In this document: piece by piece, positions 1-64,000 of the stretch
Position numbering within the stretch: position 1 is the stretch's first letter
Layout: every line of letters begins with the position of its first letter
Source of the DNA: a marine gamma proteobacterium HTCC2080
GTDB lineage: Bacteria > Pseudomonadota > Gammaproteobacteria > Pseudomonadales > Halieaceae
Direction of reading: 5' to 3'
Assembly: GCA_000169115.1 (NCBI GenBank)
Contig: AAVV01000003.1
Span: 62,001-126,000, forward strand
DNA: 64,000 bases
The notes under the pieces: generated by a model
Seen by the model: only the letters and a program-made list of their open reading frames with translations
Database searches by the model: none
Told to the model about the DNA's origin: nothing
Made by a program: the position numbers and the translations under genes

Positions 1-1
1 A

Positions 2-967
2 TTAAGGCCCCGTATAAACCACAGGATTTGCGCACCATGGTAGAGGCTTGCCCGAAAGCCCAGCGACTAAGTTTGCAAGAGCTCGCTCCATCATCGCCTG
101 TCGGGTAGCCGCCGTGGCACTTCCTAAATGCGGCATCAAGACGACATTATCCATTGCCAATAACGGGCTATTCTTAGCCAGAGGCTCTTCCTCGTAAACA
201 TCTAGTCCCGCCCTGATCTTACCCTCCGATAAGGTCTTAATCAGCGCTGACTCGTCAACCACCGAGCCACGGGCAGTGTTAATAATCACCGCACCGGGTT
301 TCATCAAGGCGAGACGATCTGCACTCACAAGATGGTGTGTCTCGGGCGCAGCTGCCGTATGCACTGACACAATATCGGCCTCGGCGAAAAGATCATCGAG
401 TGCAACATTTCGAACTCCCAATACTTCTCGTTCGGTCCTATTCCACCCGATCACGTCGGCTCCAAATGCCCTGACACGCTTAACTACTGCAAGGCCCGTC
501 GGTCCTAGCCCTACAATGCCTACGGTGGCACGACTCAGGTCAGTGCCTAGAAAAAAATCGGTGGCCCAATCGGCGGACCAGTGACCCCCACGAACAAAGC
601 GATCTGCCTCCACGACTCGGCGCGTTGCTGCCAGCATTAAGGCGAGCGCCAAATCAGCCGTGCTATCCACCAAGACGTCGGGGGTATGGCCAACGGGAAG
701 ACTCGCTGCGGTAGCAGCCGCCATATCGATGTGATCAACACCTACTGAAATGCTTGAGATAGTGCTCAGCTGGGGGTTCGACCTAATAAGGTCGGCGCTA
801 ATAGGCGTTCCCAAAGAACAAAGGATAGCGTCTGTTGTTTTAGCCCATTGTGCAATTTGCGCTGTGGGCATAGGTCCTTCGTCCCAAACCTGAAGCTCAA
901 ACTGTTGTTTAAGGGCCTCTAAAACAGTGGTTGGCAGGGGCAATGTAATAAGAACACGGGACTTCAT
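2..967 (-). CDS. D-2-hydroxyacid dehydrogenase (glyoxylate/hydroxypyruvate reductase type)
   Basis: NAD(P)-dependent D-2-hydroxyacid dehydrogenase of about 321 residues, the usual length for the GhrB/GRHPR family. Such enzymes reduce glyoxylate, hydroxypyruvate or related 2-ketoacids in the cytoplasm. A Rossmann motif GIVGLGPTG lies near the middle. The catalytic Arg is in NTARGSVVDE, the Glu in DVYEEEPL and the His in MPHLGSAT, so all three active-site residues are present. I chose the ATG at 965-967 because MKSRVLITLP matches the usual family N-terminus. A GTG at 1013-1015 would add 16 residues, and neither start has a clear Shine-Dalgarno sequence. The gene is complete, with its TAA at positions 2-4. 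The substrate cannot be decided from sequence. Its neighbour at 1098-2315 runs in the same direction across an 80-130 bp gap. Confidence 0.85.
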   Translation of the reverse strand: MKSRVLITLPLPTTVLEALKQQFELQVWDEGPMPTAQIAQWAKTTDAILCSLGTPISADLIRSNPQLSTISSISVGVDHIDMAAATAASLPVGHTPDVLVDSTADLALALMLAATRRVVEADRFVRGGHWSADWATDFFLGTDLSRATVGIVGLGPTGLAVVKRVRAFGADVIGWNRTEREVLGVRNVALDDLFAEADIVSVHTAAAPETHHLVSADRLALMKPGAVIINTARGSVVDESALIKTLSEGKIRAGLDVYEEEPLAKNSPLLAMDNVVLMPHLGSATAATRQAMMERALANLVAGLSGKPLPWCANPVVYTGP

Positions 968-1097
968 AACAGGGAATTGCCAGCGATAAAGTGCACCAAC
1001 CATAGCACCGCCCACCCTGTAATCAAGGCACTTTGTCCTCGAGCTTGAAAATCGCAGAGCAGAGCACCTCGCCGGCTATCAGACAGGATTCACCTCG

Positions 1098-2315
1098 CTA
1101 TGAGGGGTCTGATGGCTGTAAACCGCCAGGACGAGCATAGCGAGCTGCCCCGGTTCGCGACCACAATAAGACCAAAAAAACCGGGAGTGCTATAACAAAC
1201 CAAGACATGGGATAGTCGCTAACCGCCAGTACTAAACCCGTGGCAAGAGGACCGATAACACGTCCTATCGAAGCCGCCAGCGCGGTCACACCCATCATTC
1301 GCCCTCGCTCTTGAGTATCAACAATACTGCTCGCTACAGTGTTTAAAACCGGCAAACAGCACGTTGCGCCCGCAAAGGCTGTAAATATGACAAGACCTCT
1401 TGTGAACTCAGTCTCAACGACTACAGCAGCGACAAGACTCGCCGCAAAAATAGCCGCACCCGCGGTCAACACATTGATCAATCCAAAGGTCCGCGTCATC
1501 CAATCCATCATCCCACCCTGAACGACGATCATGGCGACGCCAACGAGCCCAAATAAAATCCCCACCTCTCGAGGTCCCCAGCTGAGATAAGCCGCCAACC
1601 AAAGTGGGCTTAAATAAATAGCAGCGCTTACCGCGCCTGTATGCAGCGTATATTGCAGGGTCAGCAACAAGGCATGCCGACGGCGTATGAAAGCGAACAT
1701 GTTTTCAGGCCCGGCAATTTTTCGTACCTTTTTAAGAGCTTCGGCATTTGGTCGATCTGCGGGTAGCAGCCATCCAGCTAAGACAACCGAAACTAAGGAC
1801 ATTGCAGCAGCAAACACGCCTGGCCATAAAAATGTGCCGTTAGGGCCGGCTAGAACACCGCCAATCACGGGCCCTAAAATAAGCCCCAGACCAAAAGCCG
1901 TGCCAACAAGACCCATTGCCTTTGCTCGTCGATGCGGGGCGCTGACATCAGCCATCAGTGCCGAAGCTACCGGCAAACTGCCCGCCATCACGCCGCCGAC
2001 AGCGCGTGCCGCATAGAGCATCCACAATTCACTTGCGACACCGATCATGCCGTAAGACAGCGCACCACCAAACAAACACACCATCAAGACCTGTTTTCGA
2101 CCAATACGATCAGACAAGCCACCCCAAAATGGTCCTGCGATGCCTGCGCAAAGACTATAAATAGCAATAACGAAAGCGACGTCCATCTCATCACCGCCCA
2201 AGGCGGGAGACATAAAAGGAAGAATAGGGATCAGGATGCCAAAGCCAATAAGGTCGACGACAATAACGCTAAAGACCAACCACTCTGGGGGAAAACGCCA
2301 GCTTGCTTGACTCAC
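1098..2315 (-). CDS. MFS drug-type exporter
   Basis: Major facilitator superfamily transporter of 405 residues with about 12 hydrophobic segments, resembling the TetA/MdtG-type H+-antiporter branch. Motif A is clear after the second membrane segment (GGLSDRIGRKQV), and the fifth segment carries the glycine-rich antiporter motif C (GLGLILGPVIGG). These features suggest proton-driven efflux of a small molecule across the inner membrane, but the substrate is unknown. The GTG start overlaps the ubiX stop in a GTGA arrangement, so it is probably translationally coupled to ubiX. Confidence 0.85.
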   Translation of the reverse strand: MSQASWRFPPEWLVFSVIVVDLIGFGILIPILPFMSPALGGDEMDVAFVIAIYSLCAGIAGPFWGGLSDRIGRKQVLMVCLFGGALSYGMIGVASELWMLYAARAVGGVMAGSLPVASALMADVSAPHRRAKAMGLVGTAFGLGLILGPVIGGVLAGPNGTFLWPGVFAAAMSLVSVVLAGWLLPADRPNAEALKKVRKIAGPENMFAFIRRRHALLLTLQYTLHTGAVSAAIYLSPLWLAAYLSWGPREVGILFGLVGVAMIVVQGGMMDWMTRTFGLINVLTAGAAIFAASLVAAVVVETEFTRGLVIFTAFAGATCCLPVLNTVASSIVDTQERGRMMGVTALAASIGRVIGPLATGLVLAVSDYPMSWFVIALPVFLVLLWSRTGAARYARPGGLQPSDPS

Positions 2316-2872
2316 GACTCAGTCCATCGATGAATCTCTGGGATATCGATGGCAAACAAGTCAAGCACACGGGCAACGCTCTGGGTTACCAAAGCATCTA
2401 CCGATTTTGGGCGCGTGTAAAAAGCGGGCACGGGAGGTGCAATAATGGCGCCCATCTCGGTGGCCGCTACCATGTTGCGTAGATGACCAAGATGAAGGGG
2501 AGTTTCTCGTACCATCAAAACCAACGGCCGGCGCTCTTTCAGCGCGACGTCAGCCGATCGGGTCAACAACGTAGAAGTGACCCCTGAAACAATTTCACCC
2601 AAAGTTCGAATTGAACAGGGGGCGATTAGCATTCCCATGTTGCGAAAAGATCCGCTGGCAATTGAGGCACCAACATTTTTTATGGGGTGCCACTGGTCAG
2701 CTAAAGCACGAAGATCGGCAAGAGACATGTCGAGTTCATGGTGAACCGTCAACTCCGCCGATCGCGACATCACCAAATGTGTTTCGATAGGCAGCGGAGC
2801 TAGTAGCTCAAGAGCTCTAACACCAAATTGAACCCCTGAGGCTCCGCTGATTCCAATAATTAACCGATTCAC
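2312..2872 (-). CDS. ubiX: Flavin prenyltransferase UbiX
   Basis: UbiX joins dimethylallyl phosphate to reduced FMN, making the prenylated flavin cofactor used by the decarboxylase UbiD in ubiquinone synthesis. The 186-residue length is normal. The N-terminal flavin-binding segment MNRLIIGISGASG is intact, and the conserved region LVMVRETPLHLGHLRNM followed by PPVPAFYTRP near the C-terminus is typical of the family. The gene lies 17 bp downstream of the TonB receptor gene and overlaps the MFS gene by four bases, so it may share their transcript. No ubiD is present in the window. Confidence 0.93.
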   Translation of the reverse strand: MNRLIIGISGASGVQFGVRALELLAPLPIETHLVMSRSAELTVHHELDMSLADLRALADQWHPIKNVGASIASGSFRNMGMLIAPCSIRTLGEIVSGVTSTLLTRSADVALKERRPLVLMVRETPLHLGHLRNMVAATEMGAIIAPPVPAFYTRPKSVDALVTQSVARVLDLFAIDIPEIHRWTES

Positions 2873-2889
2873 GCTGGCATTGTAACGCC

Positions 2890-5073
2890 TCAGAACTCCA
2901 TTCGAACACCCACGTTAAAGGAACGTCCAGGTTCTGGAGCGTATTCTCTCAGCACCGAAGTACTCAGACGAATTTCTTCATCACGAATATTCCGTACCAC
3001 CGCCGATAACGTGATAAGGGAGTCACTGAAACCGAACTGCCACTGCCCCCCGATATCCCAACGCACCCAACTGTCGGTAGCCTCCTCGTTGTCACCAGCC
3101 CGGTCTTGCTTATCAGCAGCCGTGAGACGTGTGAAGTAACGCGCTGAAGGTTGCTCCCATACCAGCCCCAAGGCACCCGATAGCGGCGGTAATCGCGGCA
3201 CATCGCTGCCGTCTGCAAGCTCGCCGCGCGTTACATCCATCTCGACTTCGAGGTTGAGGAGTCCAAAGTTGGTCTCTAAGACCTCCCAATGAGCGTCAAG
3301 CTCCAAACCCATAAACTCCGCAGCGCCCTGTTCATAACGTCGCACAGGGGTTTCTCCCACTTCCATACCGGTACTGGCTAAGTTAATGAAATTGTCGAAG
3401 TCGTTGTAGTACGCACCAATACGCAACGATTGAGTTTCGCCGTGTAATGACAAGCCAACATCGATATTAAGACTCTCTTCGGTATCAAGATTGACATCGC
3501 CCACCTCAATTGCCGCAGTGGCCGCGTGGGTCACCCAAGTCGATGGGCCCGTATTTTCGTAATTGGAGTACAGCTCTTCTACGCTAGGAGCGCGCTCAGA
3601 TCGCGTTAGTGTTGTTGATAAATGCCAAGCTTCGGTGAATTCATAGAGTGCACCAAAGGAGGCTGAAAAAGTATCAAACTCTCGTGCAGGTGCCATGTTG
3701 CCCTGAGGATCAACCTCATCACGATCAAAGCGCAGGCCACCCTCTAGTTTCCATGAACCACTGTGCCAATCTTCTACTAGGAATAAACCTAGGCGCGAGG
3801 TATCGGTAGGCAGGATAAATGCCTCCTCGCCCACAGCGCTAAATTCCGTTTCACTAATTTGAAGCCCCAACACACCGTGCAGATCGCCGATAGGGCTGTG
3901 AACCAATTCTAACCGGCCCTCAATCGCATCACTGCTATAGACAGTGCCCACTTCCAAGCCTTCAAACTCGGTGTGCTCGTATTCCGTCAAAGAGACAACA
4001 CCAGAAAATCTAGCAATACCGGCCATAGGCTCATCAAGCTGCAGTCGAATATCGTAGCGGGTCTGTTCCATTTCTAGGCGGATATCAACCTCTTCTTCTT
4101 CGCCTTCGTGATCATCATGGTCATCATGGTCGTCGTCGTGATCATCATCGTGGTCATCGTCATGATCTTCATCGTGGTCGTCGTCATGATCTTCATCGTG
4201 GTCGTCGTCATGATCATCATCGTGGTCATCGTCATGATCATCATCATGGTCGTCGTCGTGATCGTCGTCGTGATCATCACCATGGCCATGGTGGCCATGG
4301 CTGCCCTCGGGAAGCCCGTACTTATTTTTCTGGCGATTTACCGCGATACCAATAAAACCACCATCAAAATGAAAGGCTGCACCTAAGGTGCCTGCCGATG
4401 CTGAGGTATCAGTATTAGGTAGAAGGTCCATGCCATCGGTACCGGCACCGTCAGCAACCTCGAGATTTTCAGTATCTCTAAACAGCGCATCGGCATGCAC
4501 TGCGAAAGGCCCTAAGGCAGTGTCAACTCGAAACGTTCCCGTGTTGCCACCGCTGGCGCCGCGGTAACGGTAATCAAGTCCCCAGCTTGTCTCTTCGGGT
4601 AGGGTTGTTGGAATTCGATTGTCGAGCACATTAACCACGCCGCCAATCGCGCCGCCGCCATAAAGCAGGGTCGCAGGACCGCGCAACACTTCAATACTGT
4701 CCGCTAGCAAAGCTTCTACCGCCACAACATGGTCTGCACTTAGAGCAGATGCATCGGCGCTACGAGTGCCATTTTGCAAAGTTGTGACACGGGGCCCGGA
4801 AAGCCCTCTTATGACGGGCTGCCCAACACCCGGACCAAAACTGGCATTGTGGACACCGGGTAAGCGTTCCAAGGTTTCGCCAAGGGTCGCAGATGCTTCA
4901 CGGGCAAGCTCTTCGCCAGTGAGAACTGTGACAGGCAAGCTAGTTTCGGTGGCTGTCTGATGAATGGGCAGCGTCACTAGGACGTGCTCTAGGGGTTGTG
5001 GTTCCTCTATGGCAAAGGCACTGAGGGTTGTAATAGCAAAACCAATTGCTACAGAGTATTTATAAAATGACAT
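2890..5073 (-). CDS. TonB-dependent receptor with Asp/His repeat, probable zinc (ZnuD-like) uptake
   Basis: Outer-membrane TonB-dependent receptor of about 727 residues. It has an N-terminal signal peptide (about residues 1-23), a TonB-box-like segment (EHVLVTLPI), a plug domain containing RGPATLLYGGGAIGGVVN, and a barrel ending in the terminal Phe typical of outer-membrane proteins. About 60 residues in the first third of the barrel are a (D/E)DDH tetrapeptide repeat preceded by HGHHGHG. In the ZnuD family such His/Asp-rich loops are external and capture zinc, so zinc or a similar divalent metal is the likely substrate; this is inference. I chose the ATG at 5071-5073, which is preceded by GGAGAG; an upstream TTG at 5092-5094 is less likely. 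A small His/Cys exported protein gene lies just upstream on the same strand, and ubiX follows 17 bp downstream. Confidence 0.88.
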   Translation of the reverse strand: MSFYKYSVAIGFAITTLSAFAIEEPQPLEHVLVTLPIHQTATETSLPVTVLTGEELAREASATLGETLERLPGVHNASFGPGVGQPVIRGLSGPRVTTLQNGTRSADASALSADHVVAVEALLADSIEVLRGPATLLYGGGAIGGVVNVLDNRIPTTLPEETSWGLDYRYRGASGGNTGTFRVDTALGPFAVHADALFRDTENLEVADGAGTDGMDLLPNTDTSASAGTLGAAFHFDGGFIGIAVNRQKNKYGLPEGSHGHHGHGDDHDDDHDDDHDDDHDDDHDDDHDDDHDEDHDDDHDEDHDDDHDDDHDDDHDDHDDHEGEEEEVDIRLEMEQTRYDIRLQLDEPMAGIARFSGVVSLTEYEHTEFEGLEVGTVYSSDAIEGRLELVHSPIGDLHGVLGLQISETEFSAVGEEAFILPTDTSRLGLFLVEDWHSGSWKLEGGLRFDRDEVDPQGNMAPAREFDTFSASFGALYEFTEAWHLSTTLTRSERAPSVEELYSNYENTGPSTWVTHAATAAIEVGDVNLDTEESLNIDVGLSLHGETQSLRIGAYYNDFDNFINLASTGMEVGETPVRRYEQGAAEFMGLELDAHWEVLETNFGLLNLEVEMDVTRGELADGSDVPRLPPLSGALGLVWEQPSARYFTRLTAADKQDRAGDNEEATDSWVRWDIGGQWQFGFSDSLITLSAVVRNIRDEEIRLSTSVLREYAPEPGRSFNVGVRMEF
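4098..4275 (-). repeat. In-frame 12-bp tandem repeat encoding (D/E)DDH units
   Basis: About fourteen degenerate 12-bp units, reading GAC/GAT and CAC/CAT codons on the minus strand, encode DDDH or DEDH blocks inside the receptor gene. The third positions vary, which argues for selection on the peptide rather than very recent slippage. The array ends in DDHDDHEGEEEE. Such an array can change copy number by slippage in steps of four residues without breaking the frame. Confidence 0.9.
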
Positions 5074-5136
5074 AACGCTCTCCGTCACGAACAAGATTGG
5101 TAGGAGGTCATCGTTGTGACCTCAAGTTGTACAATC

Positions 5137-5442
5137 TCAGGAGAGTGCTGGGGGGCCTCGGTTACCCACCCCCTGCTTCAAGCCAGCTGTATAAACTGGA
5201 ATGCTGCAAGGTACTTGGGGCACTTGGTGGTTTAGTAGGGTAAAGCTGCCGGAGACACTAGGGATATCGGCATCAAGGACATGAACACAGACCTCACAAT
5301 GTGGCGTCTCTTCAACACCATGCCAATGATCGGAAGCGACAACCTGCAGGGACAGCATTGATAAAATTGCAGCCAGCAATAGCCACCGTCCAGGGCCCGT
5401 TCGAGACCTGTCGATAACCCGTAATAGATTGCTGTTGTTCAC
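5137..5442 (-). CDS. Small exported His/Cys-rich protein (DUF2946-like), putative metal handling
   Basis: A 101-residue protein with a basic N-terminus and one hydrophobic stretch (RWLLLAAILSMLSLQVVAS) that looks like a signal peptide or anchor. The mature part begins with DHWHGVEETPHCEVCVH, which places three His residues and a CxxC pair close together. This arrangement recalls short DUF2946-type proteins found beside metal receptor genes, but I have no alignment to prove it. The gene starts with GTG eight bases after the stop of the NTF2-like gene and ends about 65 bp before the TonB receptor start, so the three may be co-transcribed. A periplasmic metal-binding or sensing role is inference. 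Confidence 0.6.
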   Translation of the reverse strand: MNNSNLLRVIDRSRTGPGRWLLLAAILSMLSLQVVASDHWHGVEETPHCEVCVHVLDADIPSVSGSFTLLNHQVPQVPCSIPVYTAGLKQGVGNRGPPALS

Positions 5443-5450
5443 AATATCAA

Positions 5451-5834
5451 CTAGCCCTTCGTTTCCTGCAGCATCGCCATCATTTTTTGATGCACCATAT
5501 TGATCGCTTTCAAAGGTCGAACCATCACCTTAAATTCAATAATCAAATTTTCCTTGAGTGTGATTATATCAACACCGTTGACCTTGATACCATCCATGGC
5601 ACATTCAAACTCAAATACGCCATAATCGCCGTCAATAGCCGTGCGAGTGTAGTGAAAGCCGTCCTTAAAAACATGGCCCGCAGCCGATAGGTAAGCGTGG
5701 GATATCGGTCTGCCTTCTTGCGGGGTGTGAACAATAGGGGACCAAAAGACGCAATCGGGATCGAGTAGCTCCCACAGCCCCTCGTGGTTGCCCACCTCCA
5801 TCATCTTGATCCAACTATCAAATGCTGTTGTCAT
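5451..5834 (-). CDS. NTF2/SnoaL-like small protein
   Basis: A 127-residue cytoplasmic protein resembling the SnoaL-like branch of the NTF2 fold. It has an N-terminal helix (AFDSWIKMMEVGNHEGLWELL), the characteristic LDPDCVFWSPIVHTP turn, and alternating hydrophobic strands with a final ENLIIEFKVMVRPLKAI. Proteins of this fold are small cone-shaped isomerases, lyases or ligand carriers, and nothing here identifies a substrate. The start has a good ribosome site (GAGGT). A perfect AAAATCGCGATTTT palindrome lies ten bases upstream of the start codon. Confidence 0.75.
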   Translation of the reverse strand: MTTAFDSWIKMMEVGNHEGLWELLDPDCVFWSPIVHTPQEGRPISHAYLSAAGHVFKDGFHYTRTAIDGDYGVFEFECAMDGIKVNGVDIITLKENLIIEFKVMVRPLKAINMVHQKMMAMLQETKG

Positions 5835-5843
5835 AGTGACCTC

Positions 5844-5857
5844 AAAATCGCGATTTT
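5844..5857. promoter_or_regulatory. Perfect 14-bp palindrome in a divergent intergenic region
   Basis: AAAATCGCGATTTT is a perfect palindrome between the leftward NTF2-like gene and the rightward MscS gene, only ten bases from the former's start codon. Its position suits an operator for the leftward transcript. No regulator can be named. Confidence 0.35.
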
Positions 5858-5911
5858 ATCATTTTCAAAAACAAAAAGAACAACCCCTAGCCGTGGCATG
5901 ACCAATACGGG

Positions 5912-6952
5912 ATGATCAGAACAATGATGGAATTAAGTGAATACACCCCAGCCGTAGCGACGTTAATCATAGGCAGCTTCAGCCTTTTGGTACTCAGCCG
6001 CCTAAGCCAGCGTGCTGCAGAAATCGATGGACGCTCACTGATTCTTCAGCTTGTTTTTTGGGGTTCCGGCCTCGCAGTTATCGTTGCGTTAATCGTAGCG
6101 CTGCCACTTGAAGCCGACGTGCGTGGACAAATACTCAGTCTAATCGGTGTTGTCCTCACCGCTATTATCGCACTCTCGTCTACCACTTTCGTATCAAATG
6201 CAATGGCGGGCATCATGCTTCAGGCAACTCGGCCCTTTAAACCCGGTGACTTTATTTTAGTTAACGGTGTTTTTGGCCGTGTTACCCGGCGCGCTCTGGT
6301 TAGCACCCGTATCCAGACAGAAACTCGAGACTTCACCAACCTGCCTAATTTGTTACTTGTGACCCACCCAGTCACCGTCCAACACCGTGAGGGGACCATT
6401 ATTCAGGCCGATGTTTCCTTAGGCTATGACATTCACCACAGTTTAGCTGAGCACGAGTTGCTCAAAGCTGCCGCAAGTGCCGGTCTCACCGATCCTTATG
6501 TATTAGTCGCCGAATTACTTGACCATGCTGTGGTCTATCGCGCAGCAGGGTTCCTCGAAGATGTTGTGAACCCATTGACCGCACGGAGTCAATTGAGACA
6601 GAAGATGCTTGATGAGCTTCATGCCGCTGGAATAGAAATTGCCTCTCCCAATATTGTTGCCCAGCGCCAGCAGAGCGGTGACACCCAGACCCTCCCCGAA
6701 AAAGTCTTGGCTAAAGTGGCTCGTAACCCTGTTCAGAAACCCGAAACCAAAATCTTTGACCGGGCCCATGCGGCGGCAAATACAGAAGCATTGCGCGAGG
6801 AAATTCGTGAGATCAAGGCGGAAATTGACACACAAGAAGAACAAATCAAGACAGCCTCCGATGAAATGCGGGCATCTGAAGCGTTGGTTTTGGAAAGCTT
6901 GGAGCAACGACTGACCTGGTTAGAATCTCAGGAAAAAGAGTTAACCAAGTAA
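5912..6952 (+). CDS. MscS-family mechanosensitive channel
   Basis: Inner-membrane protein of 346 residues with about three transmembrane helices in the first 110 residues. The third ends in the MscS pore-helix pattern (STTFVSNAMAGIMLQATRPF), followed by the beta-domain signature FKPGDFILVNGVFGRV. A cytoplasmic MscS domain follows, and residues 285-346 form a charged coiled coil, an extension not found in E. coli MscS. The family opens under membrane tension to release solutes during hypo-osmotic shock. The ATG at 5912 lacks a strong ribosome site, and ATGs at 5924 and 5927 are alternatives. It ends four bases from the convergent gene at 6957. Confidence 0.82.
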   Translation: MIRTMMELSEYTPAVATLIIGSFSLLVLSRLSQRAAEIDGRSLILQLVFWGSGLAVIVALIVALPLEADVRGQILSLIGVVLTAIIALSSTTFVSNAMAGIMLQATRPFKPGDFILVNGVFGRVTRRALVSTRIQTETRDFTNLPNLLLVTHPVTVQHREGTIIQADVSLGYDIHHSLAEHELLKAAASAGLTDPYVLVAELLDHAVVYRAAGFLEDVVNPLTARSQLRQKMLDELHAAGIEIASPNIVAQRQQSGDTQTLPEKVLAKVARNPVQKPETKIFDRAHAAANTEALREEIREIKAEIDTQEEQIKTASDEMRASEALVLESLEQRLTWLESQEKELTK

Positions 6953-6956
6953 AACC

Positions 6957-7292
6957 TCAAACTCCAGTCTGAGTTTGGAGGTCCTGTAGGGCTCTCTCTC
7001 GCTGCTCGTAGGCCGCTTGCCCCTTAACTTTTTCTGAATCCCGAAGCCGTTGATTAAAGCGGCGCTTTCGAAAGTGGCTCACCAATGCCTCAAATCGTTG
7101 GGGTTCATGCTCTCCACCGAGCAACGCATCAATCAGTGCGATATCAATCCCTAGACGATAAGCAATGCGTGTGGGCCTGATTCGATAGGCGTGGAATTCT
7201 GCCACTAACTCAATCTGACGCCGTTCAGACAGATCACAGCAACAGCTATAACCGTAGGGCGGGCAGGGAGTTCGGGTATCAGCAACAGTCAT
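6957..7292 (-). CDS. Hypothetical protein with CCC motif and possible HTH
   Basis: A protein of about 111 residues that I do not recognise. The N-terminus carries a cysteine cluster, PCPPYGYSCCCDLSERRQ. The middle section, RPTRIAYRLGIDIALIDALL, has the spacing of a helix-turn-helix, and the C-terminus is strongly basic with many Arg, Lys and Gln. I took the ATG at 7290-7292; a longer frame begins at 7370 but its extra residues look non-coding. The gene is convergent with the MscS gene. A small DNA-binding or redox-sensitive regulator is possible, but this is a guess from composition. Confidence 0.5.
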   Translation of the reverse strand: MTVADTRTPCPPYGYSCCCDLSERRQIELVAEFHAYRIRPTRIAYRLGIDIALIDALLGGEHEPQRFEALVSHFRKRRFNQRLRDSEKVKGQAAYEQRERALQDLQTQTGV

Positions 7293-7506
7293 GGCGGTAT
7301 TTATAGCAGGGGCCGAAGAACCTGCAAAGTACCAAGGGCCAATAAAAACCTTTGGCTCTCTTTTCCCCAATACGCGGTATTATAAACCTCCGGTCATTTT
7401 GTACTCGCTATCGGCCGTGGGGCGACCTCCGTCCCGCTGGTATTTTGGGAAACGGCATGGACATCTCGGGCGTCCACCGCATCTCGTTAATAAGGGTTAA
7501 AGGCCT

Positions 7507-8448
7507 GTGAAGCCAATCGTAATTGCACATCGTGGAGCTAGTGCTTACTTACCCGAGCACACCCTGCCTTGTGTTGCTGCAGCCCATGCTCTGGGTGCAG
7601 ACTATATTGAGCAAGACATTGTTCTATCTCGGGATGGTGTGCCCATAGTGTTGCACGACATTTATCTGGAGAGCACCACCAATGTTGCCCAACAATTTCC
7701 CAGTCGAGGTCGGGACGATGGACGTTTTTACGCTATAGATTTCGATCTGACAGAACTTAAAACTCTATCAGTGCATGAGCGCGTTGATGCTGATGAAAGC
7801 CCAGTATTTGACGGTCGGTTCCCAGTTGTTGACTTGCAGCTACGTATCCCAACCTTAAGTGAAGAGATTATTTTGATTGAGGGTTTGAACAAATCGCGAG
7901 ACATGTCTACCGGTTACTATATAGAGATGAAGGCACCGGCTTTTCACGCTGCTGCAGGTTTAGATATCGCAAAAGCTACAATCGATGTTCTTGAGGCCGC
8001 GGGATTACACCATGAAAGCGCGGCAGTCTTTTTTCAATGCTTTGACCCAGAAACCTTGCGCTACCTCAAACATGATTTAGATACCCCGCTACCACTGATA
8101 CAACTCATGGGGGACAACAGCTGGGAGGAGCCACCGGGAGTTGACTTCGATTTAATGGGCACCGAGCAGGGGCTGGACGAAGTTGCCACATATGCTGATG
8201 GTATAGGCCCATGGATACCGCAGCTATTTAAAGTAGACGGATTAACACCATCCCAACTTGTCGGCGCCGCCCACGCTCGAGGTTTACTAGTACACGCCTA
8301 TACGTTGCGGGCAGACAGCTTGGAAAGCGGATTCAAAGACTTTGCAGCGCTGCATCAGGGCGTTTTTCTGGACGCCGGTATTGACGGGGTATTCAGCGAT
8401 TTTCCAGATATTACACGGCGGTTTATCGACGCCCATTTCAATGCATAG
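7507..8448 (+). CDS. glpQ: Glycerophosphodiester phosphodiesterase
   Basis: Hydrolyses glycerophosphodiesters from phospholipid turnover to glycerol-3-phosphate and an alcohol. The 313-residue protein has the GDPD start signature AHRGASAYLPEHT with the catalytic His/Arg, the metal-binding EQDIVLSRDG and the second catalytic His in VLHD. A later YYIEMKAP holds the conserved Glu/Lys of the TIM barrel. An in-frame TAA at 7498-7500 fixes the GTG start, which follows an AAGGG/AAAGG ribosome site. No signal peptide is visible, unlike periplasmic GlpQ of E. coli, so the enzyme may be cytoplasmic. The glpQ symbol is therefore by family resemblance. Pyruvate kinase follows after 40 bp. Confidence 0.88.
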   Translation: MKPIVIAHRGASAYLPEHTLPCVAAAHALGADYIEQDIVLSRDGVPIVLHDIYLESTTNVAQQFPSRGRDDGRFYAIDFDLTELKTLSVHERVDADESPVFDGRFPVVDLQLRIPTLSEEIILIEGLNKSRDMSTGYYIEMKAPAFHAAAGLDIAKATIDVLEAAGLHHESAAVFFQCFDPETLRYLKHDLDTPLPLIQLMGDNSWEEPPGVDFDLMGTEQGLDEVATYADGIGPWIPQLFKVDGLTPSQLVGAAHARGLLVHAYTLRADSLESGFKDFAALHQGVFLDAGIDGVFSDFPDITRRFIDAHFNA

Positions 8449-8488
8449 GCCAATAACAGCGAAGACTGTTGAACAGGAGGAAATAAGT

Positions 8489-9943
8489 TTGAATCAGGGG
8501 CCAAAAACTCACAGGCGCACAAAAATCGTTGCTACCGTCGGTCCTGGCAGTGACAGCGAAGACATGCTTAACCGATTAATTGCCGCTGGGGTAGACGTGT
8601 TTCGTCTCAACTTTAGTCATGGCTCGGCGGAGCACCATGCTGAGGTTGCCGCACGTATAAGACGTCAGGCCGGCTATGCTGGACGTTATATTGGCGTTCT
8701 TGCTGATTTACAGGGGCCGAAGATTAGAATCAGCGGTTTTGCTGCCGGCTCTGTTGAAATCACAGCCGGCGATCCGTTTTGCTTGGACCTCGATACGGCA
8801 CATGATGCCGGCGATCAACGGCGTGTCGGTATTGAGTACCGAGCATTGCCTGAACAGGTTGTGATCGATGACATACTGTTGCTCGACGATGGCAAACTTC
8901 GCCTGCGCGTTGACGACGTCAGCGAGAGAGCGGTCGACTGTACGGTTCTCATAGGCGGCCAGTTATCATCACGCAAAGGGGTGAACAAACTTGGAGGAGG
9001 GCTCGCCGCACCTGCGCTGACCGAGAAAGACCGATCAGACATTGCAGGGATGGCGGGAGTTGATCCGGACTTCGTGGCCGTTTCATTCGTGTCCAGCAGC
9101 GAAGATATTAACTTAGCTCGCACACTACTTGCCGATGTTGGTGTTAGCCCCGCCATTATTGCAAAAATTGAACGCGCGGAAGTCGTGGCGGATTACGATT
9201 TGCTCGACAGCATTATTGAGACGGCCGAAGGGGTCATGGTTGCTCGGGGTGACCTTGGCGTAGAAGTTGGGGATGCGCAGCTCATCGGCATCCAAAAAGA
9301 CCTTATCAAGCGCACCCGCCGACTGGACCGACTAGTTATCACAGCCACGCAGATGATGGAATCGATGATCAGCAATAGCATGCCAACCCGGGCAGAGGTT
9401 TTTGACGTCGCCAATGCCGTGCTAGACGGCACCGATGCGGTCATGCTCTCCGCGGAGACTGCTGTTGGACAATTTCCCATTGAGGTGGTGACCGCCATGT
9501 CAGAAGCAGCCCTCGGCGCAGAAACTCACCCGGTCGCGCGCACTTCGCGTTACCGTCTAGACCGAGAATTTTCCAGCCCACAAGAGGCTATTGCCCTCTC
9601 TGCCATGTACGGAGCTAACCATTTTGCGGAAGTTCGCGGTATTGCGACTCTTACAGAGCGAGGTGTCACGCCCACAACAATGTCTCGATTATCTTCAGGA
9701 TTGCCGATTTTTGGTCTGAGCCGTCAGCACAAAACGTTACAAAAATTAGCGTTATGCCGAGGGGTGATTCCTCTCTATTTCGATGCTACAGCGTTTGCAG
9801 CTGAAGATATTGAGGGGCGGGTTATGGAGTTTTTACTCGATGGCGGGTATTTAAGTCGTGGCGATTTCATCCTGTTGACCATGGGCAGCACTATGGGCAA
9901 AACCGGTACAACCGACCTGCTCAAGTTTCTACCCGTCGAATAA
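8489..9943 (+). CDS. pyk: Pyruvate kinase
   Basis: Converts phosphoenolpyruvate and ADP to pyruvate and ATP in the last step of glycolysis. The 484-residue length fits. Visible motifs are RRTKIVATVGPGS and FRLNFSHG at the N-terminus, the active-site Lys in IIAKIERAE, the substrate/Mg loop MVARGDLGVEV and the signature ITATQMMESM. I chose the TTG at 8489-8491 because a strong AGGAGG stands seven to eight bases upstream. Longer in-frame starts would run into the glpQ gene. A C-terminal allosteric domain is complete, ending in TMGKTGTTDLLK. Confidence 0.93.
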   Translation: MNQGPKTHRRTKIVATVGPGSDSEDMLNRLIAAGVDVFRLNFSHGSAEHHAEVAARIRRQAGYAGRYIGVLADLQGPKIRISGFAAGSVEITAGDPFCLDLDTAHDAGDQRRVGIEYRALPEQVVIDDILLLDDGKLRLRVDDVSERAVDCTVLIGGQLSSRKGVNKLGGGLAAPALTEKDRSDIAGMAGVDPDFVAVSFVSSSEDINLARTLLADVGVSPAIIAKIERAEVVADYDLLDSIIETAEGVMVARGDLGVEVGDAQLIGIQKDLIKRTRRLDRLVITATQMMESMISNSMPTRAEVFDVANAVLDGTDAVMLSAETAVGQFPIEVVTAMSEAALGAETHPVARTSRYRLDREFSSPQEAIALSAMYGANHFAEVRGIATLTERGVTPTTMSRLSSGLPIFGLSRQHKTLQKLALCRGVIPLYFDATAFAAEDIEGRVMEFLLDGGYLSRGDFILLTMGSTMGKTGTTDLLKFLPVE

Positions 9944-10007
9944 CGCCAATTAATGTGTAATAAGTTCAATAATTAAGAAATTATTACGCAAAACAAGCCT
10001 CTGCTAA

Positions 10008-10016
10008 TGCTACACT
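10008..10016 (+). promoter_or_regulatory. Candidate extended -10 promoter of the cold-shock gene
   Basis: TGCTACACT resembles an extended -10 element (TGnTANNNT). No good -35 is visible, which an extended -10 tolerates. It would give a 5' leader of roughly 120 bases, as is usual for cspA-type mRNAs whose leaders respond to cold. A strong AAGGAGG at 10044-10050 lies inside this leader. Confidence 0.35.
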
Positions 10017-10143
10017 CGGTCTGTTAAGCTATCTGTTCTCTGCAAGGAGGCGGGTGCTCAACACCGGGCAGAACCCGTTACAACCTCGATGATTGGTCTA
10101 GCACCATGGTTCGGGGGCAATTTATGAAACAAAGGTACACTCA

Positions 10144-10350
10144 ATGTCACAAGTTACAGGCACCGTAAAGTGGTTCAACGAAACCAAGGGTTACGGATTT
10201 ATCGAGCAAGAAGGCGGCCCCGACGTATTCGTACACTTTAGCGCGATCCAGGGAGATGGTTTTAAAACCCTTACGGATGGTCAAAAAGTTCAGTTTACGG
10301 TAGCAACTGGCCAGAAAGGCCCACAAGCTGAGAACGTCGTTCCTGCTTAA
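10144..10350 (+). CDS. Cold-shock protein (CspA family)
   Basis: A 68-residue single cold-shock domain, the whole protein being one OB fold. RNP1 (KGYGFIEQ) and RNP2 (VFVHFSA) carry the aromatic residues that stack on single-stranded nucleic acid, and the start [11 protein letters not shown] is canonical. It acts as an RNA chaperone in the cytoplasm. It is a monocistronic gene with a long leader upstream and a strong intrinsic terminator 25 bp downstream. Whether it is cold-inducible or constitutive cannot be told from the coding sequence. Confidence 0.96.
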
Positions 10351-10374
10351 TCAGCAATAAGATCCATGCAACGC

Positions 10375-10403
10375 AAAGGGGCTCTTTCAGAGCCCCTTTT
10401 TTT
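10375..10403 (+). terminator. Rho-independent terminator of the cold-shock gene
   Basis: An 11-bp stem (AAAGGGGCTCT paired with AGAGCCCCTTT), loop TTC, and a run of seven T at 10397-10403. It lies 25 bp after the cold-shock gene stop and before the convergent TPR gene. The minus strand has only a short T run, so it acts mainly rightward. Confidence 0.92.
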
Positions 10404-10464
10404 CGCCTTTGAAAATGTCGTTAGCCGAATGAGGTAATTACCCGGCAGCAGTAGCGACTATAAG

Positions 10465-11787
10465 TCAGATGTCTTTCGCCATCTCTTTCTGACGCTCTTC
10501 TTCGCTAGCGATGTATCGAATCCACTGCCGTGCATACTTTTCAGAACGCTCGTCTTTTGCAGCATCTCTAAACGCCTTCTTAGCGCTCTTGTAATCACCT
10601 AAATTGAAATGGGCCATACCCAGCACTAACCTCGCCGAGTCGGGTCGCTTGACGCCCCCTTTAGAGAGCCCTTTGCTGACTGCCCCAATAGCCTTCTGAT
10701 GCTGATCACTGTCGAGGTACACATTGCCAAGTCGCGTGTAGAGCTCACCCTTATCTGAAAGTTCAGCGGCCTTTTCCATGTTAGGAATCGCTTTGGCAAT
10801 CTCTTGCGCCTGACGCCAGGCACTACCTGTCAGCTCATAATTCTTTGATTTCTCTTCAACAAGCTCGTCCTTGAACCCTTGCTCCATAACCTGAGCTGCG
10901 GGGTAAGGAACTTCAGCGTTGAGATAAAGATACGCTACCTGAACCACTTCAGAACTCTTATCGAGCAGGCCCTGTAAATAAGCGGTCTCCATCATAGCCA
11001 GCTGCCTTGGCTCATCTTTCTTTTCACCGTACAGATGTGACGCCTGAACCCAATATTGCTTTTTAGGGTAATACTCAATCAGCGTATAAAGCGTCGCCAA
11101 CGCGTTATCAAAGTCGTTTTTATCGAAGTATAGAAAGCGTGCGAGGTTGTACCACTGCTCTTTCGGAAGCTTGCCCTCGACTTCATACATCGAGATAGCC
11201 GTCTCGACGTTGTCGAGTGCGCTGTCATAATCTTTGACCTGATAATAACCCTGAGCCAGCAAAATATAAGCTGTCGCATTAGGCTTATCCGAAAGCTCGA
11301 ACCACTCAAGTAGGGCGTCGATACCCGGACGCCACTGCTCCTGAACAAAATACAGCTGTGCCACCGTAAACTTCGTATTGATTTCCATTGCCAAGGGAAT
11401 ATCAGGTTGGGCGACAACCTGTTTGTAATAGTTCAGAGCGCCGTTGTAATCCTCTGCGGAGTAACGCAAAAATGCATACAAGTTGTAGACGTTTGCCAAC
11501 TCGTAGCTGTTGAGGGCGCGCTTGCCCTCACCTGCGATCATCTGGTCGAGAACCTGTTGAGCGCTGGCATAATCTTTCACCTCAGCGAAAGCCTGCGCCT
11601 CAGCGAGCTTTTCATAAACCTTATTGCGCAGCGCTGGAGTACGGCGCGTCTCGCGCTCTTTTTTCGCTTCGCCCTTATCTTGAGCATGCGCTGAGGAGAC
11701 CCAGCCAACGGGGAGGGCTTTATCAACCACAACCCCAGCGCTTGTCACAACGATTGCCAGAAAAGCAGTGCTTAAAATTCTCTTCAT
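10465..11787 (-). CDS. Periplasmic TPR protein of the TonB operon
   Basis: A 440-residue exported protein with a signal peptide (cleavage probably after SSAHA, residue 35). It then consists almost entirely of tetratricopeptide-like helical repeats, for example YNGALNYYKQVVAQP, YDSALDNVETAI and HQKAIGAVSKGL. It is the last gene of the leftward TonB operon, 26 bp after tonB. TPR proteins in this position are regular members of TtpC-type TonB clusters in marine Gammaproteobacteria and are thought to scaffold or extend the complex in the periplasm. The exact role is not established from the sequence. Confidence 0.85.
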   Translation of the reverse strand: MKRILSTAFLAIVVTSAGVVVDKALPVGWVSSAHAQDKGEAKKERETRRTPALRNKVYEKLAEAQAFAEVKDYASAQQVLDQMIAGEGKRALNSYELANVYNLYAFLRYSAEDYNGALNYYKQVVAQPDIPLAMEINTKFTVAQLYFVQEQWRPGIDALLEWFELSDKPNATAYILLAQGYYQVKDYDSALDNVETAISMYEVEGKLPKEQWYNLARFLYFDKNDFDNALATLYTLIEYYPKKQYWVQASHLYGEKKDEPRQLAMMETAYLQGLLDKSSEVVQVAYLYLNAEVPYPAAQVMEQGFKDELVEEKSKNYELTGSAWRQAQEIAKAIPNMEKAAELSDKGELYTRLGNVYLDSDQHQKAIGAVSKGLSKGGVKRPDSARLVLGMAHFNLGDYKSAKKAFRDAAKDERSEKYARQWIRYIASEEERQKEMAKDI

Positions 11788-11813
11788 ACTCGGGATGCCC
11801 TAGCCTTTACGCC

Positions 11814-12416
11814 CTATTGCTCTAGTTCGTAGGTAAACTTATTTTGTACGCCAGCGACTTCAATGGGCTCGCCATCGACCACTCTAGGCTTGTACTTAAA
11901 CTTCGTTGCCGCCTTGACCGAAGCCCGGTCAAAAATACCTGATGGCTGACAGTCGACGGCTTGCGGGTCGCGTATCGACCCAGTTTTTGTCACCGTGTAC
12001 TCAACAATGCAGTAACCGGAAATTCCGCGTGTTTGCGCTCGGCGCGGATAGATAGGAGCCACCTTCACAATGGGTAGGTACTCACCATCCCCCGAAGACA
12101 TTCCTGATGAGTTGAGCTTTAAGGTAACGCCTGTTGTCGGTGCGTTATTCACTACGCCCATATCAACGTCGCTATCAAACTCAATAGGTTCTAAATCAGG
12201 TGGTGGCTCCTCTGGATCCTCAATTTTCTCAGGTAAAACTTCCTTAAGATTAGTCTCGATGACCTTATCAGGAACCACAATATCGGCGATCTTCCTGGCC
12301 TTTGAGTCTTCTTGCTTAAAATCTCTGTCGACTAGGCTCTGCATGATGTAGAACAGGCCGATAGCCACAGGTATCGCGAGCAATCCGCCGACAACAATGC
12401 GTACTAAACTACCCAT
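11814..12416 (-). CDS. tonB: TonB energy transducer
   Basis: A 200-residue inner-membrane protein that carries proton-motive energy from ExbB/ExbD to outer-membrane receptors. One N-terminal membrane helix (residues 7-29) is followed by a short acidic Pro-rich spacer (EKIEDPEEPPPDLEPIEF). The C-terminal TonB domain follows, with YPRRAQTRGISGYCIVEY and the terminal FTYELEQ. The spacer is much shorter than in E. coli TonB, as is usual for TonB2-type proteins. Two Cys residues (GYC and VDC) could form a disulfide. It lies five bases downstream of the second exbD. Confidence 0.92.
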   Translation of the reverse strand: MGSLVRIVVGGLLAIPVAIGLFYIMQSLVDRDFKQEDSKARKIADIVVPDKVIETNLKEVLPEKIEDPEEPPPDLEPIEFDSDVDMGVVNNAPTTGVTLKLNSSGMSSGDGEYLPIVKVAPIYPRRAQTRGISGYCIVEYTVTKTGSIRDPQAVDCQPSGIFDRASVKAATKFKYKPRVVDGEPIEVAGVQNKFTYELEQ

Positions 12417-12421
12417 TTCTA

Positions 12422-12844
12422 TTAAGCCTCATCATCAGTCGAGATACAGGGAGGCGCTGTTAACACTGGGCGCACGATATCAATAAGCTCTTCAACCGCG
12501 TATGCCGGTGTTTCACGATCCACCTGTACAACAATATTTGCCTGCGGAGCTTCTTTCTTAGCAGCCTCGGCAGTCCGCAAAGCTTTATCAAGCTTTAGCT
12601 TATTCTTGTTGTAATAAATGTCGCCACGCTCATCTACTGCAAAGATAATCGTGCCACGAGCACATGCCTCTGTAGTAGCTGCCTGTGGCTTAAAAATTTC
12701 CACGCCAGGCTCTTTTACGAAGGACGATGTCACGATAAAGAAAATGAGCATGATGAACACAACGTCCAGCATAGGAGTTAGGTCAATTTGACCTTCCTGC
12801 TCAGATGATTGCCTGGACCGAGAGGCCTGATCTCGCATACTCAT
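12422..12844 (-). CDS. exbD: ExbD-type biopolymer transporter (second copy)
   Basis: A 140-residue protein with one membrane helix carrying the proton-path Asp (DLTPMLDVVFIMLIFFIV) and a periplasmic domain ending in the conserved YAVEELIDIVRP pattern. It shares the DLTPMLDVVFIMLIFFIV helix exactly with its upstream neighbour, but the periplasmic halves have diverged, so the pair may form a heteromeric complex. Extra Cys residues (TEACARG, APPCIS) are present only in this copy. Start ATG at 12842-12844; a second ATG six bases later is possible. Confidence 0.92.
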   Translation of the reverse strand: MSMRDQASRSRQSSEQEGQIDLTPMLDVVFIMLIFFIVTSSFVKEPGVEIFKPQAATTEACARGTIIFAVDERGDIYYNKNKLKLDKALRTAEAAKKEAPQANIVVQVDRETPAYAVEELIDIVRPVLTAPPCISTDDEA

Positions 12845-12854
12845 GCCTTACCCC

Positions 12855-13259
12855 TCACTTACTACTTGCCCAGTTCACAACGCCAACACCCGATTCTCGA
12901 GCTGCGTCGGCAACATCTACCACCACACCAGCCTCAGCGCCCTTTTCCACTTTGACCGTTACAGGTGCCTCAGGGTCCTCCGCCAACAAGCGTTGAATGT
13001 TGGCTCGCACAGCCCGAACATCAACGCGACGGTTCTCCATCCAAATTTGGTTATCAGCAGCCACCTCGACCACGATGCTGACCGAGTCTTCTGGATCAGA
13101 CTGCTGATTATCGTCGGGACGATTGACTTCGATACCGGCTTCTTTAATGAACGAAGCAACTACAATAAAAAAGATCAGCATGATGAACACGACGTCAAGC
13201 ATCGGTGTCAGATCGATCTCTGCTCCGTCGTCTTCCTGCTGTTTAGCAATTCTGCGCAT
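12855..13259 (-). CDS. exbD: ExbD-type biopolymer transporter (first copy)
   Basis: A 134-residue ExbD with the conserved membrane helix DLTPMLDVVFIMLIFFIV containing the essential Asp, then a periplasmic domain (VTVKVEKGAEAGVVVDVADAA). It uses proton flow through the ExbB/ExbD channel to energise TonB. The next exbD follows after ten bases. Two tandem exbD genes after exbB are the normal layout of TonB2-like systems with TtpC. Confidence 0.93.
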   Translation of the reverse strand: MRRIAKQQEDDGAEIDLTPMLDVVFIMLIFFIVVASFIKEAGIEVNRPDDNQQSDPEDSVSIVVEVAADNQIWMENRRVDVRAVRANIQRLLAEDPEAPVTVKVEKGAEAGVVVDVADAARESGVGVVNWASSK

Positions 13260-13286
13260 AGCTAACTACTCCTCCCGAGTACCAAC

Positions 13287-13805
13287 TCAATGGTCAGACG
13301 TGAGTTGATCTTCAAGGAACATCTGCTCGCGGCTAGCAACCCGCTGCAGGTAAGTGTTTGCAAATAAACCTGATAACGCCGCGACCATACCCGCCATGGT
13401 GGGGATTGTTGACTTCTCAACGCCTCCTGCCATTGATTTAGCGTCTCCGCCACCAGTGACTGCCATGACATTGAACACTTCTATCATGCCCGTAACAGTC
13501 CCTAGCAAACCCAGAAGCGGGCACAACGCAACGCAAGTGGTAATGACATTCATATTGTTATTAATCATGTCACGGCTGCTAGACAGCATCTTCTGGCGGA
13601 TCTGCTTAGCATTCCAAGATCTGCGCTCGGTGCGGTTCTCCCAAACCAACACCACTTCAGCGCGGTCTTTCCGCCAAGTGGAGGAGAAATACCACAGCCG
13701 CTCAAAGATCAGCGTCCACATGAAAAATACAAGAATCGCGATCAGCCAAAGGACGTTGCCGCCTTTTTCCATGAACGCGAGTATGACCTCAAAAACCCCT
13801 GGCAT
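13287..13805 (-). CDS. exbB: ExbB-type MotA/TolQ/ExbB proton channel protein
   Basis: A 172-residue inner-membrane protein with three predicted membrane helices. The first is GGNVLWLIAILVFFMWTLIF, and the later two surround the channel motif PLLGLLGTVTGMIEVFNVM. It forms the proton channel with ExbD. It is short, typical of ExbB2-type proteins, and stands between the long TtpC-type paralogue and the two exbD genes, with 23 bp to the gene upstream. Confidence 0.92.
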   Translation of the reverse strand: MPGVFEVILAFMEKGGNVLWLIAILVFFMWTLIFERLWYFSSTWRKDRAEVVLVWENRTERRSWNAKQIRQKMLSSSRDMINNNMNVITTCVALCPLLGLLGTVTGMIEVFNVMAVTGGGDAKSMAGGVEKSTIPTMAGMVAALSGLFANTYLQRVASREQMFLEDQLTSDH

Positions 13806-13828
13806 CGAAACTCCCCTCAGCCCTTCGC

Positions 13829-15250
13829 TTAGCGATTGTGCTCGCGTTCAGCGTGCTCGGCCACGATGCCGGTTGCCTGCTCGTTGATCACGTGAATGAT
13901 TCTTTGAGCTCGACCGTTCACAATCGTGTGAAGCAATACTGTGGGAATAGCGACCAGCAGACCCAGTACCGTGGTCACCAACGCGCTGGAGATACCACCC
14001 GCCATCGCCTTAGGATCGCCGGCACCAAAGATGGTGATGGCTTGGAAAGTAATAATCATACCGGTAACCGTACCCAGTAGCCCCATGAGCGGTGCCACTG
14101 CCGCGATTATCTTCAGTAGCGTCAGTCCGGCCTCGAGTTTTGGGGTCTCCCTCAAAACACCCTCAGCCATCTTCAGCTCTAGGGTCTCTGGATCCATATC
14201 GGGCTTATCTTCATGAATTTTAAGCACGCGACCCAGTGGGTTGTTGGCGTTAGCCGTATTCGACTTCAACTGGCTAGAGACCTTGGTGCTCACCATGGTC
14301 AGTACCAGCACTCGATAAATAGCAAGCAAGAAGGCAAAAGCACCCACCGCAGTGATTGCATAGCCGACATACCCACCTTGATGCCACCGCTCCTGGAGGG
14401 TAGGACTGTCAATGATAGCCGCCAAGAAAGAGCCTCCGGTAGGACCGGTAGGGTCAACGCCGAATTGATGCAAACCTGAAGACGAACCGGCCAGTTCGTT
14501 AGCCTGTCCACCGAAGGCACCACCGGGCTGTCGGGGCAATTCACTCAACTTACCATTCGCGTAGGCCAAGTAGTTGCCGTTTGCGTCGATGACGTTAAAC
14601 GCACCCACACGTACAACCTCACGCTGACTCAACTCGCCTGAAGGCGTCGCAACTTCCGCCGTAAATTTGGCGATCGATCCTTGCTCCTTAACTTCACGTA
14701 GGAGCTCGTACCAGACCCGCTCAATCTCAGCAACGCTGGGAAGCTTGTCTGAGCCGCTCATCTTAGCAATGAGGGCTTTCATAAAGACCTCACGCCCCGG
14801 GTACTGTGAAGACACCAAAGAAACGTCCATCTGTGACGCGAGATCACCGGTTGCAGCGGTCAAGTGTCCGAACAACTCGGACAAGGTGCCCAAACGCTCT
14901 TTAAGCTGCTCCTGCTTCGCGGCAATCAATAATTCATTATCTTCAAACTGCTTTTCAAGCCGTGCAGAGCGCCGCTCTTCGTTAGTGCGCTCTTGCTCAG
15001 CCCGACGCAATTCGCCAGCTTGAGTTGCTTTGTTTTCAGTAAAGCGACGCTCTCTCGCGGCATTACCGGTTGAGGCGCGGGCTTTTCCATCTTTAACGAG
15101 ACCCAAAAGCTGATTGAGATTTTCGGCTGCAACCTCTTGCGGGGTCGGGCCTGCGGGTACCTCAGGGGCTTCTTCCTGAGCGAAGGTGCCAACCGAAACG
15201 AGAGCTCCCGCTACTACTAGTGCTGATGCTTTAATAAACTGGGCAGTCAT
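13829..15250 (-). CDS. TtpC-type long MotA/TolQ/ExbB protein
   Basis: A 473-residue fusion-type protein. A signal peptide (residues 1-24) leads to a periplasmic coiled-coil region rich in Glu, Arg and Ala (about 60-130) and a further periplasmic domain. The C-terminal half is an ExbB-like membrane domain with APLMGLLGTVTGMIITFQ. This is the architecture of TtpC, which in Vibrio is an extra component required by the TonB2 system. It presumably extends the complex through the periplasm toward the outer membrane. It starts one base after the stop of the DUF3450 gene, so the two are tightly coupled. Confidence 0.88.
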   Translation of the reverse strand: MTAQFIKASALVVAGALVSVGTFAQEEAPEVPAGPTPQEVAAENLNQLLGLVKDGKARASTGNAARERRFTENKATQAGELRRAEQERTNEERRSARLEKQFEDNELLIAAKQEQLKERLGTLSELFGHLTAATGDLASQMDVSLVSSQYPGREVFMKALIAKMSGSDKLPSVAEIERVWYELLREVKEQGSIAKFTAEVATPSGELSQREVVRVGAFNVIDANGNYLAYANGKLSELPRQPGGAFGGQANELAGSSSGLHQFGVDPTGPTGGSFLAAIIDSPTLQERWHQGGYVGYAITAVGAFAFLLAIYRVLVLTMVSTKVSSQLKSNTANANNPLGRVLKIHEDKPDMDPETLELKMAEGVLRETPKLEAGLTLLKIIAAVAPLMGLLGTVTGMIITFQAITIFGAGDPKAMAGGISSALVTTVLGLLVAIPTVLLHTIVNGRAQRIIHVINEQATGIVAEHAEREHNR

Positions 15251-15251
15251 C

Positions 15252-16034
15252 TTAATTAGCCTCCGGAGCCGCTACTGGCATATTCAAGAGTTCTATGGTG
15301 GCTTGCTTCTTCGCGATGCGAACCCCTTTTCGTACGGCAGAAGCATAATCTCCGGCAGGCAAAGCCTCCCAAGTGCCGCTACCCGTATCCCATGCGCCTG
15401 TTTCGGCACCATCTGTCGTTTGATAAACCAGTGAGATGCGTCCTATGCGCAGAATATCGACTTCACGGGGAGTGCCGTTAATCTCAATAGTATCGCTGTA
15501 GGATTCAATGCCTCGACCGTATTGCAGCTCAATCGAGTAAAGCTCGAGAACCTGACGGAAAGCCTCAGCCGCAGTGACATCAGAGCGGTCGAGATTATTT
15601 CGGACTGCTTCAATGTTGCCAAGACGCGTATCGAGATCGAAAGGCATGTCCAAGTTAATGAACTGCTCCAGACCATCGAGCATGCGCCCTACCAATGGTG
15701 GTATTTGACGCTGAATGACGGCGGCCTCAGATATCGAACCATCGATATCTGAAATCCGACGATTCTGATTGGCAATCTGACGCTCTAGGCGTGCGTTGTA
15801 GACCCGTAAGCCGTCAACTTGCTTCATCACGGTCTTATAGTCAGACAGTAGATCTCGAGTTTCATCAGCAAGCCGATCAATTTTGGCTTGGGACGTCTTA
15901 GCCTCAGCAGTGCGCTGCTTGCCAACATCGAGAATTTGATCAATGGACGCGGCGTTGGAGGACGCAGCGACACCCAGGGCGCCGCCGGCGACGCAGGCCG
16001 CAAGCAGGACAGTTTTAAATCGGTGGGTTGTCAT
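15252..16034 (-). CDS. DUF3450 periplasmic coiled-coil protein
   Basis: A 260-residue exported protein, first gene of the TonB operon. After a signal peptide (residues 1-28, ending SSNAAS) there is a long coiled coil (KQRTAEAKTSQAKIDRLADE and onward) and a C-terminal beta-rich part containing RIGRISLVYQTTDG. DUF3450 proteins are constant partners of TtpC-type TonB clusters; the function is unknown but structural support is likely. The ATG at 16032-16034 follows an AGAGGAAG ribosome site; an upstream in-frame start at 16088 is not supported. The 188 bp between this gene and folA must hold the operon promoter, but I could not pick a convincing -35/-10 pair. Confidence 0.85.
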   Translation of the reverse strand: MTTHRFKTVLLAACVAGGALGVAASSNAASIDQILDVGKQRTAEAKTSQAKIDRLADETRDLLSDYKTVMKQVDGLRVYNARLERQIANQNRRISDIDGSISEAAVIQRQIPPLVGRMLDGLEQFINLDMPFDLDTRLGNIEAVRNNLDRSDVTAAEAFRQVLELYSIELQYGRGIESYSDTIEINGTPREVDILRIGRISLVYQTTDGAETGAWDTGSGTWEALPAGDYASAVRKGVRIAKKQATIELLNMPVAAPEAN

Positions 16035-16222
16035 GGGGTCGATACTTCCTCTCAGTAGGCAGTTAGTACCTTTGGCTACAAATGCCAAAGACGCTGATCT
16101 AAGGTTTTTTTATTAGCGCATGACGAAGAGTTTTACTTATGTACAACGTTCAAGCGACTTCCACACCCCGACTCTACCTGAGCCGACGCGGCTAAATCAA
16201 TCCGGAATAACAAATCTCTAAC

Positions 16223-16777
16223 CTATCCGGGGGCAGCAGGGTAACCAGACCGGACAAATTCCACAACACTAAAATCGTGACTATTGCGTGCCCCCTTTGG
16301 AAAATGCTCTCGACGTTGCTCCTGCCATGTCTCTAAAACAGACAAATCAAAGGTCGCATCACCGGACACATCGCCGTGCACGAGCGTCAACAGAATGCGG
16401 TCGGCTCTTGGCAAGCACAGGCGATAAATCTCAGCACCACCCACAACGCACACCGCTGAGGCTCCATCAATTAATGCCTGCGCTTCAGCTAGGGCCAGTG
16501 CTTTGTCTACACTGCTAAAAATCGTAACGCCCGGGGCCTGCCAAGTGCTGTCACGGGTTAGCACCAGATTTGTTCTCCCAGGTAGCGGCCGACCTACAGA
16601 TTCAAAAGTCTTGCGGCCCATCAATATCGGACAGCCCATTGTCGCTTTTTTGAAGTGTTGCAAATCATCGGGCAAATCCCAGGGCAGCGCGTTACCACGT
16701 CCGATAACGCCGTTCTCGGAAACCGCCAGCACCAGCACGACAGGAAGATTTGCATCTTCATCTTCTAAGCGGGCCAT
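16223..16777 (-). CDS. folA: Dihydrofolate reductase
   Basis: NADPH-dependent reduction of dihydrofolate to tetrahydrofolate. At 184 residues it is slightly long because of a ten-residue N-terminal extension before the standard start VVLVLAVSENGVIGRGNALPW. The active-site Asp is in PWDLPDDLQHFKK, the NADPH loop is MGRKTFESVGRPLPGR, and VVGGAEIY is the second cofactor motif. It starts within the thyA stop (TAATG), which couples the enzyme directly to thymidylate synthase, whose by-product it recycles. Confidence 0.95.
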   Translation of the reverse strand: MARLEDEDANLPVVLVLAVSENGVIGRGNALPWDLPDDLQHFKKATMGCPILMGRKTFESVGRPLPGRTNLVLTRDSTWQAPGVTIFSSVDKALALAEAQALIDGASAVCVVGGAEIYRLCLPRADRILLTLVHGDVSGDATFDLSVLETWQEQRREHFPKGARNSHDFSVVEFVRSGYPAAPG

Positions 16778-17610
16778 TAAATAGCCACCGGTGCAGAGAT
16801 ATGCGCTTGAGGGCTGTAGCCCTCAAGCGCAAAATCTTCATAACAGTAGTCAAACAAGCTATCGGGCTGCCTCAACAATTTTAGTGTAGGAGGTGGGGCA
16901 GGGGACCGAGCCAGCTGCACTTCGACTTGATCAACGTGATTGCTGTAAATGTGTGCATCGCCTATTGACACAACCACCTCAGAAACGCCTAAACCAGACT
17001 GCTGGGCAAGCATGTGCGTTAACAATGCTACCGATGCAATATTGAAGGGCAGCCCCAAAAACGTATCGCTAGAGCGAATAAACAACAGGGTCGACAACTT
17101 TCCATCAACCACATAAAACTGATAGAGGAGGTGGCATGGGGGCAGTGCCATACGCCCAGCACGCACATTTTCTTGGGGCGATAGCGTCTCGTCCGGCAAA
17201 TACTCTACATTCCAACCGTGAAAAAGAATGCGGCGGCTATCAGGACGATTTTTTAAGCAATCGAGTACATAGGCCAGCTGATCAATCTCCCGACCATCTT
17301 GAGTCGGCCAACGACGCCACTGAGCGCCATACAGCGGACCTAAGTCGCCTTGCTCAGTGGCCCATTCGTCCCAGATAGAAACGCCATGTTCTTTCAACCA
17401 TGCTGTGTTGGTATCACCCTTGAGAAACCAGATGAGTTCATTGGCGACGCTTTTAAAGTGCACTTTTTTCGTGGTCAACAACGGAAAACCGTCTTTAAGA
17501 TCGAAACGCAGTTGCCGTCCAAAAAGGGACCGCGTTCCAGTACCCGTGCGATCAGTGCGAACTGCACCGTGGTCACGAATGTCTCTTAGTAAATCAAGAT
17601 AGGCGCGCAT
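16777..17610 (-). CDS. thyA: Thymidylate synthase
   Basis: Methylates dUMP to dTMP using methylene-tetrahydrofolate. The 277-residue protein starts with [20 protein letters not shown] and has the catalytic Cys in [14 protein letters not shown], the phosphate-binding Arg in [11 protein letters not shown] and the C-terminal SAPVAI end that closes the active site. The order lgt-thyA-folA on one strand is conserved in many Gammaproteobacteria. folA overlaps it by one base and lgt lies about 30 bp upstream. Confidence 0.97.
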
Positions 17611-17639
17611 AAGGCCCCTCCATAAAATAAATAACTGCG

Positions 17640-18428
17640 TTACTGCTTACGACCACGATAGGCATAGTGCAGCAACCACAAGCCTAAGAGGAACATGGGA
17701 AGGCATAGCAGTTGGCCTCGGGTGAGCCAGCCAAAGGCCTGAAAGCCCAAGTGGGCATCGGGTTCCCGAAAAAATTCAGCAATAAACCTCAATGTTCCAT
17801 AGCCCACCAAAAACACTCCCGCGACGGACCATTGAGGGCGTGGTCGCAAGCTGAAGATCCACACAATAAAAAATAGCAGGCACCCCTCCAGAGCAAATTG
17901 ATAGAGCTGAGAAGGGTGGCGCGCTAATGCAAGGGGGTCTCGAGGGAAGATCATGGCCCAGGGCACATCGGTGGGTCGCCCCCAGAGTTCCTGCCCAATA
18001 AAATTGCCAAGGCGCCCTAAGGCCAGGCCCACAGGCGCAAGCGGCGCTACAAAATCTGCGACGCCGGCAAACGCAATACGATGCCGGCGAGCAAACACCC
18101 ACAGCGCTCCTATAACACCTAGCAATCCGCCGTGGAACGCCATTCCGCCCTCCCAAACGCGAAACAACCACATCGGGTCATCAAGCCAACGGTCAAGGCC
18201 ATAGAACAAAACGTAACCTAAACGCCCGCCGACAATAATACCGACAGCAGAATAAAAAATAAGATCATCAACTTGGGCGCGGACTATGGGTGAATCTGCC
18301 CGCTCGGCACGGCGACTGGCCAGCCACCAGGCGAAGAGCAACCCTCCCAGATAGGTCAGACCATACCAATGCACTTTGAGGGGACCCAGACTGAGCGCCA
18401 CCGGGTCAATGCTGGGGTAGTTGATCAT
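17640..18428 (-). CDS. lgt: Prolipoprotein diacylglyceryl transferase
   Basis: Seven-helix inner-membrane enzyme of 262 residues that transfers diacylglycerol from phosphatidylglycerol to the lipobox Cys of prolipoproteins. The HGGLLG motif and the signature [14 protein letters not shown] are both present; the Glu and Arg expected there are kept, with GQ replacing the commoner NG/NA pair. The start overlaps the ptsP stop in an ATGA arrangement, suggesting coupled translation. Confidence 0.95.
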
Positions 18429-20704
18429 TCAGCGCGCTCCTGCTCCTGTCCGGGCCTCACGTAACGCTCCAGTCCTCGACGTTGCATTAGGTCATCGAGT
18501 AGATGCTTGACCTGACTAACCGAATGTAAACCCTTCAGCTGCTCAAGCACCTCTTTAGCCTCGGTGAGCGTGACAGAGTTAAGCACCTTTTTAACTCGGG
18601 GTAGGCTTGCAGCATTCATAGACAACTGATCAAAGCCCATCGCAATGAGCAGCGGCGTAGCTCGGGGATCACCGGCCAACTCGCCGCAAATACTCACCGG
18701 GCAGGACCGCTGGCGAGCGTCGATACAAATTTTTGCCAAAGCGCCAAGAACAGCGGGGTGCAGCCCGTGATACATGTCCGCAACGCGCGAATTAGTGCGA
18801 TCTACAGCCAGCAAATATTGGGTCAAATCATTGGACCCTACTGATAAAAAATCGAGCCGATGCGCTAAAACATCTGTGAGCCACACCGCGGACGGGACTT
18901 CGATCATGGCCCCTACCGGAGGAAATTCCTGCGTATAGCCCTCAGCCATTACCTCATCATGGCAGCGCTGAATTAAGGCCAGAGACTCATCAACTTCTTC
19001 AATCGCAGAAATCATAGGCAACAAAATTCGAAGGTTACCCAGCCCCTCATTAGCTTTCAGCATCGCTCTAATCTGCGCCAAAAATATTTCAGGGTGATCA
19101 AGGGTGACCCGCACCCCCCGCCAACCCAAAAAAGGATTATCTTCATTAATGGGAAAATAGGGTAAAGATTTGTCGCCACCGATGTCGAGGCTACGCATGG
19201 TGACGGGCGCGGGTGCAAAAGCTTCAAGCTGCTCCCGATAAAGTTGTCGCTGCTCTTCTTCGCTGGGAAATTTATCCCGCAGTAAAAAAGCAACTTCGGT
19301 TCTATAAAGCCCTACTCCGTCGGCCCCAGACTCCAATGCTCTGGGCAAATCAGCGGTCAGACCCGTGTTAACCCACAGCGGTACCGTATGTCCATCCAAA
19401 GTTTGACCGGGATCAGTGCGCAGCACCGACAGCTCTTCAGAAAGTGCTAAATCGTCATCGACTAATTGCTGAAACCGGCGTAAAGCCTCTGGAGGCGGAT
19501 TGATGTATACACGCCCGTTGTGGCCATCAACCACTAGAGTCCTAGCGTCGAGCCGACTGTATGGCAAATCAGCCGCACCCATCACGGCGGGCACGCCCAT
19601 ACCTCGAGCAATGATGGCCGCATGGCTATTTGCCGAACCCCGCAGAGATACAACTCCGACAAGATTATCCCTAGGCACCTCACCCAATGCTGAAGCGGTG
19701 ATCTCTTCCGCAATAAGTATCGTTTTCTCTGGCCAGTCGCGGCGATTTTCTGAATCATCTTGAAGGTAGGTTAAAACCCGCGTACCAAGATCCCGAACAT
19801 CGACCGCCCGCTCTCTCAAGTAACTGTGTTCCATGCGTTCAAAATGTTTGATGTGCTTCAATAGCACCTGGCTTAAGGCCCCTTGAGCCCATTCACCGGA
19901 TTTGATGAGCGACGCCACCTCGCCCCCTAAGGTCGAGTCATCAAGGATATTTAAATAAACACCAAACAGCGCATGATCTTCAGGTGATAACTCGTCCTTA
20001 AGATTGTCCGACACTACTTCAATGTCATCCCGAACACGAGCTAAGGCAGCTCGGAAGGCTCGTAACTCCGCCTTACGGTTATCGGCTTTGCGTGTGGGGA
20101 CGGCACTTAAGTCTGCCGTTGGCGAGACAAACACCCCCTCACCAATACCGATACCCGGGGATCCGGCGACTCCTACGATGCGGGTGATTGTTTTCGAGCT
20201 AGTATCAGGCAGAGCGGCCAGCCCCGACACTTCGGCGTGGGCAATAATGCCCGCCAGTTGAGCCGAAATCGTGATTAAAAAAGCTTCTTCATCATCACTG
20301 AAGCGCCGCGAATCGGCCTGCTGAACAATCAACACCCCCAGCAGATCGCGCTGGTGAATAATAGGAGCTCCCATAAAGCTGTTAAAGCTCTCCTCGCCTA
20401 ACCCAGGCACCAATTGAAAGCTCGGATGTGCGCTGGCGTCTTCAAGGTTGAGCATTTCTCCACGGGAGGCGACCCATCCCACCAGGCCTTCAGTCCTAGC
20501 CAAGGAAAAGGCGCCGATTTTGTCGCGGTTCAAACCCTCGGTCGCCCGAAAAACCAGCCGAGTGGTCGCCCTGTCAGACAGGTAAACCGTACAGACATCG
20601 GTAGCCATTGCCCGACGAACCTCATGGACAATGAGCGATAGCGCCTGCTCAAGGTCGTCAGCCTCACTGACCGCCTGAACGATTTTACGCAGGGTTTCAA
20701 TCAC
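18425..20704 (-). CDS. ptsP: Nitrogen PTS enzyme I (PtsP, EI-Ntr)
   Basis: Phosphoenolpyruvate-protein phosphotransferase of the regulatory nitrogen PTS. It autophosphorylates from PEP and passes phosphate to NPr. The 759-residue protein has an N-terminal GAF domain (residues 1-165, [20 protein letters not shown]), then the PTS enzyme I N-domain, the phosphohistidine segment [21 protein letters not shown], and the PEP-binding barrel with [12 protein letters not shown] and the signature [19 protein letters not shown]. Start GTG overlaps the rppH stop. The rppH-ptsP pair is conserved across Gammaproteobacteria. Confidence 0.96.
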
Positions 20705-21231
20705 CGCTTACCGCTCCGACGAGCACGGCGGCGGGGCAGCAACGCGGGCAGTAGAGCTGCCAGCGCTTCCCGATAAACCTCACGTTTAAAATCAACCACC
20801 CCCGTCAGCGGATACCAATAGCTTACCCAACGCCAGTCATCAAACTCGGGTTTGGGGTGGGCATCGAGTTTTACGGCGGCATCGTCAGCCGTCAGACGCA
20901 ATAAGAACCAACGTTGCTTTTGCCCAATGCAAACGGGCCGCTCACGGCGACGGACGTAACGCTCCGGCAGTCGGTAGCGTAGCCAATCTGATGTCTGGCC
21001 CAAAACACTGACATCGTCAGGCTGAAGCCCTACCTCTTCATCGAGCTCACGATACATGGCCTGCTCAGGGCTCTCGCCACCATGAATACCGCCCTGGGGA
21101 AATTGCCATGAATCTCGCCCACCAACACGCCGGCCCCAAAGTACCTCACCACCCTGATTGACCACGACGATGCCAACGTTGGGGCGAAACCCTTGCTTGT
21201 CTATGACGCGCTCTTTGTCAGAACCGACCAA
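20701..21231 (-). CDS. rppH: RNA pyrophosphohydrolase
   Basis: Nudix enzyme that removes pyrophosphate from the 5' end of mRNA, which triggers RNase E decay. The 176-residue protein has the family start [20 protein letters not shown] and an intact Nudix box [23 protein letters not shown] split around residues 41-63. The C-terminus is basic ([10 protein letters not shown]), probably for RNA contact. The start is a TTG at 21229-21231 with AGGAG seven bases upstream, and no ATG is available in frame. It is followed by ptsP with a four-base overlap. Confidence 0.94.
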
Positions 21232-21339
21232 TGCGGTGCTCCTGTTTTAGATTTGTGGGACCTTAGCGATCACGATATTCTTCCATAAAGCAGCGATCCC
21301 CGCCTTAGCAACTTGAGAAAAACTCAAACTGGAGCCCAA

Positions 21340-21993
21340 TTGGCCCTCGCAATTTTCGACCTCGACAATACCCTAATTGCCGGCGACTCAGACCACCGCT
21401 GGGGAGAATTTATTTGTGCCAGCGGGTTAGTCGATGCAGCACAGCATACCGCGCAAAACGACGCCTTTTTAAAAGATTATCAAGATGGCACGCTCGATAT
21501 ACAGGCCTACCTCACTTTTGCCTTGGGGGCACTGGCCGGCCGAACCCTCAATGAAGTCGCCGCTCTGCAGCAACAATTCATGCAAAACTGGGTCGAACCC
21601 CTGATTCTCCCTGCCGCCGAGGACCTGTTAAATAAACACAGGGCCCTTGGGGATATGCTACTGATCATTACGGCAACCAATACGGTAGTCACCCGGCCCA
21701 TTGCTGATCGCCTGAGCGTTGAGCACCTTATCGGCTGTGAGGCTGAATGCGTCAATGGTGCCTATACCGGGCGCCCTACTGGCATTCCGTCTTTTCAAAA
21801 AGGGAAAATCACGCGACTTCAGGAATGGCTAGAAACCCAGGAAACACAGTGGGAAACCACGCACTTTTACAGTGATAGCCATAATGATCTTCCCTTGCTG
21901 CAATGGGTTAACCATCCTGTCGCGGTTGACCCCGACCCCCGGCTGCACGGGTTTGCCTTGGAACAAGGCTGGCCGATTATCTCTTTGCGATAG
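21340..21993 (+). CDS. HAD-superfamily (subfamily IB) phosphatase
   Basis: A 217-residue hydrolase of the SerB-like HAD-IB group. The nucleophile motif is IFDLDNTLIAGDSDH, motif II is the Thr in LLIITATNT, and the metal-binding motif IV is YSDSHNDLPLL. The enzyme presumably dephosphorylates a small metabolite; homologues next to rppH are annotated as histidinol-phosphatase-like or phosphoserine-phosphatase-like, but the substrate is not proven. I chose the TTG at 21340 (GGAG five bases upstream, giving MALAIFDLDNT as in relatives). A TTG at 21313 would add nine residues. It is divergent from rppH. Confidence 0.82.
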   Translation: MALAIFDLDNTLIAGDSDHRWGEFICASGLVDAAQHTAQNDAFLKDYQDGTLDIQAYLTFALGALAGRTLNEVAALQQQFMQNWVEPLILPAAEDLLNKHRALGDMLLIITATNTVVTRPIADRLSVEHLIGCEAECVNGAYTGRPTGIPSFQKGKITRLQEWLETQETQWETTHFYSDSHNDLPLLQWVNHPVAVDPDPRLHGFALEQGWPIISLR

Positions 21994-22040
21994 CCACTTT
22001 CACCTTGTCCAGCGACAATGGGCGCGGTGCTCAGTGCTCT

Positions 22041-22433
22041 TTAGTCGTCACCAGTACAGGCTTCGGCGTAATCATCGGCTGCCAGCATGCCCTCTAGTTC
22101 GCTGAGGTCCTCTACTTTTACCCTAAAAAACCATCCATCGTTGTAAGGATCACTGTTAATTAACTCAGGTTCCTCCTCCAAGTTTTCATTGAGGGCAATA
22201 ACCTCACCCGTCACGGGGGAGAAAATATCTGACGCAGCCTTAACCGACTCAACCAATCCAGCTTGATCTCCACCGGCAAGTTGGTCTCCCATGCTGGGCA
22301 GTTCAACATAGACCACATCACCCAAACTCTCCTGAGCATGATCGGTTATGCCCACAGTTACTGTGCCATCTTCTTCGATTCGAGCCCATTCATGGCTTTT
22401 GGCATACTTTAGTTCCAACGGATTATTGCTCAT
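22041..22433 (-). CDS. gcvH: Glycine cleavage system H protein
   Basis: Lipoyl carrier that shuttles the aminomethyl group between the P and T proteins in glycine breakdown. The 130-residue length is normal, and the lipoylated Lys is in [13 protein letters not shown]. The start [14 protein letters not shown] and the end [19 protein letters not shown] are typical. In E. coli the ubiI gene is followed by gcvT-gcvH-gcvP; here only gcvH follows ubiI, after 120 bp, and neither gcvT nor gcvP is in the window. The gap contains a spaced direct repeat (22510-22531) but no recognisable glycine riboswitch. Confidence 0.96.
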
Positions 22434-22553
22434 TAATTCTTCTCACTACTGCTTAGTTAAGTTCTATCAATCGTGATCGTGTTTGGTATTACTTTCTGAC
22501 GCTATGAGACTAGGCCCGCGCTCCTAGGCCCTTGGCTATCAGCGGGTACACAC

Positions 22554-23753
22554 TCAAGTCAAAGCCTGTCGAGCAAGCCAATTTTTGAGGGGTATGGCAG
22601 CATCAGTCCAAGATAAGCCCATGTTACGAGCCACTCTTATGGCTGGATTAGTAGACCCAAACCCTCGCTTAAAAGCTTCCATCGCTGACATCATCAACAA
22701 GTTATCAGTCTTTCTGCGCCGCTGGTAACGACGCAAGGTTCGCTCGCTGCCCAACGCCATTCCCTGCTGCCAGGCCTGCCCGATCTCTTCTACCAGAACA
22801 GCAACGTCCTTTAATCCTAGGTTAATACCCTGGCCAGCGAGAGGATGAATACTGTGTGCTGCATCCCCCACCAAGGCAATTCCTTGATGAACGTAATCAA
22901 CGGCATGACACTGACGCAGAGGAAAAACTCCTCGCCTGCCAACAGCCTCTACTGCAGGCATATTCGATGCCAACGCGCGATTAAGCTGAGCAATAAAAGC
23001 CTCATCGTCCAAGCTCTGTAACGGCTCCCATTGCTGGTCGTCTAGGGACCAAACAATGGAACACAACCGCGGATCAGACAGCGGAAGTAAGGCCAAAGGC
23101 CCCGTATTTAAAAAAGCTTGATAGCAGGTTTTTTGATGCTCTTCGGCCAGCCTTACCGTGGCAACAATGGCATGCTGATGGTACGACCACGTCCGAACGG
23201 CAAGACCTGCCAAATCCCGAGTTCGTGATCGAGCACCATCGGCTCCTACCAACAAAGCCGCTGTTAGATGTCGCCCCTTCTGAGTCTCCACTGAGACGCT
23301 GTCCGGCTGTGAAAAATCGGCAGCCTTCAAACCCTCTTCCCAAAACACCCTAATGTTGGTCTGTTGTTGAACGCCTTTGAGCAGTGCTTGAACTGTGACT
23401 CTATTTTCAACGATATGACCCAGCAGTGGCACGTCTAGCGATTCCGCAGAAAAGGCAATGCGCCCTGTGCCCGACCCATCCCAGACCCTCATATCGGTGT
23501 AGGGACCGACTCGATGATGCTCCATGTCCTGCCAAACTCCCCGCTCACCCAACCAAGCGCTCGATGAGGGTGTCAATGCACTTACCCTAGAATCCCACCC
23601 CGCAAGATCCGAAGCTAACGAGGGCGTAGAGGGCTGGATACTCGCCTCTAGAATAATAATTTTCATCCCTTGTTGGGACAAAGCCAAGGCGAGGGACAAG
23701 CCTGCAATACCAGCACCAGCAATCACGACATCAGCACGCTCCAAAGACCCCAT
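22554..23753 (-). CDS. ubiI: Ubiquinone hydroxylase UbiI-type FAD monooxygenase
   Basis: Flavoprotein monooxygenase of 399 residues, probably hydroxylating C5 of the ubiquinone ring. The FAD motif ADVVIAGAGIAGLSLALALS is at the N-terminus, the DG motif is VGADGARSRTRD, and the GD motif is GIALVGDAAHSIHPLAGQG. It overlaps the ubiH stop by one base. UbiI, UbiH and UbiF are close paralogues, so the assignment to UbiI rests on gene order (pepP-ubiH-ubiI). Confidence 0.88.
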   Translation of the reverse strand: MGSLERADVVIAGAGIAGLSLALALSQQGMKIIILEASIQPSTPSLASDLAGWDSRVSALTPSSSAWLGERGVWQDMEHHRVGPYTDMRVWDGSGTGRIAFSAESLDVPLLGHIVENRVTVQALLKGVQQQTNIRVFWEEGLKAADFSQPDSVSVETQKGRHLTAALLVGADGARSRTRDLAGLAVRTWSYHQHAIVATVRLAEEHQKTCYQAFLNTGPLALLPLSDPRLCSIVWSLDDQQWEPLQSLDDEAFIAQLNRALASNMPAVEAVGRRGVFPLRQCHAVDYVHQGIALVGDAAHSIHPLAGQGINLGLKDVAVLVEEIGQAWQQGMALGSERTLRRYQRRRKTDNLLMMSAMEAFKRGFGSTNPAIRVARNMGLSWTDAAIPLKNWLARQALT

Positions 23754-24961
23754 CAGTGGCCTGCCTCATGCACAAGATCCATACCTTTTCCGGTACCACG
23801 CCGGGCAATACTTCGGCGTAAAGGTACAAGAAAATCCAAACTCGCAAGCGCTGCATCTCGCGGAAGATTCAGTAAAAAGCCTCGAGATCGAAAAAGCGTC
23901 GCAAGAAAATCTGTGGCGCGAGTTGTCTCTTGCTGGTCCTTAGCAACAGCAGATTCGTAGCGTCGTAAAACTGGCAGTGATGAAAAAGTCTCGTCCTGAG
24001 CATGAGCCTCAGTCAGCGTTTGAGCTAGGCGACTCGCGTCACGCAATGACAGATTAAACCCTTGGCCCGCAACGGGATGCAGGGTGTGGGCTGCATTCCC
24101 TGCAATGACAACACCCGCACGTACCTGCTCCCGAACCGCGATTCTGGATAAATCCCAGGCGGTACGCCGGCCGACATCGGTCAGTCTTCCTAATCGCCAT
24201 CCCACTGCTCGCTGCAACGCGTCCAGAAAATCAGCATCGGCAACGTCCTCTATGGCACGAGATTCATCGGGGTGCATTGACCAAATCAGGTTATAACGCT
24301 GCCGACCTGTAACATCATCGGGCAAAGGTAAGAGCGCGATTGGACCGTGGCCCGTAAAACGTTCCCAAGCCGTACCAACAGAAGTTCCTTCAAAACGAAC
24401 ATTCGCTGCTACCGCTCGCTGCCCTACATTACGTCGTGCCATCATCACCCCTAAGTGATGGCACAGCGGTGAGTCAGCGCCGTCAGCAACAACAACAAGA
24501 TCAGCATGAATAGGACTTTCCGTACCCCTAAGGAGCTTAGGGCTAGGGCCGCTGACATCGATGCCAGTAACGCCAGCGGGTGCCTCCAGCAGAACCCCAT
24601 CATGATCTGCCAGTTTGAGAAGCGCCGCGCCAATGTAATGGTTTTCTACAACGTAACCTAACGCGAGTTCCCCGACGTCACTCGCCTCCATAACCGCACT
24701 ACCGAAACGTCCGCGACTCGAGACATGAATCGCCTTAATAGCAGCACCAAGAGTCTCTATCTCAGACCAAATACCCCATGAATCTAAAATGTTACGACTC
24801 GCTAAATTCAGCGCTGTGGCACGGGAATCGAGAGGACTAGGTGCACCCGAAGGCAGAGCTCGCGCCTCCAACACGCGTACCGCAGCCATCGGTAGGCTGC
24901 GCTTAATAGCAATCGCAAAGGCAAGACCCACCATGCCACCGCCGACAATCTCAATTCGCAC
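23753..24961 (-). CDS. ubiH: Ubiquinone hydroxylase UbiH-type FAD monooxygenase
   Basis: FAD monooxygenase of about 402 residues, expected to hydroxylate C1 of the 2-octaprenylphenol intermediate. Motifs are IEIVGGGMVGLAFAIAI, VVVADGADSPLC and GVVIAGNAAHTLHPVAGQGF; the last has GN instead of the usual GD, a tolerated variant in UbiH. I chose the GTG at 24959-24961, ten bases after the pepP stop. A longer frame from 25024 would overlap pepP by 53 bases and adds residues not typical of the family. It is tightly coupled to ubiI. Confidence 0.88.
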   Translation of the reverse strand: MRIEIVGGGMVGLAFAIAIKRSLPMAAVRVLEARALPSGAPSPLDSRATALNLASRNILDSWGIWSEIETLGAAIKAIHVSSRGRFGSAVMEASDVGELALGYVVENHYIGAALLKLADHDGVLLEAPAGVTGIDVSGPSPKLLRGTESPIHADLVVVADGADSPLCHHLGVMMARRNVGQRAVAANVRFEGTSVGTAWERFTGHGPIALLPLPDDVTGRQRYNLIWSMHPDESRAIEDVADADFLDALQRAVGWRLGRLTDVGRRTAWDLSRIAVREQVRAGVVIAGNAAHTLHPVAGQGFNLSLRDASRLAQTLTEAHAQDETFSSLPVLRRYESAVAKDQQETTRATDFLATLFRSRGFLLNLPRDAALASLDFLVPLRRSIARRGTGKGMDLVHEAGH

Positions 24962-24971
24962 GTCGGCGTGC

Positions 24972-26288
24972 TCAGCTTGCTGCCATGAGTTGTTCAATGC
25001 CTTCAACGGTTTTCGGCACGCCATCGGTGAGAACTTCGCAACCCGCAGCAGTTACCGCGACATCATCTTCAATCCGCACGCCAATGCCCCGCCATTTCTT
25101 TGCAACTTTATTATTGTTAGGCGACACATAAATACCAGGCTCAATGGTTAAGACCATTCCAGGCTCGAGCTGTCGCCAGCGACCATCAATTCGGTAGTCA
25201 CCGACATCATGCACATCCATACCCAGCCAATGACCCGCACGGTGCATGTAAAAATCTTTGTATGCCTCTGACTTAATTAGGTCTTTTTCTTTACCTTTTA
25301 ACAGTCCAAGTTCAATGAGGCCTCGGGTAATGACACGAACCGTTGCGTCGTGAGGTTGATTCCAAGTGTTACCCGGCTTCACTTTGGCGATCGCGGCCAG
25401 TTGCGCTTTCAGGACAACCTCATACAACGCTCGCTGCTCTGGGCTGAAGCGCCCGTTAACCGGAAAAGTTCGCGTTATATCTGCGGCATACCCTTGATAT
25501 TCACAGCCAGCATCAATCAGGACAAGCTCCCCGTCTCGGAGTTTGTCGCGGTTTTCGGTGTAGTGCAGCACACAAGCATTTGGACCGCCCCCAACAATAC
25601 TGTTATACGCCGCAGCTCTGGCGCCATTTTCAATAAACTCGTGAAGAATGGCTCCCTCAAGATGGAACTCGTATCGGCCCTCACGGCTTTCACGCATGGC
25701 TCGGCAATGCGCCTCTGCCGAGATCGCTCCCGCACGTCGCATTATCTTTAGCTCTTGAGCCGTCTTAAAAAGCCGCTGCTCGTGCAATAAAAACGCCAAA
25801 TCGGTGAAGTCACCTGGCGGCTTCGCACCCGTTCTGATCTGGCGTCGAATATGATTAACCCAGCCCATAACCCGACGATCAAAGTCATCGTTGTGACCCA
25901 TGGAGTAGTAAATATGCTGCTTGCCCTCCAGAAGCCCCGGCAAAATATCGTCAATGTCATCAATGGGAAAGGCGTCATCCATACCGAATTCAGCAACAGC
26001 TCCTTCAGGACCCGCTCTATAACCGTTCCATAACTCCATTTCGGGGTCACGATCCCGACAAAATAGTACAACTTGACCTGCTCTGCGGCCGGGGATCAAT
26101 ACTAGGACACCATCTGGCTCATCAAAGCCGGTGAGGTACAAAAAATCGCTATCTTGGCGAAAGGTGTATTCAGTATCTCGGCTGCGAGTGCATTCTCGAG
26201 CAGCGGGCACCAGTGCAATACTATTGGGCTCCATCATTGCCATCAAATTCTTGCGACGACGACTGTATTCGGCTTTGCTGATATTCAC
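24972..26288 (-). CDS. pepP: Xaa-Pro aminopeptidase
   Basis: Cytoplasmic dinuclear-manganese peptidase that removes N-terminal residues preceding proline. The 438-residue protein has the pita-bread metal ligands: DAGCEYQGYAADITRTF (two Asp), HWLGMDVHDVG (His), LTIEPGIYV (Glu) and VRIEDDV (Glu). It starts with GTG behind a good AAGGAA site. It stands between the UPF0149 gene and ubiH in the standard gammaproteobacterial order. Confidence 0.95.
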   Translation of the reverse strand: MNISKAEYSRRRKNLMAMMEPNSIALVPAARECTRSRDTEYTFRQDSDFLYLTGFDEPDGVLVLIPGRRAGQVVLFCRDRDPEMELWNGYRAGPEGAVAEFGMDDAFPIDDIDDILPGLLEGKQHIYYSMGHNDDFDRRVMGWVNHIRRQIRTGAKPPGDFTDLAFLLHEQRLFKTAQELKIMRRAGAISAEAHCRAMRESREGRYEFHLEGAILHEFIENGARAAAYNSIVGGGPNACVLHYTENRDKLRDGELVLIDAGCEYQGYAADITRTFPVNGRFSPEQRALYEVVLKAQLAAIAKVKPGNTWNQPHDATVRVITRGLIELGLLKGKEKDLIKSEAYKDFYMHRAGHWLGMDVHDVGDYRIDGRWRQLEPGMVLTIEPGIYVSPNNNKVAKKWRGIGVRIEDDVAVTAAGCEVLTDGVPKTVEGIEQLMAAS

Positions 26289-26312
26289 GGGGTTTCCTTC
26301 TCAGTGGTTAAC

Positions 26313-26888
26313 TTAGTCCTGATGGCTCAAAGCATCAGTCAACATATTCAAAGCCGCGAGTCGAAGATAATCAATCAACTCTTCCAGCTCGCGTTCATTG
26401 TCATCGCTCTCTTCTTCGCCAATATCAACCTGAGCAATGGCAGCAAAGTCCTTCAAGGAATCTGCCGTATTTGGATCAACCGGCTCCGATGCCGTATTAG
26501 CCGCCGCCACCGCCTGAGTAAATCCAGTCAAAAACCCTGTCGCCCAACGACCCAGTGAGGTCAGTCGTATTTCAAAGGCTTCATCGTCATCAGGAAGCAA
26601 AGGGCCAAATGCAAAGTCGGTATCTCTAGCTGCCGATAATGTCGCTGCCAGCAAACGAGTCGCAAAGTCTGCCGACTCGCCGTGTAAATCCACGGCCAAC
26701 GCTTTTTCCAAAAGACCCAGCGCCGCAGTCTTTTGCTCATCGGTGTCATGAGCCATCCCGGTCGCCAGCAACCCCGTCGAGGCACCATGAAGTTCTGAGG
26801 GATTCAACATGAGCCCAACACCCAACAAAACGTCAGCTGATTCCTGCCAATCGGGCATCGTTTCATAGTCACCTAGGGCATCTAGCAC
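26313..26888 (-). CDS. ygfB: UPF0149 (YgfB) family protein
   Basis: A 191-residue, acidic all-helical protein of the UPF0149/YgfB family. The C-terminal pattern, a phenylalanine/glycine-rich helix (RWATGFLTGFTQA) followed by a Glu/Asp-rich helix with EELIDYLRLAALNML, is characteristic. I chose the GTG at 26886-26888, which has AGGAG eight bases upstream. A frame opening at 26918 would add ten residues without support. It heads the pepP-ubiH-ubiI series, 24 bp before pepP, and is divergent from the zapA region. Confidence 0.88.
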   Translation of the reverse strand: MLDALGDYETMPDWQESADVLLGVGLMLNPSELHGASTGLLATGMAHDTDEQKTAALGLLEKALAVDLHGESADFATRLLAATLSAARDTDFAFGPLLPDDDEAFEIRLTSLGRWATGFLTGFTQAVAAANTASEPVDPNTADSLKDFAAIAQVDIGEEESDDNERELEELIDYLRLAALNMLTDALSHQD

Positions 26889-27061
26889 GACTTTTTCTCC
26901 TGTAAATAGGCGGCGCAAACAAACAATTTGCTATCTGTACCACCCAACTTCTCAACTCATTCTTCGTTTTATGAGCCAGAACACTGATATGTCTCACTTT
27001 TCAATGCATTGACCCATCGCGCTAGCTGCACATATAGTGCAGGATAACCTCTTTAAGTGTA

Positions 27062-27277
27062 ATGGCCGTGGCTGAGAAACTCATCCAATCTTTGGAAAAG
27101 AAAATTGCCGACCTCATTGAGTTAAGCAATGAGTTAAATCGTGAGAACAGGCAGCTCAAATTGCGAACAGCCGAGCTGCAGCGTGAGCGTAAGGAATTGC
27201 TAGAGCGGCAACGGCAAGCAGGTGACTTTATCAATGGCTCCCTTGAGCGGCTGCGCAAAATTGAGGGCGGGCTATGA
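27062..27277 (+). CDS. Small coiled-coil protein (TIGR02449/ZapB-like)
   Basis: A 71-residue protein that is almost entirely a coiled coil (KLIQSLEKKIADLIELSNEL, then NRENRQLKLRTAELQRERKE). It resembles the TIGR02449 family, which always sits directly upstream of zapA and looks ZapB-like, so a role at the division ring is plausible. Its stop overlaps the zapA start (ATGA). A GTG six bases downstream of the chosen ATG is an alternative start. Confidence 0.85.
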   Translation: MAVAEKLIQSLEKKIADLIELSNELNRENRQLKLRTAELQRERKELLERQRQAGDFINGSLERLRKIEGGL

Positions 27278-27591
27278 ACCGCACGCCCACGTTAACGGTT
27301 GAAATACTCGACAAAGAATATCAAGTTGCCTGCCCACCCGAGCAGGAGTCTGAGCTGCTTTCTGCCGCACACCACCTTGATCAGCAAATGCGAGATATTC
27401 GTGCAGCGGGCAAAGTCATTGGCCTTGAGCGTGTAGCCATAATGGCTGCACTCAATCTTAGCCATGAGGTCCTCAGCCTCCAGGGCGGCGAAGCCCCAAA
27501 ACCATTTGATGGCCATGAAGATCGGCTAAAGACTCTCGCTAGCAAATTAGATGAAGCCCTCTACCAGTTAAGGCAACTGGAAATCAACTAA
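27274..27591 (+). CDS. zapA: Cell-division protein ZapA
   Basis: A 105-residue ZapA that bundles FtsZ filaments at mid-cell. The N-terminal beta part is LTVEILDKEYQVACPPEQE, then the helix LLSAAHHLDQQMRDIR and the long dimerisation helix starting at residue 70. It is coupled to the coiled-coil gene upstream, and 6S RNA starts about 25 bp downstream of its stop. This order is widespread in Gammaproteobacteria. Confidence 0.94.
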   Translation: MNRTPTLTVEILDKEYQVACPPEQESELLSAAHHLDQQMRDIRAAGKVIGLERVAIMAALNLSHEVLSLQGGEAPKPFDGHEDRLKTLASKLDEALYQLRQLEIN

Positions 27592-27602
27592 CACCTTTCC
27601 GT

Positions 27603-27608
27603 TATACT
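27603..27608 (+). promoter_or_regulatory. -10 box of the 6S RNA promoter
   Basis: TATACT ends seven bases before the predicted 5' end of 6S RNA at 27615. No convincing TTGACA lies 16-18 bp upstream. Confidence 0.5.
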
Positions 27609-27614
27609 AGCAGC

Positions 27615-27793
27615 GCAGCCTGGCGTATTAGCCAGACAGTCAGTCCTCGAGCCGATAATGCTACACCCGGGGACCACCGTACGCTGTTGTTGCGCAAATC
27701 CGGCACGACCGGAGAGCCTGATGCAGCACGGCGGTCACCACCTTGAGCCTCAGGGTTCAAGGGCGACACCGTCAGCGGTACGCTGGGTTGCCT
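27615..27793 (+). ncRNA. ssrS: 6S RNA
   Basis: About 180-base RNA that binds sigma-70 RNA polymerase and mimics an open promoter. The conserved 5' block GTCAGTCCTCGAGCCGATA and the 3' block CACCTTGAG...GGGTTCAAGGG match E. coli 6S RNA (CAGTCCCCTGAGCCGATA; CACCTTGAACCAAGGGTTCAAGG). The ends pair as a closing stem: 27615-27627 with 27779-27791 through G-C, A-U and G-U pairs. It lies between zapA and the 5-formyltetrahydrofolate cycloligase gene, its standard place. The 3' end is estimated to within a few bases. Confidence 0.93.
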
Positions 27794-27811
27794 TCCAACA
27801 AGGGCCAAGCC

Positions 27812-28366
27812 ATGAACGCCACTAATGCCAAGACGACTTGGCGCCGTGACATGCGGCAGATGCGGGACCAAGAAGGGCCCGTATCAGATCCGCCACAGCT
27901 TCATGCCCTAACCGATTCCTCCATCTGGATAAACGCAGAAATCGTAGCAAGCTATTGTCCAACCGGCTCCGAACAAACCCCATCACATATTGAGGCGGCG
28001 GCCTTCAGATTGGGTAAAGCCGTTGTTTACCCTCGAGTTTTAGGTGCTGGGAAAATGGTCTTTAAGACTCCCGTGCCAAGAGATACTTTTGAGGTCGGCC
28101 ACTACGGTATTGCTGAGCCTCCAGCCACCGCGAAAACTTTAGATATTTCAGCGATAGACCTCTTCCTCATACCACTGCTGGCCTGTGACCAATATGGAAC
28201 TCGGCTGGGCTATGGTGGGGGTTACTATGATCGACTGCTCGAAGCAGCATCGGGCTTCAGATGTGGTTTAGGTTTTGATTTCCAAAAAGTCACAGATCTA
28301 CCCCGGGAGCAGCACGATGTGCGAATGCAGGGATTCCTCTCGGAATCAGGATTTGAGATTTTCTAA
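27812..28366 (+). CDS. ygfA: 5-formyltetrahydrofolate cyclo-ligase
   Basis: ATP-dependent conversion of 5-formyl-THF to 5,10-methenyl-THF. The 184-residue length is normal. It shows the N-terminal TWRRDMRQMRDQ, the VVYPRVLG phosphate-binding region, and the signature LIPLLACDQYGTRLGYGGGYYDR. I took the ATG at 27812; longer in-frame starts fall inside 6S RNA. The arrangement 6S RNA-ygfA is conserved and the two are usually transcribed together. Confidence 0.94.
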   Translation: MNATNAKTTWRRDMRQMRDQEGPVSDPPQLHALTDSSIWINAEIVASYCPTGSEQTPSHIEAAAFRLGKAVVYPRVLGAGKMVFKTPVPRDTFEVGHYGIAEPPATAKTLDISAIDLFLIPLLACDQYGTRLGYGGGYYDRLLEAASGFRCGLGFDFQKVTDLPREQHDVRMQGFLSESGFEIF

Positions 28367-28385
28367 AACGCGCTGGGCACCAAAA

Positions 28386-28523
28386 TTATTGTACGAGGAT
28401 TCCCGCTTGCTGAGGAGCCATACGGGTATCGGGGGCGGCATCCGTTATGAAGGATCCGGTAACGGCTCCTAAAACCACCACGAAGGCAATAATCAATAGG
28501 ATGTCGGGTTTTTTGTGACCCAT
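28386..28523 (-). CDS. Candidate 45-residue single-pass membrane peptide
   Basis: An ATG-started frame of 45 codons on the minus strand. The protein starts MGHKKPDILLIIAFVVVLGA, so a basic N-terminus leads into one hydrophobic helix of about 18 residues, and it ends with a short polar tail (TDAAPDTRMAPQQAGILVQ). This pattern is that of a small inner-membrane protein. The ribosome site is weak. It lies in an otherwise empty 277-bp gap between the cycloligase gene and ilvA, convergent with the former and downstream-oriented from ilvA. I cannot assign a family, and conservation would decide whether it is real. Confidence 0.55.
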   Translation of the reverse strand: MGHKKPDILLIIAFVVVLGAVTGSFITDAAPDTRMAPQQAGILVQ

Positions 28524-28643
28524 AGTGTGTGTGCCCAAAGCAAGATGACTTTTTTAGGACCCGCGCCGCTTAAAAGGTGACGCGCGTCACAACTTAGCCT
28601 GTAGAATGCGCCCTCAGCTATATTTTGTCAATATTTCACAAAA

Positions 28644-30182
28644 TTAATCGGCTGAGGCGGTTTTGGGCTTGAGGTAGGCCTCATACGCGGGATTGCTGGT
28701 TTCTTCCCAATGGGGATAACCGACATCGGCCAGTACCTTCAACAGGGCAGAACGACGCTCATCTGCCAGCCTGAACCCTACTAAAATTCTGCCGTAGGCC
28801 GCTCCATGATTGCGGTAATGAAACAGAGAAATATCAAAATCATTACCAAGGGCATTTAAAAATTTCAGCAAGGCGCCCGGACGTTCTGGAAATTGGACCC
28901 TGAAAACACATTCACTCCCCCCAATACAAGGAGCCTGTCCACCCACCATGTGTCTAACATGCAGCTTAGCGGTTTCATTATCGGTCAGGTTATCGATCGA
29001 ATACCCTTTCTTCTCAAGCTTGTTGGTCAACTGTTCTAAATCTGCACTGTTTGGCGTCACCGAAAGTCCCACAAAAACTTGTGCCACGCGATCATCAACA
29101 TAACGGTAATTGAACTCGGTAATATTGCGCTTACCCAGCTCGTTGCAAAATCGGCGAAAGGCGCCGGCACGCTCAGGGATGGTGACGGAAATGACAGCCT
29201 CTCTTCGCTCTCCTATTTCAGTGCGTTCAGAAATATAGCGCAGCCGATCAAAGTTCGTGTTGGCACCGCTCACCGTAGCCGCCATCGTGACGCCCTGAAG
29301 ACCGTGCAGCGCTGTATATTTCTTCATACCTGCCACCGCTAATGCTCCAGCGGGCTCAGCGATTGCCCGGGTGTCCTCGAAAATATCTTTGACGCCCGCG
29401 CATATCTCATCGGTAGTCACCGTAATGACATCGGTGACGTGGCTTTTTATCAGGCGCAAAGTTTCTTTGCCGACCTGTGCAACGGCGCAGCCATCGGCAA
29501 ACAAGCCGACTTCTCGCAACCGAACGCGCCGCCCCTTATCAAGAGCAGCACGAACGCAGGCAGCATCCTCGGGTTCAACGCCAATGATTTGGGTCTTTGG
29601 CCAGACATACCGAAGGTAGGTGGCCATGCCCGCAATAAGCCCGCCACCACCCACGCAAACGAACACGTAATCTAGGGGAGCGGGGGCCTGACGCGATAAC
29701 TCCACAGCAACTGTGCCCTGACCCGCAATTACATCTGGGTCATCAAAAGGGTGGAGGAATGTCATACCTTCAGCTTCAACAATTTCCGCCGCTAGATGCG
29801 CAGCCTCATCGAAGGTGTCGCCGTGCAAAATGACCGAGGCCCCATAGTTTCTGACCGCATCGACCTTGATGGCAGGGGTGGTCACCGGCATCACTATTTT
29901 AGCTTTGACCGATAACTTCTGAGCAGCTAAGGCTACCCCCTGGGCGTGGTTTCCAGCAGAAGCGGCAACAACACCCCGTCGCCGCGAGGGCTCATCGAGG
30001 TTAATCATCTTGTTATAGGCGCCACGCAACTTGAAGGAGAAGACCGGTTGCAGATCTTCTCGCTTTAAAAATATTTGATTCCCCAGGCGCCGAGTCATTA
30101 GCGGCGCATCGCTTAAAGGCGTTTCGTGGGCGATGTCATAGACTCGCGCATTTAGGATTCGTTTGATGTAGGCATCTGTCAT
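28644..30182 (-). CDS. ilvA: Threonine ammonia-lyase, biosynthetic
   Basis: PLP enzyme making 2-oxobutanoate from threonine for isoleucine synthesis. The 512-residue length matches E. coli IlvA. The PLP Lys is in FSFKLRGAYNKM, the Gly-rich phosphate loop is CVGGGGLIAGMA, and two ACT-like regulatory domains fill residues 330-510 (ISVTIPERAGAFRRFC and RVQFPERPGALLKFL), which allow isoleucine feedback. I chose the ATG at 30180-30182 (GGGAAAG upstream); the frame is open to 30308 but the extra 42 residues are not typical of IlvA. It is divergent from tkt across 141 bp. Confidence 0.95.
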   Translation of the reverse strand: MTDAYIKRILNARVYDIAHETPLSDAPLMTRRLGNQIFLKREDLQPVFSFKLRGAYNKMINLDEPSRRRGVVAASAGNHAQGVALAAQKLSVKAKIVMPVTTPAIKVDAVRNYGASVILHGDTFDEAAHLAAEIVEAEGMTFLHPFDDPDVIAGQGTVAVELSRQAPAPLDYVFVCVGGGGLIAGMATYLRYVWPKTQIIGVEPEDAACVRAALDKGRRVRLREVGLFADGCAVAQVGKETLRLIKSHVTDVITVTTDEICAGVKDIFEDTRAIAEPAGALAVAGMKKYTALHGLQGVTMAATVSGANTNFDRLRYISERTEIGERREAVISVTIPERAGAFRRFCNELGKRNITEFNYRYVDDRVAQVFVGLSVTPNSADLEQLTNKLEKKGYSIDNLTDNETAKLHVRHMVGGQAPCIGGSECVFRVQFPERPGALLKFLNALGNDFDISLFHYRNHGAAYGRILVGFRLADERRSALLKVLADVGYPHWEETSNPAYEAYLKPKTASAD

Positions 30183-30323
30183 GGCCGCTTTCCCGCGGAA
30201 GTCGAAAGGGGATAATACGTGTAAATCAGTAATTACGTCATGATGTGATCGAGTTTCATTTGCCCGTGGACCTTCCATCACCGACAATGCGTCTTTCCCC
30301 TTCGTCACACCCTCGGAGCCACT

Positions 30324-32324
30324 ATGACGTCACGCTTGCAACTCGCCAATGCCATCAGGGCGTTAAGTATGGATGCCGTGCAAGCGGCCAATAGCGGACA
30401 CCCCGGTGCCCCTATGGGTATGGCGGACATCGCGGAAGTCCTCTGGAACGGCTATCTGAAACACAACCCCAACAATCCGGACTGGCCCGATCGTGACCGC
30501 TTTGTACTCTCTAATGGTCATGGCTCAATGTTGCTCTACAGCTTGCTCCATCTCTCGGGGTACGACCTTACTATTGAAGATTTAAAAAATTTCCGGCAAT
30601 TTCATGCTAAGACAGCGGGGCACCCGGAATACGGTTATGCCCCCGGCGTCGAAACCACGACGGGGCCTCTAGGTCAGGGATTAGCCAACGCCGTTGGTAT
30701 GGCGCTTGCCGAAAAAACCCTTGCCGCTCAATTTAATACAGAAAAACATACGCTAATTGACCACCGAACCTGGGCCTTCCTTGGGGATGGCTGCCTTATG
30801 GAAGGCATCTCCCACGAAGCTTGCTCCCTTGCAGGAACGCTTGGGCTGGGCAAGCTTGTCGCCTTTTATGACGATAACGGTATTTCCATCGACGGCGAAG
30901 TGACCGGCTGGTTCACCGACGATACAACCAAGCGCTTCGAAAGCTATGGCTGGCAGGTCATTCCAAATGTCGACGGGCACGATCATGCCAGTATCAGCGC
31001 TGCGATCGATCTCGCACTTCAGGACGGAGAAAAACCAACTCTCATCTGCTGTCGCACCATTATTGGTAAAGGTGCGCCCAACAAGCAGGGTACCGAGTCA
31101 TGCCACGGGGCGCCTTTGGGTGCGGATGAGATTGCCGCTACGCGGGCTGCACTGGGCTGGGAGCACGGGCCTTTTGAAATTCCGGAAGCCGTCTATGAGG
31201 GCTGGGACGCCAAAGCACGAGGGGCCGAGCAAGAGCAAGACTGGCATTCGAGATTTGCCGACTTTTCAAAGGCGGCACCCCAGCAAGCCGAAGAACTCGA
31301 ACGGAGGCTGGAAGGTACTCTTCCTGATACGTTTGAGGCGCAAATGGACGATTACATTACCCAGTGTGCCGAGGCCGGTACAGACATGGCCTCACGAAAA
31401 GCCTCGCAACAAACCCTCAACACACTCGGGCCATTGCTACCCGAGATGCTGGGTGGCTCAGCAGATCTTGCGGGCTCTAACTTAACCCTGTGGCAGGGCT
31501 CCAAAGGCGTCACTGCGACCGACGCCTCAGGTAATTACGTTTACTACGGCGTCCGAGAATTTGCGATGTCTGCCATGATGAACGGTGTCGCATTGCATAA
31601 GGGTTTCATCCCTTACGGCGCCACGTTCCTCATCTTCATGGAATACGCTAGAAATGCGGTGCGAATGGCTGCACTCATGCGTCAACGGGTGATCTTTGTG
31701 TACACCCATGACTCAATAGGTCTCGGTGAAGATGGGCCCACCCATCAACCTGTTGAACAACTCACAGCGCTTCGCAGTACACCCAATCTCGAGACCTGGC
31801 GCCCCTGCGATACGGTAGAGTCCGCTGTTGCGTGGAAAATGGCGGTAATGCGCGACGCTGGGCCAGCCGCGCTCATCTTTTCACGTCAGACATTACCCCA
31901 CCAAGACCGTGCAGAAGAGGGCGTTAAAGCAATAGAGCGCGGTGGTTACACCTTAATTTCAGAGACGGGAGAACTCGATGCCATCATTATCGCGACCGGA
32001 TCTGAGGTGGGTCTCGCAGTAGCCGCCGCTCAAACCTTGGCCGAGAACGGTCGGGGTATTCGAGTCGTGTCGATGCCCTGTGCCGAACGTTTCATGGCCC
32101 AAGAGGTCACCTATCGTGAATCCATATTGCCCAGTGACGTACTGGCGCGGGTTGCGGTGGAAGCTGCTCATGCAGACTATTGGTACAAATTCGTCGGCCT
32201 CGATGGTCGAGTTGTCGGCATGCAAAGCTTCGGTGAGTCTGCACCCGGCGGGGAGCTGATGGCGCATTTCGGCTTTACTGTCGAAAACGTGGTGGCTGCG
32301 GTAGAAGACGTATTTCTCGACTAA
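30324..32324 (+). CDS. tkt: Transketolase
   Basis: Thiamine-diphosphate enzyme of the pentose phosphate pathway, 666 residues, full length. The N-terminal [20 protein letters not shown], the ThDP/Mg site [13 protein letters not shown], and the pyrimidine-domain segment [19 protein letters not shown] are all present. It heads the tkt-epd-pgk-fba run; the next gene follows after 27 bp. The pathway link is exchange of sugar phosphates with glycolysis, and its erythrose-4-phosphate product is the substrate of the next gene if that is Epd. Confidence 0.97.
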
Positions 32325-32351
32325 CGCGCGCTGAGTCAGTAGCACATCCCC

Positions 32352-33377
32352 GTGAACCAACGTATAGCCATTAATGGCTTTGGGCGCATAGGCCGCACCG
32401 TCTTACGTGCCTGGACGGCGAGAAAATCGTTACGCCAGACGGTGAGCATCGCCGCGATTAACGAAATTGCCGACCCAGAGACGGTTGCGCACTTGACCCA
32501 ATACGATTCAACACATGGACGCTTTCCCGGCACGGTTGCACGTACCGATGACGCGCTAATCGTTAATGGGCAATCCATCGCCCTGCTGCGCCAGACCCAC
32601 ATCGATAAACTGCCTTGGCGTGATTTAGGCATTGACCTTGTGATAGAAAGCACCGGAGCGTTTAGCGACCGCGTCACAGCAGAGCAACATATAAACAGCG
32701 GTGCACGTCGAGTTTTGTTCTCTCAACCGGCACAGTCCGACGTAGACGCCACTATTGTCTGGGGGCTCAACCAATCAGAACTGCAGGCTAATCACCAAAT
32801 TATCTCTGCGGGGTCTTGCACCACTAATGCGCTGTGCCCGGTGTTAAAAATCATTGATGATGTTTTTGGCATTGAGGCCGGAACCATCACTACCGTGCAC
32901 TCGGCAATGAATGATCAACCCGTTTTGGATGCTTACCATCACACCGACCTGCGTAAAACCCGAGCCGCATTTCATTCCATTATTCCTGTCGACACGGGAC
33001 TGGCTGTTGGCATTCCTAGAATCTTACCCGGGCTTGCCGACAAGCTTACAGCCCATGCCCTGCGAGTACCCACACTCAATGTTTCGGCGCTCGATATCAC
33101 ACTGCAAACCCGAGACAACTGTAATGCCGCTTCAGTAAATGAGGCGCTCATTGCTGCCGCTGAAAGCAGCCTTGTTGGAATTTTGGGCATTGCTACGGAG
33201 CCTTTGGCTTCCTGCGACTTTAACGGAGAGAGCTGTTCTGGTGTGGTGGATGCCAGCCAAACACAGGTTGCGGGAGACCGCTTAGTAAAAATACTAGTTT
33301 GGTTCGACAATGAATGGGCCTATGCCCAGCGACTGCTCGATATTGTTCAATATGTGGGTGCGCTAAACAAAAGCTGA
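32352..33377 (+). CDS. epd: Erythrose-4-phosphate/glyceraldehyde-3-phosphate dehydrogenase, Epd type
   Basis: A 341-residue GAPDH-family enzyme. The NAD motif is [18 protein letters not shown] and the catalytic Cys is in [13 protein letters not shown]. Several segments match E. coli Epd better than Gap[37 protein letters not shown], and [18 protein letters not shown]. Epd oxidises erythrose-4-phosphate for vitamin B6 synthesis. The order tkt-epd-pgk-fba is also that of E. coli. It could serve as the main GAPDH if no other gap gene exists, which the window cannot show. Start is GTG. Confidence 0.85.
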
Positions 33378-33397
33378 AGCCCAATCTGGAGTTTGCC

Positions 33398-34552
33398 ATG
33401 AAGCTAATGCACGAGCTTGATCTGAGCGGAAAGCGGGTACTGATCCGCGAGGATCTCAATGTGCCGATTAAAGATGGGAGAGTTACTAGCGATGCTCGCC
33501 TGCTCGCAACGCTTCCCACCATACGGCAGGCGCTGACGTCAGGTGCTGCAGTCATGCTGATGTCCCATTTGGGCCGTCCGGAGGAGGGCACTTGGGAAGA
33601 TCGTTTTTCACTGGCACCGGTGGCGCATCGATTAAGCGAACTTTTGGAGGTGGAGGTTAAACTAGTCACAGACTGGGAGTCTGCGGTGCCCCAGCAAGGG
33701 CAAATTCTTCTTCTTGAGAATGTACGTTTTAACTCTGGCGAAAAGCAAAATTCAGATGCGCTTGGGCAGCGGTATGCGGCGCTGTGCGATATCTTCGTCA
33801 TGGACGCCTTCGGCACCGCCCACAGGGCTCAAGCTTCCACCCATGGCGTTGCTCGATTTGCCGCCGTGGCCTGCGCGGGACCACTGCTTGCAGCAGAGTT
33901 GGCGGCACTAAAAAGCGCCCTGGCACAACCTGCACGCCCCATGCTGGCCATCGTCGGTGGCTCGAAGGTGTCGACCAAGCTCGCCGTGCTTGAACAGCTG
34001 GCCAAGACCTGTGACAGCCTCATTGTAGGTGGAGGTATCGCCAATACTTTCTTGGCTGCGGCGGGCTATCCCGTAGGCCGATCACTTCATGAACCCGATC
34101 TGATCGATACAGCGCGGGAGCTACTGCAGAAGAGTCATATCCCCTTACCCCTCGATGTGGTTGTGGCAAAAGAATTCAGCGAAAATGCCACGCCTATGCT
34201 CAAGTTGGCCAGCGAAGTCGCGGAGGATGACATGATCCTCGATGTCGGCCCTCAGTCAGCGTCGGCCATGGTAGAGCAGCTTAAACAAGCAGAAACTATT
34301 CTTTGGAATGGACCTGTGGGTGTTTTTGAGTTTGAGTCGTTCTCACACGGTACCGAAGAACTTGCCAGAGGAGTTGCGGCTTCTCAGGCTTTTTCTCTGG
34401 CCGGGGGTGGAGATACACTGGCTGCAATAGATCAGTTTGGCGTGAGTGATCAGGTGTCCTACATCTCTACCGGAGGAGGCGCTTTTCTTGAGTATGTTGA
34501 AGGGAAAACATTACCCGCTGTGGCCATACTCGAGGAACGTGCTCTGCAGTAA
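33398..34552 (+). CDS. pgk: Phosphoglycerate kinase
   Basis: Transfers phosphate from 1,3-bisphosphoglycerate to ADP. The 384-residue protein starts [20 protein letters not shown] and has the substrate loop [11 protein letters not shown], the hinge [13 protein letters not shown] and the nucleotide-binding [13 protein letters not shown]. The ATG at 33398 follows GGAG by seven bases; an upstream frame from 33314 overlaps epd and is not used. It sits 20 bp after epd. Confidence 0.97.
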
Positions 34553-34656
34553 CAGATCTATGCGCTTAAGACGCACCATGGACCGGGCATTAATGACAAC
34601 GTCTTGCGGAAAAAACCAACCGCGCGATGGCGAACGATACAACAGGAGAACAAAAC

Positions 34657-35706
34657 ATGGCTCTGATTAGCCTAAGACAACTGCTCGACCACGCAGCCGA
34701 GTACCAATATGGCGTACCGGCATTTAACGTGAACAACCTCGAGCAGACCCGCGCCATTATGGAAGCCGCCGATGCCACAGATTCACCAGTCATTATGCAG
34801 GCAAGTGCCGGTGCCCGAAAATATGCCGGAGCCCCCTTCCTCAAAGCCCTGATGGATGCGGCAATGGAAGAATTTCCTCACATCCCAGTGTGCGTGCACC
34901 AAGACCATGGCACGTCTGCCGCTATTTGCCAGCGTTCAATTCAACTGGGCTTCAGCTCAGTAATGATGGATGGCTCCTTGGGTGAAGATGGTAAAACCCC
35001 CATGGACTATGACTACAACGCTGGCGTCACGCGAACGGTTGTCGATATGGCCCACGCTTGCGGTGTCTCTGTGGAAGGCGAAATTGGCTGTCTAGGATCC
35101 CTTGAAACGGGTGAAGCCGGTGAAGAAGATGGCATTGGCGCAGCAGGCAAACTCACCCATGAGCAAATGCTTACAGACCCTGAGGAGGCAGCACAGTTTG
35201 TTGCCGATACCCATGTCGATGCCCTGGCCATTGCTTGCGGCACTAGCCATGGGGCTTACAAGTTTACTCGCCCGCCCACCGATGACATTCTCGCCATTGA
35301 TCGAATAAAGGCCATCCATAGTCGTATCCCAAAAACGCACCTGGTAATGCACGGGTCATCCGCTGTGCCCCAGGACTGGCTCGCCATTATTAATGAATTT
35401 GGGGGTGAGATACCCGAGACCTATGGCGTGCCCGTGGAGCAAGTAGCGGAGGGCATTAAATACGGTGTACGCAAGGTCAACATCGATACCGATTTACGCC
35501 TAGCCTCTACGGGTTCAATTCGCCAGTTTTTAGCTCAAAATCCGACCGAGTTTGACCCCAGAAAATATTTTCAAGCCAGCTTAGTGGCCATGCGCGATAT
35601 TTGTATTGCACGTTACGAGGCTTTCGGCACCGCCGGTAATGCGTCAAAACTTAAGCCCTTATCCCTTGCAAAGGTTCAGGAAGCCTACAGTCAGGGGCAT
35701 TACTAA
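34657..35706 (+). CDS. fba: Class II fructose-bisphosphate aldolase (Calvin-type subfamily)
   Basis: Zinc aldolase of 349 residues that splits fructose-1,6-bisphosphate. The start [19 protein letters not shown] is typical of the CbbA/Fba subtype. Zinc and phosphate motifs [32 protein letters not shown] and [11 protein letters not shown] are present. ATG at 34657 is preceded by AGGAGA. It closes the glycolytic run, about 100 bp after pgk. No clear terminator follows; the 226 bp to the next gene hold only a weak hairpin at the fba end. Confidence 0.96.
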
Positions 35707-35932
35707 CGGCCAAAAGCTGAATTCAAAACCAGCTTAGTACAAGCCCCACTGCCACGGAGTGCTTTTTGGTCGGTAATCCGCAGTCGCCAGAGCGCTGCGC
35801 CTGTAAGAGCAGGGCGAGTCAGGAAGGGGCGGTTCGACAGTCCAAAATATCCCGACCCAACATAACGGCACAGAAACAGCTGAACCCATCGCCGGGTCAC
35901 TAACTGATCTTTGTGGTGCAGTAAGCCCGCAT

Positions 35933-37378
35933 TCACTCAGGCATTGAGCTCGGTGGTTCTGGACTGTCCAGCGCGCCACCAAAAATGCCGCGCAGCGGCC
36001 CATCATAATTACGCCAGCGCCCTTGTCTCGAGGTGGTCAAAGGCTCCCTAACCTGCCACACACTGGCCGTGCGCACCGAATTTGTTAGCTCATGAAAGTT
36101 TAGGCAGTCGGAGTGCCATGGCGCCCCTAACCACTTAAATAAGGGCATTAACTGTTTTTCCGGATCAGTCACTAGCGCCTCATAACTAACACGATAAACA
36201 CTTTTAGGATAATTTTCGCACCAAAAGTCAGCAATTTTATGACAGAAGCTTATATGCTTAGCAATGTCTTCAGGGCTCGTTGCATAACCATGCTGCGGAT
36301 GTAGGCGCGTGCCAAATATAGACACTAAAGTATCGCGCCAGTCGCGCTCAGTAATAACGAACTTCGCCTCAGGTAATACCGCACGAATGCTTGCCATATG
36401 AAATAAGTTATCGGGGCGCTTATCGGTGGCGACTAGACCTGGCTCGACATTGCGCTCGGTCAAGTGCGCCTGCCATTGCTCACGTAGCTGCGCGCATTGC
36501 TGGGTATTGGGCAAGCGGCCGGGCGACACCATGCTCCCCCCAAAAGCGTGAATCTGTCTGGGCCAAAACTCAGATTCACCCAATGGTGTAAAACCTGAAT
36601 GGGCCGCCAATATTTGCTCCAGTAAGGTCGAGCCAGTTCGGAACAAACCAAGAATAAAAACGGGAGTCTGTTGTGGCGAAGTAGGCACAGTAGCGCTGGG
36701 GGCTACGGTCGCGTGGGAATCTAACGGCGGAGGCTGCTGAGACTTCACCTCGGCCAACTGACTCAACAATTTCGACTGAAAAGGCAGCGCTTGCCAGCCG
36801 GGGTAAGCTTTTTGATCGACTGCGTTTACCGCAATAAGGGCATCCCAAGCCGCGTTATACCGCTCTGCCCGCTCCTCATAACGAGCCAGAGCCATCAGAG
36901 CGTCGGTGTCTTTAGCCTTCGCAAACTGACGCAAAGATTGAACGGCTTGCGATGCCTCCGGTAGCGTGAGGTTAGCTTCGATCCAACGCGCCACCGGATA
37001 AGCCTCATCTGGGGCGAGCTCGGTCGCGAGCTTGAAGTACCGGCAAGCAGTCTCACGATCACCCATTTGCTCTGCAATATGAGCACGATTAAAAATTGCC
37101 GGGTAATAATGGGGATTTTCTAATAAAGCGCGATCAAGCCATTGCATTGCCGGTTCAGTTTGACCCAGACGCTCTGAATACACTGACGCCATGTTTGCCA
37201 TGGCCTCTTCCGGGGATTCAATGCCAAAAGCTAAGGCTTGTTCATAAGCCTTCACGCTAGCTGCAAATAGGCCAACCTTTGTCGACCACCAGCCTAAATT
37301 GAACCAGGCGATAGCGTTGCTTGGCTGACTCTGCGACTGCGCCAGCCAGTGACGATATTGTTGCTGAGCTTCCGTCAT
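35933..37378 (-). CDS. TPR-containing sulfotransferase
   Basis: A protein of about 481 residues with two parts. Residues 1-215 are TPR-like helices (AIAWFNLGWWSTKVGLFAAS, YYPAIFNRAHIAEQMGD). From about residue 238 there is a PAPS-dependent sulfotransferase: the 5'-phosphosulfate loop FILGLFRTGSTLLEQI and the 3'-phosphate region YEALVTDPEKQLMPLFKWLG. No signal peptide is seen, so it should be cytoplasmic. The acceptor is unknown; a protein or glycan is possible. I chose the ATG at 37376-37378; a TTG 15 bases upstream is possible. It lies directly behind the large TonB receptor gene on the same strand, just past a terminator hairpin. Confidence 0.85.
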   Translation of the reverse strand: MTEAQQQYRHWLAQSQSQPSNAIAWFNLGWWSTKVGLFAASVKAYEQALAFGIESPEEAMANMASVYSERLGQTEPAMQWLDRALLENPHYYPAIFNRAHIAEQMGDRETACRYFKLATELAPDEAYPVARWIEANLTLPEASQAVQSLRQFAKAKDTDALMALARYEERAERYNAAWDALIAVNAVDQKAYPGWQALPFQSKLLSQLAEVKSQQPPPLDSHATVAPSATVPTSPQQTPVFILGLFRTGSTLLEQILAAHSGFTPLGESEFWPRQIHAFGGSMVSPGRLPNTQQCAQLREQWQAHLTERNVEPGLVATDKRPDNLFHMASIRAVLPEAKFVITERDWRDTLVSIFGTRLHPQHGYATSPEDIAKHISFCHKIADFWCENYPKSVYRVSYEALVTDPEKQLMPLFKWLGAPWHSDCLNFHELTNSVRTASVWQVREPLTTSRQGRWRNYDGPLRGIFGGALDSPEPPSSMPE

Positions 37379-37396
37379 TTCAGAAAAATCCAAAGC

Positions 37397-37423
37397 AAAA
37401 AAAAGCGGGCCATTGGCCCGCTT
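37397..37423 (-). terminator. Rho-independent terminator of the second TonB receptor
   Basis: Read on the minus strand, AAGCGGGCC pairs with GGCCCGCTT around an AAT loop, followed by eight T. It stands 40 bp after the receptor stop and only about 20 bp before the sulfotransferase start, so that gene depends on read-through or a promoter within the hairpin region. Confidence 0.85.
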
Positions 37424-37462
37424 CTTATTGACGCAGCTTACGCTGCTTCATTCAAGCCTTAC

Positions 37463-40336
37463 TTATAGACGGAAAGTCACCTGAGCAAACAAGTACTGAC
37501 CGAGGGTATCGTAGAAACCCGCTGTCGCGTTTGCGTTAGAGGACAATGAACCACCTACCAGTGGTGGCTCTTCGTCTAAGACGTTGTTGATACCGACCAG
37601 GATCTCAGAATCACCCAAGAAGCGGATGGTTGCGTTCAGATCGAGGTAGTTCTCACCGCCGTCGCTCTCGTCCTGTGCGATGGTATCGATACCTTCACTA
37701 CGACCGTTGGTCAAACCACCGTCATAGTCAACACCGCCAAAGTGACGCCATCGGATGCTGGCTGCCCAGAAACCGTTGCTGTCGTAAGACGCAGTAGCTG
37801 TGTGACGCCACTCAGGTGAGGGGTAACAACGGCTGCTGATCAAGCCAACACAGTCGTAAGTATCAGCACCAGGAATCTCAACTTCCTTGGTCAGCATGTA
37901 AGTACCGATCAAGCTTAAGTTGAAAGATCCACCCAGAGCGTCAATGCCCCAAGCACCTGCAACGTCAACACCTTCCCAGGTATTCTTACCGCCGTTCAAG
38001 CTAGCGTTCAGAACCGAACCTGTCTCGCCCTGCCACAGTGAACCGTTGCCTGAACGCGTAATCGCGTCACAGAACAATCCGTTCTCAGCACACTGGCGAA
38101 CGATGTTCTCAGCACCGATACTTGTAACGGTCTCTTCGATTTCGATACTCCAGTAATCCGCAGAAATTGTCAGATTATCGGTAGGAGTCAGTACCACACC
38201 GAAGGTGATGGTGTCTGCTTCCTCAGCGTCCAGACCTGGGTTACCACCCGTGATCTGGTTGTATTGGTCAGCAGGACTCAAAGCGATGTTGCCATATTGA
38301 CCGGCTGTAACACCCGTATTCGCACATTGTGCCTGTGAATACTCTGGCGCCTCGCCATTTGCAACGATGCCGCCACAGGGGTCAACACCAGCCCAGAGGC
38401 CCAGATTCTGCTGTGAGTACAGCTCTGATACGTTTGGTGCTCGCACCGCGCGGTTGTAGCCCATACGGATACGGAGCAAATCGATAGGCTGGAAGTCAGC
38501 ACCGATTCGATAGGTATCCTGACCGCCAACCGTGCTGTAGTCAGAGTAACGATATGCCAAGTCAAGAACTAAGCTATCGAGGACTGGGACGCTAGCTTCA
38601 CCAAAGAATTCAGAGACGTTGTAGCTGCCTCCCAGTGAAGGTGTTGGACCGCCTTGTCCTAACAGCTGACCTTCTTCGAAGACAGTATCAGCGATACGCT
38701 CAAACTTCTCGCCGCGCCACTCATAACCGACAACGACCTTGATGGGGTTGCTGGTGGTAGGCAGTGCGAACAAGTCGCCTGTTACATAGCCGTTGATGAC
38801 TTCTGTTGACGTTGTACCGTTCAGTACGCCAACACCTGTCAGGCCTGCAGCCTGCTCAGGAGTAACGCCTTGATAGGTGAAAACGTCCCACAAAATATCA
38901 GCGGTATCGGGATCAATGTTCTTCGTGATCTTAGGTGCGAAGAAGTCGTTAATGTACGTCGCAGTCGATCGTGTTTGTCCGTACAAGTAGCTGATGTCAT
39001 ATGACCATGTGTCATTGATATCACCCTTCATACCCGTAACCATACGGAACGAATCGTGCGTAGTATTGCTTGAGCGTGGACCGCCCTCTACGTTTCGCTT
39101 ACCAACGTATACACCAAACTCGTCATACCCTGGGCCATAAAGATCAACCAGTGCATCCTGGAAAGGAGCAGGGAAGTCATCGAGGTCAAGGATATATGCT
39201 TCAACGAAGAAACTGCCTGACTCAGCAATTTGAGCGCGTGACTCGTTGCTGGCATACATAGTTTCGAAGTAAGGCGTGAAGTGATCGTTTAGCTTGTACT
39301 CAGCAAAAGCGCCAATTGACCACTGCTCGATAGGACGCAGGAAGTGGTTGATTGGTGCGTAGTTGTAACGGTTAGTACCGTCCCAAGGTGTTAAACCACC
39401 TGAAGAGTTGATGTTGCCGAAGAACTCTTGATCGTAGTCATAGTTACGACCATTGGTACCCGCAGGGCCCTGTCCACCAACAACTGTAGGTGCCAAAAAG
39501 TAGTTTGGAATGATAGCGTTAGCTGAACCACCTACACCTGTAGCAGCACCCGTCAAAGCGCCTGAAGAGTAATCTCTTGATTCTTGACGAAGTTCTTTCT
39601 GCTCACGCCATGTACCGTAAACAGTCGCATTACCTTTGCCATCAGCAAAGTCGCTACCCATGATAAAATCGATCTGGTAGTTCTCACCGTCGGGGCCTTC
39701 GGTACCGGAGGGGTAATCAAAGTTACGGGCGTCAAGCAGTGGCTGAATGTAACTGTTGTCGTTGTCGTGTCGGTAACCTGACCAACCGCCGCGGATTTCA
39801 ATACCATCCATCTTGCGGGTAACGAAGTTAACAACACCAGCAACCGCGTCGGCGCCGTAGGTTGCAGATGCACCACCGGTCAATACGTCGACACGCTCGA
39901 GGGCAATAGTCGGAACCTGACCAACGTCTGGCGCCTGCGAGTAAATACCACCCGCCTGCATACGTCGACCGTTAATCAATACCAAGGTTCGGTTAGTTCC
40001 TAAGCCACGCAGGTCGACTGTCGCCGTACCGGTTGCGCCGTTAGAAATGTTGGCGTTTTGGCTGGTCTCGATTGAAGGCAAGCTGTTCAGCACTTGTTCA
40101 ATGTTCACAAAACCCAAGTTCTTGATGTTTTCGGCATTAACTACGGTTACTGGGCTAGTAGCACCAAAGCCGTCTTCTGTCTTAATACGTGTACCGGTAA
40201 CGATTACCTCTTCTACGGTATCGTCTACAGCACCATCAATATCTTCGTCTTGTCCGAATGCCAGACCGCTGGTCAGCGTGGTTGCCAAAGCCGCGGTAAC
40301 GGCAAGGCTAAGCTGTCGCTTATGCAGTGACTTCAT
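37463..40336 (-). CDS. Large TonB-dependent receptor
   Basis: Outer-membrane receptor of 957 residues. A signal peptide (residues 1-28) is followed by the TonB-box-like EEVIVTGTRIKTED and a plug with VLINGRRMQAGG and VDVLTGGASATYGADAVAG. A long barrel ends in QYLFAQVTFRL, with terminal Leu where Phe is commonest. It belongs to the large family with N-termini EEVxVTGTRI that is abundant in marine Gammaproteobacteria and takes up peptides, glycans or other organics; the substrate is not predictable. Two pairs of Cys in loops may be disulfides. It has its own terminator downstream, and 216 bp upstream with two inverted repeats (40445-40458 and 40460-40486). Confidence 0.9.
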   Translation of the reverse strand: MKSLHKRQLSLAVTAALATTLTSGLAFGQDEDIDGAVDDTVEEVIVTGTRIKTEDGFGATSPVTVVNAENIKNLGFVNIEQVLNSLPSIETSQNANISNGATGTATVDLRGLGTNRTLVLINGRRMQAGGIYSQAPDVGQVPTIALERVDVLTGGASATYGADAVAGVVNFVTRKMDGIEIRGGWSGYRHDNDNSYIQPLLDARNFDYPSGTEGPDGENYQIDFIMGSDFADGKGNATVYGTWREQKELRQESRDYSSGALTGAATGVGGSANAIIPNYFLAPTVVGGQGPAGTNGRNYDYDQEFFGNINSSGGLTPWDGTNRYNYAPINHFLRPIEQWSIGAFAEYKLNDHFTPYFETMYASNESRAQIAESGSFFVEAYILDLDDFPAPFQDALVDLYGPGYDEFGVYVGKRNVEGGPRSSNTTHDSFRMVTGMKGDINDTWSYDISYLYGQTRSTATYINDFFAPKITKNIDPDTADILWDVFTYQGVTPEQAAGLTGVGVLNGTTSTEVINGYVTGDLFALPTTSNPIKVVVGYEWRGEKFERIADTVFEEGQLLGQGGPTPSLGGSYNVSEFFGEASVPVLDSLVLDLAYRYSDYSTVGGQDTYRIGADFQPIDLLRIRMGYNRAVRAPNVSELYSQQNLGLWAGVDPCGGIVANGEAPEYSQAQCANTGVTAGQYGNIALSPADQYNQITGGNPGLDAEEADTITFGVVLTPTDNLTISADYWSIEIEETVTSIGAENIVRQCAENGLFCDAITRSGNGSLWQGETGSVLNASLNGGKNTWEGVDVAGAWGIDALGGSFNLSLIGTYMLTKEVEIPGADTYDCVGLISSRCYPSPEWRHTATASYDSNGFWAASIRWRHFGGVDYDGGLTNGRSEGIDTIAQDESDGGENYLDLNATIRFLGDSEILVGINNVLDEEPPLVGGSLSSNANATAGFYDTLGQYLFAQVTFRL

Positions 40337-40459
40337 GGGAAAACCTCGTCTTCTAGTAATTTCTAGTGTTAGTTAAGAGCGCTCTGTCCGGCTCGAATAT
40401 CCGGACCGAGGACGGAGAGTAATCAATTGTGGACGGTAAGTGAGAGCCTTTAGAGGCTA

Positions 40460-40486
40460 CTTTGTGCATTATTCACGCTCACAAAG
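40460..40486. promoter_or_regulatory. Inverted repeat upstream of the large receptor gene
   Basis: CTTTGTG and CACAAAG arms of seven bases separated by 13 bp, about 125-150 bp upstream of the receptor start. Next to it (40445-40458) is a second small inverted repeat, AGCCT-TTAG-AGGCT. Either may be an operator or a leader hairpin. The spacing does not fit the standard CRP site. Confidence 0.3.
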
Positions 40487-40552
40487 GGGAACTTACGCTT
40501 TGCAACCCATTCAATTGTGAATTTTGCGGCCTCTCGCGGAGCTTTATCGGCC

Positions 40553-41128
40553 TCAGTCAATGCGTCGAACCCCCACAGAACGTCCAGTCGACAGGACTGT
40601 CATCGTCCACAACCCTATAAAGTTCTTTTTGAAGTGAACCTTATTGTCTCCCCGAGTGTGTCTATATTTACTGCTCCCGGTACGTTGCCGCCAGACTTGA
40701 CCGTTATCAAGGGCAAATATGGACTTACCGCTCCAGCCGGAGAAATTACCCACGATCATGGCGTCGAAGGGCTCGGTCAGTGCCTGAGCTTTTGCAGCCT
40801 CAAGTTCCTCAGCGGCCGCAAGCTCTTCATTCACCCGACGTTCAACCTCGGCTTCGATCGCTTTTTCTTGCTCAACATCACTCAAAGTGGCTGCGCCCAC
40901 GCTCTGAACATCGCCTACCGGTGTCGAGGTGTTCAATTCTGTGGGTAGAAACCGGTCTCGCAGCCAATTATCGAGAAACTCTTGCTGTTCACCCGAAAGT
41001 GCACCTACACCCGAAGCCTCACGCTCTGCAGATGTCATCTCTTCAGCGAGACCTTTAAAAAGGTCTGATTGCGTAAATGCCCACATAGGCAGTAGACAAA
41101 TGAGACAGACAGTCATTACACGCAGCAT
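40553..41128 (-). CDS. Exported protein of unknown function
   Basis: A 191-residue protein with a clear signal peptide (MLRVMTVCLICLLPMWAFTQ). A middle Glu/Ala-rich helix follows (VEQEKAIEAEVERRVNEELA). A compact C-terminal domain of about 70 residues has Trp and basic residues (FDAMIVGNFSGWSGKSIF and VGVRRID). I recognise this C-terminal beta-type domain as common in short periplasmic proteins but cannot name it. The ATG at 41126-41128 has AGGAG about seven bases upstream. It lies upstream of the large receptor on the same strand, 216 bp away. Confidence 0.7.
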   Translation of the reverse strand: MLRVMTVCLICLLPMWAFTQSDLFKGLAEEMTSAEREASGVGALSGEQQEFLDNWLRDRFLPTELNTSTPVGDVQSVGAATLSDVEQEKAIEAEVERRVNEELAAAEELEAAKAQALTEPFDAMIVGNFSGWSGKSIFALDNGQVWRQRTGSSKYRHTRGDNKVHFKKNFIGLWTMTVLSTGRSVGVRRID

Positions 41129-41493
41129 ATGGTATCTCCTGTTGCGAAGTTGAGTGGGAGGCCGCTCCACAAGAGCTGGTCGCAAGCAAGTATATAGCTG
41201 GTAGAGGCTTCTTACACGAATCTCGTATTTGCAGAGACATTAGTGGCGGCCATACTGACGAGTGGTGGCCGTACTAGCATTACCATTAGCCGTACTGTTT
41301 TCAGAGTTGACGCTGGTGATAGTGCTGACTCGGGCACTAACGTTATAAACCGCGCTCGTAGCACCCGACGTGCGATAGGCTTAAGCTGTTCATCGACTCT
41401 GCCGAACGTGGCGCACAGTGTCCTGATGATAAAGATGCACAAGGTGAACCCTCAAGACGAAGGGTAATAATAGCAGTGACTAAAAAGTAGCCA
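41129..41493. other. 365-bp gap without a convincing gene
   Basis: No well-supported coding sequence is present. A stop-to-stop open stretch of 46 codons on the minus strand (41240-41380) translates to a Ser/Thr/Asn/Ala-rich peptide (VNSENSTANGNASTATTR) but has no ATG, GTG or TTG start. It may be a decayed gene fragment. The divergent promoters of the exported protein and of the dehydrogenase at 41494 must also lie here, though I could not define them. Confidence 0.5.
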
Positions 41494-42900
41494 ATGAATC
41501 TCGCCAAACCGCCTCAAGCTATCGCCGCGGCACTCAGCGCACTTCTGGGGCGTGAGCGCTTTTTAACGGATAGCCAATCTTTGCAACATTACGGAAGGGA
41601 TTGGACGCGATTCGCCGCGCCAGCGCCCTCAGGCGTGCTGCTTCCTAATACGATCGGCGAAATACAAGCCATTGTGGGCTTAGCCCGGCAAAACGGGGTC
41701 AAACTCGTACCGTCAGGGGGCAGGACAGGGCTAAGCGGCGGTGCCATGGCCACGAACGGCGAGCTGGTTTTATCTTTAGAGCGCGTGAGAAAAATTTCGC
41801 CCGTCAACCAAGCGGGGCGCAGCGTAACCTGCGAGGCCGGTGCCATCACAGCGCAAATACAGCAAGCCGCCGCCAAGGAGGGCCTTATGTATCCCGTTGA
41901 CTTTGCCTCAAGCGGGTCGAGTCAGATCGGGGGTAACATCGCGACAAATGCAGGCGGCATTCAGGTTATCCGATACGGAATGACCCGCGACTGGGTAACA
42001 GGGCTGAAAGTAGTGACAGGAACGGGTGAGTTGCTGGAACTGAATCAGGGCCTAATCAAAAACAACACGGGCCTCGATTTTCGCCATCTGTTTATTGGCT
42101 CTGAAGGCATTTTAGGGGTCATCGTGGAGGCAACCCTGGCACTCACCGATCCACCGAGGAACCCACGTGTCATGGTGCTTGGGGTTCGATCTATGGCCGC
42201 ACTCATGCAGGTACTCGCGAGCTGCCAAGCTCAGCTCTCAATCCTAGCCTTCGAGTTTTTCTCTGACCTCGCTCTGGAAAAAGTCACCGCCGAGCATTCG
42301 ATTCAGCCACCCCTCCAAGAGCGCTATCCCTTCTATGCGCTGGTAGAGTTCGAAAGCACTTCCGCGACGGCGGAGACACGGGCGCTAGAAGTAGTCGAAG
42401 CTTGCATAGCCAAAGGCTGGGTTGCCGATGCGGTGCTGAGCCAGAGTGAAAGTCAGCGCCGCAGCCTTTGGCGCCTGCGAGAAGACATCTCCGAGACTAT
42501 TGCACAATGGACACCTTATAAAAACGATATATCAACAACGGTACAGCAAGCGCCTGAACTACTGAGGAGCGTTGACGCGCTGGTTTCCCAGCATTACCCC
42601 GACCTGGAGGTCGTGTGGTATGGCCATATCGGCGACGGCAACCTGCACTTGAATATCCTCAAGCCCGATGGGGTATCGGTGGGTGATTTTCAGGATCGTT
42701 GTAAAGGCGTCAGTGCGCATTTGTTTGCGGCAGTGCAAGAGCTCCGGGGCTCGATCTCGGCGGAGCATGGGGTCGGGTTGCTTAAAAAGGAATTCTTACG
42801 GTTTAGTCGTACAGAAAGCGAAATAGAGCTGATGCGGGGTATCAAAGCCCAGTTTGACCCCGACGGAATCTTCAATCCAGGTAAGGTCTTCGACCCATAA
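41494..42900 (+). CDS. FAD-linked D-2-hydroxyacid dehydrogenase (D-2-hydroxyglutarate dehydrogenase type)
   Basis: A 468-residue flavoprotein of the GlcD/D2HGDH family. FAD-binding motifs are LVPSGGRTGLSGGAMAT and SSGSSQIGGNIATNAGG, and the C-terminal metal-binding motif is WYGHIGDGNLHLNIL followed by SAEHGVGLLKKEFL. Such enzymes oxidise D-2-hydroxyglutarate or D-lactate and pass electrons to the quinone pool or an electron-transfer flavoprotein. Homologues often neighbour serA, whose side reaction makes D-2-hydroxyglutarate; serA is not seen here. Just after its stop are four tandem 15-bp repeats. Confidence 0.85.
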   Translation: MNLAKPPQAIAAALSALLGRERFLTDSQSLQHYGRDWTRFAAPAPSGVLLPNTIGEIQAIVGLARQNGVKLVPSGGRTGLSGGAMATNGELVLSLERVRKISPVNQAGRSVTCEAGAITAQIQQAAAKEGLMYPVDFASSGSSQIGGNIATNAGGIQVIRYGMTRDWVTGLKVVTGTGELLELNQGLIKNNTGLDFRHLFIGSEGILGVIVEATLALTDPPRNPRVMVLGVRSMAALMQVLASCQAQLSILAFEFFSDLALEKVTAEHSIQPPLQERYPFYALVEFESTSATAETRALEVVEACIAKGWVADAVLSQSESQRRSLWRLREDISETIAQWTPYKNDISTTVQQAPELLRSVDALVSQHYPDLEVVWYGHIGDGNLHLNILKPDGVSVGDFQDRCKGVSAHLFAAVQELRGSISAEHGVGLLKKEFLRFSRTESEIELMRGIKAQFDPDGIFNPGKVFDP

Positions 42901-42903
42901 TCC

Positions 42904-42963
42904 AAAACGCCTCTCTTTAGAACGCTTCTTTCCAGAGCGCTTTTTTGCAGAACGCTTTTTTGC
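42904..42963. repeat. Four tandem copies of a 15-bp unit
   Basis: Starting four bases after the dehydrogenase stop: AAAACGCCTCTCTTT, AGAACGCTTCTTTCC, AGAGCGCTTTTTTGC, AGAACGCTTTTTTGC. The last two differ at one base, so the array is probably young. The unit length is five codons and the dehydrogenase reading frame stays open through it. No hairpin forms, so it is not a standard terminator. Confidence 0.85.
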
Positions 42964-43089
42964 AGAAATCACCGCTCCAAAGCGCCTCGTGTTACTAGGC
43001 TTCGAACCGCGATTAGGCAGCTGTCGATAAATCCCCTAAATTTATACCGTTTGCGGCTAACCATTGCACAACACAGCGCTGAGAGGGGA

Positions 43090-43764
43090 TCAATTAGCCT
43101 GCAGAGTTTCTACGCCTTGAGGGGTACCTAGCATTAGTACATCCGCAGGCCGTCGGGCAAAAAGACCACTGCAAACCACACCGGTGATGTGATTAATGGC
43201 CTCCTCAGTTTCCAACGCGTGATCAATTGAAAGCCCATGAACGTCGAGAATCACATTTCCGTTATCGGTTACCACACCGTCGCGCCAAATAGGCTGCCCT
43301 CCTAGCTTGACCAGCTCACGGGCCACGAAACTCCTTGCCATGGGAATCACCTCTACAGGTAACGGGAACGCGCCCAGCGTTGCGACCTTCTTTGACGCAT
43401 CTGCAATGCATAAAAAACGTTTCGCGGCAGCGGCAATAATTTTTTCACGGGTCAGAGCGGCGCCTCCTCCCTTAATGAGCTGCAGCCGCTGATTGGCTTC
43501 ATCAGCGCCATCAATATAGGCATCTAACTGCCCTACGTCATTGAGGTCGCCCAATGGAATTTGCAATTCCTGTAACAAGGCTGCAGAGCGCTGTGAGCTT
43601 GATACGGTGATATTGATGCGCTGTTTAATAGCAGGCAGTAACCTGATAAAACACTCGGCTGTGCTGCCAGTACCAATACCCAATACCAGATTGTCACCGG
43701 GGAGGGCCTTGACCCATTCGAGCGCCGCCAGTGCTACGGCCTCCTTCATCCCTTGCTGATCCAC
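43090..43764 (-). CDS. rpiA: Ribose-5-phosphate isomerase A
   Basis: Interconverts ribose-5-phosphate and ribulose-5-phosphate. The 224-residue protein has the phosphate loop [26 protein letters not shown] with the active-site Asp pair, and [12 protein letters not shown] with the catalytic Glu. Length and motifs are complete. It is divergent from the ArsR-methyltransferase gene across 120 bp. In many relatives rpiA is next to ilvA; here about 12.8 kb separates them, including the tkt-fba run and the receptor/sulfotransferase pair, which may have been inserted. Confidence 0.96.
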
Positions 43765-43836
43765 TCGCTTTACCCCTCGCTGCCGCGCCCTTTTGTCTTT
43801 ATCCCGAATAGTGACACAGAGCGGCGGAATTTATTA

Positions 43837-43854
43837 CATCAAAATATTTTGATG
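43837..43854. promoter_or_regulatory. Perfect 18-bp palindrome, probable operator of the methyl-cycle operon
   Basis: CATCAAAATATTTTGATG lies 31-48 bases upstream of the ArsR-methyltransferase start and covers its predicted -35 box. An ArsR-type homodimer binding such a site would repress its own operon (metK, ahcY, metF). SahR-type regulators of S-adenosylhomocysteine metabolism are known to bind palindromes ending TTGAT; I could not compare a motif here. Confidence 0.7.
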
Positions 43855-43878
43855 TTTCGTTGCTGGGGGTGCTAGACT
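43849..43878 (+). promoter_or_regulatory. Promoter of the methyl-cycle operon
   Basis: A -35 TTGATG (43849-43854), 18-bp spacer and extended -10 TGCTAGACT (TAGACT at 43873-43878). Transcription should begin about 43885, which is the first base of the ATG, so the mRNA would be leaderless. The -35 overlaps the palindrome. Confidence 0.55.
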
Positions 43879-43884
43879 CCGCGA

Positions 43885-44868
43885 ATGTCCCCGAAATCAA
43901 ACATCGTCCCGCTGGCCATCAGGCCTAGCGAGGTTCCCCTTACAGCGCTGTTCAAGGCGCTGGGGGATGAATTACGAATCAATATCCTGCGTGTTCTAAA
44001 GGAGGGGTCTCTCAGCGTCACCGAGTTGTGTCACATCTTCGAACTGGGCCAAAGCGCTCTGAGCCACCATTTAAAAGTGATGGTGAAAGCCAATTTACTG
44101 ACCCGGCGCCATGAAGGTACCGTCACCTTTTACCGTCGGCAGTTGGCCGAAGGCCATCACAGCGCACTGATCAATGAAGCTTTACACCTTGTTGATGGTG
44201 CACCATTGTCTCAGACACTTACCGAGGGAATGGCAAGGGTCCGAAAGCTACGCGAGCAAAATTCGCTGGCGTTTTTTCAAGACAACAGCCATCGATTTCG
44301 TGAGCAGCAGGAGCTGATCGCCTCTTGGGAGGATTATCGACAGGCCACACTGCATTTACTCGATCGCCAAACCAAGCAGCCCCTTCAATCCATACTCGAG
44401 CTGGGCCCCGGCGATGGCAGCTTATTAGCCGATCTCTCTAAGCGAGCTTTGACTGTTGTTGCTCTAGACAATTCCGCTGCAATGCTCGAGCAAGCCCGAG
44501 TAAAAAGCACTGGGGCCAAAAATATTCACTTCACACTGGGTGATGCCAGCCACCTTATAGAACAGCAACAACACTTCGATGCCGTTATTGCCAACATGGT
44601 GCTGCACCACACTCCCAATCCAGAGGCTACGTTTCGAGATAGCGCCCAATTGGTGGGGGCTGGCGGGGTGATGATTATCAGTGAGTTGTGCCCCCACGAT
44701 CAGGACTGGGCACGGGAGGTTTGCGGGGACCTGTGGCTGGGCTTTGAACCCGCAGCTTTAACTCGATGGGCCGACCAAGCAGGCCTCCAAAGCCAGGCCG
44801 AACTGTTCATAGCACAGCGTAATGGATTTCAAATTCAAGTCCGTTTATTCCAAAGACCAACACTCTAA
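43885..44868 (+). CDS. ArsR-family regulator fused to a SAM-dependent methyltransferase domain (SahR-like)
   Basis: A 327-residue protein in two parts. Residues 10-100 form an ArsR winged helix ([39 protein letters not shown]). From about residue 170 there is a class I methyltransferase fold with the SAM-binding motif [15 protein letters not shown] and [12 protein letters not shown]. The family is thought to sense SAM or SAH through the second domain. It is the first gene of a run with metK (16 bp on), ahcY, metF and rsmE, fitting control of the methyl cycle like SahR; the ligand is inferred. No ribosome site precedes the ATG, in line with a leaderless mRNA. Confidence 0.85.
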
Positions 44869-44884
44869 AATAAGGAACTGCACG

Positions 44885-46042
44885 ATGAGTGAGTACTCAC
44901 TATTTACCTCTGAATCTGTCTCGGAAGGTCACCCTGACAAAATGGCCGATCAGATCTCAGATGCGATCTTAGACGCGATTTTAACCGACGACCAACAAGC
45001 CCGGGTCGCCGTTGAAACGTTAGTGAAAACCGGCATGGTGGTCATTGCTGGTGAAGTCACCACTAACACCTATGTAGACCTTGAAGAGGTGGTACGTGGG
45101 GTTGTTAATGACATTGGCTATAACAGCTCAGATGTGGGTTTTGACGGTAGTTCTTGTGCTGTTCTCAACGCCATTGGTAAACAGTCACACGACATTGCCA
45201 TGGGCGTTGACGAAGGCCAAGACAAAGAGCAGGGTGCCGGTGATCAGGGTCTCATGTTTGGTTACGCCAGTAACGAGACTGACGTGCTCATGCCCGCTCC
45301 TATTTATTACGCCCATCGGTTAGTCGAGAAGCAAGCCGAGCTGCGCAAAGCAGGAGCCCTGCCCTGGCTGCGGCCTGATGCAAAAAGCCAGGTCACACTG
45401 GCCTATGACGAGAGCGGCAAGCCTGCGCGGGTCGATGCTGTGGTGCTCTCAACCCAGCACGATCCCGGTATTAGCCAGGCCGATATTCACGCTGAAATAT
45501 TGGAACACGTGATACGGCCAGTGTTACCCGAAGCTTGGCTCCACGCCGATACGCGCTATCACATCAATCCCACAGGCCAGTTCATTATTGGCGGTCCCGT
45601 TGGCGATGCTGGTTTAACCGGCCGTAAGATCATTGTGGACACCTACGGCGGCATGGCCCGACACGGTGGAGGGGCCTTTTCTGGAAAAGATCCCTCGAAA
45701 GTCGATCGATCAGCAGCCTATGCAGCGCGCTATGTGGCCAAAAATATTGTAGCGGCAGGCCTCGCCGAGCGCTGTGAGATTCAAGTCTCCTATGCGATTG
45801 GTGTTGCTGAGCCCACTTCAATCTCTGTTAACACCTTTGGCACCAGCGCTATTGGCGATGCCGAAATAGCCCGTCTCGTGCGGGAACACTTCGATTTACG
45901 CCCCAAGGGAATTATCGAAATGCTTGACCTGAAGCGGCCTATTTACCGTATGACCGCCAGCTACGGCCATTTTGGCCGAAACGACGTCGACTTCCCCTGG
46001 GAGCGTACCGATAAAGCCGACGCGCTGCGCGCCTCAGCCTGA
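44885..46042 (+). CDS. metK: S-adenosylmethionine synthetase
   Basis: Makes S-adenosylmethionine from methionine and ATP. The 385-residue enzyme begins [20 protein letters not shown] and has the ATP-site [13 protein letters not shown] and the P-loop-like [22 protein letters not shown] at 44885 follows AAGGA; an upstream in-frame start at 44822 falls within the regulator gene and is not needed. It is the second gene of the methyl-cycle operon. Confidence 0.97.
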
Positions 46043-46063
46043 ACTCACTGAAAGGAAAAACTC

Positions 46064-47455
46064 ATGAACACAGCTGTAGAACTTAGCAATGTTACCGACT
46101 ATAAAGTCGCCGATATCAACCTAGCCGGCTGGGGCCGACGCGAGTTGGACATAGCAGAAAGTGAAATGCCTGCTCTAATCGCCCTGCGAGACCAATACCG
46201 CGACGAGCAACCTCTCGCCGGTGCAAAAATCTTGGGCTGTATCCATATGACCATTCAAACCGGTGTGCTCATCGACACATTGGTTGCACTCGGCGCCGAA
46301 GTTCGCTGGTCGTCGTGTAACATTTTCTCCACCCAAGACCACGCAGCTGCAGCGGTCGCAGCGTCTGGGGTACCGGTCTTTGCCTGGAAGGGTGAAACCG
46401 AAGAAGAATACGAATGGTGTATCGAGCAAACCATTCTCAAAGACGGTAAGCCTTGGGAAGCCAATATGATTCTCGACGACGGCGGTGACCTCACCGGTAT
46501 GTTGCACGAGAAGTATCCGGAAATGCTTGAACGCATTCACGGCATCACCGAGGAAACCACCACCGGCGTTCACCGTCTCTACGAAATGATTGCCAACGGT
46601 GAGCTGAAGGTTCCAGCCATTAACGTCAATGACTCGGTTACAAAGTCTAAGAATGACAACAAGTACGGCTGTCGCCACAGCTTGAATGACGCCATCAAGC
46701 GCGGTCTAGACCACTTGCTTGCAGGCAAGCGTGCCCTAGTGATTGGTTATGGTGACGTGGGCAAAGGGTCCGCATTGTCCCTGCGCCAGGAGGGCATGAT
46801 TGTCCGCATCACCGAAGTCGACCCTATCTGCGCCATGCAGGCCTGTATGGATGGTTATGAGGTGGTGTCCACATTTAAAGATGGTATCAACGACGGCACG
46901 CCAGAATGTATTAACACTGACTTGTTGAGCACAACCGATCTGCTGGTCACCTCAACAGGCAACTTCAACGTCTGTAATGCTGCAGTGCTGAAGGCCCTCA
47001 AGTGCGGCGCCGTGGTGTGCAACATTGGTCACTTTGACAACGAAATTGATACGGCCTACATGCGCGAGAACTGGGAGTGGGAAGAGGTTAAGCCCCAAGT
47101 GCACAAAATCTACCGCGATCGTGCCAGCAATGACCACCTGTTGCTACTGTCTGAGGGGCGCCTGGTGAACCTTGGTAACGCAACGGGTCACCCTTCACGC
47201 ATTATGGACGGTTCTTTTGCCAACCAAGTTTTGGCGCAAATCCATTTGTATGCCAAGCGCTTTGCTGATCTGCCTGCTGATGAGAAAACAGCCAATATCT
47301 CTGTCGAAGTGCTGCCTAAGCATCTTGACGAGCAAGTAGCGGCACTTATGGTGAAAGGGTTCGATGGCGTGATCACGCGTCTTACCGAAGAGCAGGCCGG
47401 CTACATCGGCGTCACGGTAGATGGCCCCTTCAAAACCGACAGCTACAAGTACTGA
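46064..47455 (+). CDS. ahcY: Adenosylhomocysteinase
   Basis: NAD-dependent hydrolysis of S-adenosylhomocysteine to adenosine and homocysteine, removing the product inhibitor of methyltransferases. The 463-residue protein has [21 protein letters not shown] at its N-terminus, the NAD motif [18 protein letters not shown] and the C-terminal [10 protein letters not shown] with the essential Lys and Tyr. Only 21 bp separates it from metK, too short for a riboswitch, so control must come from the operon promoter. Confidence 0.97.
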
Positions 47456-47465
47456 GGACTCGACG

Positions 47466-48359
47466 ATGGCCACGGAAGGCAGTTGTAGCCTTGAGTTTTT
47501 CCCGCCCAAAACAATCCCTGGGCGGGAAAAGCTCCTTAACGAAACCCTGCCAGCATTGGCAGACCTCGATCCAGAGTACTGCTCGATTACTTATGGAGCT
47601 GGCGGGTCTACCCGCGACACCACGGTGGCTACGGTTTCGGCGGTCGCTGAAGCGGGCCAAGACGTGGCCCCACACCTGAGCTTCGGAACCGATAACCGGG
47701 AGACACTAAAGAATCTGCTTGAACAGTATCAACAGCAGGGCGTGCAACGCTTAGTTGCGCTTCGAGGCGATGCACCCGCAGGCAATGCGTCCCAGAATAG
47801 CTCCTGCATCTATGCTAGCGAACTCGTGTCCTTCATCAGAGAAACCACCGGTGATCACTTCAATATTAAAGTAGCCGCTTATCCCGAGATCCATCCCGAA
47901 GCGGTCAGCTACGGTCACGATATTCACTTTCTCAAGGCGAAATTAGATGCTGGCGCTAATGCCGCGGTCACTCAGTATTTCTTCAATGTAGAGTCCTATT
48001 TTTATTTTATGGATCGCTGCGCGGCAGCAGGTATCACACAGCCGATTCACCCCGGCATCATGCCGATAACTAACTTTGCCAACCTTATGCGGTTTTCCAC
48101 AGCCTGCGGCGCAGAAATCCCACGATGGATTCGCCAGCGCATGTCCGATTTTTCCGACGACCCTGACAGTGCTCACAAATTTGGCATTGAGGTGGTTTCA
48201 CAACTCTGTTCAACGCTGATTGACAGCGGCGCACCTCCCATCCATTTTTACACTATGAATCAGGCTGAACCCATGCGTACCATTGCGCGCAACATTGGTC
48301 TGTTGAAGGGCGGAAACAACGATGCGGGAGATCAGGCTCTACACCAAGCAGTCGCTTGA
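47466..48359 (+). CDS. metF: 5,10-methylenetetrahydrofolate reductase
   Basis: FAD enzyme that makes 5-methyl-THF for methionine synthesis. The 297-residue protein has the substrate-barrel start SLEFFPPKT, the Gly-rich SITYGAGGSTRD and VALRGDAP motifs, and KVAAYPEIHPEA. ATG at 47466 lies ten bases past the ahcY stop. It completes the methyl cycle with metK and ahcY. The last 38 bases overlap the start of rsmE in another frame. Confidence 0.95.
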   Translation: MATEGSCSLEFFPPKTIPGREKLLNETLPALADLDPEYCSITYGAGGSTRDTTVATVSAVAEAGQDVAPHLSFGTDNRETLKNLLEQYQQQGVQRLVALRGDAPAGNASQNSSCIYASELVSFIRETTGDHFNIKVAAYPEIHPEAVSYGHDIHFLKAKLDAGANAAVTQYFFNVESYFYFMDRCAAAGITQPIHPGIMPITNFANLMRFSTACGAEIPRWIRQRMSDFSDDPDSAHKFGIEVVSQLCSTLIDSGAPPIHFYTMNQAEPMRTIARNIGLLKGGNNDAGDQALHQAVA

Positions 48360-49053
48360 GAGTGGAAATAAAGTTGAGCTCGAAGCCGAGGTAGCCCACC
48401 ATTTGGTCAAGGTGTTACGTGCTCGTGTCGGCGATAACATCACGCTGTTTACCGGAACAGGTCTTGATTGGCAGTGTTGCGTCAGCGAGGTACATAAGCG
48501 CTCGGTGACATTATCCGTCGGAGGAGCATCAAACCCGAATACGGAATCACCACTTAAAACCCATTTGGGTCTGTGCCTCAGCAAAGGAGATCGCTTTGAC
48601 TGGGCGATCCAGAAAGCCACCGAAGCCGGCGTGGCCACTATCACACCGCTATACAGCGATCGAGTCGACGTTAAACTTCCCGCCGACCGCATTCCAAAAC
48701 GCATCGCACATTGGCAACAAATAGTCCGAAGTGCCTGTGAACAATGTGGCCGGGCCATCGTTCCCCAGATATTCGATCCAACTCCACTCTCGAATTGGGC
48801 CCAAGAACAAGTCAGTGAAGCCAAGCTATTCCTGCATCACCGCGAGTCAGCAATGCTGCCCGTAACTCGGCCCACCTCCATCGCTCTACTGGTGGGTCCT
48901 GAGGGCGGACTCTCTGAGACTGACAGAGGCTATGCGAGCGACGCTGGGTTTATTGGCGTCAAATTAGGCCCCAGAGTATTACGAACTGAAACTGCACCCC
49001 TGGTTGCCCTGTCAATTCTAGGAGCCCGTTGGGGGGATATGGGTCAGTCTTGA
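48322..49053 (+). CDS. rsmE: 16S rRNA m3U1498 methyltransferase RsmE
   Basis: SPOUT-class methyltransferase of 243 residues modifying U1498 of 16S rRNA. The PUA-like N-terminus has HHLVKVLRARVGD; the knot shows LLVGPEGGLSETDRG and KLGPRVLRTETAPL, where SAM binds. It begins inside the end of metF (38-base overlap) and so is likely translated from the same mRNA. It is convergent with the esterase gene, overlapping by ten bases. Confidence 0.94.
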   Translation: MREIRLYTKQSLESGNKVELEAEVAHHLVKVLRARVGDNITLFTGTGLDWQCCVSEVHKRSVTLSVGGASNPNTESPLKTHLGLCLSKGDRFDWAIQKATEAGVATITPLYSDRVDVKLPADRIPKRIAHWQQIVRSACEQCGRAIVPQIFDPTPLSNWAQEQVSEAKLFLHHRESAMLPVTRPTSIALLVGPEGGLSETDRGYASDAGFIGVKLGPRVLRTETAPLVALSILGARWGDMGQS

Positions 49054-50294
49054 GACCGTCTTGCACACCAGTCGGCATAAGCCCATTCCAGCCACCACGC
49101 CGCCGCGTTTAAATAGTGCGAGGTGCGCGGGGAGTGAACCGTTTCAAATGCGTGCTGAGCGCCCTTCAGCTCAGCATAAACTAAAGAAGTTGAGCTCACC
49201 GCTGACAGTTCTGCAACAAAGCGTCGCGCCTCCTCCACCCAAACCAAGGTGTCGTGGCTACCATGGATGATAAATAAGGGCGGTACCTCACCATCAACCC
49301 AGCATTCCGGGGATGCAAGATCAAAAGCTTCCGGATCGTCCTGAGGCGTACTTTTCATTACCCTCTTCATCACGTAATCGTCAATTCCGGTGCCTTGCCG
49401 GATGCCTGCGCGATTACAAAAGTCATATACGCCGTACAGCGGCATCGCAGCTTGGACTCGAGTATCCGCAGCCTCAAAGCCCGGCTGCCAAGGTGCATAG
49501 TTGCCCGACATAGCCGTCAAGGCTGTTAAATGTCCCCCGGCAGAGCCGCCCGTTACCGAGATGAATTCGGGGTTTCCGCCCCACTCGTGAATATTTTGAC
49601 GAATCCAGACAATCGCTTTTTTTACATCAATAATATGGTCTGGAAACGTGGCACGAGGTGACAATCGGTAATTAATCGCCACCACCACCCAACCCAAAGA
49701 TGCCATGTGGTGCATGAGCGGTAACGCCTGCTCTTCTTTCTTGCCAACCAACCATGCACCACCGTGAATTTGCAGCAACACTGGCCGATTAGACCCCGGG
49801 CGAACGGGCGTGAATATATCCAATTTGTTGCGCTTGCCCGCCTCGCCGTAAGCAATGTTTCTCTCTCTACGAACACCGTGGCGTGCAAAGCTGATGGGAT
49901 GTAACCAATCTTTGGCCGTTATCTGATGGCTGAGACGATAGCGCCGCTCAAGGGGAATGATGTCCTCAAAGTTTGAGGGGAGCCCAACCTGTAAAGCGCG
50001 CTCCAATTGACCTCCGGTCTCGAAATGCCGCTTCAACAAAACCAGCGTACCCAAGCCTGAGAGCAGCAATACACCCAGACCCACGCGCACCAGCGCGTCG
50101 TTGGGGTCAAGAAACCCCACGCCGATCGCCAGCATAAAGAAGTGCATTATGAGGCCCCATGCTGCCAGTTCATTGGTGGCGGTGGAAACCAAAAACCAAA
50201 CCGGTACCCACCAACCAAGGGCTCGACCGGGAATCAGCGCGGTCAGCGTGGCTATTCCCATCAGCAATGTAAGTACCCAATAAAACGTAGCCAT
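49044..50294 (-). CDS. Membrane-anchored alpha/beta hydrolase (HSL-type esterase)
   Basis: A 416-residue protein with three N-terminal hydrophobic helices (about residues 2-22, 28-44 and 47-84) and a C-terminal alpha/beta hydrolase. The oxyanion motif HGGAW, the nucleophile in VTGGSAGGHL, the Asp-bearing IHGSHDTLVW and the His of AQHAFE are as in hormone-sensitive-lipase-type esterases. The start has a membrane-embedded appearance (LLMGIATLTALIPG). The substrate is unknown; a lipid ester near the membrane is possible. It is transcribed alone, convergent to rsmE and divergent from gshB. Confidence 0.85.
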   Translation of the reverse strand: MATFYWVLTLLMGIATLTALIPGRALGWWVPVWFLVSTATNELAAWGLIMHFFMLAIGVGFLDPNDALVRVGLGVLLLSGLGTLVLLKRHFETGGQLERALQVGLPSNFEDIIPLERRYRLSHQITAKDWLHPISFARHGVRRERNIAYGEAGKRNKLDIFTPVRPGSNRPVLLQIHGGAWLVGKKEEQALPLMHHMASLGWVVVAINYRLSPRATFPDHIIDVKKAIVWIRQNIHEWGGNPEFISVTGGSAGGHLTALTAMSGNYAPWQPGFEAADTRVQAAMPLYGVYDFCNRAGIRQGTGIDDYVMKRVMKSTPQDDPEAFDLASPECWVDGEVPPLFIIHGSHDTLVWVEEARRFVAELSAVSSTSLVYAELKGAQHAFETVHSPRTSHYLNAAAWWLEWAYADWCARRSQD

Positions 50295-50372
50295 AAGTTA
50301 CTTATTCCATTTTAGTTGCATGGCAGGGCATCGAGCCGTAACGTAACGGCACTTTATTACCGGGGCCCCAGC

Positions 50373-51332
50373 ATGAGTCGCGATATCGGTGTGGTCATGG
50401 ACCCCATCAGCACCATCAATTATAAGAAGGATACCTCTCTAGCGTTGCTGTGGGCAGCGCGGGACCGAGGGTGGCGCCTATGGTACATGGAACAAAGCGA
50501 TCTTTACTTAAATGCAGGTCAGGCTCGGGCTCGTATGCGACCCCTTGAGGTACGTGAAACTGCTGATGATTTTTATACCCTTGGCACCCCAGAAGACAAA
50601 GATCTGGCAGACCTCGACGCCATATTAATGCGCAAAGATCCGCCTTTCGATATGGAGTTTGTGTATACCACCCATTTACTGGAAAACGCTGAGCGGCGCG
50701 GCACGCTCATTGTCAACCGTTGCGCAAGCCTGCGGGACTGCAATGAAAAGCTTTATGCAACAGAGTTTCCTCAGTGTTGCCCCACACTCATCGTCAGTCG
50801 AGACCCCTTGCAGCTACGCGCATTTCACCAACAACATGGGGACGTCGTCTTTAAGCCTCTGGATGGCATGGGTGGGAGTTCTATTTTTCGTGTTCGTGAA
50901 GGCGACCCCAATCTCAGCGTCATTTTGGAAACCCTGACCCAAAATGGCCAACAAACCATCATGGGGCAGGTTTATCTTCCAGATATCATCAACGGCGATA
51001 AACGAATTCTTATGGTTGATGGTGAGCCCATACCCTACGCCCTAGCTCGAGTTCCCCTTGCCGGAGAGACCCGTGGCAATTTAGCGGCAGGGGGTTCTGG
51101 GCGCGTTCAAGCCCTGACCGATCGCGATCGCTGGATTGCAGAGCAAGTGGGACCAGACCTTCGTAGCCGCGGGCTATTATTTGTTGGCCTGGACGTCATT
51201 GGGGAGCACCTTACTGAGATCAATGTCACCAGCCCAACGTGCCTGCGAGAAATAGAAGCCGAGGCGTCTCCCAATATTGCAGCAAAGCTCATGACCTGCA
51301 TCGAATCAGAGTGGTTACGCATTGGCCGCTGA
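50373..51332 (+). CDS. gshB: Glutathione synthetase
   Basis: ATP-grasp ligase of 319 residues adding glycine to gamma-glutamylcysteine. The start SRDIGVVMDPISTINYKKD, the ATP region VFKPLDGMGGSSIFRV and the magnesium site LDVIGEHLTEINVTSPT are all standard. I used the ATG at 50373; an upstream frame from 50316 has no family support. The gene overlaps the TonB-like gene by 11 bases, in the order gshB-tonB3-yqgE-ruvX. Confidence 0.96.
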   Translation: MSRDIGVVMDPISTINYKKDTSLALLWAARDRGWRLWYMEQSDLYLNAGQARARMRPLEVRETADDFYTLGTPEDKDLADLDAILMRKDPPFDMEFVYTTHLLENAERRGTLIVNRCASLRDCNEKLYATEFPQCCPTLIVSRDPLQLRAFHQQHGDVVFKPLDGMGGSSIFRVREGDPNLSVILETLTQNGQQTIMGQVYLPDIINGDKRILMVDGEPIPYALARVPLAGETRGNLAAGGSGRVQALTDRDRWIAEQVGPDLRSRGLLFVGLDVIGEHLTEINVTSPTCLREIEAEASPNIAAKLMTCIESEWLRIGR

Positions 51333-52077
51333 TCGGCTGCTATCGGCTTCCGCCCAGTTGAATGAGCCTATCGCACCAGCCCTGGTAGCGGCATCCGCCA
51401 TTCATGCAATGCTCATCTTGGCCATTGGCTTTGGTTTCACTTGGCCCGGATTTGAAACGCAGAGTATTGCCGTGACCGTGCTTTTAACCCCCTCCAACCA
51501 AGCACCAATTGAAGCTCAGCACGTAGCGGCGCAGGATCAGCTGGGTACTACGGATGCACCAGAGCCCGCAGCGGCTCAATTCCAAATGCAAACAACAATG
51601 ACCATTTCTCGAGAACTGGACGGCGCCGACGGCGAGTTAGCTCCAGAGGAAGTGACCCCCGATGCCATCGATCGTCAACTCAAGGATCTAAAGCAAGCAC
51701 TTTCATCGATATCTGATCAGAACGTGCAAACCAATAACCGCATAGGCTCCGTAGCAGCGCGCAGATCACTCGATGCAGAATACCTATCTCGATGGCGTGC
51801 CCGCGTAGAGCAAATCGGCAACGTGCTTTATCGAGGCCGACCATTAAGTGCGAACGGTGATGTCCGCCTCATGGTAACCGTTGCCGCCAACGGAAATCTT
51901 GAGCGTATTCGTGTACTCGAATCCAGCGGGGATACTCGGCTCGACCGAGCAGCTCAAGATACCGTCGTGTTAGCCGCCCCTTTCCCTCCCTTTTCTGAAG
52001 CACTGGCAAAACGAACGCGCCGGCTGGATATTGTGCGAACCTGGCAATTCCGCTCCCAACCAGCAGAGAAGCCATAA
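51322..52077 (+). CDS. TonB-family protein (TonB3-like)
   Basis: A 251-residue TonB-type protein. A membrane helix (ALVAASAIHAMLILAIGFGF) near residue 20 is followed by an acidic/Gln-rich spacer and the C-terminal TonB fold (DVRLMVTVAANGNLERIRVL, then TRRLDIVRTWQFR). No exbB or exbD is adjacent. In Pseudomonas aeruginosa the gene in this place is tonB3, which is needed for twitching motility; here too pilT/pilU follow, so a similar envelope role is possible. The TTG at 51322 overlaps gshB; a TTG at 51358 is an alternative. Confidence 0.82.
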   Translation: MAADRLLSASAQLNEPIAPALVAASAIHAMLILAIGFGFTWPGFETQSIAVTVLLTPSNQAPIEAQHVAAQDQLGTTDAPEPAAAQFQMQTTMTISRELDGADGELAPEEVTPDAIDRQLKDLKQALSSISDQNVQTNNRIGSVAARRSLDAEYLSRWRARVEQIGNVLYRGRPLSANGDVRLMVTVAANGNLERIRVLESSGDTRLDRAAQDTVVLAAPFPPFSEALAKRTRRLDIVRTWQFRSQPAEKP

Positions 52078-52102
52078 CACCAATGGGCTCGCGGAATGAA
52101 TC

Positions 52103-52675
52103 ATGTCTCTGATTCCAAAACACGCTAATTCACTGAAAGACCACTTTCTGATGGCAACCCCTGCGCTATCAGGCGGGTTCTTTGCAAAATCCCTGACGTA
52201 TATTTGTGAACACAACGCTCTGGGTGCCATGGGTATTGTGATAAATCAGCCTCTAGGCATTCCCCTTGCCGAAATTTTCGAACAGCTCGATCTAGAAGCT
52301 GGGCGCAGTAACGTCGAACAGACCGTGCTCGCAGGGGGCCCCGTTCAGATTGAACACGGTTTTTTGCTTCACGACGAAGCAGGCTCTTGGGAATCGACGT
52401 TACAAACAGGGCCGGGAACTTGGCTAACAACCTCAAAAGATATTCTGGAGGGCATGGCCAATGGAGACGTGAAAGGCAACGTTTTAATGGCCCTGGGTTA
52501 TGCCGGCTGGTCCGCCGGACAGCTCGAGGATGAACTGGCTGACAATGCCTGGCTAACAGTGGCAGCTAATCATGAAATACTGTTCGCAACTCCTTACGAA
52601 AAACGGTTGCAGGCCGCTGGACGTTTGTTGGGTATCGATATTCATCTAATGTCAGACGCTGCGGGGCATTCATGA
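52103..52675 (+). CDS. yqgE: YqgE/AlgH family protein (UPF0301)
   Basis: A 190-residue protein of the YqgE/AlgH family, whose biochemical role is not settled. It has the characteristic start LKDHFLMATPALSGGFFAKS, GAMGIVINQPLGI, VLAGGPV and the later MALGYAGWSAGQLEDEL. It overlaps ruvX by four bases (ATGA), a pair conserved in Proteobacteria. Confidence 0.94.
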   Translation: MSLIPKHANSLKDHFLMATPALSGGFFAKSLTYICEHNALGAMGIVINQPLGIPLAEIFEQLDLEAGRSNVEQTVLAGGPVQIEHGFLLHDEAGSWESTLQTGPGTWLTTSKDILEGMANGDVKGNVLMALGYAGWSAGQLEDELADNAWLTVAANHEILFATPYEKRLQAAGRLLGIDIHLMSDAAGHS

Positions 52676-53094
52676 GCCGATCTACAGGAAGAGTTATGGC
52701 CTTCGATTGGGGCCTAAAACGCATTGGCGTTGCCGTTGGGAACACCCTGCTCGCCACCTGTGAGCCGCTATGCGTCCTCAACGCCCGAGATGGCGTTCCC
52801 AATTGGGCGGCTATCGCCGAACTGTTTAAAGAATGGCAACCCGAACAGCTAGTTGTGGGTGACCCTCTCAACATGGACGATTCCGTTGCAGAAATCACGC
52901 GACGTGCTAGGCGCTTCAGCCGTCAATTAGAAGGGCGTTTCAATCTTCCCGTCTCGCTCACAGACGAACGCTTAACGTCGCGAGAAGCAAGAATTCAGCT
53001 GGAAGAACAGGGGCTCCCCTACCACGGCGCAGTGGACGCCCATGCAGCGCAGCTCATTTTACAAAGCTGGCTGGCAGAACAAGCTGAACGCTAA
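52672..53094 (+). CDS. ruvX: Holliday junction resolvase-like protein RuvX (YqgF)
   Basis: A 140-residue RNase H-fold nuclease, thought to act in pre-16S rRNA end processing. The acidic residues appear in VMAFDWGLKRIGVAVG, the Gly-rich VVGDPLNMDDS and VSLTDERLTSREA, and the final Asp in AVDAHAAQLIL. It overlaps yqgE upstream and is convergent with pilU, overlapping its end by four bases. Confidence 0.94.
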   Translation: MSRSTGRVMAFDWGLKRIGVAVGNTLLATCEPLCVLNARDGVPNWAAIAELFKEWQPEQLVVGDPLNMDDSVAEITRRARRFSRQLEGRFNLPVSLTDERLTSREARIQLEEQGLPYHGAVDAHAAQLILQSWLAEQAER

Positions 53095-54206
53095 CTCCGC
53101 GTATCCCGCTCAATCTCGTAATCAACCTCACTGAGAAAGCCATCAGAGCCACGCTCATCGAGCTTAATATTTAGACGAACATCATTTGCTGAATCTGCAT
53201 GTCGAATGGCTTCTTCCTTGGAGATCTCGCCAGCTTGAAACGCTTTGAATAAGGATTGATCAAAGGTTTGCATTCCCTGCTCGGTCGAGCGCGCCATGAG
53301 GTCCTTGATCAGGTGAACCTCGCCTTTGCGAATATGATCTTGCACCAGGGCGCTTGCCAATAAAACCTCAACAATAGGAACACGCCCTTTTCCGTCCTGA
53401 CGCGGCAGTAACTGTTGAGCAACCATCGCCCTTAAATTGAGCGACAGATCCATCCAAACCTGATTATGTTGCTCCGGGGGGAAAAAGCTCTGTATGCGGT
53501 CAAGTGCCTGGTTTGCGTTGTTAGCATGCAAGGTGCAAAGACACAGATGCCCAGTCTCAGCGAAGGCCAACGCTGCCTCCATCGTTCGAGCTGTTCGAAT
53601 CTCTCCAATCATGATCACATCTGGAGCCTGCCGCAATGTATTGGTCAACGCCACCTCATAAGACTCGGTATCTAAGCCCACCTCTCGCTGCGTAACCAAA
53701 CACCCTTTATGCTGATGCAGATATTCAATAGGGTCCTCAACGGTCACGATGTGCCCGTGACTGTGTGTATTTCTATGGTCCAGCATTGCCGCTAACGAAG
53801 TCGATTTTCCGGTTCCCGTACCACCCACAAAAATAACCAGACCGCGTTTGAGCATTGCCAACTGAGAAATAATCTCGGGTAACCCAAGGTCAGAGAAGCT
53901 TGGGATTTCAGAACTTATCCTACGCAGCACCAAACCGGGCAAACCGCGCTGAACAAAGGCGCTCGCTCTAAAGCGACCATATTCCGGGTGGGTAATGGCG
54001 TAATTGGCTTCGTGATGGATTGCAAAACTACTGCGCTGTGCCGGACTCATTGTCGACATAAGTAAGTCACGCACTTGCTCTTCAGACTGAAGGCGTTTGT
54101 TGATTTGCACAAAATTGCCATCAACTTTAATGGTGATAGGTGCATCTACTAAAACAAAGCCATCGGAAGCTCTCTGCTCGACTATCACCTTGAGAATATC
54201 TTCCAT
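53091..54206 (-). CDS. pilU: Type IV pilus retraction ATPase PilU
   Basis: A 371-residue PilT-type secretion ATPase. Walker A is FVGGTGTGKSTSL, the Walker B region is VIMIGEIRTARTMEAALAF, and the His box is ETGHLCLCTLHANNANQ. PilU assists PilT in pilus retraction. It is distinguished from PilT by its tail ending in DYEIERDTRS and by its place 35 bp downstream of pilT. No pilus structural genes are in the window. Confidence 0.93.
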   Translation of the reverse strand: MEDILKVIVEQRASDGFVLVDAPITIKVDGNFVQINKRLQSEEQVRDLLMSTMSPAQRSSFAIHHEANYAITHPEYGRFRASAFVQRGLPGLVLRRISSEIPSFSDLGLPEIISQLAMLKRGLVIFVGGTGTGKSTSLAAMLDHRNTHSHGHIVTVEDPIEYLHQHKGCLVTQREVGLDTESYEVALTNTLRQAPDVIMIGEIRTARTMEAALAFAETGHLCLCTLHANNANQALDRIQSFFPPEQHNQVWMDLSLNLRAMVAQQLLPRQDGKGRVPIVEVLLASALVQDHIRKGEVHLIKDLMARSTEQGMQTFDQSLFKAFQAGEISKEEAIRHADSANDVRLNIKLDERGSDGFLSEVDYEIERDTRS

Positions 54207-54241
54207 GCTTGCGTACTACTCCAAAGTTCGTTGGCACCAGC

Positions 54242-55279
54242 CTACACAATTAGATCAGGCTGGCGAGCCTTCTCCCGTGCCACGCTAAGGTTAACAACTT
54301 TCTTGTCAACCAGATTTTGTAAAGCCCAATCCATTGTCTGCATGCCATGAGACTGTCCCGCCTGTATGGCCGAGTACATTTGCGCTACTTTATCCTCGCG
54401 GATCAAATTTCGGATAGCTGCAGTACCGCGCATAATCTCGTGGGCGGCTACGCGCCCGCCGCCCTTTCGCTTTAATAAAATTTGTGACACGACAGCTTGC
54501 AGCGATTCGGCCAACATAGAGCGCACGACAGCTTTCTCAGCCGAGGGAAAAACATCGATGATTCGATCTACGGTTTTAGCAGCAGAGGTCGTATGCAGAG
54601 TGCCCAGTACCAAATGGCCCGTCTCCGCCGCTGTCAGGGCAAGACGAATAGTCTCGAGGTCACGCATCTCACCCACCAAAATAATATCAGGATCCTCACG
54701 TAACGCCGATCGCAACGCCTCGGAGAAGCCCAGTGTGTCACGATGAACCTCACGTTGATTAACGAGGCACCGTTTTGACTCGTGCACAAATTCGATCGGG
54801 TCTTCAATCGTTAAAATATGATCGTATCGGTTGTCATTAATAAAATCGACCATAGCCGCTAATGTGGTCGACTTGCCGGAACCTGTTGGCCCTGTCACTA
54901 AAACGAGGCCCCTGGGAAGAAGCGCAATCTCCTTAAAAACCTCTCCTAGGCCTAGCTCCCCCATCGAGGCTACTTTAGTCGGCACCGTTCTAAAGACCGC
55001 CGCTGCGCCACGGTTATGGTTAAACGCATTGACTCTGAATCGCCCGACACCGGGCACCTCAAAGGAAAAGTCTGTCTCTAGAAACTCTTCAAAGTCTTTA
55101 CGCTGCCGGTCGTTCATAATGTCATACACAAGATCATGGACTTGGGTATGCTCTAAGGGCGGTATGTTAATGCGTCGAACATCACCATCGACACGTATCA
55201 TAGGGGGCAGACCCGAGGATAAGTGCAAATCAGAAGCCCCTTGCTTGGCACTGAATGCTAACAACTCCGTAATATCCAT
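54242..55279 (-). CDS. pilT: Type IV pilus retraction ATPase PilT
   Basis: A 345-residue motor that depolymerises type IV pili for twitching and DNA uptake. It has Walker A VTGPTGSGKSTTLAA, Walker B DIILVGEMRDLETIRLAL, the His box ETGHLVLGTLHTTSAAKTVD and the C-terminal retraction motif AIRNLIREDKV. ATG at 55277-55279 has AGGAG upstream; a frame running to 55540 lacks family support and overlaps yggS on the other strand. yggS is divergent. Confidence 0.96.
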   Translation of the reverse strand: MDITELLAFSAKQGASDLHLSSGLPPMIRVDGDVRRINIPPLEHTQVHDLVYDIMNDRQRKDFEEFLETDFSFEVPGVGRFRVNAFNHNRGAAAVFRTVPTKVASMGELGLGEVFKEIALLPRGLVLVTGPTGSGKSTTLAAMVDFINDNRYDHILTIEDPIEFVHESKRCLVNQREVHRDTLGFSEALRSALREDPDIILVGEMRDLETIRLALTAAETGHLVLGTLHTTSAAKTVDRIIDVFPSAEKAVVRSMLAESLQAVVSQILLKRKGGGRVAAHEIMRGTAAIRNLIREDKVAQMYSAIQAGQSHGMQTMDWALQNLVDKKVVNLSVAREKARQPDLIV

Positions 55280-55335
55280 GAACTGACTCCTAAGACATAA
55301 GCCTTTCAATAAACTAACCGCGCTATGATGGCAGT

Positions 55336-56022
55336 ATGGAAGACATAAATGTAGCGACCAATTTACACCGTGTTTGGCGGCGCATAGGCGAGGCTGAGCA
55401 ACTGGCGAATCGACATTCGGGCTCCGTTTCGCTTTTGGCCGTGAGTAAAACAAAACCCGACCGTTATATTCGAGCTGCCTGGGAAGCGGGGCAACGCGCC
55501 TTTGGCGAAAACTATGCGCAAGAAGCCGAAGAAAAGGCACGTCGCCTCGACGATTTAACCATTGAGTGGCACTTTATTGGGCCTATTCAGTCCAATAAAA
55601 CCCGAGGCCTCGCCGAGACAATGGCCTGGGTACACAGCATAGACCGCCTTAAAATTGCCCGGCGGTTAAGCGATCAGCGGCCTCAACATTTGCCCCCGCT
55701 AAACCTTTGCCTGCAAGTTAAGCTTTCAGATGAGCCCAGTAAATCTGGAATAGCCCCATCAGAGATACCAGCACTCGCAGCACAAATCACCGAGCTGCCG
55801 AATCTGAGTCTGCGGGGATTAATGGCTATCCCAGCAGCAACATCGGATTATCAACAACAACGCATGGCTTTCAAACAGCTGCAAACCCAGTTGTTTGAAT
55901 TGCAAAAACAACATCCTGAGGTCGACACGCTGTCCATGGGAATGTCTGGAGATCTCGAAGCCGCGGTTGTTGAAGGTTCAACGTTAGTTAGGGTCGGAAC
56001 CGACATTTTTGGCGCCCGCTGA
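55336..56022 (+). CDS. yggS: PLP homeostasis protein YggS (PLPBP)
   Basis: A 228-residue alanine-racemase-fold protein that binds pyridoxal phosphate without known catalysis. The PLP Lys is in LLAVSKTKPD; RAFGENYAQEAEEKA, EWHFIGPIQSNKTR, and the C-terminal LSMGMSGDLEAAV are typical. A -10-like TATGAT (55324-55329) ends only six bases before the ATG, so the mRNA may lack a leader, although the -35 is poor. It precedes proC in the standard order. Confidence 0.94.
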   Translation: MEDINVATNLHRVWRRIGEAEQLANRHSGSVSLLAVSKTKPDRYIRAAWEAGQRAFGENYAQEAEEKARRLDDLTIEWHFIGPIQSNKTRGLAETMAWVHSIDRLKIARRLSDQRPQHLPPLNLCLQVKLSDEPSKSGIAPSEIPALAAQITELPNLSLRGLMAIPAATSDYQQQRMAFKQLQTQLFELQKQHPEVDTLSMGMSGDLEAAVVEGSTLVRVGTDIFGAR

Positions 56023-56117
56023 ATGACCTACTCAATGACCCGCTCAATGCCCCGAGACGGTGAGCGGCGCGGTATACTCTAAAGATTGGTAGATCAAACA
56101 GGTACAAGACCTTGGAT

Positions 56118-56945
56118 ATGACACAACTGCCTCAGAACATCGGCTTTGTTGGTGCAGGCAATATGGCCTCCGCAATCATTGGCGGGTTGCTTAGCGCCGG
56201 CTATGATTCCGCGCGCCTATGTGCAATCGATCCTAGTGAGGCTGCGCAAACTAAGCTTCATAACCTTGGCATCAGCGAGGTTGGAGGGCAACCAGGCCCA
56301 ACATTCCGAACTTCGGAACTTGTCATTGTCGCCGTGAAACCGCAGTTCATGCAGGCGGCGACTGAAGGGATAAAAAAACACCTCGCCCCAGAAACAGTAG
56401 TCATGTCAGTAGCCGCTGGAATCAGTGTCAGCGCATTAAAAGACCAGCTTTCTAATTCCAACGCGCCAGTCGTGCGTTGCATGCCCAATACCCCTGCACT
56501 GGTTGGAGCGGGGGCGTCAGGCCTGTTTGCTAGCCCAGAAGTTACCGACCGCCAACGCGCAGGAATTGACGCCGTTATGGGCGTAGTGGGGACAACCGTC
56601 TGGTTGGAGAAAGAAAGCCACATTGATGTGGTCACCGCAATTTCAGGCAGCGGCCCCGCCTATTTTTTCGCTTTTATGGAGGCCATGATCGCAACTGGGG
56701 AAAGAATGGGGCTTGATCATGAAACAGCGAGCCAGCTCACGCTACAAACAGCATTGGGTGCTGCCAAGCTCGCAACCCAGCAATCTGACCCCGTCAATGA
56801 ATTGCGCCGTAACGTCACCAGCCCAGGAGGCACAACAGAACGTGCCTTAGAAAGCTTTGATCAGGACAACCTCGAAGCGCTGGTCAATCGGGGTATGCAA
56901 GCGTGCTTAGCCCGCGCCCAAGAAATGGCTAAGGAGTTTGGTTAA
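56118..56945 (+). CDS. proC: Pyrroline-5-carboxylate reductase
   Basis: Last step of proline synthesis, using NAD(P)H. The protein of about 275 residues has the Rossmann start IGFVGAGNMASAIIGGLLSA, VRCMPNTPALVGAGASGLF, and the signature AISGSGPAYFFAFMEAM with the C-terminal NVTSPGGTTERAL. I chose the ATG at 56118; a TTG at 56112 with AGG eight to nine bases upstream is an alternative. A TATACT at 56073-56078 may be its -10. The yggT gene begins three bases after it. Confidence 0.95.
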   Translation: MTQLPQNIGFVGAGNMASAIIGGLLSAGYDSARLCAIDPSEAAQTKLHNLGISEVGGQPGPTFRTSELVIVAVKPQFMQAATEGIKKHLAPETVVMSVAAGISVSALKDQLSNSNAPVVRCMPNTPALVGAGASGLFASPEVTDRQRAGIDAVMGVVGTTVWLEKESHIDVVTAISGSGPAYFFAFMEAMIATGERMGLDHETASQLTLQTALGAAKLATQQSDPVNELRRNVTSPGGTTERALESFDQDNLEALVNRGMQACLARAQEMAKEFG

Positions 56946-56947
56946 TC

Positions 56948-57535
56948 ATGGCAGCACTCAATGAAATCGCCCGATATCTGCTAGAAACTGCAGCGTCGTT
57001 CTATCTAATTCTGACGGTGTTAAGAGGTATGTTGCAGCTTGCTCGCGCCGACTTTTACAATCCAATTTCACAATTTGTGGTGCGTGCAACTAACCCACCT
57101 TTGCGGGTCATTCATCGCGTTATCCCCAGTGCTGGGCGCTTTGACCCGGCGGTGCTGATTTTGGCAGTATTAGTACAGGTTTTAGCCATTGTGGCTAAGC
57201 TAACGCTTTCTGGATTTTCACTACCTGACATTACATCGCTGCTAATTTGGAGCGTACTCGGGGTCGTTGGTTTAATCATTAACACCTACCTCATCGCCCT
57301 TGTCGTCATGATCGTTATCAGCTGGGTGGCTCCGGGCACTCGACATCCCGCCGTCCTGCTGACCTACCAAATCACCGAACCCATCATGTCGCCTGTGCGC
57401 TCAATGCTGCCGTCGATGGGTGGACTCGACTTTTCGCCGATCGTTATTTTTATTGCAATAAATATGATTCAAATAGCCCTCAGTCACATGGCCACTGCGG
57501 CGGGACTTCCCCTGCAGCTGGTAATGGGTATCTAA
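56948..57535 (+). CDS. yggT: YggT family membrane protein
   Basis: A 195-residue inner-membrane protein made of two YGGT repeats, each having paired hydrophobic helices with an intervening NPxxxP-like loop (FYNPISQFVVRATNPPLRVI, then ILTYQ-like ITEPIMSPVRSMLPSM). Function is not firmly known; a role in osmotic tolerance or cell division has been suggested for the family. It is tightly linked to proC upstream and metX downstream, each three to four bases away. Confidence 0.92.
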   Translation: MAALNEIARYLLETAASFYLILTVLRGMLQLARADFYNPISQFVVRATNPPLRVIHRVIPSAGRFDPAVLILAVLVQVLAIVAKLTLSGFSLPDITSLLIWSVLGVVGLIINTYLIALVVMIVISWVAPGTRHPAVLLTYQITEPIMSPVRSMLPSMGGLDFSPIVIFIAINMIQIALSHMATAAGLPLQLVMGI

Positions 57536-57538
57536 CAG

Positions 57539-58669
57539 ATGGTTCAAGCTGGGGACGTCGGCCTTGTAACAGCAGCACGCGAGGTTTTTTCTGAAACCCT
57601 CACCCTCACGTCGGGGCGAACTCTGGCGGGCTTTGAACTGATCACGGAGACCTACGGCCAGCTTAATGCGCAGCGCAGTAATGCCGTATTGATCTGCCAT
57701 GCGCTAAGCGGCAACCATCATGCTGCCGGTCGCTACGACCTTTCAGACCCAAAACCCGGATGGTGGGATTTGCATATTGGTCCCGGAAAAGCGATTGATA
57801 CCAACCGATTTTTTGTTGTGTCCCTCAATAATCTTGGTGGTTGTGACGGCAGCTCGGGGCCTAACACAATGAACTCTGCCACCGAACAGCCGTGGGGGCC
57901 TGACTTCCCACAAGTCAGCGTTAGCGACTGGGTCACGACTCAAGTGATGCTGGCCGAAAGGCTGGGAATTGAAAGCTGGGCCGCGGTCATTGGTGGCAGT
58001 CTGGGTGGCATGCAGGCACTCCACTGGGCGGTTCACTATCCCGAGCGCGTGCGCAACTGTGTGGCACTGGCGGCGGCAGCAAAGCTCACTGCCCAGAACA
58101 TTGCATTCAATGAAATTGCGCGTCAGGCCATACTTTCAGATCCCGATTGGCTGACAGGTCATTACCAACGAGAAACGGTGACACCTACCCGGGGCCTATC
58201 TCTGGCACGGATGGTAGGCCACCTGACCTATATGTCAGCAGACGGTATGAGCGACCGCTTTGGGCGAGATACCCGCACTCCCTCTGAAACCATCGATTCA
58301 GATGAAACCGTATTTCAGGTAGAAAGCTATCTCCGGTATCAGGGTAAGCAGTTTTCAACCCGCTTTGACGCCAACACTTACCTTTTGATGACCAGAGCCT
58401 TGGATCGATTTGATATCGCTGCTGATTTTAATGACTCACTCAATGACGCCATGGCGGTGACAACCTCACGCATGCTGATCATTGCCTTCTCCAGTGATTG
58501 GCGCTTCTCCCCTGCCCGATCTCAAGAGCTAGTCGATGCCTTACTCGCGTCAGGGCGGCCGGTTAGCTACGCCGAAATTGAAACCGACGCCGGACACGAT
58601 GCGTTTTTGCTTGATGAACCTCATTACACCGGGCTATTTACCGCCTGGATGCAGCAGGTTGTTATTTGA
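57539..58669 (+). CDS. metX: Homoserine O-acyltransferase MetX
   Basis: A 376-residue alpha/beta-fold enzyme that acylates homoserine for methionine synthesis. The nucleophile is in [14 protein letters not shown], the Asp in the C-terminal region and the His in [12 protein letters not shown]. The start [19 protein letters not shown] is typical. MetX in Gammaproteobacteria can use succinyl-CoA instead of acetyl-CoA; I cannot decide which from the sequence. metW overlaps it by one base (TGATG). Confidence 0.94.
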
Positions 58670-59262
58670 TGCGCTACGATCTCACGCAAATTGAATCTTG
58701 GATTCCAGAAGGAAGTCGCGTGCTCGACTTGGGCTGTGGTGATGGCGCATTCCTTAGTCGACTTCAAGAAACGCGCCGCGTGCAGGGAATGGGGTTAGAA
58801 CTTGATCCGGAAAATCTGATTGCAGCCACGCAACGTGGTGTTGATATCGTGCAACAGGACATGGATCAGGGCCTGAGCAATTTTCCAAAGAGTAGTTTTG
58901 AAATTGTGGTCCTCGCCCATGCACTGCAGGTACTTCACCGGCCCGACAAAGTCCTGCAGGACATGGTTCGAATTGGACGGGAAGCGATTGTGACATTTCC
59001 CAACTTCGGCCATTGGCGGTGCCGCTTACACCTCGGCCTCACCGGCCGGATGCCAGTATCGAAAGACTTGCCCTATCATTGGTACGACACGCCTAATATT
59101 CACTTCTGCACGGTCAAAGATTTCGAAGCTCTGTGCGCAGACCTCAATATCGAGATCATAGATCGGGACATTGTCTCAGGTCCGACAACGGCCTTATTTA
59201 AGCAGTTGCTGCCCAATTTATTTGGCTCAACCGCAATTTTTAGGATTAAAGCATGCGACTAG
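58669..59262 (+). CDS. metW: Methionine biosynthesis protein MetW
   Basis: A 197-residue protein with a class I methyltransferase fold and the SAM motif VLDLGCGDGAFLSRL. It works with MetX, enhancing homoserine acylation. The family features VLAHALQVLHRPDKVLQDM and VTFPNFGHWRCRLHL are present. I chose the ATG at 58669, which overlaps the metX stop; a TTG three bases earlier would add one residue. Its 3' end overlaps the next gene by ten bases. Confidence 0.94.
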   Translation: MRYDLTQIESWIPEGSRVLDLGCGDGAFLSRLQETRRVQGMGLELDPENLIAATQRGVDIVQQDMDQGLSNFPKSSFEIVVLAHALQVLHRPDKVLQDMVRIGREAIVTFPNFGHWRCRLHLGLTGRMPVSKDLPYHWYDTPNIHFCTVKDFEALCADLNIEIIDRDIVSGPTTALFKQLLPNLFGSTAIFRIKACD

Positions 59263-59693
59263 GCTTCATTTCTTTTATGGCATTTGCCTGCCTAGCTATG
59301 AGTGCCCAAGCACAGCAATCCGAACGCTTTGATCGCTTCGAGCTTCATCGCAGCGTCGTGTATACAACATTTTTATCCCCCGAAATTGCCGCAGAATACG
59401 GCATAGCCCGAGGGGACTTTAAAGCCATTCTCACCCTATCGGTAAGAGATGTAGACACGGGTGAAACAGCGGGTAGACCGATGTTAATAAAAGGGGAAAC
59501 CTGGGATCTTATTCGGGGTGAAACACTGGAGTTTAAAGAGATTCGCGAAAATAACGCCACCTACTACATCGCCGACTTTGAGTTTATTGACCGCGAGTGG
59601 CGCTTCTTTGAATTCGATTTCAGGCCAGAGGGTAGTGAACAAACCTATCATTACAAGTTTAAGACACAACTTTGGAAACAAAGTGATAAATAA
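59253..59693 (+). CDS. DUF4426 exported protein
   Basis: A 146-residue protein with a signal peptide (ISFMAFACLAMSAQAQ) and a beta-rich body: HRSVVYTTFLSPEIAAEYGI and YYIADFEFIDREWRFFEFDF. It belongs to DUF4426, a family regularly placed between metW and rdgB in Pseudomonas-type genomes. No function is known. It overlaps metW upstream by ten bases and may overlap rdgB by eleven, depending on the rdgB start. Confidence 0.88.
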   Translation: MRLGFISFMAFACLAMSAQAQQSERFDRFELHRSVVYTTFLSPEIAAEYGIARGDFKAILTLSVRDVDTGETAGRPMLIKGETWDLIRGETLEFKEIRENNATYYIADFEFIDREWRFFEFDFRPEGSEQTYHYKFKTQLWKQSDK

Positions 59694-60294
59694 AGCGGTG
59701 ACAGGCAGTAGCAACATTACCCTTCTGGCAAGCGGTAATCCGGGCAAGCTCAAAGAACTACAGGCCGCCCTTTCTGATACAGGGCTTGTCTTACAACCCC
59801 AGAGTGACTTTGCGGTACCTGAAGCAGATGAAGACGGCTTAACTTTCATCGAAAATGCTCTCAAGAAAGCTCGTAATGCTGCTCTACACACTGGCCTGCC
59901 CGCTTTGGCAGACGACTCTGGCCTAGTTGTACCCGCCTTAGGGGGTGCTCCAGGTATTCACTCTGCGCGCTTTTCGGGGCAAGGCGATGCGCAAAACAAC
60001 ATAAAACTTTTACATGAGATGCAGCGATTTGAAAGGGACGACCGTAAAGCCTGGTTCGTATGCGTGCTGGTTCGAGTAACCAGCGCGGATGATCCAACAC
60101 CCGTTATTGCTGAGGGTTACTGGCATGGCCACATTGCCACGGTGCCCTCAGGAGCCTCAGGTTTCGGATATGACCCCTTATTTCAAATCAGCCCGTCCGG
60201 ACAAACTGCGGCTGAGCTCAGTCCTGCAGAGAAACAAGCACTGAGTCATCGTGGCCAAGCCGTGCGAACACTGCGCCACAAACTTGAACGCTAG
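59683..60294 (+). CDS. rdgB: dITP/XTP pyrophosphatase
   Basis: House-cleaning NTPase that removes dITP, dGTP-like XTP and ITP. The protein of about 203 residues has LLASGNPGKLKELQAAL, the acidic site GLTFIENALKKARNAA and ALADDSGLVVPALGGAPGI, then GFGYDPLFQI near the end. Start is uncertain: GTG at 59683 has a GGA six bases upstream and overlaps the DUF4426 gene, whereas GTG at 59698 gives a shorter protein without a ribosome site. An ATG-opened frame from 59518 is not credible. Confidence 0.92.
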   Translation: MINKAVTGSSNITLLASGNPGKLKELQAALSDTGLVLQPQSDFAVPEADEDGLTFIENALKKARNAALHTGLPALADDSGLVVPALGGAPGIHSARFSGQGDAQNNIKLLHEMQRFERDDRKAWFVCVLVRVTSADDPTPVIAEGYWHGHIATVPSGASGFGYDPLFQISPSGQTAAELSPAEKQALSHRGQAVRTLRHKLER

Positions 60295-61438
60295 CGATAT
60301 TCCATTAGCCCTTTACGTGCACCTGCCATGGTGTGAACGAAAGTGCCCCTACTGTGACTTTAACTCTCATGAGCAGTTTGATAGCAGCTTAGAAACTGGT
60401 TACATCGACGCATTACTGACAGATTTGCGCCAGCAGCTTGTCAGTGTAGGGTCCCGGCCTCTTTTTTCGGTTTTTTTGGGGGGAGGTACGCCTAGCCTTT
60501 TCAGTGGCGCCAGTATCGCGCGATTACTCAACGGCATCGACCAAATCTGGAGTATCGGACTCACAACTGAGATCACCATGGAGGCCAATCCTGGCAGTGC
60601 TGAGGCCTCTAGATTTGCCGATTACCGCAGCGCAGGTGTTAACCGACTCAGTCTCGGCATTCAATCCTTTGCTGACGCACAACTGATGGCCCTGGGGCGT
60701 GTTCATGACAGCGCTCAGGCTATGCAAGCTATTCACTTGGCGAAACAGCATTTCGACCGCTTTAATCTCGATATTATGCATGGGCTACCGGGGCAAAAAA
60801 TCGAAACAGCCCTTGATGATTTAGAACGTGCAATCGACCACTCCCAGGGTCACGTTTCTTGGTACCAATTGACCATTGAGCCCAACACCACGTTTTGGTC
60901 ACGGCCGCCCAGACTTCCTAACGATGACATTCTGACTGATATTCAGGATGCAGGAGAGGCGCGTTTTCTAGAATCTGGTCTCACCCAGTACGAGGTATCG
61001 GCTTGGGCATCCCACCAGCAGATGTCGCAACACAATCTTAACTATTGGACCTTTGGCGACTACATAGGTATCGGCGCAGGTGCCCATGGAAAAATCACGA
61101 AAGAAAATGGCAGCATTATTAGAACTCGTCGAAGCCGATCTCCTCGAGATTATCTGACGGGCATCGCCGAAGGCGTTCCGCCTCATCAGCAGCAACTCCC
61201 GCAAACGGAGCTGCCCGTCGAATTCATGCTTAACGCACTCCGCCTTAAAAACGGTGTACCGGCGTCCCTCTTTAAAGCGAACACGGGTCTTGAATTAGCT
61301 GTGGTTGAGCCGCAGATTGAAAAGCTCGTGGCCAACGGCCTGCTATCCGCTGATACTGAGCGTATCGGTACCACCGATCATGGATATAGGTTTTTAAACG
61401 ATGTAGTGGCCAGTTTCATGGATAACGGCGCTAGATAA
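60284..61438 (+). CDS. hemW: Heme chaperone HemW (radical SAM)
   Basis: A 384-residue radical SAM protein once annotated as an oxygen-independent coproporphyrinogen oxidase; HemW lacks that activity and binds heme for insertion. The iron-sulfur motif is HLPWCERKCPYCDFNSH and the SAM motif is VFLGGGTPSLF. I chose TTG at 60284 (11-base overlap with rdgB); a GTG at 60251 would overlap by 44 bases. It is convergent with trmB. Confidence 0.92.
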   Translation: MNASDIPLALYVHLPWCERKCPYCDFNSHEQFDSSLETGYIDALLTDLRQQLVSVGSRPLFSVFLGGGTPSLFSGASIARLLNGIDQIWSIGLTTEITMEANPGSAEASRFADYRSAGVNRLSLGIQSFADAQLMALGRVHDSAQAMQAIHLAKQHFDRFNLDIMHGLPGQKIETALDDLERAIDHSQGHVSWYQLTIEPNTTFWSRPPRLPNDDILTDIQDAGEARFLESGLTQYEVSAWASHQQMSQHNLNYWTFGDYIGIGAGAHGKITKENGSIIRTRRSRSPRDYLTGIAEGVPPHQQQLPQTELPVEFMLNALRLKNGVPASLFKANTGLELAVVEPQIEKLVANGLLSADTERIGTTDHGYRFLNDVVASFMDNGAR

Positions 61439-61451
61439 CCAAGCAGCAGGG

Positions 61452-62138
61452 TTAAGCGTCTCGCTTCTCAAACACCAAATCCCACACACCATGGCCCAGT
61501 TTCGTGCCGCGTCGCTCGAATTTAGTCTCTGGGCGCCACGATGGGCGAGGGGCGTATTGGCCGGCCTCAGACGTATTACGTAAAGTCGGTTCAGCCTGCA
61601 AAACCGACAGCATGTCTTCGGCATAGGGCATCCAATCCGTGGCTATATGAAGCCGCCCATGGGTAGCCAATAATGCGGCAGCCTTGGCAACAAACGCAGG
61701 TTGTATAAGTCGACGCTTGTGGTGCCGTTTCTTGTGCCAAGGATCTGGAAAGAAGATTTGTAAAATATCGACGGAGCCCTTGGGAATGCATTCATCGAGG
61801 ACAATCATAGCGTCCTCAGCATAAACCCGAACATTTTGTAGTTCCCGCTCTAGGGTCTGGCCCAGCAATCGACCAACTCCCGGGGTATGCACCTCGATAC
61901 CCAAAAAACGATCATCTGGCGCACTTTCAGCCATGGTCAGCAGCGAATCACCCATACCAAACCCGATCTCTACAATCCGTCGGCCCCGTGTCTCCCAACC
62001 TGACTCCCAGTTTAGCAGTCCGCTGGCGGCAGTTAGGCCAAATTTGGGGAAACCGACCGACCAGCCCCGCTCTTGACCTGCTGTCATTCTTCCAGCTCGT
62101 AGAACAAAGCTGCGAATGGGTCTGTTAGTTTCCGTCAT
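61452..62138 (-). CDS. trmB: tRNA (guanine-N7-)-methyltransferase
   Basis: Makes m7G46 in tRNA. The 228-residue protein has the SAM-binding VEIGFGMGDSLLTMA, FLGIEVHTPGVGRLL, and the catalytic-region IFFPDPWHKKRHHKRRLIQ. The C-terminal PETKFERRGTKLGHGVWDL is typical. ATG overlaps the DUF423 stop by four bases. It is convergent with hemW with only 13 bp between stops. Confidence 0.95.
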   Translation of the reverse strand: MTETNRPIRSFVLRAGRMTAGQERGWSVGFPKFGLTAASGLLNWESGWETRGRRIVEIGFGMGDSLLTMAESAPDDRFLGIEVHTPGVGRLLGQTLERELQNVRVYAEDAMIVLDECIPKGSVDILQIFFPDPWHKKRHHKRRLIQPAFVAKAAALLATHGRLHIATDWMPYAEDMLSVLQAEPTLRNTSEAGQYAPRPSWRPETKFERRGTKLGHGVWDLVFEKRDA

Positions 62139-62560
62139 GGTGACGGTGGCAGCGTTGTAACGCTACGGCCCTTTACAAGCGCGCATCCGAATAATATTGA
62201 CCAAGCCACAAGTAGTGCCAGACCACCTAAAGGCGTAATGGGCCCAAAAGCACTCATGTTAGTCAGTACCAAAAGATATAAGGAGCCCGAGAAAAGTAGC
62301 ACCCCCGCTATCATCAACCCACAAGCCAGCAAAAGCCAAGACTGCAGTCGAGACGACAGGGCACTCTGCTGCCAAGTCGCCAGCCCAAGCAAAGCGATGG
62401 CATGCAAAAGTTGGTAGTCGGCAGCGGTATTCCAGGTATTAAGCTGTTCGAGTGTCACCAAATCACGCAACCCATGGGCACCGAAGGCGCCGGCTGCAAC
62501 GCCCGAAAAACCCAATAACGCGGCCCCAGCTCTTGGCCAACGAGGCGCTACACCCTCCAT
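62135..62560 (-). CDS. DUF423 (YgdD) membrane protein
   Basis: A 141-residue inner-membrane protein with four helices, matching the YgdD/DUF423 family (GVAAGAFGAHGLRDLVTLEQ, AADYQLLHAIALLGLA, LFSGSLYLLVL, ITPLGGLALLVAWS). The function is unknown. It lies between rpoH and trmB, ten bases after rpoH. Confidence 0.9.
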   Translation of the reverse strand: MEGVAPRWPRAGAALLGFSGVAAGAFGAHGLRDLVTLEQLNTWNTAADYQLLHAIALLGLATWQQSALSSRLQSWLLLACGLMIAGVLLFSGSLYLLVLTNMSAFGPITPLGGLALLVAWSILFGCALVKGRSVTTLPPSP

Positions 62561-62570
62561 GCCGTGAGGA

Positions 62571-63446
62571 TTAGATGACGAGGGTATTTTTAAGCTTCTT
62601 CATCGCATTAACTTCCAGCTGACGAATCCGCTCAGCCGACACACCGTATTCAGCGGCCAGCTCATGCAATGTAGCTTTTTGTTCAGCCAGCCAACGTTGC
62701 GTCACAATATTGCGACTACGCTCATCTAAATCGCTGAGCGCAGCGCGCAAGCGATTTTCACCGTCCCGAGCTGAGTCTTCTGCCTCAATGCACCGCGCTG
62801 GGTCAGTCGATATATCGTCTAAGTAAGCCTGCGGTGACTGCCATGCGTCTTCGTCATCGGCGTCGGTGGGGAGATCAAAAGCGATGTCGCGGCTTGATAG
62901 ACGCCCTTCCATGCGCTGCACTTCAGCTTCGTCGACACCCAAGTCTGCAGCGATCGCCTGAGTCTCTTCCGCGTTCAGCCAACCCAATGATTTTTTTGCA
63001 CTGCGCAAGTTAAAGAACAATTTACGCTGCGCCTTGGTCGTTGCCACTTTAACGATGCGCCAGTTACGCAAAATAAATTCGTGCATTTCCGCTTTAATCC
63101 AATGCACAGCAAAGGAGACTAGGCGCACGCCTTTATTGGGATCAAAGCGTTTTACCGCTTTCATAAGGCCCACGTTACCCTCTTGAATGAGGTCTCCCTC
63201 GGCAAGGCCATAGCCCGAGTAACTTCGTGCAATGTGAACCACAAAACGCAAGTGAGCAAGCACTAACTCTCGCGCAGAGTCAACGCAGCCCTCATAATAT
63301 AGCTTTTCAGCTAGTGCTTGTTCACGGTCAACCGACAAAATCGGTATTCCGCTCACAGCCTGAACATAGGCGGGCAAATTGGCCCCAGGGGTCATAGACA
63401 TAACCGCCCCGTGACCCATTGCTACTGTCTTTCCTGATTCGGACAT
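62571..63446 (-). CDS. rpoH: RNA polymerase sigma-32 (heat shock)
   Basis: Alternative sigma factor of 291 residues directing heat-shock genes. Region 2 carries LRFVVHIARSYSGYGLAEGD and RFDPNKGVRLVSFAVHWIKA; the RpoH-specific box in the region 2/3 linker is seen as TKAQRKLFFNLRSAKK; region 4.2 is EYGVSAERIRQLEVNAMKKL. It starts at ATG 63444-63446 behind a strong AGGAGG. The ftsX-rpoH order is conserved. Unusually, a perfect CIRCE repeat lies 32-58 bases upstream of the start codon, implying repression by HrcA in addition to the usual translational and proteolytic control. Confidence 0.96.
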   Translation of the reverse strand: MSESGKTVAMGHGAVMSMTPGANLPAYVQAVSGIPILSVDREQALAEKLYYEGCVDSARELVLAHLRFVVHIARSYSGYGLAEGDLIQEGNVGLMKAVKRFDPNKGVRLVSFAVHWIKAEMHEFILRNWRIVKVATTKAQRKLFFNLRSAKKSLGWLNAEETQAIAADLGVDEAEVQRMEGRLSSRDIAFDLPTDADDEDAWQSPQAYLDDISTDPARCIEAEDSARDGENRLRAALSDLDERSRNIVTQRWLAEQKATLHELAAEYGVSAERIRQLEVNAMKKLKNTLVI

Positions 63447-63477
63447 ATTGTTATCCTCCTCCCTTCGATAACTTATT

Positions 63478-63504
63478 TTAGCACTCTACATTAGAGAGTG
63501 CTAA
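63478..63504. promoter_or_regulatory. CIRCE element (HrcA operator) upstream of rpoH
   Basis: TTAGCACTC, nine bases (TACATTAGA), then GAGTGCTAA: an exact match to the CIRCE consensus. It lies between ftsX and rpoH, 32-58 bases before the rpoH ATG. The repressor HrcA would bind it; no hrcA gene lies in the window. Confidence 0.93.
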
Positions 63505-63540
63505 TCGGGGAAAAGTTCAGTCGTTGCACAAAATCGAAGA

Positions 63541-64000
63541 CTATCTGGGCTCTAGCTCTCTGAGCTGTGTCGTTGCTGCGTGCCAGGCACTGAGTAGCCC
63601 TAAGGCACCGCCGAGAAACATCATGTTCAAAACACCCATGATCCCAAGGCCCGTGAAACGCCGATCACTGTCATACAGCTGCAGCAGCTGGTTAACCGGC
63701 TCAGATAGATAGATGAAAAAAACCCCCACCATTATGGCGCCGAGTAGCCCGCCGCCAAAACCTGACCACAATCCAGTGTATAAAAATGGACGACGCGCAT
63801 ACGCATCATTCGCCCCAATCAATTTAATCACCACAATTTCATCCCGGCGGGCCTCAATTGCGAGGCGGATAGTGTTGGCCAAAATAAGAACCGCACCCAC
63901 CATCATAAGCAGACCGATACCCATCACAAGCCTTCTGCCTGCCTGCAATACCCCAGCTAACCGGGCCTGCCAAAGGGTATCAAAAACCACTTGATCAACA
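63541..64000 (-). CDS. ftsX: Cell-division protein FtsX (C-terminal part, cut by window edge)
   Basis: The C-terminal 153 codons of the permease-like partner of FtsE, which controls cell-wall hydrolases at the septum. Three helices follow a segment VVFDTLWQARL; the conserved ANTIRLAIEARRDEIVVIKL and GANDAYARRPFLYTG precede two more helices. The reading frame is open to the window edge, so the N-terminus is missing here. The ftsX-rpoH linkage is standard. Confidence 0.92.
   Translation of the reverse strand, partial: VDQVVFDTLWQARLAGVLQAGRRLVMGIGLLMMVGAVLILANTIRLAIEARRDEIVVIKLIGANDAYARRPFLYTGLWSGFGGGLLGAIMVGVFFIYLSEPVNQLLQLYDSDRRFTGLGIMGVLNMMFLGGALGLLSAWHAATTQLRELEPR

Follow-up and report, generated by a model that had tools for sequence, protein, structure and literature searches.

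A CIRCE element upstream of rpoH and its predicted fusion with the promoters of the gene in a marine gammaproteobacterium and its relatives

The rpoH locus and its CIRCE element

The window, that is, the whole stretch of 64,000 nucleotides that was analysed, carries rpoH downstream of ftsX on the minus strand, and the gap of 94 bases between the two genes contains an inverted repeat of the CIRCE type (Table 1), which reads TTAGCACTCTCTAATGTAGAGTGCTAA on that strand. Positions in and around the element are numbered along the minus strand from position 0 (63504), the first T of TTAGCACTC. A perfect CIRCE at 32-58 bases before the ATG of rpoH (at 63446, minus strand) had been claimed in the original prediction, and both the exact match to the consensus and the distance were confirmed. 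When the window was scanned for CIRCE with up to three mismatches, this site was the sole match (mean for shuffled sequences, 0.03). The gene order in L007 is an ftsY-like ORF followed by ftsE-ftsX-rpoH. The window's sole Rfam match at the gathering score was a 6S RNA (RF00013, 81.2 bits) at 27614-27793 on the plus strand.

Table 1. Features of the rpoH upstream region, with positions as numbered in the window
Feature	Position	Strand	Remarks
ftsX, 3' part	63541..64000	-	Above the FtsX cut-off; rest of the gene beyond the window
GAACTT, -35 of predicted sigma-E-type promoter	63513..63518	-	Conserved GGAACTT block at a fixed distance from CIRCE
CIRCE operator, TTAGCACTC-N9-GAGTGCTAA	63478..63504	-	0 mismatches; kept at rpoH in relatives
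TCTAA, candidate sigma-E-type -10	63491..63495	-	Within the CIRCE loop; spacer of 17 in the window
Extended -10, TGC-TAAAAT (TGCTAAAAT)	63475..63483	-	Right CIRCE arm plus three bases beyond it; putative sigma-70 promoter
Ribosome-binding site, GGAGGAGG	63455..63462	-	Read from the sequence
rpoH (sigma-32), 291 aa	62571..63446	-	TIGR02392 equivalog, 388.7 bits (cut-off, 323.1)

In the whole genome (3.58 Mb, 25 contigs), two perfect CIRCEs were found, at rpoH and before groES; the latter occupies C25:463954-463980, and the ATG of groES starts 98 bases past its last base. No CIRCE was found before hrcA, grpE or dnaK, either in the genome at up to three mismatches or near the starts of these genes at up to six, and the further copies that the original prediction had proposed to look for were thus present at groESL and missing at grpE and dnaK. 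A match with three mismatches at C16:103717, within the 5' end of an ORF that resembles secA by eye, was judged to be chance-like.

Distribution of the site and of hrcA

An unbroken frame of 350 amino acids in the same genome was identified as hrcA by TIGR00331 (316 bits; cut-off, 197.2) and PF01628 (E-value, 1.5e-61), and the N-terminal DNA-binding (HTH) domain of the product scored 19.5, just below the Pfam cut-off of 21. The gene lies in the order recN-hrcA-grpE-dnaK-dnaJ, in which hrcA and grpE were assigned by NCBIfam and the other genes were named by eye from their translations.

Eighty rpoH loci were fetched from named genomes through the RpoH protein, the closest being that of a Luminiphilus MAG (97% protein identity), which places the organism among the Halieaceae as a relative of Luminiphilus, and CIRCE was present shortly upstream of rpoH in 71 of them, perfect in 63 and with one mismatch in 8; the arms were kept among these relatives while the flanks had drifted. 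The nine loci without CIRCE were L080, whose contig has only 22 bases upstream of the match, and eight from outside the Halieaceae, namely Marinobacterium (three loci), Oceanobacter, Bacterioplanes, Oceanospirillaceae, Pseudoteredinibacter and Neptunomonas. The 71 loci and the window (n = 72; L080 and the eight CIRCE-less loci left out) are referred to below as the Halieaceae set, in which many sequences are labelled Halieaceae and some only Gammaproteobacteria, Proteobacteria or Alteromonadaceae. Both findings on which the original prediction was staked, an hrcA gene in the genome and an element kept in sister genomes, were thus obtained. Within the window's own family, CIRCE at up to two mismatches was detected in 136 of 140 genomes, with two copies in most.

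Wider samples were searched with a rigid pattern consisting of the exact CIRCE cores, 270-300 bases and then the RpoH codons for QEGN[VI]GLM. By this pattern, CIRCE preceded rpoH in at least 62 of the 341 order genomes, spread over 14 of 47 families. In the class, of which 274 genomes had been drawn evenly, at least 93 genomes from 75 of 222 genera had this arrangement; we take the class to be Gammaproteobacteria, which in GTDB usage include the former Betaproteobacteria. The phylum sample gave 8 matches in 249 genomes, all within its 67 class members and none in the 182 others, in which sites may be hidden by differences in codons or spacing. The reversed pattern, used as a control, gave zero matches in the order, class and phylum samples. 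The counts are lower bounds: among the 15 own-family genomes of the order sample, the pattern missed G012, G013 and G124, all of which carry CIRCEs, that of G012 at rpoH (L020). Because the order and class sets were found by the exact cores GCACTC and GAGTGC, core conservation is given in them by construction and is testable only in the Halieaceae set. Upstream sequences were used from 47 of the 62 order genomes (the window being counted with the class set and 14 others left out) and from all 93 class genomes.

The presence of the site followed that of hrcA. In the order (341 genomes), CIRCE-rpoH and hrcA occurred together in 57 genomes, the site only in 5, hrcA only in 30 and neither in 249, so that hrcA was present in 57/62 genomes with the site and in 30/279 others. 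The corresponding numbers for the class (274 genomes) were 85, 8, 114 and 67, that is, hrcA in 85/93 genomes with the site against 114/181 others. The genomes with hrcA and no match (30 in the order and 114 in the class) were judged by the rigid pattern, and their absences are not proven but may be real. Of the 80 named genomes, 17 were checked for hrcA, which was present in 9/9 with CIRCE at rpoH and in 0/8 without it. The site is conserved in relatives and absent where hrcA is absent, with exceptions of 5/62 in the order and 8/93 in the class. Eleven of these 13 genomes were 62-92% complete, and the other two, G347 and G558, were 96% and 99% complete, respectively; for this near-complete pair, assembly gaps or a different repressor on the site come into question. 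Among 14 control genomes, HrcA was found in 7, and E. coli was not among the 7. Given that hrcA was detected in 199 and the rpoH CIRCE in at least 93 of the 274 class genomes, the remark accompanying the original prediction, that such control is less usual in Gammaproteobacteria, did not hold.

Promoter signatures overlapping the operator

A promoter scan of the window returned TTAGCA-18-TAAAAT with TG before the -10 (9/12 matches), in which TTAGCA, a possible weak -35, lies in the left arm of CIRCE and the spacer is 18. The extended -10 motif TGnTAnnnT was present in 72/72 sequences of the Halieaceae set, 47/47 of the order set and 88/93 of the class set; in the order and class sets, the search pattern itself demands TG but leaves TAnnnT free. 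The T at +29, outside CIRCE, was found in 72/72 sequences of the Halieaceae set and 90/93 of the class, as compared with 1/30 groESL CIRCEs; this control consisted of 30 copies from 30 own-family genomes, among the matches listed, and was not a random draw. T24, the first T of the -10 hexamer, was lost in 2/93 class sequences at rpoH and in 8/30 listed groESL copies (Fisher p = 2e-4, with related genomes counted as independent). When left-arm position 2 was G, the partner T of the right arm was kept in 27/28 class sequences at rpoH, and in listed groESL copies it was kept in 4/10 and replaced by C in 6/10. As judged from this retention of T24 and of the arm partner relative to groESL, a second constraint besides HrcA seems to act on the right arm at rpoH.

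In most class sequences, a second predicted promoter passes through the left arm. GAAC started at -16, -15 or -14 in 65/93 class and 44/47 order sequences and in 0/30 listed groESL controls, and an A in the loop at +11, which gives TCnnA from CIRCE's own TC, was present in 66/93 class sequences and in 1/30 listed groESL copies. In most class sequences the sigma-E-type -10 begins at this TC of the left arm, and the spacer between GAACTT and TC was 16 in 56/66 occurrences; the window reads GAACTT-N17-TCTAA, whereas the class mode is N16. When positions -70 to +11 were searched for GAAC[TCA] followed by 15-17 bases and TCnnA, 58/93 class sequences matched (shuffled mean, 1.2; maximum, 5). A complete sigma-E-type match wholly upstream of CIRCE was carried by 12 class sequences. 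Among the CIRCE-less relatives, a sigma-E-type site was found in 6/8 (shuffled mean, 0.14). RpoE is encoded in the own genome (TIGR02939, 289 bits; cut-off, 236.15).

It is rather unlikely that CIRCE serves as an HrcA operator for a housekeeping promoter alone and that the GGAACTT block belongs to a different ECF sigma factor or to some unrelated regulator. The near universality of the extended -10 in the class agrees with such a reading, as do the lack of any sigma-E-type signature in 16/93 class and 14/72 Halieaceae-set sequences and the three more RpoE-model matches that lie below the cut-off in the genome; exact sigma-E scans of the own genome also revealed no regulon (one scan gave 1 hit and its control 1, the other 3 hits and its control 2; spacers of 14-16, which exclude the window's N17). 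On the other hand, GAAC and TCnnA come and go together: in the Halieaceae set, where the association is inflated by shared descent, both were present in 55 sequences, neither in 14 and one only in 3, and in the class A stood at +11 in 54/65 sequences with GAAC and in 12/28 without it. In addition, the spacer of 16 is the same as in the rpoH site of E. coli (NC_000913), GAACTT-N16-TCTGA at -120 from rpoH, the sigma-E promoter P3, and the upstream region of rpoE itself, read by eye as GGGAACTC-N16-TCTCA, shows the same layout.

Most of the sequences with neither GAAC nor TCnnA came from similar-looking MAGs labelled Luminiphilus or Halieaceae (L044-L054, L073 and L083), and several of these carry instead, just upstream of CIRCE, an inverted repeat such as TGAAAAACGGTATTTTTCA, perhaps the site of another regulator or an ftsX terminator. 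In L230 (G474:C61:202515-202690), an apparent second CIRCE-like repeat, TTTAGCAGTC...GAGTGCTAAAATTTTTAGCACTC, lies directly upstream of the rpoH CIRCE.

That the inverted repeat acts as RNA, forming a hairpin in the 5' leader that sets the stability or translation of rpoH mRNA, is very improbable. E. coli rpoH is under RNA-level temperature control, and a repeat located 32-58 bases before the start codon would be suitably placed; moreover, among 43 departures from the consensus pairs at arm positions 0-2 in the class, 33 still pair as G-U and 2 are compensated, so that the arm changes, most of which leave G-U pairs, are no argument against a hairpin. However, transcripts starting from the extended -10 would contain none of the repeat, and those starting from the sigma-E-type -10 would contain its right arm only; a free RNA hairpin would not lead one to expect either the link to hrcA or the identical perfect sequence at groESL. 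The idea that the rpoH site of this genome is an inert relic, to which the sub-threshold HTH domain of HrcA and the largely post-transcriptional control of sigma-32 in E. coli might point, can hardly be reconciled with arms that are perfect here and in 63/71 relatives and have one mismatch in the other 8 amid drifted flanks, or with an HrcA more than 100 bits above its equivalog cut-off.

Predicted circuit and its ancestry

The genes expected to lie downstream of rpoH in a regulatory sense carry corresponding sites. In the Halieaceae, groESL (L005:3955 onward; L012-L037, L267-L286) is preceded by CIRCE and then by a sigma-32-like promoter (CTTGAAA...CCCCAT), which was matched by pattern in 25/30 listed copies; the own-genome groESL is among the five copies without a pattern match and reads CTTGAAATCCC...CCCCACAT there. 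The sigma-32-like sequence CTTGAAATCGTTGTTAACCATCCCCAT precedes grpE (L006:5638), and a weaker sigma-32-like site precedes dnaK (L006:6324). This anatomy fits an arrangement in which HrcA would act on rpoH and groESL, and sigma-32 would then act on groESL, grpE and dnaK. In some Halieaceae genera, groESL has a TTGACN-N16-TAGAAT-like promoter that ends at CIRCE.

The reading that we consider likely is that an HrcA operator is fused to the core promoters of rpoH, gated by GroE, with sigma-32 driving the chaperones downstream. The right arm would complete the extended -10 TGnTAnnnT recognized by the housekeeping RNA polymerase, and in most class sequences the left arm and loop would carry a TCnnA -10, whose GAACTT -35 starts 14-16 bases upstream. 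Free GroE would keep HrcA active, and the repressor, sitting on CIRCE, would keep polymerase from both rpoH promoters. Titration of GroE by misfolded protein, or direct inactivation of HrcA by heat, would release the repressor and derepress rpoH and groESL together; sigma-32 would then turn on grpE, dnaK and groESL, and the replenished GroE would reactivate HrcA and close the loop. What the sequences show directly is a conserved site that co-occurs with hrcA, promoter signatures specific to rpoH and sigma-32-like promoters at the targets; from these we infer that HrcA binds and represses rpoH and senses GroE, and likewise where transcription starts and which sigma factors are used. In the original prediction, HrcA had been proposed as a master switch above sigma-32 in a two-layer heat-shock circuit. 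The two layers fit the anatomy. With two promoter signatures lying across the operator, which the original prediction did not mention, HrcA is probably a gate on both a sigma-E and a housekeeping input and not a lone master switch.

In B. subtilis, HrcA/CIRCE control of groESL with feedback by GroE is described by a titration model. For Campylobacter jejuni, experiments are reported in which GroE stimulates HrcA binding and heat impairs HrcA directly (from the available part of PMC8533110). The repressor family and the co-target groESL are the same in these systems (B. subtilis and C. jejuni, as far as that part of PMC8533110 extends), whereas the second target here is a sigma factor gene and an operator arm would supply the promoter -10. 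The groE operon of Agrobacterium tumefaciens is under dual control by RpoH and HrcA, according to the portion seen of PMC11764788, and resembles that of the Halieaceae, where sites for both inputs are found in 25/30 listed copies of groESL; the roles of RpoH and HrcA are termed independent in the title of a reference cited there (PMC11764788), whereas here HrcA also appears to control rpoH. In Vibrio alginolyticus, RpoE was located at an rpoH promoter by ChIP (excerpt of PMC4890791).

The closest precedent is Geobacter sulfurreducens, a member of the delta group, for which a consensus CIRCE was predicted before rpoH at -51 and further CIRCEs at groESL and hrcA-grpE-dnaK-dnaJ, in a report that also mentions some gamma-proteobacteria without the HrcA system (PMC545781, available in part). 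The exact consensus site before rpoH and the groESL site are shared with the window's genome, and the CIRCE of the dnaK operon is not; in the available part of that report, the rpoH site is listed for that one genome only, and no overlap with a sigma-E-type promoter or an extended -10 is described for it (PMC545781). No statement on HrcA control of rpoH in Gammaproteobacteria was found in the open-access literature searched. The class-wide extent of the site and the promoter-operator fusion are thus apparently new, CIRCE before rpoH itself having already been predicted in G. sulfurreducens.

The rpoH promoter of E. coli has the same -35/-10 layout as the sigma-E-type site described here, and no CIRCE was found within 245 bases upstream of the E. 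coli gene, where the best match had 8 mismatches. In Pseudoteredinibacter isoporae (L116), in which no hrcA was detected, a CIRCE with 5 mismatches remains about 86 bases before the rpoH match, GAAC stands exactly at -15 and TGCTAGTAT is kept; this single case looks like a ghost operator. On balance we lean towards the view that the fusion of an HrcA operator with the rpoH promoter is ancestral in Gammaproteobacteria, that the bare sigma-E promoter of E. coli is a remnant left after the loss of hrcA, and that ghost operators record this loss.

The control of sigma-32 is taught from E. coli, where HrcA was not found. Should HrcA prove to gate rpoH in much of the class, the circuit known from textbooks would be the derived case, and the common plan would put a GroE-sensing repressor above sigma-32 and over its sigma-E input, tying the folding state of the cytoplasm to envelope stress within about 45 bases. 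The rpoH operator would also be a clean case of an operator arm doubling as a promoter element, and this dual role would account for the more unequal drift of the arms at rpoH than at groESL.
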